64,000 nucleotides of DNA from Petropleomorpha daqingensis (GTDB lineage Bacteria; Actinomycetota; Actinomycetes; Mycobacteriales; Geodermatophilaceae), in NCBI RefSeq assembly GCF_013408985.1, contig NZ_JACBZT010000001.1, positions 4,295,197 to 4,359,196 on the forward strand. Reading direction: 5' to 3'. Numbering within the stretch: the first letter of the stretch is position 1; every line of letters begins with the position of its first letter. Below, piece by piece: positions 1-64,000 of the stretch. The notes under the pieces are model-generated. The model was given only the letters and a program-made list of their open reading frames with translations, was not told the DNA's origin and did no database searches. The translations under genes and the position numbers were made by a program.

Positions 1-132
1 GAGTGGGTGCCGCCCGACCCGGCGTACGGCTGCTCCTACGCCACCGTCGTCGTCACGGTGAAGCAGGAGTACGGGCTGACGGTGACCGACGCCGAGGCCG
101 GCGCGCTGCGCACGCTGCTGGCCACCTGCTGA
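1..132 (+). CDS. C-terminal end of an HNH endonuclease family protein (DUF1524-like), partial
   Basis: Only the last 43 residues are in the window, beginning at base 1 in frame 1 and ending with TGA at 130-132. The fragment runs from EWVPPDPAYGCSYATVVVTV to a final LLATC. The pattern W-x-PP-x5-C-x-Y, then a VK-x2-YGLTV-x2-AE block and a terminal Cys, resembles the C-terminus of secreted actinobacterial HNH/DUF1524 proteins, where the two Cys probably form a disulfide. The catalytic HNH core would lie upstream of the window and cannot be checked, so the family call rests on remembered tail similarity only. Confidence 0.55.
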   Translation, partial: EWVPPDPAYGCSYATVVVTVKQEYGLTVTDAEAGALRTLLATC

Positions 133-196
133 AACGCCGGGCCGAGGTCCACGGGTCGTGGGGCTCCTGTGGCTAGCGTGACGGATGAGGTGAGCG

Positions 197-664
197 ATGA
201 CTGAATCCGAGGGCCCCGGCACCCCGCCACCGGAAGGGGTGGCCTTCGCGGCGCCGGAGCCGGAACCGGCCCAGCCCACCGCCCCCGTGCCGACCCGGCC
301 GGCGGTCCGGCCGCGGCGCCGCGGCCCGCTGACCCGGATGGGCCCGTGGGCACCGGTCGCCGGCGCGCTGCTCGGCGCGGTGCTCGGGGTGGTCGCGGTG
401 CTGCTGCTCGTCGGCTCCGCGGACGCGTTCGCCCAGCGCCTCGCCCTGGTGCTGCTCGTGGTGGGCATGGGCCTGCTCGGCGCGTCCGGTCCGCTGCTCG
501 CCGACGAGGTCCGGCTGGTGCGGCGCAGCGTCCGCGAGGCCGCCGTCCGCCCGGCATGGGCCGAGACGACCGCCGGGCTGCTCACCGGGCTCACCCCTGC
601 CCGGCTGCTGCTCCTGGTCAGCGGGTTCGTGCTGTTCCTCTCGGCCTACGTGGCGCGCGGCTGA
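197..664 (+). CDS. Small hypothetical membrane protein with three predicted TM segments
   Basis: The protein has 155 residues. A hydrophilic Pro/Glu-rich N-terminus (about residues 1-48) and a basic patch (RPRRRGPL) precede two hydrophobic segments (about 50-74 and 80-100). An amphipathic charged stretch (LADEVRLVRRSVREAAVRP) and a final hydrophobic segment at the C-terminus follow. The ATG at 197 follows a purine-rich GAGGTGAGCG. I do not recognise a family. It stands alone, 64 bases after the upstream gene, and is followed by a strong hairpin at 670-693. The membrane location is inferred from composition; no function is supported. Confidence 0.7.
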   Translation: MTESEGPGTPPPEGVAFAAPEPEPAQPTAPVPTRPAVRPRRRGPLTRMGPWAPVAGALLGAVLGVVAVLLLVGSADAFAQRLALVLLVVGMGLLGASGPLLADEVRLVRRSVREAAVRPAWAETTAGLLTGLTPARLLLLVSGFVLFLSAYVARG

Positions 665-669
665 TTCCT

Positions 670-693
670 GGCAGCCGGCTGGGGCCGGCTGCC
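670..693 (+). terminator. GC-rich hairpin after the membrane-protein gene
   Basis: A perfect 10-bp stem (GGCAGCCGGC / GCCGGCTGCC) with a 4-base loop starts 6 bases past the stop at 664. No T-run follows, which is common for terminator-like hairpins in high-GC actinobacteria. Whether it terminates or protects the 3' end is inference. Confidence 0.55.
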
Positions 694-787
694 AACGTCC
701 TGGGAACCGTGCGCGGCGCGGCGTCCGCCGCACGGCCGCCGCGGAGGGTGGCGACCGCACGATCCGCCGCCCCTCAGGAGGAACCTC

Positions 788-1285
788 ATGGACGTCAGCT
801 CCGTCAGCGGCAGCGCCGCGATGCGGCCGGCCGGACCGCCGCCCGGTGGTGCTCACGCGAAAACCCTGAAGGCCGTCGCCGAGAAGCTCGGGATGAGCAC
901 CGGCGACCTGAGGTCGGCGCTGAAGAGCGGCTCGACCATGGCCGACCTGGCCACGACCGCCGGCGTGAGCCGGGACGACCTGGTGCAGACGATCGCCTCG
1001 ACGCTGCCGGCCACCGGTCGGGACGGCGCGACAGTCGACACGACGGCGATGGCGACGGACATCGCCGACGGCGTCCGGCCGCAGCGCCCCTCGCAGAGCT
1101 CCGAACCCGACCTGGGCAAGGGGCTGGACGCGTTGTCGAGCGCGCTCGGGATCAGCAGCAGCGACCTGCTCGACCGGCTGACCGAGGGCTCGGGGATCAC
1201 CGACCTGCTGCAGGGCAGTGCGCAGGTGTCCGCCCAGCTCGCCGCCCTGCAGAACAAGGGCGCCCTGGTCGACGGCTACGCGTAG
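788..1285 (+). CDS. Small hypothetical protein with two LGxSxxDL helical repeats
   Basis: The protein has 165 residues with no signal peptide or TM segment. The ATG at 788 has a strong ribosome binding site (CAGGAGG, 5 bases spacing). A related unit appears twice: near residues 31-68 (AEKLGMSTGDLRSALKSG, then MADLATTAGVSRDDLVQTI) and near 119-150 (LSSALGISSSDLLDRLTEGS). These units look like tandem helix-turn-helix-like pairs seen in short actinobacterial proteins of unknown function. The middle is Asp/Ser/Thr-rich. Its 3' end overlaps the convergent TauE gene by 10 bases. No role can be assigned. Confidence 0.75.
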   Translation: MDVSSVSGSAAMRPAGPPPGGAHAKTLKAVAEKLGMSTGDLRSALKSGSTMADLATTAGVSRDDLVQTIASTLPATGRDGATVDTTAMATDIADGVRPQRPSQSSEPDLGKGLDALSSALGISSSDLLDRLTEGSGITDLLQGSAQVSAQLAALQNKGALVDGYA

Positions 1286-2043
1286 GAGTCGATGCCCAGC
1301 TTGACCGCCAGCGCGATCCCGGCGACCGCGATGACCCGGCGCAGCAGCTTCTGCGGCGCCCGCCGGACCACCCGGGGCCCGAGCCGGCCGCCGAGGAACA
1401 GCCCGATGGCCAGCGGCACCGCCGCCGACCAGGCGATCGAGGTCAGGACGACGTAGCCGACCGCGGCGGTGGCGTTGGCCGCACCGAGGACGACGTTCTT
1501 CAGCGCGTTGGACACCGGCAGCGACTCGCCGGTGGCCAGCAGGTACATCGCCAGCATCATCACGCCGGCGGCCGCGCCGAAGTACCCGCCGTAGATGGCG
1601 ACGGCGAACGTGCCGACCGGCAGCCACCACGGGTCGCCCTTGGGGTGCGGGTGGGTGATCGCCTCGGCGGCGAGCTCGCCCGGCGGCTTCTGCACGAGCA
1701 GGAGGATCGAGGCGCCACCGATCAGCCAGGGCACGATCCGCTCGAAGGCGTCCGAGGGGGTGAGCAGCAGCAGCGCCATGCCCGCGGCCCCGCCCAGGAC
1801 GGCGCCGACCGCGAGCCGGCGCAGCCGCGCGCCCTGCCGGTGCAGCTCGGGCCGGGAGGCGCTGACCGAGCCGACGCTGTTGAGCACCAGCGCGACGGTG
1901 TTGGTGACGTTCGCGGTGACCGGCGGGATCCCCATGGCCAGGAGGGCGGGATAGCTGATCAGCGAGGCCAGCCCCGCGATGCTGCCGGTGAGTCCCGCGC
2001 CGATGCCGGCGAGCACGAGCAGGGCGAACTGCAGTGCGTTCAC
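1276..2043 (-). CDS. TauE/SafE family membrane transporter (putative sulfite or organosulfonate exporter)
   Basis: The protein has 255 residues and about eight hydrophobic segments arranged as two related halves, the usual size and topology of TauE/SafE permeases. The N-terminal motif GAGLTGSIAGLASLISYPAL and the second-half motif GGYFGAAAGVMMLAMYLLATG match the family's Gly-rich, helix-breaking signatures. Members export sulfite, sulfoacetate or related anions across the cytoplasmic membrane, but substrates are poorly predicted by sequence. The gene is single and convergent with the 788-1285 gene. The substrate is not determined. Confidence 0.88.
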   Translation of the reverse strand: MNALQFALLVLAGIGAGLTGSIAGLASLISYPALLAMGIPPVTANVTNTVALVLNSVGSVSASRPELHRQGARLRRLAVGAVLGGAAGMALLLLTPSDAFERIVPWLIGGASILLLVQKPPGELAAEAITHPHPKGDPWWLPVGTFAVAIYGGYFGAAAGVMMLAMYLLATGESLPVSNALKNVVLGAANATAAVGYVVLTSIAWSAAVPLAIGLFLGGRLGPRVVRRAPQKLLRRVIAVAGIALAVKLGIDSYA

Positions 2044-2125
2044 CCGTGCGCGGTCCCGGTCATCGGCGTCGAGGTTGTCACACGTCGCTGAGCGGGCGGC
2101 GTGACGGCTGGGCAGACTGCGCGTC

Positions 2126-2980
2126 GTGTCCTCCGGCGTGCGCCTGCTGGTCGCCCCCTACGACTCGGGCCACCGCGACGTCCGCATGGGCGCCGGTCCG
2201 CTCGCGCTGCTGCGGGCCGGTGCCGGGGAGCTCGCGGCCGACGTCCGCGTGCTGGATCCGGCGGGGGAGTGGCGCGCGGAGCTCGCGACGGCCTTCGAGC
2301 TGAACCGGCTGGTCGCCGCCGAGGTGGCCGACGCCGTCGCCGAGGGCCAGGTCCCGGTGCTGCTCTCGGGCAACTGCCTGGGCACCGTGGGCGTGCTCGC
2401 CGGGTTGGCCGCGGCCGGGCACCGAGTGGGCCTGCTCTGGCTGGACGCGCACGGCGACTTCAACACCCCGGACGAGGACGGCTCGGGGTTCCTCGACGGG
2501 CAGGGGCTGGCCATAGCCGTGGGCCGCTGCTGGCGGTCGGTGGCCGGGCGCATCCCCGGCTTCACGCCGCTGCCCGAGCGGGACGTCGTCCTGGTCGGTG
2601 CTCGGGACGTGACCGAGGCGCAGGCCGCCGTCCTGCGCTCATCCGGCCTCGCCTGGCTGCCGCCGGCACAGGCGCGCGACCCCGAGCTGCTGGCCGCGAC
2701 CCTCGCCGACCTGGCCGGGCGGGTCGACGTCCTGCACTTCCACGTCGACCTCGACGTCCACGACCCCTCGATCGCCCCGGCCAACGGCTACGCGGCTCCC
2801 GACGGGCTGTCCGCCGAGGAGGTCCGGCGCGTGCTGGGCCTGGCCGCGGCGCAGCTGCCGGTCGTCTCGGCCACGCTCGCCTCCTGGGACCCGTCGTTCG
2901 ACGTGGGCGACCGAATGCGGGACGTGGCGCTGGACCTGCTCGGCGAGATCACCGCGGCCGCCGTCCCGGTTGCTAGGTAG
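2126..2980 (+). CDS. Arginase/agmatinase-fold ureohydrolase family protein with altered metal motif
   Basis: The protein has 284 residues, a normal length for the family. Dinuclear Mn motifs are recognisable: WLDAHGDFNTP (DAHxD) and HFHVDLDVHDPS (DxDxxD). The first motif, GGDHS in classical arginases and agmatinases, reads SGNCLGTVG here, so the Asp is Asn and the metal-binding His is Cys. Related 'arginase family protein' sequences of actinobacteria share this GNC form as far as I recall, and their substrates are not established. I chose the GTG at 2126; a GTG at 2138 (starting at RLLVAPYDSG) is also possible. It could hydrolyse a guanidino compound or a formimino substrate, but the altered ligand advises against calling it arginase. 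Confidence 0.8.
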   Translation: MSSGVRLLVAPYDSGHRDVRMGAGPLALLRAGAGELAADVRVLDPAGEWRAELATAFELNRLVAAEVADAVAEGQVPVLLSGNCLGTVGVLAGLAAAGHRVGLLWLDAHGDFNTPDEDGSGFLDGQGLAIAVGRCWRSVAGRIPGFTPLPERDVVLVGARDVTEAQAAVLRSSGLAWLPPAQARDPELLAATLADLAGRVDVLHFHVDLDVHDPSIAPANGYAAPDGLSAEEVRRVLGLAAAQLPVVSATLASWDPSFDVGDRMRDVALDLLGEITAAAVPVAR

Positions 2981-3052
2981 TCCGACGTGCGCCCGGCGCC
3001 GCCACCCGCTGTCTCTGACGGCGGCTAATCCGAAAATCCCGGAACCCCTCGG

Positions 3053-4309
3053 TCAGGCTGCGGGGTTGAGGGTGACCGAGTAGCCCAGGGCCTGGAGCTC
3101 GCGGATGTGGTGGCGGGCCTTGCGCTCGGGGTTGTTGCGGCGGGCCCAGTAGTCCGGCCCGAGGTCGATGAACTGGGCGTCGCTGTCGGAGAGCAACGCC
3201 CAGATGATGACCAGGATCGAGCGGCCGATCGCCACGATCGCCCGCTTCTTGCCGCGGCGGCGGGCGATCCGCCGATATCGCTCGCCCAGGAACGTGTCGG
3301 TGCGCGCGGCGCTGACCGCGGCCTCGCCGAGCACACGGGCCAGATAGCGGTTGCCCTTGCCGCTGGCCGCCTTGCCGGTGGGGCGGCCGGCCGATTCGTT
3401 CACGCCCGGCGCGAACCGCGCCCAGGAGGCCAGGTGCGCCGGGGTCGGGAACCGGGTCATGTCGGTGCCGATCTCGGCCAGGATCATCTGCGCGGCCACC
3501 GGCCCGATCCCCGGAATCGCATCCAGCTTGGCCACCGCCGGCGCCAGGTCGCCGATCTGCTCATCGATGCGGGCCTGCACGGTGGCGATGTCGGCCGTGG
3601 CCGCATCCACCCGGGCCAGCATCTGGGCCAGCAGAAAGGCGTGGTGCTCGGTGAACCGGCCGGTCAGCGCCTCGGTCAGGCGGCCGGTCTTGGACCGCAG
3701 GCTGCCGCGGGCCAGGTCGGCCAGCACCGCCGGATCCCGCTCGCCGGCGATCAGCGCGGCCATGATCGCCCGCCCGGAGGCGCCGAACGGATCGCTGGCC
3801 ACCACCGAGAGCTTGATCAGGGCGTCCTCGAGCAGCTTGTCCACCCGCTGCTTCTCCGCGGTACGCGCCGCGAGCAGGTCGACCCGGTAGCGGGTCAGGT
3901 CCCGCAGCGCCCGGATGTGCGGGGGCGGGACGAAGCTGGGGCGCAGCATCTGCCGCTCGGCGACCTTGCACAGCCACACCGCGTCCAGCCGGTCGGTCTT
4001 GGGTCGGCCGGGCAGGTGCTTGACGTCGTGCGCGTTGACCAGCCAGGTCTGGAAGCGGTCCTCCAGCAGATAGAACGGCGCCCGCCAGTAGTCGCTGGTG
4101 GCCTCCATGACCACCCGGGTCACGCCCAGCTCGGTCAGCCAATCGCCGAGCTCGAGCAGCGCGGCGGTCATCGTGGAGACGGTGCGGACCTCCTGCATCC
4201 GCTGCCGGCCCGCACCGGGCACCCGGGCGCAGCACACCACCTCGGCCTTGGCCACGTCCAACGCGGCGACCCGCTCGATGATCTCGGGCTCGTCGGTGTC
4301 GACCCGCAT
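3053..4309 (-). CDS. IS110-family transposase (DEDD recombinase), apparently intact
   Basis: The protein has 418 residues with the two IS110 domains. The N-terminal RuvC-like DEDD domain shows D18 (AALDVAKAEVV), E69 (VVMEATSDYW), D106 and D109 (KTDRLDAVWLCK). The C-terminal Tnp domain shows the helix-hairpin-helix-like IPGIGPVAAQMILAEIG and the motif GKAASGKGNRYL, whose Ser316 is the likely catalytic serine. No frameshift or stop is seen. The ATG at 4309 follows GGGAGGCGAGAGCG, a good ribosome site. The protein would catalyse excision and integration through a circular intermediate guided by bridge RNA; this mechanism is known for the family and not shown here. Confidence 0.93.
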   Translation of the reverse strand: MRVDTDEPEIIERVAALDVAKAEVVCCARVPGAGRQRMQEVRTVSTMTAALLELGDWLTELGVTRVVMEATSDYWRAPFYLLEDRFQTWLVNAHDVKHLPGRPKTDRLDAVWLCKVAERQMLRPSFVPPPHIRALRDLTRYRVDLLAARTAEKQRVDKLLEDALIKLSVVASDPFGASGRAIMAALIAGERDPAVLADLARGSLRSKTGRLTEALTGRFTEHHAFLLAQMLARVDAATADIATVQARIDEQIGDLAPAVAKLDAIPGIGPVAAQMILAEIGTDMTRFPTPAHLASWARFAPGVNESAGRPTGKAASGKGNRYLARVLGEAAVSAARTDTFLGERYRRIARRRGKKRAIVAIGRSILVIIWALLSDSDAQFIDLGPDYWARRNNPERKARHHIRELQALGYSVTLNPAA

Positions 4310-4557
4310 CGCTCTCGCCTCCCGGTTCCGATGGAGGCGGCCACCCGCAGGAGCTGCAAGGGAACGGCGAATCTAATCCTCGTGCTCGAAGCACACGTGA
4401 CGGCCCTCAGCGCAGCTCCCGGCGCCCGACTTCAGACCGGCCTCGAACGACCAAGCCACCACGACGTCGACGGGCGGCCGCGCACCATTTTCAGCCCGGA
4501 ACGGCTCTCCCCGACAGGGGACACCCAGGACTTTAGAGACACTCTCCGGGCGGTGAT
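4310..4557 (-). ncRNA. Candidate IS110 bridge-RNA region (non-coding left end)
   Basis: About 250 gene-free bases lie immediately upstream of the recombinase start. In IS110-group elements the bridge RNA is transcribed from this end in the same direction as the recombinase. Short complementary stretches are present (for example around 4378-4398, CGTGCTCGAAGCACACG), but I cannot fold the RNA or identify guide loops. The position and size fit; the RNA itself is inference. Confidence 0.35.
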
Positions 4558-4607
4558 TTCTGCGATCTCGTGGCTATTCAGGCCTCGAAAGCCACGAGAT
4601 CGCAGAA
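4558..4607. repeat. 18-bp perfect inverted repeat with 14-base loop
   Basis: The arms TTCTGCGATCTCGTGGCT (4558-4575) and its exact complement (4590-4607) enclose ATTCAGGCCTCGAA. It sits at the outer edge of the IS110 non-coding end and no T-run follows. It could be an extragenic palindrome that served as the IS110 target, as insertion into repeated palindromes is known for the family, or an old terminator. Confidence 0.75.
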
Positions 4608-4685
4608 CTCATGGAGCCGTTGGTCATGCGCTCTGAATGGGCCGTTTGGGGACGCAGCGGCTTGCGAAGACTTCCAGCGCGGCGG

Positions 4686-4811
4686 CTACTTCCGGCGGCG
4701 CTTCTGACGGCTCCTGACGAGACCGACAGTCACCCCGATCACGCCGAAGGCAAGGAAAACGTAGCTCAGCCACTCGAAGCCAGGTGGAGCTGGCTGAGGG
4801 GCCGCCATCAT
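4686..4811 (-). CDS. Possible 41-residue single-TM peptide
   Basis: A short reading frame begins with two ATG codons (4809-4811, 4806-4808) and ends with TAG at 4686-4688. It reads MMAAPQPAPPG, then a hydrophobic stretch (FEWLSYVFLAFGVIGVTVGLV, given as 19 or so residues) and a very basic tail SRQKRRRK. This is a typical layout for a small bitopic inner-membrane protein with cytoplasmic C-terminus. No good ribosome site precedes it and it has no recognised family, so it may be a relic in the islet. Confidence 0.35.
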   Translation of the reverse strand: MMAAPQPAPPGFEWLSYVFLAFGVIGVTVGLVRSRQKRRRK

Positions 4812-4936
4812 GGCGTCGAGGGTCAACTGGCCGTCCCCTTCTGCTGTACTACCCGGGCGATTCGATCTTGGAGTGTCCGAGCCCGCACAGCATCTCGAAC
4901 GATCTCGTCGTGGCTCGCTGTCCCAGAGTGGGCCGC

Positions 4937-5296
4937 TCAGGGCGCCCCTGAATTGGCCGCGAAGGACTCCACGAGCCGGATCGTGCCCACAATGTGCTCG
5001 TTCAGCCGATCCAGGTCCTCGGCTGGAATCCAGTACTCCAGGATGGTTTGGCCTCCGACCTGGTGAACCTCGTAGTCGTCGAGAAACGAGGAGTCGACGT
5101 CGAAGGCGGTGACAAAGCCGGCTCCGTCATGGCGGACGTTCCAGTCGCGCGCGATGCGCGTCGCGTAGTCGCGGTTAAGTACCGGATAAAAGATCGGCTG
5201 CTCGGGTAGACGCGGCGGCCAACTTCTCCAACCGTTCTGCTCAAGCAACCGGAGCTCAGCCGGGCCTACCGGTCGCCACAACGTGGTCGCCTGCAC
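4937..5296 (-). CDS. Conserved hypothetical protein of the 'ADP-ribosylation/crystallin J1'-labelled family
   Basis: The protein has 119 residues. The block WPPRLPEQPIFYPVLN, then YATRIARDWN, a V-x-F-x-V strand, FLDDYEVHQVGG and EYWIPAEDLDRLNEHIVG are hallmarks of a small soluble family common in bacterial islets. It is often carried in databases under the uninformative name ADP-ribosylation/crystallin J1. No catalytic role is established for it. There is no signal peptide. The gene sits in the lower-GC islet beside the IS110 element, with no obvious partner, which suggests recent acquisition. Confidence 0.7.
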   Translation of the reverse strand: MQATTLWRPVGPAELRLLEQNGWRSWPPRLPEQPIFYPVLNRDYATRIARDWNVRHDGAGFVTAFDVDSSFLDDYEVHQVGGQTILEYWIPAEDLDRLNEHIVGTIRLVESFAANSGAP

Positions 5297-5488
5297 GGTG
5301 ACAGGATGTCCGCCGATTGGAGGCAGGGCCTAGAGACCGCGCCGGGAAGTCGCCCTAAATGTGCCGCTTTGGGCGACAGGCAGCTCGGCTGACGGCAACG
5401 AACGACCAGCCCGCTACGTGGGCTCCACGTCTGCAACGGGACCGGTAACCAGGTCTGCCCGGACCTTCCAGTCGGCCATCATGACCGT

Positions 5489-5725
5489 GTGCGCGACTTG
5501 ATCTGCCCGTTCTGCGGACTGCCGATCGACCCGGCTGGCCCCGGCGTTGCCTCACATCATCCCGGGTATGACGCCGAGCGCGGCTGGGTTTCCAGATGGG
5601 TTCCGTTCATCGGCGATCTACGAAGTTCGCCGACGCGGCTCGTTCACCCGAGATGCTTCGCCGACAGGGAGGGCGACGAAGCCTTGGCGGCTCTACTGCA
5701 TGTCCCGACCCAGAAAGATCGCTGA
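5489..5725 (+). CDS. Small cysteine-containing (zinc-ribbon-like) hypothetical protein
   Basis: The protein has 78 residues and starts at GTG 5489. A CPFCG knuckle at residues 6-10 is followed by several His (SHHPG) and a downstream HPRC, giving a plausible C-x2-C...H-x2-C metal site. The sequence between is Trp-rich (GWVSRWVPFIGDL). I do not recognise the family. It could be a DNA- or protein-binding adaptor. It lies in the accessory islet, without an operon partner. Confidence 0.55.
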   Translation: MRDLICPFCGLPIDPAGPGVASHHPGYDAERGWVSRWVPFIGDLRSSPTRLVHPRCFADREGDEALAALLHVPTQKDR

Positions 5726-5836
5726 CTGGACTGATCCCCGACCATGCCACTGCGGTCTCATGGCTGGCTGATGATCCGGACCAGCGTGACGTCTCTAAGT
5801 GGGCCGCTCAAGGACATTTGTTTCGGGGCCGAGGCG

Positions 5837-5892
5837 CGTTCCCGCGGGAACGTCCTCAAGCCGCGAACCTTGGCCACGTTCCCGCGGGAACG
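5837..5892. promoter_or_regulatory. Two identical 16-bp palindromes 40 bp apart upstream of the SCO6745-like gene
   Basis: CGTTCCCGCGGGAACG occurs at 5837-5852 and again at 5877-5892. The centres are exactly 40 bases apart, close to four helical turns. Both copies lie in the 329-base gene-free stretch between 5725 and the ATG at 6055; I see no other gene in that stretch. Identical phased palindromes suggest a repressor or activator binding pair; no regulator is named. Confidence 0.55.
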
Positions 5893-6054
5893 TCTCCGGC
5901 GGCTACGCCAGGGACGCCAGTCGATCGGGTGGGGCAGTTGTGGAAGTCCGCCGATGAGCAGCCGGACGGCGCTGTGCGATGAGTTCGGCGGCGCGTGGTC
6001 GTCCAAGTGTTCGTGACTCTTCAGGACCAGGCGCCACGTCGGGAAGCGTCGTCG

Positions 6055-6873
6055 ATGCGTTCGACCGCTCGGCGGATGTTCGAACTCGTCGAGCCGATCG
6101 GTGCCGTCCCGTACTCGACCCACGAACCCAACGAGGCGATGTTCGCCCTGGGATTCACGAACTACTGGGACACCTACTTCGCCGGGCGCGCGGCGCCCCT
6201 CGGCCTCGCGACGGCAGAGGTGGTGGACGCGCTCTTCTACAACTTCGCTCCCGGCGAGGTGGCCCGGCACATCCCGAAGGTGTGGCGCACGACCACGCCC
6301 GAGGCAGCGATCGCTGCTCGTCGCCTGGGTTGCGGGAACGCGCTCCGGCGGATCCTCGGCGAGCGGGTCGACTCGCCCGCTCTCGCCCGCACCGCCGACC
6401 TCTTGCTGAAGGCGGCGAGCGGCGCCCCGCCCGACGGGCGACCGATGTACGCCGCGCTCCGCGCCCTCCCCGCGCCCGACGACGTGGTCGGCCGGCTCTT
6501 CCATGCGGCCTCCCTGCTGCGCGAGCACCGCGGCGACGGGCACATCGTCGCCCTGAGGACCGAAGGCGTCGGCGGACTCGAGGCGCACGTGCTTCTGGCC
6601 CTGGACATGGGCATGCCGGCGGAGAGGTTCGGACGCATCCACCACCTCCCCGCGGCTCAGCTCGCCGAGGTGATCGGCGGAATGCGCCGCCGTGGCCTGA
6701 TCGGGGACGACGGCTGGCTCAGCGATGCGGGCCGTGCCGTCAAGCAGCGGGTCGAGGCGCTCACGGACGACCTCGCGGCGCAGCCCTACGAGTGCCTCCA
6801 GCCGTCCGAGCTCGACGAGCTCATGGTCGGTCTCGAGCCGCTCGCCGCGCTGGTCCTCGCCGCACCGGACTAG
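6055..6873 (+). CDS. SCO6745-family (SalK-like) hypothetical protein
   Basis: The protein has 272 residues from the ATG at 6055, where the family-typical start MRSTARRMFELVEPIGAVPY begins. A frame extension to GTG 5995 exists but adds atypical residues. The middle is Ala/Leu-rich helical with FTNYWDTYFAGRAAPLG and YNFAPGEVARHIPKVW, both typical of the actinobacterial SCO6745 family. The C-terminal third (EVIGGMRRRGLIGDDGWLSDAGRAVKQRVE) reads like a winged-helix module, as in MarR-like proteins. A role in transcription or small-molecule binding is possible but not shown. The palindrome pair upstream may control it. Confidence 0.75.
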   Translation: MRSTARRMFELVEPIGAVPYSTHEPNEAMFALGFTNYWDTYFAGRAAPLGLATAEVVDALFYNFAPGEVARHIPKVWRTTTPEAAIAARRLGCGNALRRILGERVDSPALARTADLLLKAASGAPPDGRPMYAALRALPAPDDVVGRLFHAASLLREHRGDGHIVALRTEGVGGLEAHVLLALDMGMPAERFGRIHHLPAAQLAEVIGGMRRRGLIGDDGWLSDAGRAVKQRVEALTDDLAAQPYECLQPSELDELMVGLEPLAALVLAAPD

Positions 6874-6901
6874 GCCCGGACGTCCAGATCTCGGGCCGCC
6901 G

Positions 6902-7639
6902 TCAGGGCGCACCCTCCAGTGCCCGGGCGTCGAGCCGCCCGTCGACCAGGTCGGCCGCGACGTCGTCGACGACGCGGCCGGTGGCGAACGCGTGCGCCTT
7001 GAGCACCTGCAGCGCGTCGCCCGGTTCGAGATCCCGCTGCAGCGCGACCATGCCCATCGCCTGCCAGACCCGGGTGCGGCGCTGGGCGTCCGGTCCGCTC
7101 CACCACCCGTCCGCCTGCTGCCCGTCGTCCGGGCCGAGCAGTCCCTCGGCCAGTCGGATGGTCAGCCGGACCAGGACCGCCTCCACCTCGTCGCGGTCGA
7201 GCCGGGCCAGCTCCGCGGGGTCGCGGACGTAGACGTCGAGGACGATCAGCGGGCCCAGCGGCGGCAGCAGGGGCAGCGACAGCACGGCGCGGTAGGGCGT
7301 CTCCGTCGTCAGCGACGCGTGCAGCTCGGCCCAGTTGCGCCGGATGTCCTCCTCGTCGAAGACGATCGCCACGCCGTCGTCCGCCGCCCGCAGGCACGGA
7401 CCAGCGCCGAAGGTGAACTGCAGCTGCTCGGCGTGGGCCGTGATCGGGTCGCTCGCGCCGATCGGGGCGCGCATGCCCGCGTCGGCGTGCACGGTCAGGC
7501 CGGCGCCGTCCACCGGCAGCGCCGCCGCCACCGCGTGCGCCAGCCGGGCGGGCAGCAGCTCCGGCGCGGCGAGCTCCGCCGGGGGCGGCTGCTGGGCTGC
7601 CTGCTCGAAGCGGCCGGCGGCGGACTCGGGTGCGCTCAC
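6902..7639 (-). CDS. GAF-ANTAR domain regulator (putative RNA-binding antiterminator)
   Basis: The protein has 245 residues from the GTG at 7639, 13 bases after the helicase stop; the frame extends to 7696 but would overlap the helicase. Residues about 25-165 form a GAF-like sensor (TVHADAGMRAPIGASDP, FTFGAGPCLRAADDG). The last 55 residues are an ANTAR domain (RTRVWQAMGMVALQRDLEP, then LKAHAFATGRVVDDVAADLV), which binds paired hairpins in nascent mRNA and promotes readthrough. The ligand is unknown. It is the last gene of a possible two-gene unit with the helicase. Confidence 0.85.
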   Translation of the reverse strand: MSAPESAAGRFEQAAQQPPPAELAAPELLPARLAHAVAAALPVDGAGLTVHADAGMRAPIGASDPITAHAEQLQFTFGAGPCLRAADDGVAIVFDEEDIRRNWAELHASLTTETPYRAVLSLPLLPPLGPLIVLDVYVRDPAELARLDRDEVEAVLVRLTIRLAEGLLGPDDGQQADGWWSGPDAQRRTRVWQAMGMVALQRDLEPGDALQVLKAHAFATGRVVDDVAADLVDGRLDARALEGAP

Positions 7640-7652
7640 GCCGCGCACCCTC

Positions 7653-10205
7653 TCATTCGTCCTTGCGGCCCGCCTCCACGAGGCGGAGGACGGCATGGCC
7701 TTCCTCGTCGGAGGCGTCCAGGTCGACCTCGGCGTCCAGACCCCAGTCGTGGTCGCCGGCCGGGTCGTCGAGGATCTGCCGCACCCGCCACAGCCGTGGG
7801 TCGCTCTTGTCCCAGATGAGCAGCGCCGGGCCGCGGGCGTCGGCGCCGGTGGGCAGCTCGCCGTGCTCGGCGAAGTACGCCTGCACGACCTCGCCCCAGC
7901 GGTCGGCGTCCCAGCCGGCGGCGCCGTCGAGCTCGCCGAGGTCGTACCAGCGCCGCCGCGCCCACAGCTGCACCCGGTTGAACAGGGCGTTGCGGACCAT
8001 CGCGGTGAACGCCCGCTCGTTGCCGGTGAGCGGTCGCGGCCGCGCCGGCACCGCGGCCTCGGCGACGGCGTCCTCGTCCGGATTGGTCAGCGACTCCCAC
8101 TCGTCGAGCAGTGACGAGTCGACCTGGCGCACGAGCTCGCCGAGCCACTCGACGAGGTCGACGACCTCGTCGGTTCGGGCGGCGGCCGGGACGCCGGAGC
8201 GCAGGGCCTTGAACGCGTCGGAGAGGTAGCGCAGCACCGCGCCCTCGGAGCGCGTCAGCCCGTAGGTCGAGACGAACTCTCGGAACGTCATCGCCCGCTC
8301 CCACATCTCGCGGACGACCGACTTCGGCGACAGGTGCGCATCGCGCGCCCACGGGTTGGACCGGGCATAGACCTCGAAGGCGTGGTCGAGCAGCTCGGCC
8401 AGCGGCTGCGGGTAGGAGATCTCCTCGAGCAGCTCCATGCGCTCCTCGTACTCGATGCCCTCCGCCTTCATCTGGGCGACCGCCTCGGCCTTGGCCTTGG
8501 ACAGCTGCGCGCCGAGGATCTGCCGCGGGTCGTCCAGCGTCGCCTCGATGACGCTGACCACGTCGAGCGGGAAGGTGTCCGACGCGGGGTCGAGCAGCTC
8601 GATGGCGGCCAGCGCGAACGTCGACAGCTCCTGGTTGAGCGCGAAGTCCGGCGGCAGGTCGACGGTGAGCCGGTAGCGCCGTCCGTCCGGCTCGGGCTCG
8701 TCGAGCCGGACCAGGATGCCGGCCTGCAGCAGCGACCGGGCGATGGCGACCGCCTCACGGACGAGCCGCAGCTGCCGCTGGCGCGGCTCGTGGTTGTCGG
8801 TGAGCAGGTGCCGCATCGCCGCGACCGGGTCGCCGGGGCGGGCGACCACGTTGAGGATCATCCCGGTGGTGACGACGAAGTGGCTGGTCAGCCGCTCGGG
8901 CTCGGCGTCGACGAGCCGGTCCATCGTCGCCTTCGACCACGGCACCATGCCCTCGGGCACCTTCTTGCGCACCAGCTTGCGGCGCTTCTTCGGGTCGTCG
9001 GCGACCTTCGCGAACTGCTTGAGGTTCTCCACCTCGTGGTCGGGCGCCTGGACGACGACGGTGCCCGCGGTGTCGTAGCCGGCCCGTCCCGCCCGCCCGG
9101 CGATCTGGTGGAACTCGCGCGCGTTGAGCAGCCGGGTCTTCGAGCCGTCGTACTTGGAGAGCGCGGAGAAGACGACGGTGCGGATCGGCACGTTGATGCC
9201 GACCCCGAGCGTGTCGGTGCCGCAGATGACCTTGAGCAGCCCGGCCTGGGCCAGCTGCTCGACCAGCCGCCGGTACTTGGGCAGCATCCCGGCGTGGTGC
9301 ACGCCGATGCCGTGCCGCACCAGCCGGGAAAGCGTCGTGCCGAACGCGGAGGAGAAGCGGAAGCCACCGATCATGTCAGCGATCGCGGCCTTCTCCTCCT
9401 TGGTGCACACGTTGACGCTCATCAGCGCCTGCGCCCGCTCCAGCGCCGAGGCCTGGGTGAAGTGGACGACGTAGATCGGCGCCTGCCTGGTCGACAGCAG
9501 CTCGTCGATCGTCTCGTGCATCGGCGTCGTCGCGTAGTAGTGGTGCAGCGGCACCGGCCGCTCGGCGTGCGCCACCAGCGCGGTCGGCCGGCCGGTGCGG
9601 CGGGTGAGGTCGGCGCGCAGGTCGGTGGTGTCGCCGAGCGTGGCCGACATGAGCAGGAACTGCGCGGTCGGCAGCTCGACGATCGGCACCTGCCAGGCCC
9701 AGCCGCGGTCGGGGTCGCCGTAGAAGTGGAACTCGTCCATGACGACGAGGCCGATGTCGGCGCCGGTGCCCTCGCGCAGCGCGATGTTGGCGAGCACCTC
9801 CGCGGTGCAGGCGATGATCGGGGCGTCGTGGTTGACCGCGGCGTCGCCGGTGAGCATGCCGACGTTCTGCGCGCCGAAGACGCCGCAGAGGGCGAAGAAC
9901 TTCTCGCTGACCAGCGCCTTGATCGGCGCGGTGTAGAAGCTGCGCTTGCCGGCCGCGAGCGCGGCGAACTGCGCACCGGTGGCGACCAGCGACTTGCCCG
10001 AGCCGGTCGGGGTCGCCAGGACGACGTTCGCGCCGCTGACCAGCTCGATCAGCGCTTCCTCCTGCGCCGGGTAGAGCGTCGTGCCCGCCGCGTCGGCCCA
10101 TTCGGCGAACCGCGCGAACAGGGCGTCGGGATCGTCGCCGAGTGCGCGCAGCGCGGTCAGGTCAGCCGGGTCGTCGAGCAGGGGAGGGGCGATCGTGGAC
10201 GTCAT
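7653..10205 (-). CDS. DEAD/DEAH-box Ski2-like helicase with DUF3516 C-terminal region
   Basis: The protein has 850 residues from the ATG at 10205 (MTSTIAPPLLDDP); the open frame continues upstream but that part is not helicase-like. Walker A is ATPTGSGKS (residues 64-72), the DEAD-type box is DEFH (157-160), motif III is MSATL, and motif VI is QIAGRAGRAGYDT. The charged region KKRRKLVRKKVPEGMVPWSK and the long helical C-terminus with SPKSVVREMWERAMTF are typical of the actinobacterial DUF3516 helicases. It is expected to be a cytoplasmic NTP-dependent RNA or DNA helicase. The substrate is not known. Direct repeats of GGTGAAC lie in its upstream region. Confidence 0.9.
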   Translation of the reverse strand: MTSTIAPPLLDDPADLTALRALGDDPDALFARFAEWADAAGTTLYPAQEEALIELVSGANVVLATPTGSGKSLVATGAQFAALAAGKRSFYTAPIKALVSEKFFALCGVFGAQNVGMLTGDAAVNHDAPIIACTAEVLANIALREGTGADIGLVVMDEFHFYGDPDRGWAWQVPIVELPTAQFLLMSATLGDTTDLRADLTRRTGRPTALVAHAERPVPLHHYYATTPMHETIDELLSTRQAPIYVVHFTQASALERAQALMSVNVCTKEEKAAIADMIGGFRFSSAFGTTLSRLVRHGIGVHHAGMLPKYRRLVEQLAQAGLLKVICGTDTLGVGINVPIRTVVFSALSKYDGSKTRLLNAREFHQIAGRAGRAGYDTAGTVVVQAPDHEVENLKQFAKVADDPKKRRKLVRKKVPEGMVPWSKATMDRLVDAEPERLTSHFVVTTGMILNVVARPGDPVAAMRHLLTDNHEPRQRQLRLVREAVAIARSLLQAGILVRLDEPEPDGRRYRLTVDLPPDFALNQELSTFALAAIELLDPASDTFPLDVVSVIEATLDDPRQILGAQLSKAKAEAVAQMKAEGIEYEERMELLEEISYPQPLAELLDHAFEVYARSNPWARDAHLSPKSVVREMWERAMTFREFVSTYGLTRSEGAVLRYLSDAFKALRSGVPAAARTDEVVDLVEWLGELVRQVDSSLLDEWESLTNPDEDAVAEAAVPARPRPLTGNERAFTAMVRNALFNRVQLWARRRWYDLGELDGAAGWDADRWGEVVQAYFAEHGELPTGADARGPALLIWDKSDPRLWRVRQILDDPAGDHDWGLDAEVDLDASDEEGHAVLRLVEAGRKDE

Positions 10206-10256
10206 CGTGAGGAACAGCGTGCCGGACGGGCTTTCGCTTCCCACGTCCCCATGCCG

Positions 10257-10345
10257 GGTGAACAGCCGATCACGATCCGGTAACGACCCCTCAGGCCAGG
10301 CGTGAGATGGACCGATGGTGGAGAGAAGGTGAACAGCAGGTGAAC
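10257..10345. promoter_or_regulatory. Three GGTGAAC repeats between the helicase and a small divergent gene
   Basis: GGTGAAC occurs at 10257-10263, 10328-10334 and 10339-10345. The last two are 11 bases apart, one helical turn, and lie just before the ribosome site of the 10362 gene. In the helicase direction they read GTTCACC. They look like a repeated operator half-site in a divergent promoter region; the regulator is unknown. Confidence 0.3.
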
Positions 10346-10361
10346 GGAAGGAGGCGCATCG

Positions 10362-10493
10362 GTGCGCAACAAGGAGTGTCCGGAGTGCCGCTGGGTGTCC
10401 GTCGTCGACGCGTCGGGCCGGCGTTCGCTGGAGATGCGCTGGAACCTGCCGATCGCTGCGCCGGCTGAGGAGTCCGTGCGCCGCGCGGCCTGA
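10362..10493 (+). CDS. 43-residue CxxC-containing small protein
   Basis: A GTG at 10362 is preceded by GGAAGGAGG with 7-8 bases spacing, one of the best ribosome sites in the window, and the frame closes with TGA at 10491-10493. The N-terminus is MRNKECPECRWVSVVDASG, with a CPEC knuckle. The rest (RRSLEMRWNLPIAAPAEE) is mixed and the end is basic. It is a good candidate small metal-binding or redox peptide; two Cys alone would need dimerisation to bind zinc tetrahedrally. I know no family. A long hairpin follows directly. Confidence 0.55.
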   Translation: MRNKECPECRWVSVVDASGRRSLEMRWNLPIAAPAEESVRRAA

Positions 10494-10506
10494 GCGAGCA
10501 TCGCCT

Positions 10507-10574
10507 CTTCTGGGGTCGAACTCGCGCTTCAGGGGTCCTGCAGGACCCGGGGAGCGCGGATTCGACCCCAGAAG
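10507..10574. repeat. 68-base nested palindrome (large hairpin)
   Basis: The outer arms CTTCTGGGGTCGAA (10507-10520) and TTCGACCCCAGAAG (10561-10574) are exact complements. Inside, CGCGCT/AGCGCG pair, and the centre GGGTCCTGCAGGACCC (10533-10548) is itself a perfect palindrome. It begins 13 bases after the small gene ends, so it may terminate it, but the length and symmetry also suit an extragenic repeat element. Confidence 0.7.
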
Positions 10575-10591
10575 CATGTTCGGGGCGCCTC

Positions 10592-10617
10592 GGTTCCGGT
10601 GGGCGGCGGACGGGTAG
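10592..10617 (+). promoter_or_regulatory. SigB-like stress promoter of the SDR gene
   Basis: GGTTCC at 10592-10597 and GGGTAG at 10612-10617 are separated by 14 bases and end 10 bases before the ATG at 10628. This matches the GTTT-N14-16-GGGTAT pattern of actinobacterial SigB/SigF-type general stress promoters and fits the stress-protein-like product. No other evidence. Confidence 0.45.
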
Positions 10618-10627
10618 TCGCGGGCGC

Positions 10628-11485
10628 ATGTCGTCCCCGCGCCCCGAGTCCCAGCCCGCCCAGCAGCAGACCCCGCCCGGCACGCTCGGCGAGATGACGC
10701 CGCGGCCCGACCACGGCGAGGAGAGCTACCGGGGCTCGGGCAAGCTGACCGGCAAGGCGGCGGTGATCACCGGCGCGGACAGCGGCATCGGCCGGGCGGT
10801 CGCGATCGCCTTCGCCCGTGAGGGCGCCGACGTCCTCATCTCCTACCTCGACGAGCACGAGGACGCGAAGGACACCGCCCGCTACGTCGAGGAGGCGGGC
10901 CGGAAGTGCGTGCTCGTCGCCGGTGACCTTTCCGACCGCGCGCACGCGAAGACGATCATCCCCACGGCGGTCGAGGCGTTCGGCAAGGTCGACGTCCTGG
11001 TCAACAACGCCGCGTTCCAGATGAGCCACGAGTCGCTCGAGGAGGTCTCCGACGACGAGTGGGACCACACCGTCGCCCTGAACCTGACGGCGATGTTCAC
11101 CCTGTGCAGAGCCGCGATCCCGCACATGCCGCCGGGCGGCTCGATCATCAACTCCTCGTCGGTGAACTCCGACATGCCGAGTCCGCAGCTGGCCCCGTAC
11201 GCCATGACCAAGGCCGGGATCGCCAACTTCACCGCCAGCCTCGCGCAGCTCTACGGCGAGAAGGGGATCCGCGCCAACAGCGTGGCGCCGGGGCCGATCT
11301 GGACCCCGCTGATCCCGTCGACGATGCCCGAGGAGAAGGTCGAGACGTTCGGCAGCGACACCCCGCTGGGCCGCGCCGGGCAACCCGCCGAGCTGGCGCC
11401 GGTGTACGTCCTGCTGGCCAGCGACGAGGGCAGCTACATCTCCGGTGCGCGGGTCGCCGTCACCGGCGGCCGCCCGATCCTCTAG
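10628..11485 (+). CDS. SDR oxidoreductase of the general-stress YghA/Gsp39 type
   Basis: The protein has 285 residues. An extended N-terminus (about 40 residues, with PRPDHGEESYRGSGKLTGK) precedes the Rossmann motif AAVITGADSGIGRAVAIAF. NNAAFQ follows, then SSSVNSDM with the catalytic Ser, and YAMTK with the catalytic Tyr and Lys. This long-N-terminal class includes YghA of E. coli and general stress protein 39 of Bacillus, NAD(P)-dependent oxidoreductases of uncertain substrate. A SigB-like promoter lies upstream. The TAG stop shares the tetranucleotide CTAG with the stop of the convergent gene at 11482. Confidence 0.88.
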   Translation: MSSPRPESQPAQQQTPPGTLGEMTPRPDHGEESYRGSGKLTGKAAVITGADSGIGRAVAIAFAREGADVLISYLDEHEDAKDTARYVEEAGRKCVLVAGDLSDRAHAKTIIPTAVEAFGKVDVLVNNAAFQMSHESLEEVSDDEWDHTVALNLTAMFTLCRAAIPHMPPGGSIINSSSVNSDMPSPQLAPYAMTKAGIANFTASLAQLYGEKGIRANSVAPGPIWTPLIPSTMPEEKVETFGSDTPLGRAGQPAELAPVYVLLASDEGSYISGARVAVTGGRPIL

Positions 11486-12129
11486 CGGCGCTCGGCGGCG
11501 ACGAACGCGACCGCGAGCGCGAACGGCGCCGCGCCCGCGAGCAGGACCATCGAGACGACGTCGGCCGTCGCCAGCGCGACGCCCGCGGGCGAGGCGTACA
11601 GCGCCCACCCGACGGCGAACAACGGGAGGGTGACCGCGCCGGTCCCGAGCGCCGCCCGGATCCGGGCACCGCGCCCGTCGCGGCGGGCGAGCACGCCGGC
11701 GAGGACCGCGGGGACGAACGGCACCAGCCACCGGGCCAGCAGCACGGTCGGCTGCAGGTGCGCCCCGGCGTCGGCGGCCAGCGACAGGGCCGCGGTGATG
11801 GACACGACGGCGGCACCCGCCGTCAGCACCCACCAGAGCTGGGCTGCTGTGGGGGAGCGGAACGTCTCCGCCGGCCGGGTCGCCTTGCCGGCGGCCCAGA
11901 GGCACGCCCCGGCGCACACCAGCAGGAAGCAGACCAGCGACTGCGGGACGTGCGACACCGATCCCGCCGTCCGCAGCGGCAGCTGCCAGCGCTGACCGGC
12001 CAGCATCGCGAGGACGACGGCGAGCGCGGCGGTCGTGGCCACGAGTGGCACCCACCGGGACTCAGGCGCGAGCACCGGTTCCGGCTCCTCGACCACGACC
12101 TGCAGGTGTGGCGTTCCCCCATGCGTCAC
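11482..12129 (-). CDS. Hypothetical membrane protein, about six TM segments
   Basis: The protein has 215 residues and begins at GTG 12129. A short soluble N-terminus (MTHGGTPHLQVVVEEPEPVL) is followed by about six hydrophobic stretches separated by short charged loops, one of them basic (ARRDGRGARIR). No conserved motif points to a transporter or enzyme. It is convergent with the SDR gene, sharing CTAG. Upstream lies a 42-base palindrome that separates it from the mmuM-like gene. Function unknown. Confidence 0.7.
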   Translation of the reverse strand: MTHGGTPHLQVVVEEPEPVLAPESRWVPLVATTAALAVVLAMLAGQRWQLPLRTAGSVSHVPQSLVCFLLVCAGACLWAAGKATRPAETFRSPTAAQLWWVLTAGAAVVSITAALSLAADAGAHLQPTVLLARWLVPFVPAVLAGVLARRDGRGARIRAALGTGAVTLPLFAVGWALYASPAGVALATADVVSMVLLAGAAPFALAVAFVAAERR

Positions 12130-12227
12130 GGGCCGAGGGTCACACGCTGTAGTCGCCCTGGCGACCCCGTCGAGCGCGGTTCACCGCACCGGGCGACACG
12201 CCCTTCACCCACAGTGAGGAACCCTGC

Positions 12228-12269
12228 GGTTTCGCGTGCTTAACCGGGCGCGGTTAAGCGCGCGAAACC
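12228..12269. repeat. Copy 1 of the GGTTTCGCGCGCTTAACCG palindrome
   Basis: The arms GGTTTCGCGTGCTTAACCG and CGGTTAAGCGCGCGAAACC are 19 bases long with one T/C difference, which still pairs as G-U in RNA, around a 4-base loop. It ends 9 bases before the 3' end of the mmuM-like gene, so it can act as that gene's terminator. Two further copies lie at 28842 and 31121. Confidence 0.85.
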
Positions 12270-12278
12270 ACCTCGGGG

Positions 12279-13226
12279 TCAGCGGGGGAGGGCGGCGGCG
12301 ATCTCGCGGATCTGGTCGGGGCCGATCCGGCAGCAGCCGCCGACCAGCCGCGCCCCGGCGGCCACCCAGCGGGGCACGTCGGCGGTGGCGCGCAGCGGCT
12401 CGCCGGTCCACCGCCGTCCGGCCGCGTCCCAGCCCTCGCCGCTGTTCGGGTAGACGACGACCGGCTTGCCGGACGCCGCGGCCGCCTCGACCGCAGCGAG
12501 CACGCCCGACGGGTAGGTGCAGTTGACGCCGACGGCGAGCACCTCGTCGACACCGGCGGCCATCGCGAAGACGTCGGCGGCCGGCTCCCCGCGGCGGGTG
12601 CGGACGACGCCCTCGTCGTCCACGACCGTGGTCAGCGACAGCCAGATCGGCACGCCCAGCGACTGCGCCTCGGCGACCAGCGCCTCCGCCTCGGCCGCCG
12701 CGGGCACGGTCTCGCACGCCAGGACGTCGGCGCCGGCCTCGGCGAGCACCTGCATGCGGCGGCGGTGGAAGCGGCGCAGCTCGTCGACGGAGAGCCCCCC
12801 GCCGGCGTGCCCGGTCCACGCCGGGTCGGTGTACGCGCCGGTGTACTCCGACCCGTCGGCGAGCAGCGCGCCGAACGGCCCGACCGAGCCCGCGACCCAG
12901 GCGTCCGGCGCGCCGCGGCGGGCCAGCTCGACCGACCAGCGCAGCAGCCGCTCCGTCGTCCGGGCGTCGATGCCGGCGCGGGCGAACCCCTCGAACGTCG
13001 CCTGGTAGCTCGCCGTCGTCACCACCTGGGCACCGGCCCCGGCATAGGCGGCGTGCACCGCGGCGATCGCCGTGGGGTCGTCGCGCAGCAGCCGCGCCGA
13101 CCACAGCTCGGTCGTCAGGTCATGCCCGCGGCGCTCCAGCTCGGTGGCCATCCCGCCGTCGAGCACGACCGGACCGGCGGCCAGCCTCTCGGCCAGCGGG
13201 GTGCGCGCTCCCACGGCGAGCATCAT
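12279..13226 (-). CDS. mmuM: Homocysteine S-methyltransferase
   Basis: The protein has 315 residues, the usual length. It transfers a methyl group from S-methylmethionine or SAM to homocysteine, forming methionine. The TIM-barrel start [15 protein letters not shown] and the motif [12 protein letters not shown] are typical. The three zinc-binding Cys are present as GVNC (Cys236) and GGCC (Cys298, Cys299). It ends at a palindromic element and its start faces the yidD gene across 26 bases. Betaine- or selenocysteine-specific relatives cannot be excluded, but the sequence is closest in form to MmuM. Confidence 0.92.
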
Positions 13227-13252
13227 CCGCGTTCGTCGCGGAGGATCGGAAC

Positions 13253-13732
13253 ATGGTCTTCGTCTGGGGCTGGGGCCCGCGCCGCCGCCGCCCGCGGTAC
13301 GGGCGCCCGTACGGTCCGCCGCCCGGCTACGGGTACGGCCGGCCCCCCGGCTACTACCGGCGCGGCGGTGGCGGCGGGTCGTGCCTGCGCGACCTGCTGT
13401 TCCTCGAGACCGGCTGCTGCCTGGCCGAGCTGCTCGGCTGCGGCGCCGACGCCTTCCTGGTCGCCCCGGCCACGCTGCGCCGGGTCGCGCGCGACGGCTC
13501 CGGCGGCGGGAGCGTCGCCGACCGGATGGTGGCCGCGATCGGCGTCTACCAGCGCGAGATCAGCCCCCACCGGCCGGCGTGCTGCCGGTTCGCGCCGACC
13601 TGCTCTGCCTACGGCGTCGAGGCGATCCGCACCCACGGCGCGCTGCGCGGCGGCTGGCTGACGCTGCGCCGGCTGGTCCGCTGCCGGCCCGGCGCGGTCG
13701 GGGGTCCGGACCCGGTGCCGACGGCGGCGTAG
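13253..13732 (+). CDS. yidD: Membrane protein insertion efficiency factor YidD with Gly/Tyr/Pro-rich extension
   Basis: The protein has 159 residues, about twice the usual YidD length. The C-terminal half is the family: [22 protein letters not shown], then [18 protein letters not shown] and [12 protein letters not shown], with the conserved Cys. The N-terminal half has [20 protein letters not shown], a Gly stretch and a Cys-rich hydrophobic segment ([20 protein letters not shown]). YidD assists Sec/YidC membrane insertion and is normally encoded between rnpA and yidC. Here it stands alone beside mmuM, so it may be a second paralogue. The N-terminal part probably associates with the membrane. 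Confidence 0.85.
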
Positions 13733-13834
13733 CGGCATCGACGCGGTGGATGACCGGGCATCACCACCTGCGGCTTCCCACCGCCCGGGAGGCCCCCATA
13801 GCCTCCGGAACGACGACGTCCGCAGAGGAGAACG

Positions 13835-14779
13835 ATGAGCACAGCTGCCCCCGGCACGGTCCTGCGCGGCGGGACGCCGTCGATCGAGGAGGTCGGCGAC
13901 GGGCTGTTCGCCTACGTGCAGCCCGACGGCAGCTGGATGGTGAACAACACCGGGTTCGTCGTCGGCCCGGACGGCGTCACCAGCATCGACACGTGCTCGA
14001 CCGAGCTGCGCACCCGCACCTACCTGGAGAGCCTGGCCCGGGTGACCAGCGCGCCGGTGCGCACGCTGCTCAACACCCACTCGCACCCCGACCACACGAC
14101 CGGCAACGGCCTCCTGCCCGAGGCGACGATCGTGGCCCACGAGCTGGCCCGGACCGAGATGATCGCGCTGGGGCAGGTGCACCCGCCGGGCATCTGGGCG
14201 GACTTCGACTCCGGGAACGCGCCGTTCGCGCCGCCGTTCCTCACCTTCCGCGACGAGCTCACCCTGTGGGCCGGTGATCGGCGCTGCGAGGTCCGCCACG
14301 TCGGCGGACCGGCGCACACGAACGGCGACGTCGTCGTCTGGATCCCGGACCAGTCGGTGCTCTACGCCGGTGACCTGCTGTTCAACGGCGGCACGCCGTT
14401 CCTCATGGGCGGCTCGGTCGCCGGCTCGGTGCAGGTGCTGGAGGACGTCGTCCGCCCGCTGGGAGCGCGCACGATCGTCCCGGGCCACGGCCCGGTCTGC
14501 GGCCCGGAGGTGATCGACGACGTCCTCGAGTACCTGCGATTCGTGCTCGACGTCGCCGGCCGGGCCCGCGACGCGGGGCTCTCGCCGCTGGACGCCGCCC
14601 GCGAGACCGACCTCGGCCGGTTCGCCGAGTGGACCGACCGCGAGCGGATCGTCGGCAACCTGCACCGGGCGATGGCCGAGCTCGACGGCACGCCGCCGGG
14701 CGGCCCCCTGGACTTCGTGCAGGTGCTGCGCGACATGGTCACCTACAACGGCGGCCGGCCGCTCACGTGCCTGGCGTGA
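13835..14779 (+). CDS. MBL-fold metallo-hydrolase
   Basis: The protein has 314 residues. The metallo-beta-lactamase motif THSHPDHT (HxHxDH) is clear, with later ligands in HVGGPAHTNGD, YAGDLLF and VPGHGPV, so a dinuclear metal site is complete. The ATG at 13835 follows AGAGGAGAACG. The family covers glyoxalase II-like thioesterases, lactonases and polyketide-tailoring enzymes, so a substrate cannot be named. The stop overlaps the GTG of the next hydrolase gene by 4 bases, so the two are probably cotranslated and may act in one degradation step. Confidence 0.88.
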   Translation: MSTAAPGTVLRGGTPSIEEVGDGLFAYVQPDGSWMVNNTGFVVGPDGVTSIDTCSTELRTRTYLESLARVTSAPVRTLLNTHSHPDHTTGNGLLPEATIVAHELARTEMIALGQVHPPGIWADFDSGNAPFAPPFLTFRDELTLWAGDRRCEVRHVGGPAHTNGDVVVWIPDQSVLYAGDLLFNGGTPFLMGGSVAGSVQVLEDVVRPLGARTIVPGHGPVCGPEVIDDVLEYLRFVLDVAGRARDAGLSPLDAARETDLGRFAEWTDRERIVGNLHRAMAELDGTPPGGPLDFVQVLRDMVTYNGGRPLTCLA

Positions 14780-16008
14780 GCGGTCCGCGTCGCTGGCGCG
14801 AGCAGCGCTGGCTGGTCGACGAGACCATCCGCACGCAGACGATCGAGTTCGACCAGCCTCGGCTGATCTACCACCTGGCTCCGGTCGCCGACGACCTGTC
14901 CGGCGCGGACATGGCGGTGATCCGAGGCGGGGTGAAGAAGGTCGCCGACCACGTCCCCGTCGTCCGGTCGGTCGCCGAGCGCCGGGAGCGCCGGGCACGG
15001 GAGGCCGAGGACGGCGGTCACCCGCTGAGCGCGGGGGCCCACTGGTACGCCGCCGCGCAGTTGTGGGCGATGGCGTGCTGGCCCGTGTGGGAGGACGACC
15101 ACCTCGCGCACGAGCTCGACGGGAAGAAGAACGCCGCCTACCAGGCGTGGGCCGCGACCGCTCGGCACCGGGTGGAACGGGTCGACGTCCCGTTCGGCGA
15201 CCGCACGTTGCCCGCCTGGTTCCATCTGCCGCCCGGCGGGGCCGGCCCGTTCCCGACCGTCCTGGCGATCGGCGGCATGGACGCGCCGCGGGAGGTCCTC
15301 GTCTCCCGGGTCGGCGATCCGTGGCTCGAACGGGGATTCGCCGTCCTGGCGGTCGACGGCCCCGGTCAGGGAGAGGCGGCCGTCAACGGCGTGCACGTGT
15401 CCGACACCGCGTTCGTCGAGGCCGGCGACGCGCTCGTGGCATGGCTGCGGGCACGACCGGAGGTGGACGACGACCGGCTGGTCTGCACCGGCACCAGCTT
15501 CGGCTCGTTCTGGATGACGCAGATCGCCGCCACCCAGCCGGTCTTCAAGGGCTGCGCGGTCGCGCTGCCGGTGTTCGAGCCGGGCGCGCGGACGATCTTC
15601 GAGTCGGCGGCGCCCACGTTCAAGGCGCGGCACATGTGGATGGCCGGCCTCTGGGACGACGAAGAGGCGTTCGACCGCATGGTCGCCCGCTACGACCTGC
15701 GCCCCCTGCTCGACGGCATGAGCGTGCCGTGGCAGGTGGTCGGCGGCGCGGCCGACGAGCTGTCGCCGTCGTCCTGGGTGGGGGAGATGGCCCGGCGCTG
15801 CCCGGCGCCCTCGTCGCTGACCAGCTATGCCGGCGGCCGGCACTCCATGACCGAGACCCCGGCCGCCGCCCTCGGGCCGTCGTGGCGCGGGCTGACCGTC
15901 GACTGGCTGCACGACCGGGTGCTGGGCCGGCCGGCGGCCGACGAGAACCGGCTGGTGACCCCCGCGGGGCAGGTCGTCGACCTGCCCCACCCGCGCGAGC
16001 GCCGCTGA
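14776..16008 (+). CDS. Alpha/beta hydrolase (FrsA / 2,6-dihydropseudooxynicotine hydrolase type)
   Basis: The protein has 410 residues from the GTG at 14776, which overlaps the MBL stop as GTGA. A helical N-terminal cap of about 150 residues precedes the hydrolase fold. Key residues are the nucleophile elbow GTSFGSF with its Ser, the oxyanion region IGGMDAPRE, the Asp in GGAADELSP, and the His in AGGRHSM. The large N-terminal lid and this layout recall the C-C bond hydrolases and esterases of the pseudooxynicotine/FrsA group. The substrate is unknown; coupling with the MBL enzyme suggests joint action on an ester or diketone. Confidence 0.82.
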   Translation: MSGPRRWREQRWLVDETIRTQTIEFDQPRLIYHLAPVADDLSGADMAVIRGGVKKVADHVPVVRSVAERRERRAREAEDGGHPLSAGAHWYAAAQLWAMACWPVWEDDHLAHELDGKKNAAYQAWAATARHRVERVDVPFGDRTLPAWFHLPPGGAGPFPTVLAIGGMDAPREVLVSRVGDPWLERGFAVLAVDGPGQGEAAVNGVHVSDTAFVEAGDALVAWLRARPEVDDDRLVCTGTSFGSFWMTQIAATQPVFKGCAVALPVFEPGARTIFESAAPTFKARHMWMAGLWDDEEAFDRMVARYDLRPLLDGMSVPWQVVGGAADELSPSSWVGEMARRCPAPSSLTSYAGGRHSMTETPAAALGPSWRGLTVDWLHDRVLGRPAADENRLVTPAGQVVDLPHPRERR

Positions 16009-16022
16009 GCCAGACTGTCGCG

Positions 16023-16460
16023 GTGCCCGCCTCGGACGACGCCACCGGCGATCTGCCGGTCACCGACACCGTCGTCGTCCCGGCCGGAGCCCTGGACTGG
16101 CGGTTCTCCCGCTCGTCCGGGCCCGGCGGCCAGGGGGTCAACACCGCCGACTCGCGGGTGGAGCTCTCGGTCTCGATCGACGCGCTCGGCCTGTCCGACG
16201 CCCAGCGGCAGCGGCTGACCGAGCGGCTGGGCAACCGGCTGGTGGACGGCGTGCTGACCATCGCCGCCAGCGAGCACCGCCAGCAGCTGCGCAACCGGCA
16301 GGCCGCCCGTGACCGGCTGGCCGCGGTGCTCCGCACCGCCCTGGCCCCGCCCCCGCCGGCGCGCCGCCGCACGAAGCCCACCCGCGGCAGTCAGGAACGG
16401 CGGATCCAGGCCAAGAAGCAGCGCGGCGAACTCAAGCGCTCCCGGCGCCGCTGGGACTGA
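16023..16460 (+). CDS. arfB: Peptidyl-tRNA hydrolase ArfB (ribosome rescue factor)
   Basis: The protein has 145 residues. The release-factor domain shows SRSSGPGGQGVNTADSR with GGQ at residues 35-37. The tail RRRTKPTRGSQERRIQAKKQ, then RSRRRW, is the positively charged, mRNA-channel-inserting tail of ArfB/YaeJ. It hydrolyses peptidyl-tRNA on ribosomes stalled without a stop codon. The GTG at 16023 is 15 bases after the previous stop. Its last 29 bases overlap the convergent GNAT gene. Confidence 0.93.
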   Translation: MPASDDATGDLPVTDTVVVPAGALDWRFSRSSGPGGQGVNTADSRVELSVSIDALGLSDAQRQRLTERLGNRLVDGVLTIAASEHRQQLRNRQAARDRLAAVLRTALAPPPPARRRTKPTRGSQERRIQAKKQRGELKRSRRRWD

Positions 16461-17106
16461 CGCGCACGAGCACCCACAGCGGGAGCTCGTCGTCCGCCGT
16501 CCTGATCGAGGCCGCCACCTCGAAGCCGAACGGGCGCAGGAAGGCCGCCTGCGCCCAGGCGAACACCGCGGTGGCGGCCGGCAGACCGCTCGCGTCGACC
16601 TCAGCCAGCCCGGCCTCCAGCAGCGCGGTCGCCGCGCCCCGGCGTCGGGCGGTCGGGCGGGTGCCCAGGTGCGCCAGCCACCAGTGCGGCCCGGCCGGGC
16701 GCTGCGCCGCGACCAGCTCGGCGGTGCGCCGCACGGCCGAGGCCCGGTCGGCGGACAGGAACGGCAGCTCCCGGTCCAGCGCGGCACGGACGTCGCCCGG
16801 CAGCGGTCGCGTGCCCGGTGCGCCCGGCGGCGGCTCCCAGGCGGCGACGGCGGTGACGTCGTCGGTGACCCAGGCGGTGCCGGTCGCGACGGCGCGGTGC
16901 CCGGCGGACAGCTCGTGCAGACGGGTCAGCCGCTGCATCCGGCCGTCGTCGGGCAGCGCCCAGCGCACCCAGCGCGAGTCGCCCAGCGCCAGGGTCAGCG
17001 TCGCGGCGATCCGCGGGATGTCGCGCTGCTCGGCGAGCCGGACCCGGGGCAGCGGCGGCGGGGGAGGGTCCTCGATCCGGCGGACGGTGGGACGCCGATC
17101 GGTCAC
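16432..17106 (-). CDS. GNAT-family N-acetyltransferase
   Basis: The protein has 224 residues from the GTG at 17106, which overlaps the stop of the upstream gene as GTGA. The acetyl-CoA binding motif is HLGTRPTARRRGAATALLEAGL, shortened here as R-R-R-G-A-A followed by a helix, and the fold ends with AFLRPFGFEVAASI. It transfers an acetyl group to an amine of unknown identity. Coupled translation with the small protein and sigma factor upstream makes it part of the CHAT/S8/sigma locus, at least transcriptionally. Its 3' end overlaps arfB by 29 bases. Confidence 0.85.
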   Translation of the reverse strand: MTDRRPTVRRIEDPPPPPLPRVRLAEQRDIPRIAATLTLALGDSRWVRWALPDDGRMQRLTRLHELSAGHRAVATGTAWVTDDVTAVAAWEPPPGAPGTRPLPGDVRAALDRELPFLSADRASAVRRTAELVAAQRPAGPHWWLAHLGTRPTARRRGAATALLEAGLAEVDASGLPAATAVFAWAQAAFLRPFGFEVAASIRTADDELPLWVLVRVSPSGAGSA

Positions 17107-17561
17107 CCGGAGATCCAGTCGGTGACCGCTCGCAGGCCGTCGGCGCCGAGGAACAGCAGCCGGAACTCGCCGCGCGGCGGCGGCGTCACCGTGAACCAGC
17201 CGACCTCGTCGACCTCGACCCGCCGCGGCCGGTCGCCCTGGGTCTGCACGTCGATCTCGCCCGGCTGCGGCGGCACCACCTGACCGGACAGCTGCCGGCT
17301 GGACAGCTCCACGTGCAGGGTCAGGGTGCCGAGCGTGAAGTCCAGCTCCCGGGCGCCGGTCGAGGTCGAGCGGACGCCGGCCAGCAGCTTGTCGCCCTGC
17401 TCGAGGGCGGCCAGCTCGGCCTCCAGCGAGTACAGCGAGAACAGCCCCTTGCCCATCGCGGTCACCCGCGGTGGGACGGCGTCCTCCTCCTGCAGCGCCT
17501 CGCCGAGCGCCGACAGCAGCTCGTCGTCGTCCGGCTCCCACCGTTCGGACATGTCGCTCAC
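17103..17561 (-). CDS. Small beta-rich partner protein of the sigma/CHAT/S8 locus
   Basis: The protein has 152 residues from the GTG at 17561 (overlapping the sigma factor stop as GTGA); an ATG at 17552 is the alternative. An acidic N-terminus (WEPDDDELLSALGEALQEED) leads into a predicted beta-sandwich: LDFTLGTLTLHVELS, RQLSGQVVPPQPGEIDVQ, VDEVGWFTVTPPPRGEFRLL. The last repeats resemble carboxypeptidase-regulatory-like folds. Proteins of this form accompany ECF sigma factors near CHAT genes in actinobacteria as far as I recall. It has no TM segment. It may be a cytoplasmic regulator or anti-sigma-like partner; this is inference from position. Confidence 0.65.
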   Translation of the reverse strand: MSDMSERWEPDDDELLSALGEALQEEDAVPPRVTAMGKGLFSLYSLEAELAALEQGDKLLAGVRSTSTGARELDFTLGTLTLHVELSSRQLSGQVVPPQPGEIDVQTQGDRPRRVEVDEVGWFTVTPPPRGEFRLLFLGADGLRAVTDWISG

Positions 17562-18148
17562 CGCCGTCCCCGGTCGAAGTCCAGCTCCATGAAGTCGGCC
17601 ACCGGCGTGCTGCGCCGCAGCTTGTCCAGACAGCGGGCCCGCGTGGGCCCGAGCCCGCCCACCGGGGTGTCGAGCCGCTCGCCGATCTCGACGTAGGACA
17701 GCGGCGGGTCGTGCAGCAGCAGCCGGAGCAGCTCCTGGCAGCGCGGCGTCAGCGAGGCGAATCCCGCGCGGATGGCCGCGTTGCGCTCCGCCGTCTCGAC
17801 CAGGTGCTCGGCCGTGGCGTCGCCGGGCTCGCTGGGGACGTCGCCGTCGATCGCCGTCTCGCGCTCCCGGCGCCGCTTGCCGACGTCGAGCACCCGCAGG
17901 CACTCGCGCTCCGTCGTCCGGGCCAGCCAGCCGGGCAGCGCCGCCGGCTCGTTGATCTGCCCGAGCCGCTCGAGCAGCTTGAGCCAGACGCTCTGCGAGA
18001 CGTCGTCGGCGTCGGCGTCGGAGAGGCGGAAGCGCCGGCACACCGACCACAGCAGCGGCGCCAGCCGCTCCACCAGCTCGTCCCAGGCCAGCTGCTCGCC
18101 GAAGCGCGCGCTCAGGAAGAGGTCACCGATCGGCACGTCCTCAGGCAT
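17558..18148 (-). CDS. ECF-type RNA polymerase sigma factor
   Basis: The protein has 196 residues from the ATG at 18148, with the strong ribosome site GAAGGAGGGG. Region 2 covers about residues 20-85 (WDELVERLAPLLWSVCRRF, ADADDVSQSVWLKLLERL). Region 4 covers about 130-180 (SLTPRCQELLRLLL, PLSYVEIGERLDTPVGGLGP, RARCLDKLRR). No classical membrane anti-sigma gene is adjacent. The partner at 17103 overlaps by 4 bases and the S8 protease ends 53 bases upstream. Targets are unknown. Confidence 0.9.
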   Translation of the reverse strand: MPEDVPIGDLFLSARFGEQLAWDELVERLAPLLWSVCRRFRLSDADADDVSQSVWLKLLERLGQINEPAALPGWLARTTERECLRVLDVGKRRRERETAIDGDVPSEPGDATAEHLVETAERNAAIRAGFASLTPRCQELLRLLLHDPPLSYVEIGERLDTPVGGLGPTRARCLDKLRRSTPVADFMELDFDRGRR

Positions 18149-18201
18149 GGCCCCTCCTTCACCGTCGAACGGCTCGGCGGACGGGCCGTGGACCCCCGCC
18201 G

Positions 18202-19455
18202 TCACGGTCGGGGCAGATCTTGCCGGACCGCCTGCACCGCCTCCGGAGGGGTCTTACCCCCGGCGATCTGCGCAGCCACCAGACCGGTGACGTGCGCGGA
18301 GGCGAAGGAGGTACCCGACCAGTTGGCGTAGCCGCCGAAGGACACGGTCTCGTACTCCACCGGCTTCGTCTTCTCGATCGGCACCTGCACGCGCTGGTCG
18401 CCGGTCTCGTCGAGGTACGTGCTGACGACCTCCACGCCCGGGGCGAAGACGTCGATCCACGGTGCCGGCTTCGTCTCGTCCTTGCCGTCGATCGGGTTGA
18501 AGGACGCGGGCACGCCCTGCGCGTCGACCGCGCCCACGGCGAGCACGCCGTCGAGGGCGGCCGGGAACAGCGGCGCGGCGCGGCGGGGCATGCCCTGGTC
18601 CTCGCGGTCCTTGTCCTCGAGCTCGTTCGTGCCGTGGTTGCCCGCGGCGGCGACGACGGCCATGGTCGGGGTGAGCTGGGCGATCGCCCGCTCGAGCACC
18701 ATCGGGGCCTGCCCGTCGGCGGTGGAGCAGCCGAGGGACAGGTTGAGCACCTGGACGCCGGAGTCGCGGTAGTCGGCGAGCCGTTGCGCCAGGGTCCACA
18801 GGGGCATGGTCCAGCCCGCGTCGGGAGTCGTCCCGGGGGCCAGGGCGGTGCGGACGTCGAGGTCGGCGGTGGGCGCGAGGCTCAGCACGATGCCGGCGAT
18901 GAACGTCGCGTGCCCCTCCCACCACTGCCGCTCCTGGTCGGGCTGCACGTGGGTCAGCGCGTCGGGGTCGGTGTAGTACCGGCCCCCGAGCCGGGTGTGC
19001 GGGTCGAGCCGGGTGTCCAGGATCCCGACGCGCACCCGGCGCCCGCTGCGGGGCTGGGCCGTGTACGCGCGGGGGATCTCGCCCTCCTCCGGCCTCGTGG
19101 GCCGGGTGAACCCCCCGGCGTTGGTGTACGGCTTGAACTGGACGCCGGTGAGGATGCGGTTCTTGCCCAGCGTCGGCGACCACCCGGCGTAGCGGTACTG
19201 GGTGATGGCACGCAGGTTGCCCAGCACGCTGTCGAGCGGGCCGTGCACGTGCTCGGGTTCGCGGTCGGGGACCTCTTCCTTGCGGGCCTGCTCCAGGCGT
19301 GCGGCGAGGTCGTGCACGTCGGCCAGCTGGACCAGGGTGAGGCCGAGCCGGGGGTCGGTGCTCTCCGGTGTCGCCCCGTTGCCCAGCAGGTCGAGCACCA
19401 TCCGGAGGTGCTCGTCGGCCACCACGATGTGCTCGTCGTACGCGTCTTTGCCCAT
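18202..19455 (-). CDS. Cytoplasmic S8 (subtilisin-like) serine peptidase
   Basis: The protein has 417 residues. The catalytic triad is complete: Asp147 (GILDTRLD), His182 (EGHATFIAGIV), Ser383 (SGTSFASAHVTG), with oxyanion Asn273 (AAAGNHGTN). It has no signal peptide or TM segment, and the first 140 residues are a non-classical N-terminal domain rich in helices, so it probably acts inside the cell rather than as a secreted protease. The ATG at 19455 follows GGGAGAGACC. It heads the minus-strand operon with the sigma factor and is divergent from the TPR-CHAT gene, so it may process a locus partner. Confidence 0.9.
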   Translation of the reverse strand: MGKDAYDEHIVVADEHLRMVLDLLGNGATPESTDPRLGLTLVQLADVHDLAARLEQARKEEVPDREPEHVHGPLDSVLGNLRAITQYRYAGWSPTLGKNRILTGVQFKPYTNAGGFTRPTRPEEGEIPRAYTAQPRSGRRVRVGILDTRLDPHTRLGGRYYTDPDALTHVQPDQERQWWEGHATFIAGIVLSLAPTADLDVRTALAPGTTPDAGWTMPLWTLAQRLADYRDSGVQVLNLSLGCSTADGQAPMVLERAIAQLTPTMAVVAAAGNHGTNELEDKDREDQGMPRRAAPLFPAALDGVLAVGAVDAQGVPASFNPIDGKDETKPAPWIDVFAPGVEVVSTYLDETGDQRVQVPIEKTKPVEYETVSFGGYANWSGTSFASAHVTGLVAAQIAGGKTPPEAVQAVRQDLPRP

Positions 19456-19550
19456 GGTCTCTCCCGTGTCGCGGAATCGTGCGTCTCGATATGCAGAGGG
19501 CGCTCGCAGCGCTCAGATTCGTTTCCCACCGCTTTTCTTGGCAGGGCCCA
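19456..19550. promoter_or_regulatory. Divergent promoter region between S8 protease and CHAT protease
   Basis: These 95 bases must carry both promoters. They are noticeably less GC-rich than the genes and contain CGCTCGCAGCGCTC, a short inverted repeat. I found no confident -35/-10 pair of the ECF type (GGAAC with CGTC at 16-18 bases), so autoregulation by the locus sigma factor is not supported by what I can see. Confidence 0.4.
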
Positions 19551-22232
19551 ATGTCGTTGACAAGGGCTTCGCGTCCGGCAGGCTGGGACGTCGTGGACGG
19601 GACGACGCTCGAGCTGGCGCAGGAGGCGTTGCGCCTGGCCGAGGCCGACCCGGTCGAGGCCGTCACGCGGGCGCGCAGCGCGGTCCGCCGCGCCGAGCGG
19701 TCCGCCGACGGAGTGGCGCGGGCGGTGGCGGAGCGGGCGTGGGGTCTCGCGCTGCGGCACGGGGGGCACCTCGACAAGGCGCTGGTGCACCTGCGCCGGG
19801 CGGTGGACGTCGCGCTCGAGGCGGGCGCGCCGGAGGTCGCCGGCGAGGCGCGGATGTCGCTGGCCTACGCACTGGTGGAGCGCGGCCGGGCCGGGCAGGC
19901 CCTCGACGAGATCGGCCGGGCGTTGCGGCAGCTGGACGGCGTCGCCCACGCCCGCGCGCAGACCCAGCGCGGCTCGATCCTGCTCGACATGGGCCGCCAC
20001 GCCGAGGCGCTCGAGGAGTACGAGGCGGCGCTGCCGGTCCTGCAGGAGGCCGGCGACCTGCTGTGGAGCTACCGCGTCGTGTGGAACCGCGGGCTGGCGC
20101 GCGCCTACCGCCACGAGTTCCTCGGCGCCGAGGAGGACCTGCGCCGCGCCGAGGAGCTCGCCGACCGGCTGGACCTGCCGCTGTCGGTCGGCTTCGCCCA
20201 GGCCAACCTCGCCTTCGTCCTCGGCCTGCGCGGTGACGTGCCGGCCGCGTTGGATCACTCCGCCCGCGCCGAGGAGCGCATCCGCGCGCACGGGGCCCAG
20301 CTCGGCGAGCTGCTCAAGGACCGCAGCGAGCTGCTGCTGTCGGTCCGGCTGGTCTCGGAGGCCCGTGAGACGGCGGAGGCGTCGGTCGCCGAGTACGAGC
20401 GCGAGCGGCGCAGCATCAAGCTGCCGCAGGTGCGGCTGGTGCTCGCGCAGTCCGCGCTGCTGGAGGGGGACGCTGACGGCGCGCTGCGGCACGCCCGGCG
20501 GGCGGTCGCCGAGTTCTCCCGGCAGCGCCGTCCGGAGTTCACGGCGCTGGCCCGGCTCGGCGTCCTGCAGGCCCAGCACGCCGCCGGCGCGGTCCCGCCG
20601 GCCGGGGCGCGGGCGGCCGAGGAGGCCGCGGCGACGCTGGCCGCCGTCCGCTGGCCGGCCGCGGCGATGGAGGCGCGGCTGCTGGCCGCCGCGCTGCTGC
20701 GCGACCGGGGCCGTCCGGACGACGCCGACCGCCACCTGGGCGCGGCCGCGGCGACCCGGCGCACCGGTCCCGCGACCCTGCGGGCGCGCGGCTGGTACGC
20801 CGAGGCGCGGCTGCGGGCGGAGGCCGGACGACGGCAGGCCGCGTGCACCGCGCTGCGGACCGGCCTGCGCATCCTCGACGAGCACCGCGCCGTCCTCGGG
20901 GCCACCGACGTCCGGGCGCACGCCGCCGCGCACCGCAGCGAGCTGGTGGAGCTGGGGCTGCGCCTTGCCCTGGACGGCGGCAGCCCGCGGCAGGTGCTCG
21001 AGTGGGTGGAGCGCGGCAAGGCCACCGACCTGCTCGTGCAGCGCCCGGTCCGCCCGCCGGAGGACCCGGAGGTCGCCCAGGCGCTGGCCGAGCTGCGGGC
21101 CACCGTGCTGCAGATCAACGAGCTGCAGGCCGGCGGCGAACGCGGACCGGCCCTCGACGAGCTGATGGCGCGGCAGCCGCTGCTGGAGCGCCGGGTCCGC
21201 GACGCCACGCGGCGGATCGGCGGCGCGGGCACCGGCCGGCTGCCGGCGCCGGTGCCGGTGGGGGCGCTCGCGGAGCGGTTGGACGGCGCGGCGCTCGTGG
21301 AGCTGTTCGTCCTGGACGGCGTCCTCTGCGCGGTGACCGTCGTCGGCGCCCGCAGCCGCGTGCACCGCCTCGCCGCGACCGCCGACGTCGAGGGACTGCT
21401 GGACCGGGTGCTGCACGCGCTGCGCCGCCTCGTGCGCCGCAACGTCGACGCCGCGGGGCGGGCCGCGGCGGAGGACCTGCTCCGCGCCGCCGCTGCCCGC
21501 CTCGACGAGCGCCTGCTGGGGACGCTGCCGGAGCTGGGGGACCGGCCGCTGGTCGTCGTCCCGACCGGGGCGCTGCAGTGCCTGCCCTGGGCGGTGCTGC
21601 CCTCGTGCGCGGCGCGGCCGGTCGCCGTCGCTCCGTCGGCGTCGCTCTGGCACGCCGCGCGCAGCCGCCCCGTGGAGACCGGGGGCCGCGTCGTCGTGGC
21701 CGCCGGGCCGAGCCTGGAGGGCGCGGTCTCGGAGGTGCGCGGCGTCGGGGACGTGCACGGCGTCGAGCCGATGCTGCCGCCCGAGGCCACGGTCGCGCGG
21801 GTGCTCAAGGAGATGGAGGGTGCGGCGCTGGTCCACCTGGCCGCGCACGGCCGGCTGGTCGCGGACAACCCGCTGTTCAGCGACGTCCTGCTCGCCGACG
21901 GCCCGCTGCTGGCCTACGACGTGGAACGGCTCGACCGCGCGCCGCACACCGTCGTCCTCGCCGCCTGCGACACGGCCCGCTCGGTGGTCTGCGCCGGCGA
22001 CGAGCTGCTCGGCCTCGGCGCGGTGTTCCTCGGCGGCGGCACCGCGCAGCTGGTCGCGCCGATGCTGCCGGTGCCCGACGTGGAGACCGCCGAGATCATG
22101 GGCACCTTCCACCGGATGCTGGCCGCCGGCTCCGGCGCGGCCGACGCCTTGGTGCGCACTCGCGCGCAGGTGGGGGAGGACGTCGGTGCGGCCGCCGCGG
22201 CGAGCTTCGTCGTCCTGGGCGCCGGGGTCTAG
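19551..22232 (+). CDS. TPR-CHAT caspase-like protease
   Basis: The protein has 893 residues from the ATG at 19551; GTG 19593 is another choice. Residues about 20-520 are tandem tetratricopeptide helices (ALRHGGHLDKALVHLRRAV, LDMGRHAEALEEYEAALPVL, and others). Residues about 600-893 form a CHAT domain. The caspase-type dyad is visible: His766 in VHLAAHG and Cys806 in VLAACDTARS. CHAT proteins are caspase-like proteases, often activated through their TPR region. Divergence from an S8 protease, ECF sigma factor and small partner suggests a proteolytic signalling module. The substrate is unknown. The stop shares CTAG with the next convergent gene. Confidence 0.9.
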   Translation: MSLTRASRPAGWDVVDGTTLELAQEALRLAEADPVEAVTRARSAVRRAERSADGVARAVAERAWGLALRHGGHLDKALVHLRRAVDVALEAGAPEVAGEARMSLAYALVERGRAGQALDEIGRALRQLDGVAHARAQTQRGSILLDMGRHAEALEEYEAALPVLQEAGDLLWSYRVVWNRGLARAYRHEFLGAEEDLRRAEELADRLDLPLSVGFAQANLAFVLGLRGDVPAALDHSARAEERIRAHGAQLGELLKDRSELLLSVRLVSEARETAEASVAEYERERRSIKLPQVRLVLAQSALLEGDADGALRHARRAVAEFSRQRRPEFTALARLGVLQAQHAAGAVPPAGARAAEEAAATLAAVRWPAAAMEARLLAAALLRDRGRPDDADRHLGAAAATRRTGPATLRARGWYAEARLRAEAGRRQAACTALRTGLRILDEHRAVLGATDVRAHAAAHRSELVELGLRLALDGGSPRQVLEWVERGKATDLLVQRPVRPPEDPEVAQALAELRATVLQINELQAGGERGPALDELMARQPLLERRVRDATRRIGGAGTGRLPAPVPVGALAERLDGAALVELFVLDGVLCAVTVVGARSRVHRLAATADVEGLLDRVLHALRRLVRRNVDAAGRAAAEDLLRAAAARLDERLLGTLPELGDRPLVVVPTGALQCLPWAVLPSCAARPVAVAPSASLWHAARSRPVETGGRVVVAAGPSLEGAVSEVRGVGDVHGVEPMLPPEATVARVLKEMEGAALVHLAAHGRLVADNPLFSDVLLADGPLLAYDVERLDRAPHTVVLAACDTARSVVCAGDELLGLGAVFLGGGTAQLVAPMLPVPDVETAEIMGTFHRMLAAGSGAADALVRTRAQVGEDVGAAAAASFVVLGAGV

Positions 22233-23020
22233 TCCTTCGGCTCGGCCATCTGGCGGTGCGCCATCGCCTTGACCCTGTCGGGCAGGACGTCGTTGAGCGC
22301 ACCCTGCGCCTTGGTCTTCAGCGACCCGGCGACGATCTTGTTCTTGCCGTCCATGAGCGCGGCGAAGCCCTGGGCGGCGACCTGCGCCGGGTCGTCCTTC
22401 GTGCCCTGGCCGACCGCGGTGTCGTCCATCTCGGCGCGGTGGAAGAAGTTGGTGTCCGTCGGGCCGGGCATCAGCGAGGTGATGGTGACGCCGGTGTCCT
22501 TGAGCTCCTCCTGCACGGCTTGCGCGAACGACTGCAGGAACGACTTCGAGGCGTTGTAGACCGGCTGGAACGACCCCGGCATGGTCGAGGCGATCGACGA
22601 GGTGATCAGCACCCGGCCCTCGTCGCGGGCGGCCATGTCCCGGAGCACCAGCTTGGCCAGGTGCACGGTCGAGGTGATGTTGAGGTCGATGATCTCCTGG
22701 TCGTCGGCCAGGTCGGTGTCGACGAACGCCCCGCCCTGCCCGACGCCGGCGTTGAGGGCGACCGCGTCGAGAGCCCGCCCGCCCGCGGTGGCCGTCGCGT
22801 AGAGCTGCCGGACGCCGTCGGGCGTGCGCAGGTCGACCTGCACGGGCTGCACGTCCGCGCCGGTCGAGCGCAGCTCGGCGGCGGCGGTGGAGAGGCCGGG
22901 GTCCTCGGCGGAGATCACGAGGTCGAACCCGTTCTCGCCGAACTGGCGGGCCAGCTCCAGCCCGATCCCGCTGGAGGCGCCGGTGACCAGGGCGAGCGGC
23001 TTGTTGTCCGGAGACGTCAT
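22229..23020 (-). CDS. SDR family oxidoreductase
   Basis: The protein has 263 residues from the ATG at 23020 (MTSPDNKPLALVTGAS). The coenzyme motif is TGASSGIGLELAR, then LNAGVG, and the catalytic set is Ser (ITSSIAS), Tyr and Lys (YNASK). This is the classical SDR type with a C-terminal tail (KTKAQGALNDVLPDRVKAM) seen in short-chain dehydrogenases of unknown substrate in actinobacteria. It is single, with its stop overlapping the CHAT gene stop as CTAG, and divergent from the YjbR-like gene. Confidence 0.88.
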   Translation of the reverse strand: MTSPDNKPLALVTGASSGIGLELARQFGENGFDLVISAEDPGLSTAAAELRSTGADVQPVQVDLRTPDGVRQLYATATAGGRALDAVALNAGVGQGGAFVDTDLADDQEIIDLNITSTVHLAKLVLRDMAARDEGRVLITSSIASTMPGSFQPVYNASKSFLQSFAQAVQEELKDTGVTITSLMPGPTDTNFFHRAEMDDTAVGQGTKDDPAQVAAQGFAALMDGKNKIVAGSLKTKAQGALNDVLPDRVKAMAHRQMAEPKD

Positions 23021-23059
23021 GCGCTGCGCCCTACCCGGACGGGCCGGGTCCGATTCAGG

Positions 23060-23407
23060 ATGTCGCCCGTGCAGTTCGACGAGGCGCTGGTGGCGGTGCT
23101 CGCGCTGCCCGGTGCGTACGAGGCCGACCACCACGGCCGCCGCTCGTTCCGGGTCGGCGACGGCAAGGTGCTGGTCACCGTGCCCGAGACCGGCGTCCTG
23201 AACGTCATGGTGGACGACGACCTGGCCCGCTCGGCGGCCGGTGCCCCGGGCGTCGACCTGCTCTGGTGGGGGAAGAAGCTCTCCGGCGTCCGGGTCGAGG
23301 TGGCCGAGGTCGACCCGGCCCTGCTGGAGGAGCTGCTCGAGGCGGTCTGGCGCCGCCGCTCACCGGACGCCCGGCGCCGGGGTGAGGGGTTCGGAACGCG
23401 ACCTTGA
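23060..23407 (+). CDS. MmcQ/YjbR (DUF419) family protein
   Basis: The protein has 115 residues from the ATG at 23060; GTG 23069 is an alternative. The motifs ALPGAYEADHHGRRSFRVGDGKVLV, here cut to the A-L-P...E...H...G...FR order, and DLLWWGKKLSGVRV are those of the YjbR double-wing fold, which binds DNA or phosphate-like ligands. Function in the cell is not established. It ends 45 bases before the nitrate reductase gene but is probably independent. Confidence 0.8.
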   Translation: MSPVQFDEALVAVLALPGAYEADHHGRRSFRVGDGKVLVTVPETGVLNVMVDDDLARSAAGAPGVDLLWWGKKLSGVRVEVAEVDPALLEELLEAVWRRRSPDARRRGEGFGTRP

Positions 23408-23452
23408 CGCCGGGGCAGCGGCCGGGAAACGACCGCGCCCCAGGCTCGGTCC

Positions 23453-25978
23453 GTGCGCACCACCGCCACCCACTGCCCGTACTGCTCCCTGCAGTGCGGG
23501 ATGCACCTGACCGCCGGCGACCGCCCGGCGACCCTCGTGCCGGCGGACTTCCCGACCAACCGCGGCGGGCTGTGCTCGAAGGGCTGGTCGGCGACCGAGC
23601 TGCTCGACCACCCCGAGCGGCTGCTGCGCCCGCTGGTCCGAGCGGTGCCCGGCGACCGCACCAGCCCGCTGGTGGAGACCACCTGGGACGACGCCCTCGA
23701 CCTCGTCGTGGCCGCGATCCGGCGTACCCAGGCCGACCACGGGCGCGACGCCGTCGGCTGCTTCGGCGGGGGCTCGCTGACCAACGAGCAGGCGTACGCC
23801 TTCGGCAAGTTCGCCCGGGTGGCCCTGCGCACCAGCGCCATCGACTACAACGGCCGGTTCTGCATGTCCTCGGCCGCGGGCGCGGCCAACCGGGCGTTCG
23901 GGCTGGACCGCGGCCTGCCGTTCCCGCTGTCCGACCTGGCCGAGGCCGACGTCGTCGTCCTGGTCGGGAGCAACCCGGCCGACACCATGCCGCCGGCGAT
24001 GCAGTGGTTCGACGCCGGCCGCGAGCGCGGCGCGCAGCACATCGTCGTCGACCCCCGGCGGACGGCGACCGCCCGCAACGCCGCCCTGCACCTGCAGCCG
24101 CTGCCCGGCACCGATCTCGCGCTGGCCAACGGGCTGTTGCACATCGCGCTGGCCGAGGGCCTGGTCGACGAGGAGTACGTCGGAGAGCGGACCACCGGCG
24201 TCGAGGAGGTCCGCGCCGGCGTCGCCGCGTACTGGCCGGACCGCGTCGAGCGGCTGACCGGCGTCCCGGTCGCCGACCAACGGCGGACGGTGTTCGCCCT
24301 GGCGCGTGCCGAGAAGGCGATCGTGCTGACCGCGCGCGGCGCCGAGCAGCACCGCTCCGGCACGGACACCGCGCAGGCGTGGATCAACCTCGCCCTCGCG
24401 CTCGGCCTGCCCGGGCGCCCCGGCAGCGGCTGGGGCACCGTCACCGGGCAGGGCAACGGGCAGGGCGGCCGCGAGCACGGGCAGAAGGCCGACCAGCTGC
24501 CCGGCTACCGGAGCCTGGCCGACCCGGCCGCCCGCGCGCAGGTCGCCGCCGTCTGGGGGATCGACCCGGACGACCTGCCGCGGCCCGGGCGCAGCGCCTA
24601 CGAGCTGCTCGACGGGCTCGGCACGCCCGGTGGTGTGCGTGCGCTGCTGGTGCTCGCCTCGAACGTGGCGGTGAGCGCGCCGGACGCCCGCCGGGTGATG
24701 AGCCGGCTGGCCGACCTCGACTTCCTCGTGGTCAGCGACTTCTTCCTCTCCGAGACCGCGCAGCTCGCCGACGTCGTCCTGCCCAGCGCCATGTGGGCCG
24801 AGGAGGACGGCACGATGACCAACCTCGAGGGCCGGGTGATCCGCCGCCGGCGCGCGCTGGCCCCGCCGGAGGGCGTCCGCGACGACCTGCAGCTGCTCGC
24901 CGAGCTGGCCGACCGGCTGGGCGTGAGCGGGTTCAGCGGCGACGCCGAGACCGTGTTCGAGGAGCTGCGCCGGGCCAGCGCCGGGGGAGCGGCCGACTAC
25001 TCCGGCATCAGCTACCGGCGGATCGACGAGGAGCAGGGCATCTTCTGGCCGTGCCCGTCCGACGACCACCCGGGCACCCCGCGGTTGTTCACCGAGCGCT
25101 TCGCCCATCCCGACGGCCGCGCCCGGTTCGTGCGGGTCGAGCACGTCCCGGCGCACGAGGAGACCGACCGCGACTTCCCGTACGTGCTGACCACCGGCCG
25201 GGTGCTGGCGCAGTACCAGTCGGGCACGCAGACCCGCCGGTCGCGGTCGCTGCAGCTGGTCGCGCCGCTGCCGCGCGCCGAGCTGCACCCCGACCTCGCC
25301 CGCCGGCACGGCATCGGCCCGGACGACGTCGTCGAGCTGACCACCCGCCGCGGCACGGCCCGGTTCGCCGCGGCCGTCACCGACGCGATCCGCCCGGACG
25401 TCGTCTTCGCGCCCTTCCACTGGGGCGGCGGCTCGTCGGCCAACGCCCTGACCGACGCCGGTGCGCTGGACCCGACGTCGAAGATGCCGCCGTTCAAGAC
25501 CTGCGCGGTCGCCGTCGCCCGGATCGGGCCGCCCGCCGAGCTCATCACCGAACCCGCCGACCAGCCGGCCGCCGTCCGGACCCTCTCCACCCGCAGCCCG
25601 CGAACCCCGTCCCGACCGAGGAGCACCCGCATGAAGAGCACGCCGCGGTTCCTGCAAGGCGTCTTCCCGATCACCGGCGAGGGGCTGGCCAAGCCCGGGC
25701 CGGTCGACCCGTCCCTGCGCTACACCGTCCCGGCCGGGGCGTCGGCGCAGGCCCTCTACTTCCGTGGCGGCAACTCGACCGGCGAGCTGGTCTACGTGCT
25801 GCTGCTGCGCGACGGCGAGCCGGTGCGCTGGTTCCCGATCGGGGCGAAGGGCGACGTGCACGTGCCGCTGCGGGTGGTCGAGGACCTGCCCGGCGGCACC
25901 GTCGTCGAGCTGCACGCCGCCGCGCCGGACGGCGTCGCCGGCGAGCTCGTGGTCGACCTCGGGCTGGTGGAGGTCTGA
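23453..25978 (+). CDS. narB: Assimilatory nitrate reductase catalytic subunit, with C-terminal add-on domain in frame
   Basis: The frame codes for 841 residues from GTG 23453. It reduces nitrate to nitrite in the cytoplasm using a [4Fe-4S] cluster and molybdo-bis-MGD. The cluster Cys are C8, C11, C15 and C41 (CPYCSLQC...GLC). Molybdopterin motifs follow (FGGGSLTNEQAYAFGKF, YNGRFCMSSAAGAANRAFG, VGSNPADTMPPAM, VTGQGNGQGGREHGQKADQ shortened). The enzyme proper ends near residue 700. A Pro/Ser/Thr/Arg-rich linker (TLSTRSPRTPSRPRSTR) and a separate beta-rich domain (from MKSTPRFLQGV) complete the frame. nirB starts in its stop codon (TGATG). No NasB-like or FAD-reductase subunit is seen nearby. 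Confidence 0.93.
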   Translation: MRTTATHCPYCSLQCGMHLTAGDRPATLVPADFPTNRGGLCSKGWSATELLDHPERLLRPLVRAVPGDRTSPLVETTWDDALDLVVAAIRRTQADHGRDAVGCFGGGSLTNEQAYAFGKFARVALRTSAIDYNGRFCMSSAAGAANRAFGLDRGLPFPLSDLAEADVVVLVGSNPADTMPPAMQWFDAGRERGAQHIVVDPRRTATARNAALHLQPLPGTDLALANGLLHIALAEGLVDEEYVGERTTGVEEVRAGVAAYWPDRVERLTGVPVADQRRTVFALARAEKAIVLTARGAEQHRSGTDTAQAWINLALALGLPGRPGSGWGTVTGQGNGQGGREHGQKADQLPGYRSLADPAARAQVAAVWGIDPDDLPRPGRSAYELLDGLGTPGGVRALLVLASNVAVSAPDARRVMSRLADLDFLVVSDFFLSETAQLADVVLPSAMWAEEDGTMTNLEGRVIRRRRALAPPEGVRDDLQLLAELADRLGVSGFSGDAETVFEELRRASAGGAADYSGISYRRIDEEQGIFWPCPSDDHPGTPRLFTERFAHPDGRARFVRVEHVPAHEETDRDFPYVLTTGRVLAQYQSGTQTRRSRSLQLVAPLPRAELHPDLARRHGIGPDDVVELTTRRGTARFAAAVTDAIRPDVVFAPFHWGGGSSANALTDAGALDPTSKMPPFKTCAVAVARIGPPAELITEPADQPAAVRTLSTRSPRTPSRPRSTRMKSTPRFLQGVFPITGEGLAKPGPVDPSLRYTVPAGASAQALYFRGGNSTGELVYVLLLRDGEPVRWFPIGAKGDVHVPLRVVEDLPGGTVVELHAAAPDGVAGELVVDLGLVEV
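25631..25978 (+). CDS. Possible independently translated small nitrate-reductase accessory protein
   Basis: An in-frame ATG at 25631, preceded by CCGAGGAGCACCCGC (an AGGAG 7-9 bases upstream), opens a 115-residue product beginning MKSTPRFLQGVFPITGEGLA and ending LVVDLGLVEV. In other actinobacteria a protein of this form is, as I recall, a separate gene beside the nitrate reductase. Here the stop of the reductase is missing and both are in one frame. Either a fusion or two products are possible; this region is inside the nitrate reductase entry. Confidence 0.45.
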   Translation: MKSTPRFLQGVFPITGEGLAKPGPVDPSLRYTVPAGASAQALYFRGGNSTGELVYVLLLRDGEPVRWFPIGAKGDVHVPLRVVEDLPGGTVVELHAAAPDGVAGELVVDLGLVEV

Positions 25979-28506
25979 TGACGGCGATCCTCGGCGGCCG
26001 GGCGCACGGCCTCACCTCGCTGCGGCTGGACGACGACCTGGACGACCGGGACCGGCTGGTCGTCGTCGGCAACGGCATGGCCGGCGCCCGGTTCGTGGAG
26101 GAGGTGCTCGAGCGCGGCGGCGGGGACTCGTTCCGGATCACCGTCTTCGGCGACGAGCCGCACGGCAACTACAACCGGATCATGCTCAGCCCGGTGCTGG
26201 CCGGGGAGACCGCCGAGGACGAGATCGTCCTCAACTCCCACGAGTGGTACTCCGACAACGACGTGGAGCTGCGCGCCGGCGTCCGGGTGCAGCGGATCGA
26301 CACCGCGGCCAAGCAGGTGCACGCCGACGACGGCACCGTCACCCCCTACGACCACCTCGTGCTGGCCACCGGCAGTTACTCGTTCATCCCACCGGTGAAG
26401 GGCGTGCACCGCGAGGACGGCAGCCTGCTGCCCGGCGTCTTCGGCTTCCGCACCATCGAGGACACCCGGGCGATGATCGAGGCCGCCCGGACCCACCGGC
26501 GGGCCGTCGTCGTCGGCGGTGGGCTGCTGGGGCTGGAGGCGGCCCGCGCGCTGCAGACCTACGGCATGGCGGTGGACCTGGTGGACGCCGCGCCGCACCT
26601 GATGAGCGCTCAGTGCGATGCCGACGCCGGCGCGATCATCCGGGCCGGGGTCGAGGCGCTCGGCATCACCGTGCACCTGTCCACGCTCACCGGCGAGGTG
26701 CTCGGGTCGGACCGGGTGCGCGGCGTCGTCCTCTCCGACGGCCGGGAGCTCGAGGCGGACGTGCTGGTGCTCGCCGCCGGCATCCGGCCGCACACCGACG
26801 TCGCCGTCCGCTCCGGACTGGAGGTGGAGCGGGCGATCGTCGTCGACGACCAGCTGCGCACCGACGACCCCGACGTGTACGCCATCGGCGAGTGCGCCCA
26901 GCACCGCGGCACGGTCTACGGTCTGGTCGCCCCGGCGTGGGAGCACGCGAAGGTGCTGGCCGACGTGCTCACCGGCGCCGACCCCACCGCCGAGTACCAC
27001 GGCAGCCGGCTGGCGACGAAGCTCAAGGTCGCCGGCGTCGACGTCGCGACCATGGGGGTCAAGGCGCCCGAGCGCCCGGACGACGAGGTGCTCGTGATCT
27101 CCAAGCCCAGGCGCGGCGTGCACTGCTCGGTGGTGATCCGGGACGACCGGCTGGTCGGCGCGACGATCGTCGGCGACACCCGCAAGGTCGCCTACCTGAC
27201 GCAGGCCTTCGACCGCGGCTCGCCGTTGCCGGAGGAGCGGATCCGGCTGCTGGTCGACCTCTCCGACGGCGCGGCGGACGTCGGCGTCGCCGAGCTGCCG
27301 ATGGACTCGCAGGTCTGCAACTGCAACGGCGTCTCTAAGGGCGCGATCTGCGGCGCGGTGGCCGACGGGTGCAGCAGCGTCGGCGAGGTCATGGACCGCA
27401 CCCGCGCGGGCAAGGGCTGCGGCTCGTGCAAGTCGCTGGTCAAGCAGATCGTGGAGTGGGCCGCGGACGGCGACGTGACCGAGGACGTCTCGGCGTCCTG
27501 GTACGTGCCGGGGGTGCCGCTGGCGAAGCCGGCCCTGATGGCGGCGATCCGCGCCCGGTCGTTGAGGTCCGTCTCCGCCGTCTTCGCCGCGCTCGCCCCG
27601 GACGGCGCGGAGGACGCGAAGTCGAAGATGGGGCTGACCTCCCTGCTGCGGATGATGTGGGGCGAGGAGTTCGTCGACGAGCGCGACGGCCGGTTCATCA
27701 ACGACCGGGTGCACGCCAACATCCAGCGCGACGGCACCTTCTCCGTCGTCCCGCAGATCAAGGGCGGGGTGACCACGCCGGCCCAGCTGCGCACGATCGC
27801 CGACGTCGCCGAGAAGTACGAGGTGCCGATGGTGAAGATCACCGGTGGCCAGCGGATCGACCTGCTCGGCGTCCGCAAGGAGGACCTGCCCGCGATGTGG
27901 GCCGACCTCGGCATGCCGTCGGGCCACGCCTACGGGAAGTCGTTCCGGACGGTGAAAACCTGCGTCGGGTCGGACTTCTGCCGGTTCGGGCTCGGCGACT
28001 CCACCCAGCTGGGCATCGAGCTGGAGGAGCGGTTCAAGGGCATCGAGGCGCCGGGAAAGCTCAAGCTCGGCGTCGTCGGCTGCCCGCGCAACTGCGCCGA
28101 GGCCTACGTCAAGGACGTCGGCGTGGTCGCGGTCGGCAACGGCCGGTGGGAGGTCTACGTCGGCGGTGCGGCCGGGGCGACGGTGCGCAAGGGCGACCTG
28201 CTGGCGACCGTCTCCTCACCGGCCGAGGTGCTGCAGCTCGTCGGCCGGTTCATCCAGTACTACCGCGAGCACGCGAACTGGCTGGAGCGCACGTACGACT
28301 TCGTGCCCCGGGTGGGGCTCGACCGGCTGACGGCGGTGCTGCTCGAGGACGCCGAGGGGATCGTGGCCGAGCTCGACGCGGCGATGCAGCGCTCGGTCGA
28401 CGCCTACACCGACCCGTGGGGCGCCGACGGCGCCGTCCCGGCCACGCCCGGGCAGTTCCGCACCTCCCTGCCCCTGATCGACCTGCCGAAGGTGCCCGTC
28501 CGATGA
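25978..28506 (+). CDS. nirB: NADH-dependent nitrite reductase large subunit NirB
   Basis: The protein has 842 residues. It reduces nitrite to ammonium with electrons from NADH through FAD, [2Fe-2S], [4Fe-4S] and siroheme. FAD and NAD domains show VVVGNGMAGARFVEE and VVVGGGLLGLEAARAL. The BFD-type [2Fe-2S] domain has CNCNGVSKG and GKGCGSCKSLV. The siroheme/4Fe-4S Cys are CVGSDFCRFG and CPRNCAEA. Length and order match NirB. The ATG at 25978 shares one base with the nitrate reductase stop, and the stop overlaps nirD by 4 bases, so reductases are made together. Confidence 0.97.
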   Translation: MTAILGGRAHGLTSLRLDDDLDDRDRLVVVGNGMAGARFVEEVLERGGGDSFRITVFGDEPHGNYNRIMLSPVLAGETAEDEIVLNSHEWYSDNDVELRAGVRVQRIDTAAKQVHADDGTVTPYDHLVLATGSYSFIPPVKGVHREDGSLLPGVFGFRTIEDTRAMIEAARTHRRAVVVGGGLLGLEAARALQTYGMAVDLVDAAPHLMSAQCDADAGAIIRAGVEALGITVHLSTLTGEVLGSDRVRGVVLSDGRELEADVLVLAAGIRPHTDVAVRSGLEVERAIVVDDQLRTDDPDVYAIGECAQHRGTVYGLVAPAWEHAKVLADVLTGADPTAEYHGSRLATKLKVAGVDVATMGVKAPERPDDEVLVISKPRRGVHCSVVIRDDRLVGATIVGDTRKVAYLTQAFDRGSPLPEERIRLLVDLSDGAADVGVAELPMDSQVCNCNGVSKGAICGAVADGCSSVGEVMDRTRAGKGCGSCKSLVKQIVEWAADGDVTEDVSASWYVPGVPLAKPALMAAIRARSLRSVSAVFAALAPDGAEDAKSKMGLTSLLRMMWGEEFVDERDGRFINDRVHANIQRDGTFSVVPQIKGGVTTPAQLRTIADVAEKYEVPMVKITGGQRIDLLGVRKEDLPAMWADLGMPSGHAYGKSFRTVKTCVGSDFCRFGLGDSTQLGIELEERFKGIEAPGKLKLGVVGCPRNCAEAYVKDVGVVAVGNGRWEVYVGGAAGATVRKGDLLATVSSPAEVLQLVGRFIQYYREHANWLERTYDFVPRVGLDRLTAVLLEDAEGIVAELDAAMQRSVDAYTDPWGADGAVPATPGQFRTSLPLIDLPKVPVR

Positions 28507-28838
28507 GCGTGCTCGAGCAGTCCACCGCCGCCGGCGTCCGGGCCTGGACCGTCGGGCGGGTCGAGGACGTCCCGCTCGGCGAGGGCCGGGCGTTCGTCGC
28601 CGGGGAGACGCCGGTGGCCGTCTTCCGGCTGCGCGACGGGTCGCTGCACGCGACGCAGGCCGCCTGCCCGCACGCCGGCGGCCCGCTGGCCGACGGGCAG
28701 ACCGACGCGTCGGTGCTGGTCTGCCCGCTGCACCTCTACGCGTTCCGCTGGCGCGACGGCGGCTGCACGTCGTCCGAGCTGACCCTCCGCACCTACCCCG
28801 TCCGCGACGTCGACGACGCCCTCGTCGTCGACCTCTAG
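28503..28838 (+). CDS. nirD: Nitrite reductase small subunit NirD (Rieske-like)
   Basis: The protein has 111 residues. The ATG at 28503 overlaps the nirB stop as ATGA. The Rieske ligands are kept: C55-P-H57 (CPHAGGPL) and C74-P-L-H77, whereas some enterobacterial NirD have lost them, so a [2Fe-2S] cluster is expected here. It partners NirB in NADH-nitrite reduction. A palindromic element starts 3 bases after the stop and probably ends the transcript. Confidence 0.96.
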   Translation: MSVLEQSTAAGVRAWTVGRVEDVPLGEGRAFVAGETPVAVFRLRDGSLHATQAACPHAGGPLADGQTDASVLVCPLHLYAFRWRDGGCTSSELTLRTYPVRDVDDALVVDL

Positions 28839-28841
28839 GTG

Positions 28842-28881
28842 GTTTCGCGCGCTTAACCGCGCGCGGTTAAGCGCGCGAAAC
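28842..28881. repeat. Copy 2 of the palindromic element, between nirD and an XRE gene
   Basis: Perfect 18-base arms (GTTTCGCGCGCTTAACCG and its complement) surround a 4-base loop. It lies between convergent genes. Read on the minus strand, its TTAAGCGCGCGAAAC arm supplies the final Ser-Arg-Ala and the TAA stop of the XRE gene. It can serve as a two-way terminator. Confidence 0.88.
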
Positions 28882-29460
28882 GTCGCCCTTGGGGCGGGCG
28901 CGGACGTGCAGGCGCTCGCCCTGGGGGCCGAACAGGCCGAGCACCTCGGCCGGCTCGTCGAACGGGTTGGTGATCGAGTGCGGGGTGCGGGTGTCGAACT
29001 CGGCCACCTCGCCCGGCCCGAGGACGACGTCGTGCTCGCCGAGCAGCACGCGCATCCGGCCGGACAGCACGTAGAGCCAGTCGTAGCCCTCGTGCGACTT
29101 CAGCTCGGGCTCACCGGGCGGCGTCCGCGGCGGGTAGACCATCTTGAACGCCTGGATGCCCCCGGGCCGCCGGGTCAGCGGGACGACGGTGGTGCCGTGG
29201 TGGCTGGCGCGCGGCTTCAGGTGCACCCGCGGGTCCCCGGTCGGGGGCGCGTCCACCAGCTCGTCGAGCGGCACCTGGTGCTCGCGCGCCAGCGGCAGCA
29301 GCAGCTCCAGGGTGGGCTTGCGGTCGCCGGACTCCAGCCGCGACAGCGTGCTCACCGAGATGCCGGTGGCCGCCGAGAGCTGGGCGAGCGTGTCGCCGCG
29401 CTGCTGCCGCAGCGCCCGCAGCCGCGGTCCGATGCCGGTGAGCACGTCGTCGAACTCCAT
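28867..29460 (-). CDS. XRE-cupin transcriptional regulator
   Basis: The protein has 197 residues. The HTH at about 12-65 is LRALRQQRGDTLAQLSAATG, followed by SVSTLSRLESGDRKPTLELL. A cupin sensor fills about 110-180 (KSHEGYDWLYVLSGRMRVLL, then LGPGEVAEFDTRTPHSI). This class is a ligand-responsive repressor divergent from its target. The neighbour is the flavoprotein-methyltransferase fusion, and a perfect TTGCCG-N3-CGGCAA site lies between them. The last residues (VSRA) and the stop are encoded by the palindromic element. Confidence 0.9.
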   Translation of the reverse strand: MEFDDVLTGIGPRLRALRQQRGDTLAQLSAATGISVSTLSRLESGDRKPTLELLLPLAREHQVPLDELVDAPPTGDPRVHLKPRASHHGTTVVPLTRRPGGIQAFKMVYPPRTPPGEPELKSHEGYDWLYVLSGRMRVLLGEHDVVLGPGEVAEFDTRTPHSITNPFDEPAEVLGLFGPQGERLHVRARPKGDVSRA

Positions 29461-29470
29461 GCCGACCAGT

Positions 29471-29485
29471 TTGCCGTTCCGGCAA
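29471..29485. promoter_or_regulatory. Operator for the XRE-cupin regulator
   Basis: TTGCCGTTCCGGCAA is a perfect 6-3-6 palindrome, 11 bases upstream of the XRE start and 35 upstream of the GTG of the divergent oxidoreductase. Flanking AGTTTG repeats (29468 and 29489) add symmetry. The position and form fit a dimeric XRE repressor that controls both genes. Confidence 0.65.
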
Positions 29486-29519
29486 CGAAGTTTGTCAAGC
29501 CGGCCTCACCCGGTGCACC

Positions 29520-31136
29520 GTGCTCGGCATGCGGAGCGACGAGTACGACGTGGTGGTGGTCGGCGGCGGGGCTGCCGGCCTGAGCGGTGCGCTGACCCTG
29601 GCCCGGGCGGGCCGGTCGGTGCTGGTGGTGGACGACGGGACGCCGCGCAACGCGCCGGCCGGGCACGTGCACAACTACCTCGGCCGGGAGGGCACGCCGC
29701 CGGCCGAGCTCTACGCGATCGGGCGCGGCGAGGTGGCCGGCTACGGCGGCGAGGTGGTCGAGGGCCGGGTCACCGGGGTCCGCCGGGAGCACTCCGGTTT
29801 CGTCGTCGTCCTGGCCGACGGCGAGGTCCGGGCCCGGCGGCTGCTGGTCACCACCGGACTGGTCGACGAGCTGCCCGACATCCCCGGCGTCGCCGAGCAG
29901 AGGGGGAGCGGCGTGCTGCACTGCCCGTTCTGCCACGGCGCCGAGGTGCGCGGCCGGCCGATCGGGATCCTCGGCACCACCCCGTTCGCCGTCCACCAGG
30001 CCCTGCTGTGGCGGCAGTGGAGCGCCGACGTCGTCCTGTTCCGGCACGAGGCACCCGAGCCCACGGAGGAGGAGCGGGAGCGGCTCGCCGCCCGAGGGAT
30101 CGCCGTCGTCGACCAGCCCGTCGCCGGGCTCGTGACCGACGGCGACCGGCTGACCGGCGTCCGGCTGGCCGACGGCAGCGTTGTGGACCGCGAGGCCGTC
30201 GTCGTCTCGCCGCGGTTCACCGCGCGCGCCGAGCTGCTGTCCGCGCTCGGGCTCGAGGCGGAGGTGCAGGTGCGCGACGGCGTCCCGTTCGCCAGCGCCG
30301 TCCCGGCCGGGCCGACCGGTGCCACCGCCGTCCCGGGCGTGTGGGTGGCCGGCAACGTGACCGACCCGATGGCGCAGGTGATCGTGGCGGCGGCGGCCGG
30401 CCTCATGGCGGGCGCGCACATCACCGGCGACCTCGGCGAGGAGGAGACCCGCCGCGCGGTCGAGGCCGCCCGGCAGGCGAACGAGGTGCACGACCGGGCC
30501 TGGTGGGAGGACCGCTACCGGACGGCGCAACACCTGTGGAGCGGCCGGGCCAACGACTTCCTGGTCACCGAGGCCGCCGATCTGGAGCCCGGGCGGGCGC
30601 TCGACGCGGGCGCCGGTGAGGGCGGCGACGCGCTGTGGCTGGCCGAGCGCGGCTGGCAGGTGACCGCGCTGGACCTCTCGCAGGTCGCGCTGGACCGCGG
30701 CGCGCAGGCGGCCGAGGAGCGCGGGCTGGGCGAGCGGGTGCGGTGGCGGCAGACCGACCTCGCCGAGGAGGCGCCGGAGCCGGGCGCCTACGACCTGGTC
30801 ACCAGCGCCTTCCTGCACCCGCCGGCCGACGTCCGGGAGAAGGTGCTGCGCGGGCTGGCCGACGCCGTCGCCCCCGGGGGGACGCTGCTCGTGGTCAACC
30901 ACGACCCGAGCGATCTCGCGCTCGGCATCCGGCACGACGCCCGCCCCGAGTACTTCGCCTCGGCCGAGGAGCTGGCCGCGATCCTCGACCCGGCCGAGTG
31001 GGAGATCCAGGTCGCCGAGGCCAGGCCGCGGGTGGCGCGGCACCACGAGGAGCACGGGCACGGCGGGCAGGTCCACCACGTCGCCGACGCGGTGCTGCGG
31101 GCCCGGCGGATGTCCCGCGAGGTTTCGCGCGCTTAA
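29520..31136 (+). CDS. Thioredoxin-reductase-like flavoprotein fused to a SAM-dependent methyltransferase
   Basis: The protein has 538 residues. Residues 1-310 form an FAD/NAD(P) oxidoreductase (VVVVGGGAAGLSGALTLARA; redox CPFCHG; final GVWVAGNVTDPMAQV). Residues about 325-510 form a class I methyltransferase (GRALDAGAGEGGDALWLAE, then VTALDLSQVALDRG). Both are full-length with usual motifs. GTG 29520 is chosen; ATG 29529 is possible. The reaction is unknown; a redox-linked methylation or detoxification is plausible. It is divergent from its likely repressor. The stop TAA and the C-terminal VSRA lie inside copy 3 of the palindrome. Confidence 0.88.
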   Translation: MLGMRSDEYDVVVVGGGAAGLSGALTLARAGRSVLVVDDGTPRNAPAGHVHNYLGREGTPPAELYAIGRGEVAGYGGEVVEGRVTGVRREHSGFVVVLADGEVRARRLLVTTGLVDELPDIPGVAEQRGSGVLHCPFCHGAEVRGRPIGILGTTPFAVHQALLWRQWSADVVLFRHEAPEPTEEERERLAARGIAVVDQPVAGLVTDGDRLTGVRLADGSVVDREAVVVSPRFTARAELLSALGLEAEVQVRDGVPFASAVPAGPTGATAVPGVWVAGNVTDPMAQVIVAAAAGLMAGAHITGDLGEEETRRAVEAARQANEVHDRAWWEDRYRTAQHLWSGRANDFLVTEAADLEPGRALDAGAGEGGDALWLAERGWQVTALDLSQVALDRGAQAAEERGLGERVRWRQTDLAEEAPEPGAYDLVTSAFLHPPADVREKVLRGLADAVAPGGTLLVVNHDPSDLALGIRHDARPEYFASAEELAAILDPAEWEIQVAEARPRVARHHEEHGHGGQVHHVADAVLRARRMSREVSRA

Positions 31137-31162
31137 CCGCACGCGGTTAAGCGCGCGAAACC
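31121..31162. repeat. Copy 3 of the palindromic element, between the flavoprotein fusion and DUF2000
   Basis: Perfect 19-base arms (GGTTTCGCGCGCTTAACCG at 31121-31139 and the complement at 31144-31162) surround CACG. The TAA at 31134-31136 ends the flavoprotein gene. Convergent DUF2000 ends 6 bases after it. Copies 2 and 3 flank the XRE/flavoprotein pair exactly. Confidence 0.9.
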
Positions 31163-31167
31163 GCGGG

Positions 31168-31596
31168 TCACGGGTGCATCCGGGCGCCCTTGACCACCTT
31201 GTCGACGGCGTTCTTCGGCCCGTGGAGCGCGATGCCCACGAGGTCGAGGTCGGGCCCGGTCACGGAGGCGACGGCGGCGCGGTTCTCGTCGTCGCCGCCG
31301 GTGGCGAACAGGTCCGCGGTGAACAGGGCCAGCGGCAGCCCCCGCTGCAGGGCCTTCGCGCGCGCCTGCTGCAGCACCGCGCCGTCGCCGGTGAGCACGA
31401 GCACCGGCTGGCGGAACATCGCCAGGTACGCCGTCCCGTCGCCGTCGACGTACGGCTTGCCCATCAGCTCGGGCACCGCGCCGGCGATCGCGCCGGCCAG
31501 GAACGCGGTGACGTTGAGCTCCTGCCACGGCAGCAGCCCCTCGCGCAGGACGACGGCGATCTTGGTGCTCCAGGGCGGGCCCGGCTCGGTCTCCAT
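31168..31596 (-). CDS. DUF2000 family protein
   Basis: The protein has 142 residues. DUF2000 proteins have a peptidyl-tRNA hydrolase II-like fold; activity is not established. Typical features are KIAVVLREGLLPWQELNVTA, then PVLVLTGDGAVLQQARAKAL and LFTADLFATGGDDENRAAV. The ATG at 31596 faces the AraC regulator across about 50 bases. This AraC/DUF2000 divergent pair recurs in actinobacteria, and the regulator probably controls this gene. Confidence 0.85.
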   Translation of the reverse strand: METEPGPPWSTKIAVVLREGLLPWQELNVTAFLAGAIAGAVPELMGKPYVDGDGTAYLAMFRQPVLVLTGDGAVLQQARAKALQRGLPLALFTADLFATGGDDENRAAVASVTGPDLDLVGIALHGPKNAVDKVVKGARMHP

Positions 31597-31646
31597 GCCG
31601 TTCAGCGTCGGCCGGGCGGGGCGTCGCCGTCTTGTACGTTCCTGAC

Positions 31647-32432
31647 GTGGTCGACGAGGTCGTCACGGCGTGGCGCCCGGACGTGCCCGGGCTGACCGAG
31701 GTGCTGCACGCCCGGTTCACCGACCACGTCTACCCGGCGCACACCCACGAGGCGTGGACGCTGCTGCTCGTCGACGACGGCGCGGTCAGCTACGACCTCG
31801 ACCGGCACGCGCACGGCGCCACCGGGGCCGAGGTGACGCTGCTGCCGCCGGGGGTGCCGCACGACGGCCGCTCGCAGTTCCCCGGCGGCTTCCGCAAGCG
31901 GGTGCTCTACCTCGAGCCGGCCACGCTGGGGGAGGATCGGGTCGGCCGGGCCGTCGACCGGCCCGCGTTCGGCGACGTCGTCCTGCGCGAGCGGATCTCG
32001 GCGCTGCACGGGGCGCTGCACGGTGACCGCCTCGAGGCGCAGAGCCGGCTGGCGCTGGTCGTCGAGCGGCTCGGCCAGCACCTCGACCGCGACGTCCGGC
32101 CGGCGCCCGACGTCCGGGACGACGCCGTCGCCGACCGGCTGCGCGACCTCCTCGATGCGCACGTCGTCGAGGGGCTGTCCCTGGACGACGCCGCGGCCCT
32201 GCTCGGCCGGCACCCGACCCACCTGGTCCGCGCCTTCGCCCGGCGGTTCGGCATCCCGCCGCACCGCTACCTCACCGGCCGGCGGATCGACCGGGCCAGG
32301 CGGCTGCTGCTCGAGGGGTTGCCCGCCGCCGAGGTGGCGGTCGCGGTCGGGTTCACCGACCAGTCCCACCTGACCCGGCACTTCCGCCGGATGCTCGCGA
32401 CGACGCCCGGCGCCTACGCCCGCTCGGCCTAG
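31647..32432 (+). CDS. AraC-family transcriptional regulator
   Basis: The protein has 261 residues from GTG 31647; an in-frame TTG at 31632 is less likely. The N-terminal cupin-like sensor has DHVYPAHTHEAWTLLLVDDG and LLPPGVPHDGR. The C-terminal double HTH spans about 175-255 (SLDDAAALLGRHPTHLVRAF, GIPPHRYLTGRRIDRARRLL, VGFTDQSHLTRHFRRM). The inducer is unknown. It is divergent from DUF2000, its probable target, and its stop shares CTAG with the next minus-strand gene. Confidence 0.9.
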   Translation: MVDEVVTAWRPDVPGLTEVLHARFTDHVYPAHTHEAWTLLLVDDGAVSYDLDRHAHGATGAEVTLLPPGVPHDGRSQFPGGFRKRVLYLEPATLGEDRVGRAVDRPAFGDVVLRERISALHGALHGDRLEAQSRLALVVERLGQHLDRDVRPAPDVRDDAVADRLRDLLDAHVVEGLSLDDAAALLGRHPTHLVRAFARRFGIPPHRYLTGRRIDRARRLLLEGLPAAEVAVAVGFTDQSHLTRHFRRMLATTPGAYARSA

Positions 32433-33220
32433 GAGCGCGGCAGACCCAGGTCGGCGAGGGCCGCGGCGATCGCGTCGTCGCGGACGAAGTCCAGCGCCAG
32501 GAGCCGGTGCACCAGCACGCCGCGGCGGGTCAGCCGCAGGTCGGCCATCCGCAGCCGGGGGAGCGGCGCACCGCCGGGACGCGGCGCGGCCGGCGGCGGG
32601 TCGAGCAGCCCGGCGCGCTGCAGGTCGGCGAGGTCCTCGCGGGCACCCCACGCCGTCCAGGCGCGCGGGTCGTCCTCCAGAGGGGCCATGGGCAGCGGCA
32701 CGCGGTCGCGGCGGCCGACGCCGGCCAGCAGCGCGAGCTGCCGCCAGCCAAGCTGCTCGGCGATCCGCAGGGCGCGGACGACGAGCTCCGCGTCGAGGTC
32801 GGCGGAGAACGCGACCTCGGCCAGCAGGTAGCCCAGGTGCCGCACCCGCCGCTCGTCGGCCGACCGGCGTGCGGCCCCGACGACGGCCTCGACGATCTCG
32901 CCCGCGGCGGCCCTGGCGCCGGCGCGGCCGGCGAAGAAGGAGTCGTTGCGCAGCGTGCGGTCGGAGCGGGCCAGGGTCACCGAGTGCTCGACGGCGAAGG
33001 CCAGGACGGCGCCGGCCCGCACCCGCTCGCGGGGGACCGCCACCGCCGCGGCCTCCTCGGCGCCCGCGCGCAGGCAGGCGGCCAGCCGCGCGTCGAGCTG
33101 CACCGCGCCCGAGCCGGCCTCGAAGACCAGGTTCGCCGCGGCACCGGTCATCGACCCGGCCACGGGGCTGCCCGCCTGGAGGAGGGCGCGCCCCGGCGCC
33201 TGCTCGTCCGCGGTGGTCAC
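32429..33220 (-). CDS. Hypothetical protein, helical, unknown family
   Basis: The protein has 263 residues and starts at a GTG/ATG-equivalent at 33220 (TTADEQAPGRALL). The middle part shows HLGYLLAEVAFSADLDAELV and RALRIAEQLGWRQLALLAGV, a pattern seen in soluble helical proteins of unknown function. The C-terminus contains LRLTRRGVLVHRLLALDFV, possibly a winged-helix. No signal peptide or catalytic motif is visible. It is divergent from the nitrate transporter by 148 bases; no role in nitrate assimilation is evident. Confidence 0.65.
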   Translation of the reverse strand: MTTADEQAPGRALLQAGSPVAGSMTGAAANLVFEAGSGAVQLDARLAACLRAGAEEAAAVAVPRERVRAGAVLAFAVEHSVTLARSDRTLRNDSFFAGRAGARAAAGEIVEAVVGAARRSADERRVRHLGYLLAEVAFSADLDAELVVRALRIAEQLGWRQLALLAGVGRRDRVPLPMAPLEDDPRAWTAWGAREDLADLQRAGLLDPPPAAPRPGGAPLPRLRMADLRLTRRGVLVHRLLALDFVRDDAIAAALADLGLPRS

Positions 33221-33296
33221 GCCGATGATCTTCCCCGGCGCCGGGCGGCCCGCGCACGCCGGCGGCGGCTGCCCTCACCACACCGGGGCAGGCGCG

Positions 33297-33312
33297 GTGA
33301 GCGAAAGGGAAC
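33297..33312. promoter_or_regulatory. Possible GlnR half box upstream of the nitrate transporter
   Basis: GTGAG-N6-GGAAC at 33297-33312 resembles one a/b half (GTNAC-N6-GAAAC) of a GlnR nitrogen-regulator box, 57 bases upstream of the ATG. Both pentamers deviate by one base and the second half is not obvious, so the call is weak. Nitrate assimilation genes are known GlnR targets in actinobacteria. Confidence 0.25.
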
Positions 33313-33368
33313 ACAGGTTCTCCCGCGCGGCAACGGCGAGGGAACCGGCGCCCGACATCGTTCGGCGC

Positions 33369-34745
33369 ATGGCCGCTCCGACCCGCACGTCGCCGTCCGC
33401 CGATGTCCTCGCCGCGCCGTCCCGATCGCACTGGATCGACGACTGGCGCCCCGAGGACCCCGCCTTCTGGGAACGCGCCGGCCAGCGCGTCGCCCGCCGC
33501 AACCTGTTCTTCTCGGTCTTCTCCGAGCACATCGGTTTCTCGATCTGGAGCCTGTGGTCGGTGCTGGTGCTCTTCCTGCCCGAGGACGTCTACGGCATCG
33601 ACCCGGCGGGCAAGTTCCTGCTGACGACGCTGCCGACGGCGCTCGGGGCGGCCCTCCGGCTGCCCTACACCTTCGCCGTGGCGAAGTTCGGCGGCCGCAA
33701 CTGGACGATCGTCAGCGCCGCGCTGCTGCTCGTGCCCACCGTGGCCACCGCGATCGTGCTGGAGCCCGGCGTCGACTACGGCACCCTGCTGCTCGTCTCC
33801 TGCCTGGCCGGGGTCGGCGGCGGCAACTTCGCCAGCTCGATGGCCAACATCAACGCCTTCTACCCGGACCGGCTCAAGGGCTGGGCGCTCGGCCTCAACG
33901 CCGGCGGCGGCAACCTCGGCGTCCCGGTGATCCAGCTGGTCGGCCTGCTCGTGCTGGCCACCGCCGGCGTCGGGCACCCGCGGCTGATCCTGTGGATCTA
34001 CCTGCCGCTGATCGTCGTCGCCGCCGTCGGCGCGGCGCTGCTGATGGACAACCTCGCGACGGCGCGCAACCAGCCCCGGGCGATGCGCGCGGCCACCCGT
34101 GAGCCGCACACCTGGGTCATGTCGCTGCTCTACATCGGCACCTTCGGCTCGTTCATCGGCTTCGGCTTCGCCTTCGGCCAGGTGCTGCAGAACCAGTTCG
34201 CCGCCGAGTTCGCCACCCCGCTGGCCGCGGCGTCGCTGACCTGGCTCGGCCCGCTGCTCGGCTCGCTGATCCGCCCGCTCGGCGGCTCGCTGGCCGACCG
34301 CTTCGGCGGCGCGCGCATCACGTTCTGGAACTTCCTGGCGATGGCGGCCGGCGCGGCGGTGGTGTTCTGGGCGTCGCAGATCGGCTCGCTGGCGCTGTTC
34401 GTCTTCGGCTTCGTGCTGCTGTTCGTGCTCAGCGGCCTCGGCAACGGCTCGACCTACAAGATGATCCCCGCGATCTTCCGCTCCCAGGCGCTGCGGCAGG
34501 TGGCCGAGGGTGGGGACGCCGCCGCCGCGGAGAAGCGGGCGCTGCGGATGTCGGGCGCGCTCATCGGCATCGCCGGGGCGGTCGGCGCCTTCGGCGGGGT
34601 GCTGGTCAACCTCGCGTTCCGGCAGTCGTTCCTGACGACGGGCAGCGGGGACGCCGCGTACCTCGCGTTCATCGCCTTCTACGCCGTCTGCGTCGTCGTC
34701 ACCTGGGCCGTGTACCTGCGGCCGGGAGCCGCGCACCGCGTGTAG
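33369..34745 (+). CDS. narK: NarK/NasA-type nitrate/nitrite MFS transporter
   Basis: The protein has 458 residues with about 12 TM segments. The N-terminal signature WRPEDPAFWERAGQRVARRN precedes TM1. The nitrate signatures are GGGNFASSMANINAFYP and GLGNGSTYKMIPAIF, with the Arg of LGAALRLPYTF. It imports nitrate for the narB-nirBD reductases. I chose ATG 33369; a GTG at 33297 in the same frame would add 24 residues. It is separated from nirD by regulator pairs, so it has its own promoter, possibly under NnaR and GlnR. Confidence 0.93.
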   Translation: MAAPTRTSPSADVLAAPSRSHWIDDWRPEDPAFWERAGQRVARRNLFFSVFSEHIGFSIWSLWSVLVLFLPEDVYGIDPAGKFLLTTLPTALGAALRLPYTFAVAKFGGRNWTIVSAALLLVPTVATAIVLEPGVDYGTLLLVSCLAGVGGGNFASSMANINAFYPDRLKGWALGLNAGGGNLGVPVIQLVGLLVLATAGVGHPRLILWIYLPLIVVAAVGAALLMDNLATARNQPRAMRAATREPHTWVMSLLYIGTFGSFIGFGFAFGQVLQNQFAAEFATPLAAASLTWLGPLLGSLIRPLGGSLADRFGGARITFWNFLAMAAGAAVVFWASQIGSLALFVFGFVLLFVLSGLGNGSTYKMIPAIFRSQALRQVAEGGDAAAAEKRALRMSGALIGIAGAVGAFGGVLVNLAFRQSFLTTGSGDAAYLAFIAFYAVCVVVTWAVYLRPGAAHRV

Positions 34746-34779
34746 GAGTTGTCGCACCCCGCCGCTAGCGTGCGCGCGC

Positions 34780-35316
34780 ATGAGCGACCGAGCGGTGCTG
34801 CCCGTGCTCCTCCGTGGCTGGGACGACGCGTGGGGGCGCCTCGACGCCCGGCTCGCCGGCCTGACCGACGCCGAGTACCTGTGGGAGCCGGTCCCGTCGT
34901 CCTGGACGGTCCGGCCCGGCGAGGGCGGGTGGACGGCCGACCGGGCCGATCCCGATCCGGACCCCGCGCCGGTGACCACCATCGCGTGGCGGATCTGGCA
35001 CCTCGGCAGCGACTGCCTGGCCTCCTACCTCAGCCGGTCGCCGGCGGGGCGCCCGCTCGCGGTCACCGGCGCGCAGTGGCACGGTGACGCCGCCACGGCA
35101 CTGGTCGACCTGCGCACGGCGGCGGGAGCTTTCCGCGACGCCACGGTCGCCCTCGGCGAGGACGGGCTCTGGCAGCCGCTCGGCCCGACCTGGGGCCCGT
35201 ACGCCGAGGACACCTGGGCCGACCTCGTCGTCCACGCCTTCGACGAACTGGCCCACCACGGCGCGGAGATCGCGCTGCTCCGCGACCTGTTCCGCGCTCA
35301 GACGGCCAGCCGGTAA
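34780..35316 (+). CDS. DinB-superfamily protein
   Basis: The protein has 178 residues. The four-helix DinB fold is suggested by TIAWRIWHLGSDCLASYL with its metal His, and HAFDELAHHGAEIALLRDLF, with two His in the last helix. Such proteins are usually thiol-dependent transferases or of unknown role. The start is ATG 34780, 34 bases after narK. Its end overlaps the convergent nnaR by 19 bases, which suggests positional rather than functional linkage to nitrate genes. Confidence 0.8.
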   Translation: MSDRAVLPVLLRGWDDAWGRLDARLAGLTDAEYLWEPVPSSWTVRPGEGGWTADRADPDPDPAPVTTIAWRIWHLGSDCLASYLSRSPAGRPLAVTGAQWHGDAATALVDLRTAAGAFRDATVALGEDGLWQPLGPTWGPYAEDTWADLVVHAFDELAHHGAEIALLRDLFRAQTASR

Positions 35317-36422
35317 CCCCGCTTCACGACCGTCTGCACCAGCGGCGCACCGATGGCCGCGCGCAGCCGGGTGACCGCCATCTCGACCGCGTGCACGTCA
35401 CCGCCACCGGGCAGCACCGCGGTCAGGTCCGGCCGGGAGACGACGGCACCGGGACGCTCGGTCAGCGCGCGCAGCACGGCCAGCGACCCGGGTGCGGGCT
35501 CGACAAGCCGGCCGTCGACCACGGCCGCGTACCCGCGCACCTGCAGCGTGTGCCCGGCGACGTCGAGCACCGGGTCGCGCTCGGGCAGCCGGGTGACCAC
35601 CTCCCGGGCCAACGCTCCGAGCCGCGCCCGCTCCGGCTGCCACGTCGGGATCCCGGCGGCCTGCAGCGGGCCGGCGGTCACCGATCCGACGGCGATCGCC
35701 CGCACCCGCCCGCGCAGCGCGGCCACGAACTCGTCGCGCCGACCGAGGTCCCCGGCCACCTGCAGCAGCGAGGCCGCGGCCGGGGCGCTGGTGAACGTCA
35801 CCGCGTCGATCCCGCCGCCGATCACCGCGGCGACCAGCCGCTGCACCGGGACGACGTCCTCCGGCAGCACCCAGCGGTAGACCGGAACGGTCAGCACGTC
35901 GGCGCCGGTGGCGCGCAGTCCCTCGACGAAGTCGGGCAGCGGGTCGCCGTGCAGCTGGACGGCGATCCTCCGTCCGGCCAGCGGGCCCTCCGCCCCGGAG
36001 AGCAGGTGCTCGAGCACCTCGGCCGACGACTCCGACTCCGGCGACCACGCGTCGACCAGGCCGCCACCGCGGATCGCGCCGCGCGCCTTGGGTCCGCGGG
36101 CCAGCACCCGCGCCGCGCGGAGGTGCTCGACCAGCGGCAGGTCCCAAGCCTCGGCCGCCTCCAGCCAGCCGCGGAACCCGACGCCCGTCGTCGCCACCAC
36201 CAGGTCGACGGGGGCCGCCAGCACCGCGCGGGTCGCCGCGACCAGCTCGGAGTCGTCGGCCAGGGGCACGATCCGGATGGCCGGCGCGTGCACGACGCGG
36301 GCGCCGCGGCGGTCCAGCAGCGCGCCCAGCTCCTCCTTGCGCCGGGCCGCGGTCACCGCGACCGTGTAGCCGGCCAGCGGGAGCGGGCCCTCGGGCTCGG
36401 CGTCCGGGAGGGCGTCGGTCAC
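35298..36422 (-). CDS. nnaR: HemD-domain/winged-helix nitrate assimilation regulator NnaR
   Basis: The protein has 374 residues from GTG 36422 (frame open to 36473). The N-terminal 260 residues are a uroporphyrinogen-III synthase (HemD) fold (YTVAVTAARRKEELGALLDR, TFTSAPAAASLLQVAG). The last 90 are an OmpR-type winged helix (GSLAVLRALTERPGAVVSRP, then VEMAVTRLRAAIG, TVVKRGYRLAV). This fusion is the NnaR type known to activate nitrate and nitrite assimilation genes in Streptomyces and mycobacteria. Its place beside narK and nirBD supports this. HemD catalysis is not assumed; the domain may sense nitrite or a tetrapyrrole. Confidence 0.9.
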   Translation of the reverse strand: MTDALPDAEPEGPLPLAGYTVAVTAARRKEELGALLDRRGARVVHAPAIRIVPLADDSELVAATRAVLAAPVDLVVATTGVGFRGWLEAAEAWDLPLVEHLRAARVLARGPKARGAIRGGGLVDAWSPESESSAEVLEHLLSGAEGPLAGRRIAVQLHGDPLPDFVEGLRATGADVLTVPVYRWVLPEDVVPVQRLVAAVIGGGIDAVTFTSAPAAASLLQVAGDLGRRDEFVAALRGRVRAIAVGSVTAGPLQAAGIPTWQPERARLGALAREVVTRLPERDPVLDVAGHTLQVRGYAAVVDGRLVEPAPGSLAVLRALTERPGAVVSRPDLTAVLPGGGDVHAVEMAVTRLRAAIGAPLVQTVVKRGYRLAV

Positions 36423-36469
36423 GTCCCCATGGTGCGGCCCCCACGTTGCGGCCGTGTGTCGGGGCCGTG

Positions 36470-37924
36470 TCACACGGTGCGGTCGCGGCCCCAGGCGGCC
36501 AGCAGGATGCTCGCGTCGTCCTGGAGCACGCCGCGCTGGTGGGCGAGCACCGCCCGGGTCAGCCGGCGCACCGTCTCCGGCGGCGGCTGGTCGGCGGCCG
36601 CCGCCCGGCGCAGGTACTCCACCAGGCGGGCCTCGCCGAACTCCCGGCCGGACGGGTCGCGGGCCTCGGTGACCCCGTCGGTGTAGAGCACGAGCCAGTC
36701 ACCCGGCTGCAGCACCTCCTCACCGACCGCGAGCACCCCCGAGGCCAGTCCGAACGGCGTCCGCCGGCCGCCCTCGAGCGCGCGGACCACCTTGCCGCCG
36801 CGCAGCACCAGCGGCGGCGGGTGCCCCGCGCCGACGTAGCGCAGCCGGCCGCTGGCGACGTCCAGCTCGGCGAGGACACCGGTGACGAACGCGCTGCCGG
36901 AGAAGTGAGCGGCGACCACGTCGTCCACCGCGCGCGCCTGGTCCTCGAGGCTGCACCCGGCCCGCCGGGCGGCCCGGTAGCCGGCGAGCGCGGCGGCGGC
37001 CATCAGCCCGGCGGGCAGCCCGTGGCCCATCGCGTCGAACACCGCCAGCGAGACGGCGTGCTCGGCCAGGGCGTAGTCGAAGGCGTCCCCGCCCACCTCG
37101 TAGCAGGGCTCCAGCATCCCGGCCAGCGTGAACGCGCCGGTGGAGGCGGTCAGCGGCGGCAGCTGCTGCCAGATCAGCTCGGCCGAGGCCGACCGGTGCT
37201 CGGTGCGGCGCGCCCGCTCCAGCACGTCGCCGTACGGGCCCATCGCGGCGAGCAGGTGCCCCAGCAGCGCGGCCAGCCACGAGCACTGCTCGCGCAGCGC
37301 CGGGTCGTAGAGGTCGCCGGCGTTGCGCACGCCGACCTCGAGCACCCCGAGCCGGTCGGTGCCGTCGAGCAGCGGAAGCCACAGCCGCGGCGGGTCGGCC
37401 TCCGGCGGGAGCAGCCGCGCGGCCTGGAACACCCGGCCGGGCAGCGTGCCCTCGATCGCCGTGGGGGACGGTTCCGGCCGGCCGGCCGGGGACAGACGGC
37501 GCAGCTGGCGCTGGTCGTGGTCGACCAGGTGGACGACGACGTCGACGTCCATGGACCGCCCGGCCCCGGCGGCGAGCGCGGCCAGTCGCTCCGGCGGTGC
37601 GGTCCGCGAGGCCTCGAGCAGGTGCACGAGGGCGGCGAGCGGGCCGGTGGCCGGCCGGCGCTGGCGGATCGGGTGGCTGTAGGGCACCCGACGTTGCCAG
37701 CGCAGCTCGTCGAGCCGCTCGTTGACCGTGTGCGCCAGGATGTCGCACTCGTGCGGCGGCGCCGGTACCAGCCCGGCGAGGAAGGCCTCGACGTCGAGCA
37801 GGTCGAGGTTGCCGCCCAGCGCGAAGTAGCGGGACCACAGCTGCTCGAGGGTCAGGTCGGCGTGCCGGTAGGCCTCGACCAGCACGCTGCGCTGCTGCTC
37901 CTCCCCGGCGGACGGTGGGGCCAT
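36470..37924 (-). CDS. SpoIIE-type PP2C serine phosphatase with GAF sensor
   Basis: The protein has 484 residues. A helical N-terminus (about 1-100) is followed by a GAF-like part (RSMDVDVVVHLVDHDQRQLR, then RLWLPLLDGTDRLGVLEVG). The PP2C/SpoIIE domain covers 270-480 with GGDAFDYALAEHAVSLAVFD, AMGHGLPAGLMAA, YVGAGHPPPLVLRGG, LVLYTDGVTEAR and QDDASILLAAW; metal Asp residues are present. Such phosphatases usually dephosphorylate an anti-sigma antagonist; no such partner gene is seen here. The ATG shares one base with the upstream gene's stop (TGATG). Confidence 0.92.
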   Translation of the reverse strand: MAPPSAGEEQQRSVLVEAYRHADLTLEQLWSRYFALGGNLDLLDVEAFLAGLVPAPPHECDILAHTVNERLDELRWQRRVPYSHPIRQRRPATGPLAALVHLLEASRTAPPERLAALAAGAGRSMDVDVVVHLVDHDQRQLRRLSPAGRPEPSPTAIEGTLPGRVFQAARLLPPEADPPRLWLPLLDGTDRLGVLEVGVRNAGDLYDPALREQCSWLAALLGHLLAAMGPYGDVLERARRTEHRSASAELIWQQLPPLTASTGAFTLAGMLEPCYEVGGDAFDYALAEHAVSLAVFDAMGHGLPAGLMAAAALAGYRAARRAGCSLEDQARAVDDVVAAHFSGSAFVTGVLAELDVASGRLRYVGAGHPPPLVLRGGKVVRALEGGRRTPFGLASGVLAVGEEVLQPGDWLVLYTDGVTEARDPSGREFGEARLVEYLRRAAAADQPPPETVRRLTRAVLAHQRGVLQDDASILLAAWGRDRTV

Positions 37925-38652
37925 CACCGCCGCCGGCGGACGGCGGAGCCCGCGACGGTGCGCGCGACCTCCCGCAGCGGCAGGGCGTCCTGGGTGTCCC
38001 GCGCCAGCAGCATGCCGAACGCGGCGTCCTCGTCGACGCCGTGCCGGGCCATGAGCACGCCCTTCGCCACGCTCACCAGGTCGCGGTCGCGCACGGCCTG
38101 CTGCAGCTCGTCGGAGCGCCGCTGCGCGCGCTCGTAGGACTGCACGTTGGCGACCAGGACGGCGGCCTGCGCGGAGAACAGGCCCATCAGCCGCTCGGCG
38201 TGCGCGTCGAACGCGTGCGGCCGGTCGGCGTAGACCTTCATCGCGCCCAGCGCCCGGTCGCCGGCGACCATCGGGGCGCTCAGTGCCGAGCGCAGCCCCA
38301 GCGGTCGCGCCTCGGCCGCCCAGAACGGCCAGCGAGGGTCGTCGGACAGGTCGTCGACGCGCACGACCTGCCGCAGCGCCGTCGCGGCCAGGCAGGGACC
38401 CTCGTCCCGCTCGTACTGCAGCGCATCGGCGCGCTCGACCCGCGCATCGGTGGCGGCCGAGCTGCGCCGGCCGCGCTCGTCGACGATGGTGACGCCGGCG
38501 CCCACCGAGCCGGGCACCGTCTCGACCGCGAGGGACGTGACCAGGCCGAGCGCGGTGGTCACCGTCTCGTGGGACAGCAGCAGGCCGGACATCCGGGCGA
38601 AGACGACGGCCAGCTCGTCGGCCAGGGGCAGTGCGGAACCCGTCGGGTCCAC
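37924..38652 (-). CDS. GAF-ANTAR domain regulator
   Basis: The protein has 242 residues from GTG 38652, preceded by GAGGAGTTCC. The GAF domain spans about 20-165 (YERDEGPCLAATALRQVVRV, then SALSAPMVAGDRALGAMKVY). A connector with RAQRRSDELQQAV leads to an ANTAR domain (RDLVSVAKGVLMARHGVDED, AFGMLLARD). It is expected to bind mRNA hairpins as an antiterminator when its GAF ligand changes. It is translationally coupled to the phosphatase, so the pair may share a signal. Confidence 0.88.
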   Translation of the reverse strand: MDPTGSALPLADELAVVFARMSGLLLSHETVTTALGLVTSLAVETVPGSVGAGVTIVDERGRRSSAATDARVERADALQYERDEGPCLAATALRQVVRVDDLSDDPRWPFWAAEARPLGLRSALSAPMVAGDRALGAMKVYADRPHAFDAHAERLMGLFSAQAAVLVANVQSYERAQRRSDELQQAVRDRDLVSVAKGVLMARHGVDEDAAFGMLLARDTQDALPLREVARTVAGSAVRRRR

Positions 38653-38733
38653 GGAACTCCTCGTTCCACCGTCGCACGCGCCCCGTGAGCTCGAGGACGG
38701 CGACGTGCGCCCAGGATAGGCGGAGCCGTTCCG

Positions 38734-39285
38734 CTACCGCGCTTCCTGCGCTGCGCCGTCCACGATCAGCTGCGCCCGTTCGCGGGTGCGGTCGGCGGCG
38801 AACCAGCGGGCCTCGGTCCGCTGCCAGGCCCGCCAGTCCGCCTCGTGCTCCTCGCCGTCCCTGGCCAGCCCTCGGGCCAGGCGCAGCTGCGCCGGGGCCT
38901 CGACCCAGACCCGCAGCGTCGTCCACGGGTCGAGGGCGGCCGGGCTCGAGCCGCACCCCTCGACGACCAGCACCTCCGGAACCGGCACCGGGGTCGGCTG
39001 CGCGGCGAACCGCCGGGCGGCCCAGTCGTAGCGGTGGTACCCGCCGGGCTCGCCGTCGGCGAGCGGCCGCAGCACCCCGGCGGCCAGCCGGGCGGCGGCG
39101 CCGGTCAGCGTCCAGCCGGCGTAGAGGTCGTCCATGTGCACCTGCTCGGCGCCCGGCCCGAGGGCGGCGGCCAGCCGGCCGGCGAACGTCGTCTTGCCCG
39201 AGCCGGCCGGTCCGTCGACGCAGACCAGCCGGACGGCGCCGAGCCGGGCCGGCGCCGCGCGCAGTCGGTCGACCAGGGCCCTCAC
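38734..39285 (-). CDS. Uridine kinase-like P-loop nucleoside kinase
   Basis: The protein has 183 residues from GTG 39285, overlapping the MBL stop as GTGA. The P-loop is VDGPAGSGKTTFAG, the acceptor site HMDDLYAGW, and later PEVLVVEGCGSSP and LRVWVEAPAQLRLAR. These are the uridine kinase/phosphoribulokinase superfamily layout. The acceptor substrate is uncertain. Coupling with an MBL hydrolase does not by itself suggest a pathway. Confidence 0.82.
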   Translation of the reverse strand: MRALVDRLRAAPARLGAVRLVCVDGPAGSGKTTFAGRLAAALGPGAEQVHMDDLYAGWTLTGAAARLAAGVLRPLADGEPGGYHRYDWAARRFAAQPTPVPVPEVLVVEGCGSSPAALDPWTTLRVWVEAPAQLRLARGLARDGEEHEADWRAWQRTEARWFAADRTRERAQLIVDGAAQEAR

Positions 39286-40334
39286 CGGACGGCGGCGGTC
39301 CAGGTGGGGACGGTGCTCCCGCTGCCGACCACGAGCCCCCGGCTGGCCAGCAGCCGCAGGTGGGCGTCGGTCTCGGTGACGGCGAAGATCCGCATCCGCC
39401 GCTCGTACTGGTCCCACGGCCGCGACCAGGTGAGGTGGGCGGCGAGCTCCCACGGCGTGCTGCCCGGGTGCCCCCGCACCGCGGTGAGCAGCTCGGCGAG
39501 CCGGTGCTCGTGGTGGGCGGCCAGCTCGTCGGTGCGCGAGGCCAGGCCCCGGAAGCGCCACTCGTGCGCCGGCAGCACCTCGGTCGGCTCGCCCCGGCCG
39601 GCGACGGCGGCCAGCGAGGCGAGGTAGGCGCGCAGCGGATCGGCCAGCCCGTTGTGCATCGTCGAGATGTTGGGGCTGATCCGGGGCAGCACGTGGTCGC
39701 CGGAGAACAGCAGCCCGGTGCGCTCCTCGGCGAAGCACAGGTGGCCCGGGGTGTGGCCGGGGGTGTGCACGGCGCGCAGCCGCCAGCCGGGCAGGTCGGC
39801 GACGTCGCCGTCCTCGAGCAGCCGGTCGGCCAGGGCCATCCGCGAGAAGGGCGCGTGGTGCTCCGGCGGGCCGACGTCGGCGGTCGCCTCGTCGGGGTCG
39901 GCGCCGAGCGAGACCAGGAACGCGACCTCGGCGGCGACCGAGGCGGCCGGGTCGCGGTGCACGGGGGAGGCGACGATCCCGGCGTCGGCCGGGTGCATGG
40001 CCACCCACGCACCGGAGGCCTCGCGGACCCGGCCGGCCAGGCCGAGGTGGTCGAAGTGCAGGTGGGTCACGAGGACGCCGCGGACGTCGGACACCGAGCC
40101 GCCGAGCGCGGCGAGGCCGTCGGAGAGCGCCGTCCACCCCTCGTCGCTGTCCCAGCCAGTGTCGATCAGGCCGAGCCCACCGCCGGGCAGCGCCAGCACG
40201 TAGGCGGTGACGTAGCGCAGCCCGCCGTGCGGGATCGGCACCGGGACCGACCAGAGGTCCTCGCGCAGCCGCTCGACGGGTGGGAGGGCGCGCGCCCGCC
40301 ACGCCTCGTGCTGCGCGGTCCCGGTGATGTCCAC
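39282..40334 (-). CDS. MBL-fold hydrolase with C-terminal winged-helix-like domain
   Basis: The protein has 350 residues from GTG 40334. The metal motif is THLHFDHLG (HxHxDH), with VHTPGHTPGHL and FSGDHVLP as further ligands. The C-terminal part (HEHRLAELLTAVRGHPGSTP, and others) resembles the LACTB2-like helical domain that binds nucleic acid or CoA. Thioesterase or RNase activity is possible. It precedes the kinase-like gene by a 4-base overlap and its start is 48 bases from the divergent PH-domain gene. Confidence 0.88.
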   Translation of the reverse strand: MDITGTAQHEAWRARALPPVERLREDLWSVPVPIPHGGLRYVTAYVLALPGGGLGLIDTGWDSDEGWTALSDGLAALGGSVSDVRGVLVTHLHFDHLGLAGRVREASGAWVAMHPADAGIVASPVHRDPAASVAAEVAFLVSLGADPDEATADVGPPEHHAPFSRMALADRLLEDGDVADLPGWRLRAVHTPGHTPGHLCFAEERTGLLFSGDHVLPRISPNISTMHNGLADPLRAYLASLAAVAGRGEPTEVLPAHEWRFRGLASRTDELAAHHEHRLAELLTAVRGHPGSTPWELAAHLTWSRPWDQYERRMRIFAVTETDAHLRLLASRGLVVGSGSTVPTWTAAVR

Positions 40335-40382
40335 GCCCGGCACTCTGCCAGCCCGCACAGCCGCGGCTGGCAGCATGGGGCC

Positions 40383-40868
40383 GTGCCGTCCGCCGTCACG
40401 ACCCGCGTGTCCGCCGTCCCGCGCGTCATGCGGCTGGTCTGCGCCGGGCTGGCGGCCGTCGTCCTCGCGGTGATGGTGATCGTGGCGATCTTCCTGAAGT
40501 CGTCCTCGACAGGCGTGGTCTCGTTCCACACCTCCGACCAGGTGGCGATGATCGGGCTCGGGGTGCTGCTCGCCGTGGGCATCCTGCTGTTGGCGCGGCC
40601 CCGGGTGGACGCCGACGACGCCGGGGTGCGGGTGCGCAACATCCTCGGGTCGCACGCGCTGCCGTGGTCGGCGGTGCGCTCGGTGCGCTTCGAACGCAAG
40701 TCCCCGTGGGCCACGTTGCTGCTGGTCACCGGGGAGGAGATCGCCGTCCTCGCGGTCCAGTCCGCCGACGGCGAGCGGGCCGTGGCCGCGACCGAGGGGC
40801 TGCGCGCGCTGCTGGCCGCCAACCGGCCGCCGGAGCCGCCCCGCCCACCCCTGCTCTACGACAACTAG
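40383..40868 (+). CDS. PH-domain membrane protein (CFP-6-like)
   Basis: The protein has 161 residues from GTG 40383. Two TM segments (VCAGLAAVVLAVMVIVAIFL, and IGLGVLLAVGILLLA) are followed by a cytosolic bacterial PH-like domain (VDADDAGVRVRNILGSHALP, then WSAVRSVRFERKSPWATLLL). The same two-TM plus PH layout occurs in mycobacterial CFP-6-like proteins near infC. A disordered Pro-rich tail (NRPPEPPRPPLLYDN) ends it. Function is not known. Confidence 0.8.
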   Translation: MPSAVTTRVSAVPRVMRLVCAGLAAVVLAVMVIVAIFLKSSSTGVVSFHTSDQVAMIGLGVLLAVGILLLARPRVDADDAGVRVRNILGSHALPWSAVRSVRFERKSPWATLLLVTGEEIAVLAVQSADGERAVAATEGLRALLAANRPPEPPRPPLLYDN

Positions 40869-40880
40869 GGGCGGGGCCTC

Positions 40881-40967
40881 AGCGTTCGATCAGGTGACCT
40901 GATCGAACGCTGTCCTCCCGCACCAGCGTTGCCGCGGGAGGACAGCCGTTGATCAGGTGACCTGATC
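40881..40967. repeat. Palindrome cluster: two GATCAGGTGACCTGATC copies around a hairpin
   Basis: The first palindrome, 40881-40911, has 15-base arms (AGCGTTCGATCAGGT) around one G. Then an 11-base stem (TGTCCTCCCGC / GCGGGAGGACA) spans 40911-40944. The second palindrome, GATCAGGTGACCTGATC, is at 40951-40967. The two centres (40896, 40959) are 63 bases apart, six turns. No gene lies here; it is between the PH-domain stop and the infC promoter. Possible roles are terminator of the first gene, or operator pair. Confidence 0.75.
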
Positions 40968-40993
40968 GATGCCTGTCCCGGGAGGGGTGGGAA

Positions 40994-41022
40994 TGACCTG
41001 CGGGTGCAGGGCGCTGTAGCAT
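40994..41022 (+). promoter_or_regulatory. Promoter of the infC-rpmI-rplT operon
   Basis: TGACCT (40994-40999) and TAGCAT (41017-41022) are spaced 17 bases, and a TG one base before the second box extends it (TGTAGCAT). This fits a SigA promoter with a start near 41029, so the infC leader would be about 265 bases long. Confidence 0.5.
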
Positions 41023-41028
41023 GGGCGT

Positions 41029-41294
41029 GCCTCCCTGCTTCACGAGGCGCGCGAACCACCTGCGACCCACCCGGGTCGTACCAAGAGGAGCCCGCTCCCA
41101 CCTGGCGCCGACGAGGCGCCCAGGTCCCCGGATCGCGGTACCGGCCCAGCGCCGGGGCCGCGTCGCGCACGGACCCCCGGTCCGTGCCGCACCGGTGCGA
41201 GTGGGCCCTGCGAGCGAACTGCTCGCAGGGCCTTCTGTCGTTCCGGCGCCGGTCGGGCAGCGGCCCCTCACCTTGCAGCAGCAGAGGAGAGGCC
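41029..41294 (+). promoter_or_regulatory. Long structured infC leader (candidate attenuator)
   Basis: The gene-free 426-base stretch before infC ends in this leader. It contains ACCTGGCGCC/GGCGCC-C-AGGT (about 41099-41124), CACGGACC/GGTCCGTG (about 41168-41186) and a 12-base terminator-like stem. The frame that stays open through it is not coding in character. Leaders of infC-rpmI-rplT in other bacteria bind L20 or work by attenuation; here the control is inferred from structure only. Confidence 0.55.
41204..41242 (+). terminator. Intrinsic-terminator-like hairpin in the infC leader
   Basis: A perfect 12-base stem, GGCCCTGCGAGC / GCTCGCAGGGCC, with loop GAACT is followed by TTCTGTCGTT. It is one of the few stems in the window with a T-rich tail and lies 53 bases before infC, so it may attenuate the operon. 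Confidence 0.65.
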
Positions 41295-41936
41295 ATCACC
41301 GAGCCCCGTATCAACGACCGTATCCGCGTCCCCGAGGTCCGACTGGTCGGACCCGAGGGCGAGCAGGTCGGCATCGTGCCGATCGGCGAGGCGCTGCGCC
41401 TGGCCCAGGATTCCGAACTCGACCTGGTCGAGGTCGCGCCCATGGCCCGGCCGCCCGTCGTCAAGCTCATGGACTACGGGAAGTTCAAGTACGAGTCCGC
41501 GCAGAAGGCCCGCGAGGCCCGGCGGAACCAGGCGCTCACCGTCATCAAGGAGATGCGGCTGCGTCTGAAGATCGACCCGCACGACTACGAGACCAAGAAG
41601 GGCCACGTCGAGCGCTTCCTCAAGAGCGGCGACAAGGTCAAGATCACCGTGATGTTCCGCGGTCGCGAGCAGTCGCGCCCCGAGATGGGGTACCGGCTGC
41701 TGCAGCGGCTGGCCGCCGACGTGTCCGAACTGGGCGTCGTCGAGTCCAACCCCAAGCAGGACGGCCGGAACATGGTCATGGTGATCGCCCCGCACCGGAA
41801 CGCGCAGGTGCAGGCCCAGCAGGCCCAGCACGCCGCGCAGGCCGAGCGCCGTCAGGCCAAGGCCGACCGGTCGGCGGCCGAGCAGCCGGCGGCGCAGGAG
41901 CAGCCGGCCGCGGAGGAACAGGCGCCCAGCGCCTGA
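41295..41936 (+). CDS. infC: Translation initiation factor IF-3, apparent AUC start
   Basis: The protein has 213 residues when read from ATC at 41295-41297, just after GAGGAGAGG. It starts [22 protein letters not shown]-3 binds the 30S subunit and discriminates initiator tRNA and codon. Family motifs: [60 protein letters not shown]. No ATG, GTG or TTG in frame sits near this point; the upstream frame lies in the structured leader. Rare AUU/AUC starts in infC are known and allow IF-3 to repress itself. The C-terminal tail is Gln/Ala-rich (about 35 residues), beyond the usual end. Confidence 0.93.
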
Positions 41937-42031
41937 CCTGCCTCCACCGGACGACCGCACCACCGAGGCGGTGACGTGCGGCAGCCCAGCGCTGCCATCC
42001 GGCACCGAACGACGAACAGGACGACGAGGAC

Positions 42032-42226
42032 ATGCCGAAGCAGAAGACCCACAAGGGCACGGCCAAGCGCGTGAAGGTCACGGGCACGGGCAAGCTCATG
42101 CGCGAGCAGGCCAACAACCAGCACAAGTTCGAGTACAAGTCCTCGACCCGCAAGCGCCGGCTCGACCAGGAGCAGGTCGTCTCGCCCGCCGACGCCAAGA
42201 GGCTCAAGAAGCTGCTGGGCATCTGA
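42032..42226 (+). CDS. rpmI: 50S ribosomal protein L35
   Basis: The protein has 64 residues, beginning MPKQKTHKGTAKRVKVTGTG and containing STRKRRLDQEQVVSPADAKR, both typical of L35. It is 95 bases after infC and 33 before rplT, the conserved infC-rpmI-rplT order. It is a small component of the large subunit. The start ATG is unambiguous. Confidence 0.98.
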   Translation: MPKQKTHKGTAKRVKVTGTGKLMREQANNQHKFEYKSSTRKRRLDQEQVVSPADAKRLKKLLGI

Positions 42227-42259
42227 CCGCCCTCCCGTAACGATCAGTAAGGAGCTCAC

Positions 42260-42646
42260 GTGGCACGCGTGAAGCGGGCGGTCAACGCCCAGAAGAAGCG
42301 CCGGACGACGCTCGAGGCGGCCAGCGGTTACCGCGGTCAGCGTTCGCGGCTGTACCGCAAGGCCAAGGAGCAGGTGCTCCACTCGGCCACCTACGCCTAC
42401 CGCGACCGCAAGGTCCGCAAGGGCGACTTCCGCAAGCTGTGGATCACCCGGATCAACGCCGCGGCCCGCCAGAACAACATGACCTACAACCGGTTCATGC
42501 AGGGCCTGAAGCTGGCCGGCATCGAGCTCGACCGCCGCGTGCTCGCCGAGCTCGCGGTCAACGAGCCCGCTGCCTTCGCCGCGCTGGTCGAGACGGCCCG
42601 CGCGGCCGTCGCGGCCGCGCCGGCCGGCGACGCCGCCGCCGCCTGA
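42260..42646 (+). CDS. rplT: 50S ribosomal protein L20
   Basis: The protein has 128 residues from GTG 42260 with AGGAGCTCAC upstream. Motifs [40 protein letters not shown] and [20 protein letters not shown] are typical L20. L20 is essential for early 50S assembly. The C-terminal [10 protein letters not shown] is an extension common in actinobacteria. In several bacteria L20 represses its own operon through the leader. Confidence 0.98.
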
Positions 42647-42652
42647 TTCCGG

Positions 42653-42743
42653 AGGACCCCGTTTCCTCTCGCTCCTCGCAACCCGGTCGGCCCCGTCCAG
42701 AGGCTCGCGCCGAACTTGCGAGGCGTGAGGGGGACGGGGTCCT
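42653..42743 (+). terminator. Nested stem-loop between rplT and the rRNA methyltransferase gene
   Basis: AGGACCCCGT (42653-42662) pairs exactly with ACGGGGTCCT (42734-42743), which is followed by TTCG. Inside, CCTCGCAA (42674-42681) pairs with TTGCGAGG (42716-42723). The 3' arm lies directly before the next gene's apparent start, so it may end the ribosomal operon or mask that start. Confidence 0.6.
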
Positions 42744-42747
42744 TTCG

Positions 42748-43527
42748 CTGCTGACCGAGCGCTCGGCCCGGATCGTGGCCGCCCGCAAGCTGACCCGCCG
42801 CGCCGGCCGCGACGCCGCCGGCGCCTTCCTCGCGGAGGGCCGCCAGGCGGTGCGCGAGGCGCTGGCCGATCCGGCCTCGGTGCGCGAGGTCTTCGCCACC
42901 GAGGCGGCCGCGGCGGCGTCGGCGGACCTGCTCGCCGCGAGCCCGCTGCCGGTCCGGCTGGTCACCGACAAGGCGGCCGCCTCGCTGTCGGAGACGGTGT
43001 CGCCGCAGGGCCTGGTCGCCGTCTGCGCGCTGCGCGACGTCCCGGCCGAGCAGGTGCTGGCGACCCCGCCGCGGCTGGCGGTGGCGCTGGCCGAGCTCAA
43101 CGACCCGGGCAACGCCGGCACGGTGCTGCGGACGGCGGACGCCTGCGGGGCCGGGGCGGTCGTCTTCGGCGCCGGCTCGGCGGATCCCTTCGGCGGCAAG
43201 GCGGTGCGGGCGTCGGCCGGCAGCCTGTTCCACCTCGACGTCGTCCGCTCGGCGCCGCTGGAGCCGCTGGTCGGGAAGCTGCAGGCCGCCGGGGTGGCCG
43301 TGCTGGCCGCCGACGGCGGGGGAGAGGCGTCGCTGGACGAGCTGGACGACGTCCTGGCCGGGCCGGTGCTGTGGCTGTTCGGCAACGAGGCGCGCGGGGT
43401 GCCGCCGGCCCTGGCCGCGGCGGCCGACGCGCGGGTGCGGGTGCCGATGCGCGGCCGGGCGGAGAGCCTCAACCTCGCCGCCGCCGCCGCGATCTGCCTC
43501 TACGCCACCCAGCTCGCGCAGCGGTGA
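42748..43527 (+). CDS. TrmH/SpoU-family RNA 2'-O-methyltransferase; start uncertain
   Basis: The protein is about 259 residues. The SpoU knot is clear: LAELNDPGNAGTVLRTADAC, GNEARGVPPALAA and MRGRAESLNLAAAAAICLY. The N-terminal substrate-binding part begins LLTERSARIVAARKLTRRAG. It methylates 23S rRNA or tRNA ribose using SAM. No ATG or GTG occurs in frame before residue I-V-A; only CTG (42748 or 42751), or GTG 42775, which would cut a conserved N-terminal motif. CTG 42748 is listed. It follows rplT as in many actinobacteria. Confidence 0.9.
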   Translation: MLTERSARIVAARKLTRRAGRDAAGAFLAEGRQAVREALADPASVREVFATEAAAAASADLLAASPLPVRLVTDKAAASLSETVSPQGLVAVCALRDVPAEQVLATPPRLAVALAELNDPGNAGTVLRTADACGAGAVVFGAGSADPFGGKAVRASAGSLFHLDVVRSAPLEPLVGKLQAAGVAVLAADGGGEASLDELDDVLAGPVLWLFGNEARGVPPALAAAADARVRVPMRGRAESLNLAAAAAICLYATQLAQR

Positions 43528-43532
43528 GGCGG

Positions 43533-44441
43533 CTAGAGGAGCTTGGCGCGGCGCCAGAGCAGCTCCGAGGGGCCGCCGATCAGGCCGACCTCGCGCAGGA
43601 ACCGGGTCAGGCCCGCGGCGGCGTCGCGCAGCTTGGCGGCGTAGTGGTCGTTGGCCCGCGCCGCCGTCTTCGCCTCCGCCGGGTCGAGCCCGACCGAGGC
43701 GTAGACGCCCGGCTGGACCAGGTTGTCGGCGACGATCGCGGCCACCGAGGCGACGATCGTGCGGTGCTTGCGCCGCTGCCAGCCCGACAGCTCCGGCGTG
43801 CGGCGGGCGACCTCCTCGCGGGCGAAGCGCATGTGCCGCGCCTCCTCGACCACGTGGATCTGGCTGGTCGCGCGGGTCAGCGGTTGCACCCGCTCGTCCT
43901 TCATCAGGTCGCGCTGGAAGATGTCGAGGATCTCCTCGGCCACCAGGATCGCCGCGTACGCCGACGGGCCGTCGCCCTTGGCGGCGAAGATCTTCCCGAG
44001 CCGCAGGATCGAGGCGGGCGGCTGGTAGGACGGCGCACCGAACGTCTCCGCGGTGCGGGCGAACATGACCGAGTGCCGGCACTCGTCGGCGATCTCGGTG
44101 AGCGCCCACTGCACGTGCGGCTGGGCCGGGTCGTCGCCGTAGACGTCGCGCAGCACGAGCTGCATGAGCAGGCACTCGAACCAGATGCCGACGCCGGAGA
44201 TCGAGCAGTACTCGTGGATGGTCAGCGTGACCCGCTGCTCCTCGGAGAGCGCGTCCCACAGGGGCGTGCGGTACAGCGTCGACCACTCCGGCGACAGGCC
44301 GTAGAGCCCGTCCGGGATCGGCGCGCTCCAGTCGATGTCGACGACGGGGTCGTAGGACTTCTTCGCCGCCGAGCCGAGCAGCCGGGTCGAGAGCTCTTGT
44401 CGGTCGACGGGCTTCTTCGGGGTAGTGAGGGTGGCGGTCAT
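43533..44441 (-). CDS. AurF-type diiron N-oxygenase
   Basis: The protein has 302 residues. Diiron ligands are in LTIHEYCSISGVGIWFECLL, EIADECRHSVMFARTAE, VAEEILDIFQRDLM and VVEEARHMRFAREEVAR, all present. AurF-type enzymes oxidise aryl-amines to nitro compounds, but most actinobacterial members have unknown substrates. ATG 44441 has GGAGGACCGCCCG upstream. It is divergent from a TetR gene followed by DUF4873, a group that recurs in actinobacteria; TetR probably controls both. Confidence 0.88.
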   Translation of the reverse strand: MTATLTTPKKPVDRQELSTRLLGSAAKKSYDPVVDIDWSAPIPDGLYGLSPEWSTLYRTPLWDALSEEQRVTLTIHEYCSISGVGIWFECLLMQLVLRDVYGDDPAQPHVQWALTEIADECRHSVMFARTAETFGAPSYQPPASILRLGKIFAAKGDGPSAYAAILVAEEILDIFQRDLMKDERVQPLTRATSQIHVVEEARHMRFAREEVARRTPELSGWQRRKHRTIVASVAAIVADNLVQPGVYASVGLDPAEAKTAARANDHYAAKLRDAAAGLTRFLREVGLIGGPSELLWRRAKLL

Positions 44442-44481
44442 CGGGCGGTCCTCCGGGACGACGAGCGATGGTGTGACGAAG

Positions 44482-44494
44482 GGTAGCTGTTACC
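44482..44494. promoter_or_regulatory. Possible TetR operator between the diiron oxygenase and TetR genes
   Basis: GGTAGCTGTTACC has 4-base arms (GGTA/TACC) around a 5-base centre and lies in the 53-62 base divergent gap, just before GTG 44495. The position suits a TetR site but the arms are short. Confidence 0.35.
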
Positions 44495-45160
44495 GTGAAA
44501 CACATGCAAACCGTGACCGAGACGCCGGGCGTGTCGGGGACCGACGGCCGGCGCTCGCGCTGGACCGAGCACCGCCGCGCCCGTCGCGAGGAGCTGGTCG
44601 GCGCCGCCGTCGAGGCCGTCCGCGGCGCCGGCCCCGACTTCGCCGTCGAGGACGTCGCCCGCCAGGCGCAGGTGTCGAAGACGGTCATCTACCGCTACTT
44701 CAGCGACAAGGACGAGCTGATCGACGCCGTCCTCGAGCGCATCTCCGGCGCGGTGCTGCTGCCGCGGCTGCTCGGCGAGCTCGCGGTCGACCGGCCGGAC
44801 GACCGCGACCGGCTGCACGCCGTCATCGCCGCGTTCGTCGCGCTCATCGAGGACGAGCCGGCGCTGTACCGCTTCGCCTACGCCCACGCCGGCCGCTCCG
44901 GGCGCAAGGACCTCGTCGCGGCCACCGAGCGGGAGATCGCCGAGGCGCTGGGCCTGCTGGTGGGGGAGCGGCTCGCCGACGCCGGCCGCCCCGCGGCGCC
45001 GGCGCTGACCTGGGCCTACGGCGTCGTCGGCATGGTGCAGCTGACCGCGCACTGGTGGTCGGGGACGCGCAGCGTGCCCGCCGCCGACCTCGTCGAGCAG
45101 CTCACCGACCTCGCCTGGGGCGGGCTGGGCACCCTCCTGCCGCCGCGGAGGAACGCGTGA
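44495..45160 (+). CDS. TetR-family transcriptional regulator
   Basis: The protein has 221 residues from GTG 44495; ATG 44504 is also possible. The HTH is FAVEDVARQAQVSKTVIYRY followed by FSDKDELIDAVL. The C-terminal ligand domain is normal in length. There is little room for a ribosome site, so leaderless translation is possible. It is divergent from the AurF-type gene and overlaps the DUF4873 gene by 4 bases (GTGA). Ligand unknown. Confidence 0.9.
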   Translation: MKHMQTVTETPGVSGTDGRRSRWTEHRRARREELVGAAVEAVRGAGPDFAVEDVARQAQVSKTVIYRYFSDKDELIDAVLERISGAVLLPRLLGELAVDRPDDRDRLHAVIAAFVALIEDEPALYRFAYAHAGRSGRKDLVAATEREIAEALGLLVGERLADAGRPAAPALTWAYGVVGMVQLTAHWWSGTRSVPAADLVEQLTDLAWGGLGTLLPPRRNA

Positions 45161-45450
45161 ACGACGCGCCGGAGGGCTACGAGGGCGAGGTCACGGTCGC
45201 CGTCGAGGGGGAGCAGCCGCGGACGGCGCACGCCGCCCTGGCCGCGCGGTTCGACCCGCTGGCCGGCCACGTCGTGTGGAGCGGCCGGGTCGCCGCCGGG
45301 TACGCCCCGCGCGCGGTGCTGGTGCTCACCACGCCGCACGGCAGCGCCCGCGCCGAGGCCACCGAGCGCGACGCCTGGGGCAACACCCGGGTGGTCGGCC
45401 TGGACCGGCCGCCGTTCCCGGTCGAGCTCCTGGACGCAGCCGAAGACTGA
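45157..45450 (+). CDS. DUF4873 domain protein
   Basis: The protein has 97 residues from GTG 45157. DUF4873 features: YEGEVTVAVEGEQPRTAHAA, FDPLAGHVVWSGRVAAG, ERDAWGNTRVVGLDRPPFPV. Function is unknown; the domain is often found near or fused to monooxygenases, fitting the AurF-type neighbour. Translation is coupled to the TetR gene. Confidence 0.85.
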   Translation: MNDAPEGYEGEVTVAVEGEQPRTAHAALAARFDPLAGHVVWSGRVAAGYAPRAVLVLTTPHGSARAEATERDAWGNTRVVGLDRPPFPVELLDAAED

Positions 45451-45458
45451 ACGCCCGC

Positions 45459-47297
45459 TCAGCCCGGGGTGCGCTCGTGGCGGTTGAGCGAGGCGGCGCG
45501 CAGCAGGTCGTCGGCCTCCGGTCCGTCCTCCGGGAACACCGCCAGGCCGAGCCGGGCGCCGACGGGGACGTCGGTGCCCTCCAGCAGCACCGGCCGGCGC
45601 ACCGTCTCCAGCAGCTCGCTGCCGATCCGCAGTGCCTGCGCCCGGGCGACGTCGGGCCGCAGGTCGCGCAGCGCGACGAGGAACTCGTGCCCGCCGATCC
45701 GGGCCAGCAGGTCCTTGCGGCGCAGTGCACCGCGGAGCCGGTCGGCCACCGCGCGCAGCAGCTCGTCGCCGGCGTCGTGGCCCCACATGCCGGTCGCGGT
45801 CAGCACGCCGTCCACGTCGAGGACCAGCAGCGCCAGCCCGTCGTCCCCGGCGCGGGCCGACCACACCGCCGTCTCCAGCTCCTCGGCGATCCGCTGGCGC
45901 CCGGGCAGGCCGGTCACCGGGTCGGTGCCCACGAGCTCCTCCAGCCGGGCGAGGTAGCCGCGGCTGCGGTCGCGCTCGGCGCGGAGCTCCTGCTCGGCGG
46001 CCAGGGCCCGCTCCAGCACCGGGTCGCGCACGGGGACGGGGGCCGGCAGCGTCGGCCGGGGTCCGCCGACGGCCGGCGCCACCCGCGAGAGCAGCGCCGC
46101 GGCGGCACGGACGACGGTGTCGCGGTCGTAGGTGAGCGCGTACTCGAAGGTGCGCTCGAGGTCGGGCCCGTCGTCGGACAGGTCGCGGGCGAGCAGCGCC
46201 GCGGCGAAGTGCGGACCCAGGACGACGACGTCCCACTCACCGAGCACCGGGTCGTCGGCGTCGAGCGCGGCTCCGCGCACGCCGGGCAGCGGCTCGGCCG
46301 GCAGGTCCGCGCCGAGCGCGCAGACGAAGCCGGCCCGGTCGACCAGCTCGCGGTAGCGGCGGCCGGTCGCGACCGTGAAGTGCCGCGCCTCCTGGAACGC
46401 GGCGGCGACCACGCAGGTCTCGCCCAGCCGTGCAGCCTCCCGCTCGAGCTGCTTGGACAGCTCGATGAGCAGCGCCTTGGGCGAGCGCCGCAGCGGGACG
46501 CCGGGCGGCAGGCAGGCGAACGGGGAGCGGCCGTCCGGCTCCTCCGCGGCCGGCGCGGGCAGGGGCAGCGCGGCCACCGGCCGGTCGGCGACGGGCCCGG
46601 CGGCCGGGCGGCCGAACAGCCAGCCCTGCCCGAGGGTCGCGCCGAGCGCGCGGGCGGTGACCAGGTGCTGCTCGGTCTCGATCCCCTCGGCGAGCACCAG
46701 CGCTCCGGTGCGCTCGGCGTGGGCGTTGACCGCGTTCATGATCTCGGCGATCGCGGGGCCGGGGCGCTCCTGCACCAGCCGCAGGTCGAGCTTGACCACG
46801 TCCGGGCGCAGCAGCGGCAGGAACGCCAGCGACAGCGACTCGGCGCCGACGTCGTCCACGGCGATGCCCCAGCCGACGCTGCGCACCCGCTCCACCGTCC
46901 GAAGAAGCTCGGCCGGGCGGGCCGCCAGCGCGCGCTCGGTGATCTCCAGGACGATCCGCAGCTGCCCCGGCGCCTGCTCGGCGATCGCCAGCAGCTCGGC
47001 CAGGGGAGCGGTGTCGAGCACCGCGGGCTCGACGTTGACGAACACCGTCAGCGGGGCGACCAGCGCGGCGCCGACCGCGCCGCGGAAGGCCGCGGTGCGG
47101 CAGGCGGCGTCCAGCTCGGCGAGCCGGCCGGCCGCACGGGCGGCGGCGAACAGCGCGTCCGGCCGCTCCAGCGGACCCTCCGGGCCGCGGGCCAGCGCCT
47201 CGTAGGCGACGACGGCCCCGCTGTCGAGGTCGACGATCGGCTGGAAGACGCTGCGGACGCCCCCGGGAGCGAGGGCGGCGGCGAGGGCGAGGTCCAC
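45459..47297 (-). CDS. EAL-DICT-GGDEF c-di-GMP signalling protein with GGHEF site
   Basis: The protein has 612 residues from GTG 47297; TTG 47303 is the other start. The EAL domain (1-230) has YEALARG, FVNVEP, LEITER, IAVDDVG, VVKLDL, LAEGIETEQH and LGQGWLFGRP, so phosphodiesterase residues are kept. A DICT sensor (about 260-400) follows with LLIELSKQLEREAARLGET. The GGDEF domain (about 450-612) starts DPVTGLPGRQRIAEELE but the active motif reads IGGHEFLVAL, with His for the metal/catalytic Asp. It is therefore more likely a c-di-GMP phosphodiesterase than a cyclase. Confidence 0.88.
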   Translation of the reverse strand: MDLALAAALAPGGVRSVFQPIVDLDSGAVVAYEALARGPEGPLERPDALFAAARAAGRLAELDAACRTAAFRGAVGAALVAPLTVFVNVEPAVLDTAPLAELLAIAEQAPGQLRIVLEITERALAARPAELLRTVERVRSVGWGIAVDDVGAESLSLAFLPLLRPDVVKLDLRLVQERPGPAIAEIMNAVNAHAERTGALVLAEGIETEQHLVTARALGATLGQGWLFGRPAAGPVADRPVAALPLPAPAAEEPDGRSPFACLPPGVPLRRSPKALLIELSKQLEREAARLGETCVVAAAFQEARHFTVATGRRYRELVDRAGFVCALGADLPAEPLPGVRGAALDADDPVLGEWDVVVLGPHFAAALLARDLSDDGPDLERTFEYALTYDRDTVVRAAAALLSRVAPAVGGPRPTLPAPVPVRDPVLERALAAEQELRAERDRSRGYLARLEELVGTDPVTGLPGRQRIAEELETAVWSARAGDDGLALLVLDVDGVLTATGMWGHDAGDELLRAVADRLRGALRRKDLLARIGGHEFLVALRDLRPDVARAQALRIGSELLETVRRPVLLEGTDVPVGARLGLAVFPEDGPEADDLLRAASLNRHERTPG

Positions 47298-47361
47298 GTG
47301 CAAGGCATCGGCCGCTCCGGCCGCGCCGGCACCCGAGCGGGGCCTGGCTGACCCGTTCGGG

Positions 47362-51784
<4,423 letters not shown>

Positions 51785-51792
<8 letters not shown>

Positions 51793-52591
51793 GCCGAACG
51801 GGGTCGCGCTGGTCACGGGTGCCTCCACGGGGATCGGGCGGCACCTGGCCGAGGGCCTGGCCCGCCGGGGCATGGCCGTGGCCGGGCTGGCTCGCGGCGA
51901 GGACCGGCTGCGCACCGAGATGGACGTGATCGCCGACTCCACGGGCGCGCGGACGCTCGCCGTCGCCGCCGACGTCACCGACCGCGAGGCGGTCGAGGAC
52001 GCCGTCGGGCGGGTGCTCGGCGAGTTCGGCCGGATCGACCTGCTGGTCAACAACGCCGGGCAGATGGACGCCGAGGAGGTCCCGGTCTGGCAGGCCGACC
52101 CCGACGAGTGGTGGGCGGTCGTCACCAGCCACATCCGCGGCGGTCTGCTGCCGGCCCGGGCCGTCGTCCCGGGGATGGTGGAGCGCGGCAGCGGCCGGGT
52201 GGTCGACCTCGCCAGCGGGCTGTCCACCCGCGGCGGGCGGCTGTACTCGGCGTACTCGGTCGGCAAGACCGGCCTCATGCGGCTCACCGAGGTCCTCGCC
52301 GCCGGCCTGGAGGGCACCGGGGTGCACGTCTTCGACCTCGCGCCCGGGGTCGTGAGGACGTCGATGTCGACCTCGATGTCGCTGCACGAGAACCGCACCG
52401 AGTGGACCGACCCCGAGCAGGTGGTGGCCTTCGTCGCCGCGATCGCCGCGGGCGAGCTGGACCAGTGGTCGGGGCGCTTCCTGCACGCGGGGATGGACGA
52501 GCTCGACCGGTTGCGGACGACGCAGCCCGACGCCACCCAGCGGCAGCTGCGGCTGCAGCCCTACGCGGACGGCGACCCGGCGGCCGGCTGA
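51785..52591 (+). CDS. SDR family oxidoreductase downstream of pheT
   Basis: The protein has 268 residues from GTG 51785, which lies inside the pheT end (8-base overlap). Motifs: LVTGASTGIGRHLAEGLARR, VNNAGQ, Ser in DLASGLS, and YSAYSVGK. The active site is complete. It is cotranscribed with pheST; no biochemical link to tRNA charging is known. Substrate unknown. Its 3' end overlaps the large ATPase gene by 31 bases. Confidence 0.85.
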
Positions 52592-55500
52592 GGTTCCGGC
52601 GCGTAGCTGCACGCCGTCCCGGTGGTGACCGTGGCGCGCAGGTGCGCGCCCAGCTCCGGGTGGACCTCCTCGATGCGCCGCAGCGCGTCCCGGATCCGCG
52701 CGGTGACCGTCTTGCGGGCCCGCTCGCCGCGGTCGCCCAGGCGACGCGTGCGCCCGCCGAGCCCGGCCGCCGCGGCCAGCTCGTGCACGAGGGCCTGCCG
52801 CTCGGCGGTGGCCCTCTCCGCGCGCGCCGGGTCGTGCCGGTCCTCCGCCTCCTCGATCTCGGCGTCCAGCTCGGCCAGCCGGGCCCGGTAGGCCGCGCGC
52901 GCCCGGTCGTCGAGCACCGGGTCGGCGCCGCCGGCCTCCTCGCCGCCGAGCAGCCGCAGCGCGGGAACGTCGGTACCGGGCTCGGCGAGCAGGACCGTCA
53001 GGTCGCGGATGCCCTTCGCGTCGGGCAGGTGCACGGTCCGCCCCCGGTAGGACAGCTCCCAGGACGCCCCGTCGAAGCGGAACACCGGCACGTCGGTGCG
53101 GTCCGAAGGCAGCCCGGCGAGCGCTTCCGTGCAGCGCTGCGCCCACGCCGGTGCCCCCAGCCGGTCGTAGGCCGTGCGGGCCGACGTCAGGAACCGGGCG
53201 GCGTCGTCGTCCCGGCCGAGGGCGGCGGACAGCGCCCCCAGGTGGTGGTCGACGGCGCCCCAGTACGACGCGCAGCCGCCGACCACGACGTGCAGGCCCG
53301 AGTAGGGGAGCAGCCGGGCGAGGACCCGTTCGCGCTGGTCGGCCGACCCCGCCGGCGCGACGACGGCGGCCAGGAGGGCCAGGGGCTCCAGGTCGTGCAT
53401 CACCGGCAGGTCGTCGACGGCGAAACCGGTCAGCTCCTGCCGGGCCCGGTCGGTCTCCCCCCGAGCGAGCTGCGCGACGGCACGGAGCACGGGCGCGTGG
53501 GCGGGGCTCGGCGCCCCCGCGGCGAACTCGGCGGGGGAGGTGCGGCCCGCCGCCGGCGAGCCCAGCACCAGGAGCGAGCCGCGCAGCGTGCCCTGGACGC
53601 CGGCCGCGTCGGCCTCGCCGATGGCCCGGCCCCGCTCGAACGCCTCGCCGGCGATCCGATCGGCCTCGGCGGCCTCCCCGGCGATCGCCGCGAGCGTGGC
53701 CCTGCGGGTCATGGCCTCGTAGCGGCCGCGCGCGGTGCCGGACGCCGCCACGAGCTCGACGTAGGTGGCCAGCTCGGCGCGGCCCCGCGGATCGCCGGAC
53801 TCGAGCAGCGCCGCGGCCCGCAGCTGGTGGACCAGCGCCAGCAGGTCGGCGTCGGCGGCCGCGGCGCCCCGCATCCGGTCGAGCACGGCCAGCCGGGCCG
53901 GCCCCGAGCCCGACTGCCAGAGCGCGTCGTGCAGGGCCAGCAGGGCGCGGGCCAGCGTCGAGGGCTCGCCGACGGCGCGGGCGACGGCGACCGCCTCCTC
54001 GGCGGCGGCGACGAGGTGCTCCTGCCCCGTGCCGCCGAACTGGTGCCGCGTCGACCGGACGAGGGCGGTGAGGACGAGCGCGCGCAGCTCCGAGGGCTCC
54101 GGCGGCAGCCCGACGGCGGCCTCGCGCAGCAGCGCCGCGGTCGCGGTCGCCTCCGGGCCCGCGCCACGCGCGCCGAGCCCGTGCAGGGCGACCGCGGCCC
54201 GGGCCAGGCCTTCGACGTCGCCGCGGCGGCGGGACAGCTCGGCGGCCCGGGAGAGGTCCTCCCGTGCCCCCGCCGCGTCGCCCGCGCGGTTGCGCGCGTC
54301 GGCCAGGCCGAGCAGCAGGTCCAGCCGCTCGGCGGGGTCGCCGCCGGGCAGCCGGTCCGCCGCGGCGAGGGCGCGCAGGTAGTGCCGGCGGGCCTCCTCG
54401 TAGCCCAGCCGGGCCATCGCCGCGGTCGCGGCGGCGGCCGAGAACCGCACCGCGTCGGCGGCGGCCTCGGCGGTGCCGGCGGCCAGCAGGTGGTCGGCCA
54501 CCTCCGCGGGGTGCACCTCGCCTCCGGCCTCGGCGACCGCCTGCAGCGCCCGGCCGATCGCCAGGTGCAGGTCGCGGCGGGCGGCGGGGACCAGACCGGC
54601 GAGGATCGTCTCGCGGTACAGGTCGTGGCTGAACCGGTGCCGGCCCGACGGCTCGGCCGGCCCCAGCAGGACCCGGGCCGCGACCGCCTCGGCGAGCAGG
54701 TCGGCCAGCGGCGGCCGCTCGGCGCCGGCGGGCACGACGCGCACCAGCACCTCCTGGCGGAGCTCCGGGCCGGCCACCGCGGCCGCGGTGAGCGCCTCGG
54801 CGCACGGCGAGGACAGCCGCGCGAGGCGTCGCTCGAGGGTGTCCCGGACGGCGTCGGGCACGGCCGCGTCCAGGCCGGGGGTCCCGTCGTCGGGCCCCCA
54901 CCCACCCTGGGCGAGCAGCAGCCGGGTGAGCTCGCGGACGAGGAACGGGTTGCCGCCGGTGCGCTGCCACACCTCGGTGACCACGCGCGAGGGTGGGCCG
55001 GGCGTCCCGACGGCGCTCATCAGGGCGGCCACCTCCGGCCGGGTCAGGCCGAGCAGGGGGAGGTGCTGCGCGCCGGCGGTGACGGCCCGGACCGCCGGGC
55101 CGGCCTCCGCGTCGCGGTAGGCGCCGAGCAGGAGCACCGGGGCCGCGCCGAGCCGGCGGACGAGGAAGCCGAGCAGCTGCAGCGAGGGCTCGTCGGCCCA
55201 CTGCAGGTCGTCGAGGACGACGACGACCGGTGCCTGGGCGGCCAGGCGCGCCAGGGTCTCGCCGACGGCGTCGAGCAGCCGGAAGCGGGCCTCGGCCGGG
55301 TCCGGCGACGCCTCGCCGGCGTCGCTCGCGGGATCGGCCGGCAGCAGGCGGGCGGCGGCCCCGAGGTCCGCGCTGGTGAGCCGCCCCGGCTCCAGGGCGG
55401 AGCGCAGCACCTGGGTCCACAGCCAGTACGCGGGGGCGGCGCCGTCCCAGCAGGACCCGTGCAGCACGCGCGCGCCGCGGGCCGCCGCCTCCGACGACAG

Positions 55501-55647
55501 GACCGCCAGCAGCGCGGACTTGCCGATGCCGGGTTCGCCGCTGACCAGCAGCAGCTGCCCGGCACCGGCCAGCGACTCCTCGAGCGCCGCGCGGGCAGCG
55601 GCCAGGACCGGCCCGCGCCCGACGAGCGTGGCGGGCACGCCGATCAT
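52561..55647 (-). CDS. Large AAA (LuxR/SARP-like) regulator ATPase without HTH
   Basis: The protein has 1028 residues. The N-terminal ATPase shows Walker A SGEPGIGKSALL and Walker B VVVVLDDLQWADEPS. About 500 residues of helical, TPR-like repeats follow. The C-terminal 180 residues include VFRFDGASWELSYRGRTVHL, PDAKGIRDLTVLLAEPG and a coiled region ending RKTVTARIRDALRRIEEVHP. This conserved end replaces the LuxR HTH of classical LAL regulators. It may sense a signal and act on transcription or as a scaffold. It is convergent with the SDR and 10 bases from the methyltransferase end. Confidence 0.82.
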   Translation of the reverse strand: MIGVPATLVGRGPVLAAARAALEESLAGAGQLLLVSGEPGIGKSALLAVLSSEAAARGARVLHGSCWDGAAPAYWLWTQVLRSALEPGRLTSADLGAAARLLPADPASDAGEASPDPAEARFRLLDAVGETLARLAAQAPVVVVLDDLQWADEPSLQLLGFLVRRLGAAPVLLLGAYRDAEAGPAVRAVTAGAQHLPLLGLTRPEVAALMSAVGTPGPPSRVVTEVWQRTGGNPFLVRELTRLLLAQGGWGPDDGTPGLDAAVPDAVRDTLERRLARLSSPCAEALTAAAVAGPELRQEVLVRVVPAGAERPPLADLLAEAVAARVLLGPAEPSGRHRFSHDLYRETILAGLVPAARRDLHLAIGRALQAVAEAGGEVHPAEVADHLLAAGTAEAAADAVRFSAAAATAAMARLGYEEARRHYLRALAAADRLPGGDPAERLDLLLGLADARNRAGDAAGAREDLSRAAELSRRRGDVEGLARAAVALHGLGARGAGPEATATAALLREAAVGLPPEPSELRALVLTALVRSTRHQFGGTGQEHLVAAAEEAVAVARAVGEPSTLARALLALHDALWQSGSGPARLAVLDRMRGAAAADADLLALVHQLRAAALLESGDPRGRAELATYVELVAASGTARGRYEAMTRRATLAAIAGEAAEADRIAGEAFERGRAIGEADAAGVQGTLRGSLLVLGSPAAGRTSPAEFAAGAPSPAHAPVLRAVAQLARGETDRARQELTGFAVDDLPVMHDLEPLALLAAVVAPAGSADQRERVLARLLPYSGLHVVVGGCASYWGAVDHHLGALSAALGRDDDAARFLTSARTAYDRLGAPAWAQRCTEALAGLPSDRTDVPVFRFDGASWELSYRGRTVHLPDAKGIRDLTVLLAEPGTDVPALRLLGGEEAGGADPVLDDRARAAYRARLAELDAEIEEAEDRHDPARAERATAERQALVHELAAAAGLGGRTRRLGDRGERARKTVTARIRDALRRIEEVHPELGAHLRATVTTGTACSYAPEPQPAAGSPSA

Positions 55648-55657
55648 CCTGGCCGGG

Positions 55658-56713
55658 TCACGGCCGCAGCTCCAGCAGCAGGTTGAACGGCGCCTCGACC
55701 GGCACCGTCCGCACCGTGCCGAAGCCGGCCGCGCGCGCGACGGCGGTCAGCGCCGACGGACCGGCCAGGGTGCCGAGCGCCGCGCCTCCCTGCGAGACCG
55801 CCGTGGGCGTGCAGAACATGGTCGAGACGGCGTAGAACATCCGGCCCACCGGGTGCAGGTTGTCCTCCACGCGGTCGCCGGCCCGCGTCTCGACGAGCAG
55901 CACGGCGCCGTCCGGCGCGAGCACCTCCCGGGCCCGGGTCAGCGCGCCGACGGGGTCGCCGAGGTCGTGCAGCGAGTCGACGAACACGACGACGGCGTGG
56001 CCCTGCCCGGGCGCACGGGTGGCGGGAGCGACCTCGAACGCCACGCGGTCGGCGAGACCGGCCGCGGCGGCCGCCTTGCGGGCCGCCGCGATCGACGCGT
56101 CGTGGAAGTCGCAGCCGACGACGCGGGCAGCGGGGAAGGCCTGCGCCATCCAGATCGTCGGCCGGCCGAAGCCGCAGCCCACGTCCAGCAGCGATCCGCC
56201 GGCGGCCAGCCGGTCGGCGACCCCGGACATCGCGGTGATCGCGGCAGGCAGGAAGTCCGGCGTCATCGCCGCCGCCGTGAACGCGTCCACGCCGCGCCAG
56301 TGCTCCGGGGCGCGCTCGTCCCAGCCGAAGCCGCGACCGGTCCGGAACGCCTCCTCGAAGGCGGGGAACCGGGCCGCGGTCGCGGTGAGCATGGTGGTGG
56401 CGGCGTCGATCATCGGGCCCATCTGCCCCAGCACGGCGGCGACCTCGGCGGGCAGCTCGAAGGCGTCGCCGACGACGCGCAGGTAGCCGGCCGCGGCCTG
56501 GGTGCGGCACCACTCCCGCGCGTAGGGCTCGGCGGTGCCGGTGCGCCCGGCCAGCTCGGCCGGGGTCAGCGGGCCGGCGTCGGCGAGGGCCGACCACAGC
56601 CCGGCGCGGACGCCGAGCGCGGTGGTGAGGGTGCTCAGGGTGACGCCCAGCTCGGTCAGCAGCTGGTCGGCCACCGCCTCGGCGCGGGCCGGGTCGATCA
56701 CGGGAGTGCTCAC
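55658..56713 (-). CDS. SAM-dependent methyltransferase with N-terminal winged-helix dimer domain
   Basis: The protein has 351 residues from GTG 56713, with CAGGAGGAACCC upstream. N-terminal helices (TTALGVRAGLWSALADAGPL, and TPAELAGRTGTAEPYAREWC) form the winged-helix seen in O-methyltransferase-like rRNA and natural-product enzymes. The SAM motif is GGSLLDVGCGFGRPTIWMAQ and D in GCDFHDASI. The C-terminus is NLLLELRP. Substrate not known. Its start faces the amidase gene. Confidence 0.87.
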   Translation of the reverse strand: MSTPVIDPARAEAVADQLLTELGVTLSTLTTALGVRAGLWSALADAGPLTPAELAGRTGTAEPYAREWCRTQAAAGYLRVVGDAFELPAEVAAVLGQMGPMIDAATTMLTATAARFPAFEEAFRTGRGFGWDERAPEHWRGVDAFTAAAMTPDFLPAAITAMSGVADRLAAGGSLLDVGCGFGRPTIWMAQAFPAARVVGCDFHDASIAAARKAAAAAGLADRVAFEVAPATRAPGQGHAVVVFVDSLHDLGDPVGALTRAREVLAPDGAVLLVETRAGDRVEDNLHPVGRMFYAVSTMFCTPTAVSQGGAALGTLAGPSALTAVARAAGFGTVRTVPVEAPFNLLLELRP

Positions 56714-56827
56714 GGGTTCCTCCTGGGACGGCGGTGCGGACATCCCTGGGGCGCCAGATCCGGCCTCGCGGCCCGCGAGACCGCATCTCGCGCCTCCCGG
56801 GTGACCGCGCTGCCCGAGGAGGACGCC

Positions 56828-58309
56828 GTGACCCTGACCCGAACCTCTGCCGACGTCGTGCCGTGGTCGGACGCCACCGCCCAGCTGGCCGCGCTGGCCC
56901 GCCGCGAGGTGGGCAGCCGCGAGCTGCTCGAGCACTACCTGGACCGCATCGCCCGCATCGGCGGGCCGATCAACGCGGTGGTCACCCTGGACGTCGACCG
57001 GGCGCGCGCCCGAGCGGACGACGCCGACCGCGCCACCGCGCGCGGCGAGAGCTGGGGACCGCTGCACGGGCTGCCCGTCACGGTCAAGGACTGCCTGGAG
57101 ACGGCGGGGCTGCGCACCACGGCCGGCGCCGCCGAGTACGCCGACCACGTCCCGGTGCGCGACGCGGACGCCGTCGCCCGGCTGCGCGCTGCCGGCGCCG
57201 TCCTGTTCGGCAAGACGAACGTGCCCGCCTACGCCGCCGACTGCCAGACCTACAACACCGTCTTCGGGACGACGAGCAACCCGTGGGACCTGACCCGGGC
57301 GGTGGGCGGCTCCAGCGGGGGATCGGCCGCCGCGCTGGCCGCGGGGCTGACCGCGCTGGAGCTCGGCAGCGACCTGGGCGGCTCGATCCGCAACCCGGCC
57401 GGCTACTGCGGCGTGTACGGCCTGCGTCCCTCGGTCGGGCTGATCCCCACGCGCGGGCACGTGCCCGGGCCGCCCGGGTCGCTCGCGCCGATCGACCTGG
57501 GCACCGTCGGACCGCTCGCCCGCTCCGCCGCCGACCTGGGCCTGGCCCTCGACGTCCTGGCCGGTCCCGACGAGGCCGCCGCGGTGGCCTGGCGGCTCGC
57601 GCTGCCACCGCCCCGGGCCGGGTCGCTGACCGGTTACCGCGTCGCCGCCTGGCTGGACGACGCCTTCTGCCCGGTCGACGCCGAGGTCCTGCGCGTGCTC
57701 GGGGCGGCGGTCGACGCCGTGCGGAGTGCGGGGGCGACGGTGACCGAAGCCCGGCCGTGCGCGCTGCGGGACGCCGAGCGGCTGGCCCAGCGGCTCATCC
57801 AGTCGGCGTTCGGCGGGGCCTACCCCGACGCCGTGTTCGACCGGCTGGTCCGCCGCGCCGCGGCCGCGGACCCCGAGGACGACAGCGCCCCGGTCCGGCA
57901 CGCCCGCAACGTGACCGCCCGCGCGCGGGACGTCGCCGTGGCCCGCGAGGAGCAGGCGCGGGTGAAGGCCGGCTGCGCGGCGTTCTTCCGCGACCACGAC
58001 GTCCTCGTCTGCCCGATCACGCCGACGGCGGCGATCCCGCACGACCACACCCCGGACGTCGACGCCCGCCGGATCACCGTCAACGGGCGGCCGCGGCCCT
58101 ACGGCGACCAGATCCCGTGGGCGTCGCTGCCCGGGCTGTGCGGGCTGCCCGCCGCGGTCGTGCCCGCCGGCCTCACCCGCGACGGGCTGCCGGTCGGGCT
58201 GCAGGTGATCGGCCCGTTCCTCGAGGACCGCACGGTCCTCGACGTCGCCGGGCGGATCGGGGCCCTGATCGGCCCGCTGGTGCCACCCCGTCTCGAACAG
58301 GAGCAGTGA
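56828..58309 (+). CDS. Amidase-signature family hydrolase
   Basis: The protein has 493 residues from GTG 56828, with a strong GAGGAGGAC site; a GTG at 56801 is in frame. The Ser-cis-Ser-Lys triad is Lys87 (PVTVKDCLE), Ser162/163 ([15 protein letters not shown]) and Ser186 ([11 protein letters not shown]). It hydrolyses an amide bond; substrates range from glutamine-tRNA complexes to small amides, and the lack of GatB/GatC nearby argues against a GatA role. It is followed after one base by the TIGR03086 gene. Confidence 0.92.
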
Positions 58310-58310
58310 G

Positions 58311-58895
58311 ATGACCACGACCACCGTCCAGCCCGACATCGCGCAGGCCCACCGGAGGGCGCTGGACGCCACCGGCTCGCTGGTCGCGCAGATCCGGCCC
58401 GACCAGTGGGGACTGCCCACGCCGGACGACGACTGGGACGTCCGGGCCCTCGTCGGTCACGTCGTCGAGGGCAATCTCTGGGTGGCCGAGCTCGCCGCCG
58501 GCCGCACCATCGACGAGGTCGGCGACCGGTTCGCCGGCGACGTCCTCGGCGCCGACCCGCGAGCCGCCTACGACGCCTCGGCCACGGCAGCGGCGTCCGC
58601 CTTCGAGGCACCCGGTGCGCTGGACGCCCCGTGCGCGGTCTCCTACGGGCCGGTGCCGGGGCGCGTCTACGCCGGCCACCGGCTGGTCGACGTCCTGGTG
58701 CACGGCTGGGACCTGGCCGTCGCCCTCGGCCTCGACCCGGTGCTCGCCCCCGACCTGGTGGAGATCTCCCTCGGCCTGGTCGAGCCGGACGTCGCAGTGC
58801 TCAAGAGCACCGGCGCGTACGGCGGCGACGTCCCCGTGCCGGAGGGCGCGTCGCCGCAGACGCGGCTCCTGGCCCTGCTCGGCCGGCAGACCTAG
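58311..58895 (+). CDS. TIGR03086-type metal-binding protein (maleylpyruvate isomerase N-terminal fold)
   Basis: The protein has 194 residues from ATG 58311. The DinB-like fold has VRALVGHVVEGNLWVAELAA with metal His and VYAGHRLVDVLVHGWDLAVA with two His. These are the TIGR03086 signatures. Activity is not established; mycothiol-dependent isomerase relatives are known. It is adjacent to the amidase and its stop shares CTAG with the convergent XRE gene. Confidence 0.87.
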   Translation: MTTTTVQPDIAQAHRRALDATGSLVAQIRPDQWGLPTPDDDWDVRALVGHVVEGNLWVAELAAGRTIDEVGDRFAGDVLGADPRAAYDASATAAASAFEAPGALDAPCAVSYGPVPGRVYAGHRLVDVLVHGWDLAVALGLDPVLAPDLVEISLGLVEPDVAVLKSTGAYGGDVPVPEGASPQTRLLALLGRQT

Positions 58896-59659
58896 CGGGC
58901 CGCGCGCACGGCGTCGGCGGTGGCCTCGTCGGCGGGCAGGAACGCCTCGACGCTCACCTCGGCGGCGGTCAGGTCGACCGCGGTGCCGAACGTCGTGACG
59001 GTGGACAGGAACGACAGCTCGCCGTCCCCGGCCCGGATCCGCAAGGGGACGGCGATGCCGTCCGGTGGGCGCGGGTCCGTGCCGCCGGGGAGCAGGGAGA
59101 GCTCGCGGTGCAGGGCGGCCAGCGCCGGGTCGCCGGACAGCCGCGCCTCGCGGGCCAGCCGGTGCAGCACGTGCGCCCGCCACTGGGCGAGGTTGCGGAT
59201 CCGCGGCGCCATGCCGTCGGGGTGCAGCGAGAGCCGCAGCACGTTGACCGGCGGCTCGAGCAGCCGCGGGTCGGCGCCGTCGGTGAGCAGCGGCACGCCG
59301 CGGTTGCCCGCGACCAGGTGCCAGCCGCGGTCGACCACCACGGCCGGGAACGGCTCGTAGGCGGCCAGCACGGTGTCGATGGCGCGCCGGACGGCGGCCA
59401 TGTCCGGGGCGTCGAGACCGCGGCGACCGTAGAGCGGCGCGAACCCGGCCGCCACGAGCAGCTCGTTGCGCGCCCGCAGCGGCACCTCCAGCGACTCGGC
59501 GAGGTGCAGCACCATCTCGCGGCTCGGCTGCGACCGCCCGGTCTCCACGAAGCTGAGGTGCCGGGCGGAGACGCCGGCCTCGTTGGAGAGGTCGAGCTGC
59601 GAGAGCCGGCGCCGCTGCCGCCAGTCGCGCAGCAGGGAGCCGACGGGCGGGGAGGTCAT
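58892..59659 (-). CDS. XRE regulator with MmyB-like ligand domain
   Basis: The protein has 255 residues. The HTH is LLRDWRQRRRLSQLDLSNEA, followed by SARHLSFVETGRSQPSREMV. The MmyB-like PAS-related domain (about 95-250) shows AYEPFPAVVVDRGWHLVAGN and ISFLSTVTTFGTAVDLTAAEV in the usual form. These regulators bind lipid-like ligands. A perfect TTACCT-N3-AGGTAA site lies 37 bases upstream, towards the NTF2-like gene, so that gene is a likely target. Confidence 0.9.
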   Translation of the reverse strand: MTSPPVGSLLRDWRQRRRLSQLDLSNEAGVSARHLSFVETGRSQPSREMVLHLAESLEVPLRARNELLVAAGFAPLYGRRGLDAPDMAAVRRAIDTVLAAYEPFPAVVVDRGWHLVAGNRGVPLLTDGADPRLLEPPVNVLRLSLHPDGMAPRIRNLAQWRAHVLHRLAREARLSGDPALAALHRELSLLPGGTDPRPPDGIAVPLRIRAGDGELSFLSTVTTFGTAVDLTAAEVSVEAFLPADEATADAVRAAR

Positions 59660-59695
59660 GGCGCCGACCGTAGGGGGCGGCCGTCGTCGCGTCGC

Positions 59696-59710
59696 TTACC
59701 TCCCAGGTAA
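59696..59710. promoter_or_regulatory. Operator for the XRE/MmyB regulator
   Basis: TTACCTCCCAGGTAA is a perfect 6-3-6 palindrome within the 126-base divergent gap, centred near 59703. TTACCT-N3-AGGTAA is the expected site form for this regulator class. Both genes may be controlled. Confidence 0.7.
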
Positions 59711-59785
59711 TCGACCCGCTTCCCTCGGCCCGCCACGGTGGTCCCAGCGCCGCCACCAGGGTGGCCGATCCGAGAGGACACCGTC

Positions 59786-60148
59786 ATGAGCGACTTCACG
59801 ACCCTCGCCGAGCGCTACATCGCCGCGTGGAACGAGACCGACGACGCCGCCCGCCGCAGCGCCGTGGCCGAGCTCTGGACCGCCGACGGCCGCTACGTCG
59901 ACCCGCTCGTCGACGCCGAGGGCACCGAGGGCATCGCCGCCACCATCGGGGCGGTGCAGGCGCAGTTCCCGGGCTTCGTCTTCCGGCTGGCCGGCCCCGT
60001 CGACGGCCACCACGAGCAGCTGCGGTTCTCGTGGGAGCTGGGGCCGGAGGGGGAGGCGGCGCCGATCGCCGGCTCCGACGTCGCGGTCACCGACGGCAAC
60101 GGCAGGCTGCGCACCGTCCTCGGCTTCCTCGACCGCGTCCCCTCCTGA
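59786..60148 (+). CDS. NTF2/SnoaL-like protein
   Basis: The protein has 120 residues from ATG 59786, after GAGAGGACACC. The fold is seen in LAERYIAAWNETDDAARRSA, VAELWTADGRYVDP and LRFSWELGPEG, the cone-shaped alpha-beta barrel. Members bind or isomerise small hydrophobic ligands. Divergent from the MmyB-type regulator, with the operator between. Confidence 0.87.
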   Translation: MSDFTTLAERYIAAWNETDDAARRSAVAELWTADGRYVDPLVDAEGTEGIAATIGAVQAQFPGFVFRLAGPVDGHHEQLRFSWELGPEGEAAPIAGSDVAVTDGNGRLRTVLGFLDRVPS

Positions 60149-60195
60149 CCCCGACCGTTATCCCCAACACTGACCCCGCCGCAAAGTGGCGCAGC

Positions 60196-62501
<2,306 letters not shown>

Positions 62502-62505
<4 letters not shown>

Positions 62506-63485
62506 CCCATCAGGACCCCACCCCGCCCGACGTGGCCGTCGACGCGATCCCGCCGCGGCGGCGCATCGGCACCTCCCGGAAGATGCGCAAGCACGACCCG
62601 GAGGGCGACGCGCTCAAGGTCGCCGTCCTCACCGGCGCGCTGCCGTGGCTCAAGGAGTTCCACGACAACGTCGTCGTCGTGAAGTACGGCGGGCACGCGA
62701 TGATCGACGAGGACTGCCGGCGCGCGTTCGCGGAGGACATGGTCTTCCTGCGCACCTGCGGCATCAAGCCGGTCGTCGTGCACGGCGGCGGCCCGCAGAT
62801 CACCGAGATGCTCACCCGGCTCGGCATCCCCAGCGAGTTCCGCGGCGGCCTGCGGGTGACCACACCGGAGACGATCGACGTCGTCCGGATGGTGCTCACC
62901 GGCCAGGTCGGGCCGGACATCGTCGGCCTGATCAACCAGCACGGCGCGCTGTCGGTGCACCTGTCCGGTGAGGACGGCGGCCTGTTCACCGCGGCCCGGA
63001 CGACGGCGGTCGTGGACGGCGAGCCGGTGGACATCGGCCTGGTCGGCGACGTGATCGCGGTCGACCCCTCACCGATCACCGCGCTCATCGACGCCGGGCA
63101 CATCCCGGTCGTCGCCAGCGTCGCGCCGGACAGCCACGGCGTGGTGCACAACGTCAACGCCGACACCGCGGCCGCCGCGGTCGCCGTCGCGCTGGGTGCG
63201 GTGAAGTTCGTCGTCCTCACCGACGTCGAGGGGCTCTACGCCGACTGGCCCGACCGCGACTCGCTGGTGCAGCAGATCGACGCGACCGAGCTGGCCGAGA
63301 TCCTGCCGACCCTGGACGCCGGGATGATCCCGAAGATGGCCGCCTGCCTGCGGGCGGTCGAGGGCGGGGTGAACCGCGCGACCGTGGTCGACGGGCGCAC
63401 CCCGCACGCCCTGCTGCTCGAGATGTTCACCACCGAGGGCACGGGAACCATGGTGGTCCCGGCCGGGAAGGAGCCAGCGCAGTGA
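62502..63485 (+). CDS. argB: Acetylglutamate kinase
   Basis: The protein has 327 residues from ATG 62502. It phosphorylates N-acetylglutamate with ATP. Motifs: [53 protein letters not shown], and GAGMIPKM in the form [15 protein letters not shown]. An extra N-terminus of about 45 residues ([20 protein letters not shown]) is longer than usual and may affect arginine feedback. Coupled to argJ and argD by 4-base overlaps. Confidence 0.97.
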
Positions 63486-64000
63486 CCACGACGGAGGAGC
63501 TGGCGTCCCGCTGGTCCGCGGTGATGATGAGCAACTACAAGACGCCGCCGGTCGCGCTCGCCCGCGGCGCCGGGGCGACGGTCTGGGACGTCGACGGCCG
63601 CGAGTACACCGACCTGCTCGGCGGCATCGCGACCACGATCCTCGGCCACGCCCACCCCAAGGTCGTCGAGGCGATCTCCACGCAGGCCGCCACCCTCGGG
63701 CACGTCTCCAACCTGGCGATGCACGAGCCGGGCGTGACGCTGGCCGAGCGGCTGCTCGAGCTGGCCGGGCGGCCCGGCCGGGTCTTCTTCTGCAACTCCG
63801 GCGCCGAGGCCAACGAGGCCGCGTTCAAGATCAGCCGGCTGACCGGCCGTCCCCAGGTGATCACCGCCGAGGGCGCCTTCCACGGCCGGACGATGGGCGC
63901 CCTGGCGCTGACCGGGCAGCCGTCGAAGGCCGCGGCGTTCGCCCCGCTGCCCGGCGGCGTGTCCTACGTGCCCTACGGCGACCCCGACACGCTGTCCGCC
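63482..64000 (+). CDS. argD: Acetylornithine aminotransferase, N-terminal part (cut by window end)
   Basis: The first 173 residues are present, from GTG 63482. Class III aminotransferase features: [60 protein letters not shown] and [15 protein letters not shown]. The PLP-lysine region is beyond the window. It makes N-acetylornithine from the semialdehyde and glutamate. Confidence 0.95.

Follow-up and report, generated by a model that had tools for sequence, protein, structure and literature searches.

A module of four genes, encoding a TPR-CHAT protease, an S8 subtilase, an ECF-type sigma factor and a small helix-plus-beta protein, is linked across the actinobacterial phylum and is present in the window, a 64,000-nucleotide stretch of Petropleomorpha daqingensis DNA. 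We propose that the small protein may be a soluble anti-sigma factor that is inactivated by the CHAT/S8 pair, in a CRISPR-free arrangement with Craspase-like logic, and we put the probability of this reading slightly below one half (about 0.45). The four-gene linkage itself is already published. The division of the module into two halves, the hinge of the small protein, the zymogen character of the subtilase and the conservation of the catalytic residues are added here.

Linkage of four genes and division into two halves

All five genes of the divergent locus lie where the sequence-only reading had placed them (Table 1). The GNAT, small protein, sigma and S8 genes are all on the (-) strand and are joined by four-base overlaps. 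The CHAT match is the only one in the whole genome. That reading had made its proposal depend on the five genes occurring together in relatives, and they do so for four genes but not for the GNAT gene. No GNAT homologue is found in the neighbourhoods of 16 family relatives, which rules it out as a fifth partner; therefore the module consists of four genes, not five, and the GNAT gene is an overlapping operon neighbour rather than a conserved part.

Table 1. Genes of the divergent locus in the window
Feature	Coordinates	Strand	Length and matches
TPR-CHAT protease	19551..22232	(+)	893 aa; CHAT PF12770 105 bits, TPR matches
S8 subtilase	18202..19455	(-)	417 aa; Peptidase_S8 84 bits
ECF-type sigma factor, probable ECF54	17558..18205	(-)	215 aa; TIGR02937, Sigma70_r2
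Small helix-plus-beta protein	17103..17561	(-)	152 aa; AF2 model, position 3' of sigma
GNAT acetyltransferase	16432..17106	(-)	Acetyltransf_1 22.3 bits, cut-off 20.7

A set of 80 loci was retrieved with sigma as the sole query. In 72 of 75 the small gene is the next one downstream of sigma (it is absent there in L102, L136 and L141), and both proteases are within 7 kb of sigma in 46 of the 54 loci with full flanks. When called genes were clustered around 53 loci and the window, CHAT was found at 36 loci, sigma and the small protein at 30 each and S8 at 29; the next family reached 7, and no fifth conserved family emerged. The small gene occurs in 22 of 96 genomes of the window's family. CHAT is present in all 22, within 10 kb of the small gene in 21, compared with 19 of the 74 genomes that lack the small gene (Fisher p 9e-11). 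Arrangements differ among 16 loci of this family: in 8 the small gene comes after sigma and reads in the same direction, in 5 the two converge, in 2 they stand apart, and one locus has no sigma in the stretch. The small gene is without its sigma at 4 of 37 phylum loci (L040, L041, L058, L067), two of them on short or cut contigs. One family-mate locus, L037, is identical to the named record L122. Plasmid records gave a single match, an unannotated 11.85-Mb record labelled Nonomuraea gerenzanensis plasmid I, with all four genes present and CHAT in two frames.

The module splits into sigma plus small protein and CHAT plus S8. These halves occupy separate loci in some genomes and their co-occurrence is kept. 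Where the sigma-small pair has no proteases nearby, module-type CHAT is encoded elsewhere in 5 of 7 phylum genomes tested, and in 4 of these 5 the unlinked CHAT adjoins a module-type S8; CHAT is wholly absent from two genomes with an isolated pair (G481, G477). Distances at 57 non-redundant loci were compared by partial correlation. Sigma and the small protein give the highest value, 0.56 (0.37-0.68), and are the closest co-evolving pair. For CHAT and S8 the value is weak, 0.28 (0.10-0.52), with a range that overlaps those of the cross pairs, such as CHAT and the small protein at 0.25 (0.08-0.48). No natural sigma-small fusion was found in L024-L156 at E < 1e-8. Twenty scanned proteins, 16 from beside protease-free sigma-small pairs and 4 from the window, are mostly ordinary genes. 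A single PmbA/TldD metallopeptidase lies beside such a pair in L057.

The sigma factor and its small partner

The window sigma matches TIGR02937 (sigma70-ECF) with 69.7 bits and Sigma70_r2 with 43 bits, both over the cut-off, while region 4 scores 18.3 bits, below its cut-off. Region 4 carries the motif ..PVGGLGPTRARCL.., and GSIGPTRxR is near-invariant in the sigma family alignment A2, whose profile can be aligned along most of its length with ECF sigmas of solved structure. The protein thus has sigma-70 regions 2 and 4 and is of ECF type. It probably belongs to group ECF54. In its account of this group, a 2022 review citing Casas-Pastor 2021 and Huang 2015 gives CHAT, subtilase and 'carboxypeptidase' proteins as neighbours (PMC8999054). 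The same context is found here: besides the proteases in 46 of 54 loci, CarboxypepD_reg (PF13620) matches 43 of 92 members of the small-protein family at E 0.05 or better, the window's own member not among them. The 'carboxypeptidase' of the review is most likely the small protein, whose only carboxypeptidase feature is a regulatory-like beta domain. Openly licensed literature gave one relevant paper on ECF54, and searches joining CHAT or SAVED-CHAT with sigma and further terms found none; later work may be missed.

The AF2 model of the small protein (mean pLDDT 86.8) shows helices at residues 12-26 and 31-62, a hinge containing Arg64 and a beta-sandwich at 71-146. It has no Pfam match over the cut-off, no Pfam anti-sigma domain and no NCBIfam match. 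One of 92 relatives shows an RsiG-like match (E 0.003). Fold matches cover residues 70-152, that is, the beta-sandwich, and no anti-sigma fold is among the matches to this part. The family profile gave two weak matches to solved structures, both a biofilm-associated surface protein.

The hinge arginine is near-invariant. Of the 136 rows spanning the hinge, 134 have it, and in 128 of these 134 the next residue is Gly, Ser, Ala or Thr. The exceptions are L076, which has no arginine, and a second copy in L114, where the hinge is shortened and arginine precedes isoleucine. The arginine sits at variable distance from the conserved residues on either side, and a simple binomial for linkers holding it that often, with relatedness ignored, gives 7e-17. 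From its sequence, this position looks like a cutting site, although Arg64 may have a structural or sigma-binding role instead. We regard the small protein as a candidate both for a soluble anti-sigma factor and for a substrate of the proteases. Read from their sequences, the window's four proteins have no apparent membrane anchor.

Covariation between sigma and the small protein (117 pairs, effective 86) was set aside as a contact map. The top score is 6.4 sd, whereas none of 20 shuffled pairings exceeded 3.5 sd, and 8 of the 10 best pairs involve residues 12-62, in the N-terminal part of the small protein. The set also shows a few promiscuous sigma positions, two of which pair with many sites; the signal is therefore read as phylogeny.

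The ECF54 review (PMC8999054), whose account of the group names no experiment, proposes from the same gene context that control is proteolytic with no anti-sigma factor. The proteases would then degrade sigma directly, holding its level down until a signal stops them, and the small protein would deliver sigma to them as an adaptor or sensor. The four-gene linkage fits this equally well. However, the sigma-small pair persists without a linked protease and co-evolves most tightly, which suits a sigma factor and its regulator, and the near-invariant, cut-like arginine is in the hinge of the small protein. A small protein acting as adaptor would fit all three observations too, but we consider direct degradation unlikely.

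The two proteases

The S8 subtilase has the complete catalytic set claimed for it, Asp147, His182 and Ser383, together with Asn273, and these four are invariant in 39 of 39 rows. Likewise, no signal peptide is evident, the protein starting with MGKDAYDEH. In the predicted model (pTM 0.90) a pro-subtilisin-like N-terminal domain, about residues 9-103, is docked on the intact catalytic centre of the domain at 138-395. Against unautoprocessed pro-subtilisin E the model aligns over 6..417 with Z 29.3. S8 is thus predicted to be a pro-subtilisin-like zymogen, which its prodomain may inhibit.

At the 19551 start, the CHAT protease contains His766 and Cys806, as the sequence-only reading had it. Both are present in 42 of 44 rows, and the other two are gene pieces of L043 without this region; in a second alignment the cysteine is found in 73 of 73 rows. 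Asp904 (long-ORF numbering), which by comparison with separase may bear on arginine preference, is present in 65 of 73. The catalytic centres of both proteases are conserved.

These properties also bear on a second alternative, in which sigma and the small protein would control transcription of CHAT and S8 as an effector pair, the proteases being the output, for instance of a self-damaging or anti-phage cascade with other substrates. CHAT-S8 behaves as a unit of its own, unlinked in several genomes; the S8 model is zymogen-like; and the patchy spread within the window's family resembles that of accessory or defence genes. On the other hand, PADLOC matched a generic subtilase model and no other defence model, and the conserved hinge arginine would go unexplained unless feedback cleavage also occurs. 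Upstream of the S8 and CHAT genes, 15 Lentzea/Saccharothrix-type and 8 Micromonospora-type loci, aligned as two groups, show conserved blocks in which no ECF-type promoter was recognised by eye. We regard this alternative as quite unlikely. A third alternative, association at operon level only, in which the four would regulate one common process and each have other partners, is very unlikely, because the four-gene association survives rearrangement, duplication and even unlinking phylum-wide, although gene order and orientation do vary widely between loci.

Proposed switch and comparison with known systems

For the preferred reading, anti-sigma inactivation by the protease pair, we infer a series of events extending from sigma-small binding and the trigger, through protease order, cut site and release, to the regulon. 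The small protein, in which a flexible hinge connects the helical segment to the carboxypeptidase-regulatory-like beta-sandwich, would hold the ECF54-type sigma, the helical segment clamping it. A cytoplasmic signal would activate the TPR-CHAT protease. CHAT and S8 would act as a pair, in the simplest order with CHAT converting the zymogen form of S8, and one or the other would cut the small protein at or near Arg64. The cut protein would free sigma for transcription of its targets. The switch suggested by the sequence-only reading is supported in its linkage, and its mechanism is plausible but unproven. The fully specified version, a wholly cytoplasmic, CRISPR-free cascade from TPR-CHAT sensor to subtilisin zymogen to a cut after the hinge arginine that frees ECF54, is doubtful. 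Should the small protein turn out to be the anti-sigma factor thought absent from ECF54, with a cut site of its own, this could clarify the workings of a sigma group found across the phylum, and it would represent a new, soluble and carboxypeptidase-regulatory-like, type of anti-sigma factor.

Several known systems resemble parts of the module. In pro-subtilisin E, pro-Tk-subtilisin and PCSK9, the prodomain and S8 domain align together with the window protein over about 280-300 residues (Z 27-29); the window S8 differs in having no evident signal peptide and a gene linked to CHAT. The ECF54 model sigma is from Geodermatophilus amargosae (representative SFT86700.1), and the window is also from the Geodermatophilaceae. 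Where the review's account of ECF54 has no anti-sigma factor (PMC8999054), we read the 'carboxypeptidase' neighbour as a non-enzymatic helix-plus-beta protein pairing with sigma. In systems of RseA/DegS type, as outlined with Craspase, proteolysis of an inhibitor frees the sigma factor (PMC10028731). RseA and RsiW are thus like the proposed switch in that sigma is freed by cutting an inhibitor; unlike in those systems, no membrane anchor is apparent here.

A further comparison is with type III-E Craspase (Cas7-11/gRAMP, Csx29, Csx30, CASP-sigma). According to Strecker et al., Csx30 inhibits the ECF-like CASP-sigma and is cut by Csx29 (PMC10028731), in line with the background that had suggested the analogy. 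Common to both are a TPR-CHAT protease with a His/Cys dyad, an ECF-like sigma and a third protein whose cleavage might release that sigma. The CHAT profile matches Csx29 and chains named 'CHAT domain protein', which we take to be Craspase entries, at E 5e-7 to 2e-5. The CRISPR part is not shared: no effector gene is among the four conserved families, and no Cas1 (PF01867) occurs in the 5.38-Mb genome, the one test by which the locus is CRISPR-free. An S8 protease is added. The partner is also different, 152 aa here, whereas Csx30 is far larger. If any protein here has a role like that of Csx30, the small protein is the strongest candidate, being adjacent to sigma, its closest co-evolving partner and the carrier of the hinge arginine. 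The analogy is a good guide to the logic of the module. If the proposed switch is correct, CHAT-sigma proteolytic switching exists outside CRISPR, and Craspase would be the CRISPR-coupled cousin of a more widespread logic.

The four-gene locus and its linkage

The module comprises a probable ECF54 sigma factor (sigma), a 152-residue small protein, an S8 subtilase (S8) and a TPR-CHAT protease (CHAT). The host genome is a single contig of 5.38 Mb, and the G+C content of the window is 75%. Among the GNAT, small protein, sigma and S8 genes, each neighboring pair shares four bases. The CHAT residues His766 and Cys806 are correctly numbered in the sequence-only reading for a start at 19551. Elsewhere in the window, an ARAGORN tRNA-like call at 245–338, with its anticodon unresolved, overlaps a GC3-rich ORF (197–664) and is probably spurious.

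Genes of the locus (window positions)
Gene	Position	Strand	Remark
GNAT	16432–17106	-	
Small protein	17103–17561	-	
Sigma	17558–18205	-	
S8	18202–19455	-	
TPR-CHAT	19551–22232	+	Divergent from the four minus-strand genes

The five genes had been read as one switch. Sigma, small protein, S8 and CHAT do recur together across loci, but GNAT drops out, having no match in any of 16 neighborhoods from the window's family, Geodermatophilaceae. CHAT is found in 15 of these, S8 in 14 and sigma in 15. In 396 genomes of wider actinobacteria (9 candidates scored per genome), the small protein occurs in at least 35, the window's own counted. At 37 further loci of this wider set, sigma adjoins the small protein in 33, with a gap of at most about 440 bases; of the 37, 24 hold CHAT and 22 hold S8, with several of the contigs short. 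Family-model-free clustering of called genes (53 loci and the window) recovers CHAT at 36 loci, sigma and the small protein at 30 each and S8 at 29. It gives no fifth recurring family around the module, every other cluster covering seven loci at most.

Because the first loci were fetched via the small protein, the linkage test was redone from the sigma side, using the best 80 of at least 568 sigma relatives in named genomes; three of the 80 loci duplicate loci of the earlier sets. L037, from a family-mate of the window, is identical to the named Geodermatophilaceae record L122, and this identity gives the window's family its name. Where the flank leaves room for the small protein (75 loci), its gene follows sigma immediately and in the same orientation in 72 (exceptions L102, L136 and L141). 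Loci with full flanks number 54, and 46 of them have CHAT and S8 both within 7 kb (exceptions L093, L102, L116, L129, L134, L141, L144 and L147). Within Geodermatophilaceae itself, only 8 of 16 loci have the small gene inside the sigma operon.

Some loci show unusual copy numbers. L118 (Actinomadura rubrisoli, NZ_SMKU01000172.1) holds two full four-gene modules in mirror image within 12.5 kb, and L070 one sigma, three small proteins, two S8 and two CHAT within 11 kb. In the 20-kb stretch of L030 (G026:C54:254000-273999), where no sigma was found, two clearly different S8/CHAT pairs are accompanied by two small proteins whose aligned sequences look identical. Genome G137 (L040, L041) has three small-protein copies, two without module sigma nearby; the L041 sigma is a weak match only.

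Sigma–small and CHAT–S8 pairs

Partial correlation of pairwise protein distances, with shared history removed, was computed over 57 non-redundant four-gene loci and clearly distinguishes sigma and the small protein as a pair (0.56, bootstrap 0.37–0.68). The values are 0.28 (0.10–0.52) for CHAT–S8, 0.25 (0.08–0.48) for CHAT–small, 0.20 for CHAT–sigma, 0.17 for S8–sigma and 0.15 for S8–small. The redundant set of 82 loci gives 0.60 for sigma–small and 0.46 for CHAT–S8. Support for CHAT and S8 as a pair comes from their joint presence at loci apart from sigma and the small protein.

Of 96 genomes from the family, 41 carry CHAT and 22 the small protein, and every one of these 22 is among the 41 (Fisher p 9e-11, relatedness ignored). 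CHAT is within 10 kb of the small protein in 21 of the 22; the exception, G085, has six CHAT matches, none fitting the module model. CHAT matches cluster in family-mates, with seven at G054:C8:446877-510920 and four at G085:C20:45707-62212. The sigma–small pair stands without either protease at nine loci of the wider set, two of them at contig ends (L045, L075). Five of the seven remaining genomes (G181, G403, G412, G213 and G257) carry a module-type CHAT elsewhere, scoring 500–800 bits against the module model at these unlinked, partial loci. Module-type S8 lies beside it in four, and in G403 the two proteases are on separate contigs. CHAT is absent from G481 and G477, which have an isolated sigma–small pair. 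The two pairs probably depend on one another strongly enough to be kept in the same genome even at separate loci.

Protease features and the small-protein hinge

The Asp/His/Asn/Ser residues of S8 are invariant in all 39 aligned rows. The model of the window's S8 (pTM 0.90) shows an N-terminal alpha-beta domain, a low-confidence linker and then the catalytic domain, and can be superposed end to end on pro-subtilisin E in its unautoprocessed form (Z 29.3, 297 residues, rmsd 3.7). As S8 N-termini of relatives are diverse, the zymogen reading suggested by this model would cover the window's S8 type only. In the S8 proteases of L063, L064, L065, L066 and L140, long, tether-like runs of short repeats (NPAYQG-, NPGYQG-, NPSFFG- or TPYPGG-type) precede the catalytic domain. 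CHAT retains His and Cys in 42 of 44 rows; the remaining two rows are L043 gene pieces without that region. The closest solved relative of the CHAT profile is the 'CHAT domain-containing protein' 8rot (E 1e-12), followed by 'CHAT domain protein' and Csx29 chains.

The AlphaFold2 model of the small protein (92 sequences) has helices at 12–26 and 31–62 and a beta-sandwich at 71–146, with pLDDT of 96–98 across most of the sandwich and 59–64 at residues 51–70. The sandwich has a common arrangement, similar to that of Ig/FN3/CBM56-like domains (best Z 9.2 over 81 residues). PF13620 (CarboxypepD_reg) matches 43 of the 92 family members (best E 3e-7) and has no match in the window's own small protein. 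Because of these family matches, the 'carboxypeptidase' published as an ECF54 neighbor is most likely the regulatory-like fold of the small protein, a non-enzyme.

In an alignment of 139 rows, the hinge column Arg64 is Arg in all 134 rows having it. The other five are truncated (L101, L102), masked (L143), a hinge without Arg (L076) or a second copy with a shortened hinge (L114); Arg64 is kept in 134 of the 136 small proteins spanning the hinge. Arg64 is followed by Gly, Ser, Ala or Thr in 128/134. The spacing to the Asp before it ranges between 8 and 13, with one case of 20, and therefore Arg64 is conserved while its surroundings slide, a kind of match that the aligner can favor. A simple binomial gives 7e-17 (mean linker length 15.3, Arg frequency 8%, relatedness ignored). 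The second small protein of L114 (L114:8089-8628) has Arg before Ile in its shortened hinge; its module copy has S8 and sigma, and the sole CHAT found in the locus sits with the other copy.

Proposed mechanism and known systems

Sigma and the small protein would form a sigma/anti-sigma-like pair, and CHAT and S8 a protease pair. In the simplest link, the proteases would cut the small protein at the hinge and free sigma, which retains the cleavage idea of the sequence-only reading and may add S8 as a second stage. Overall, this mechanism is the likeliest single reading, at slightly less than even odds. Two alternatives are live: the proteases may control sigma directly, as in a published proposal, or may be the output of the module.

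The ECF54 gene context is already in print (PMC8999054). The proposed logic of hinge cleavage is like that of Csx29–Csx30–CASP-sigma as described in PMC10028731 and PMC9729208, but without CRISPR. The latter paper has the N-terminal portion of Csx30 still binding sigma after cleavage, and therefore a single cut may not suffice. By analogy, the small protein is a candidate for a Csx30-like role.
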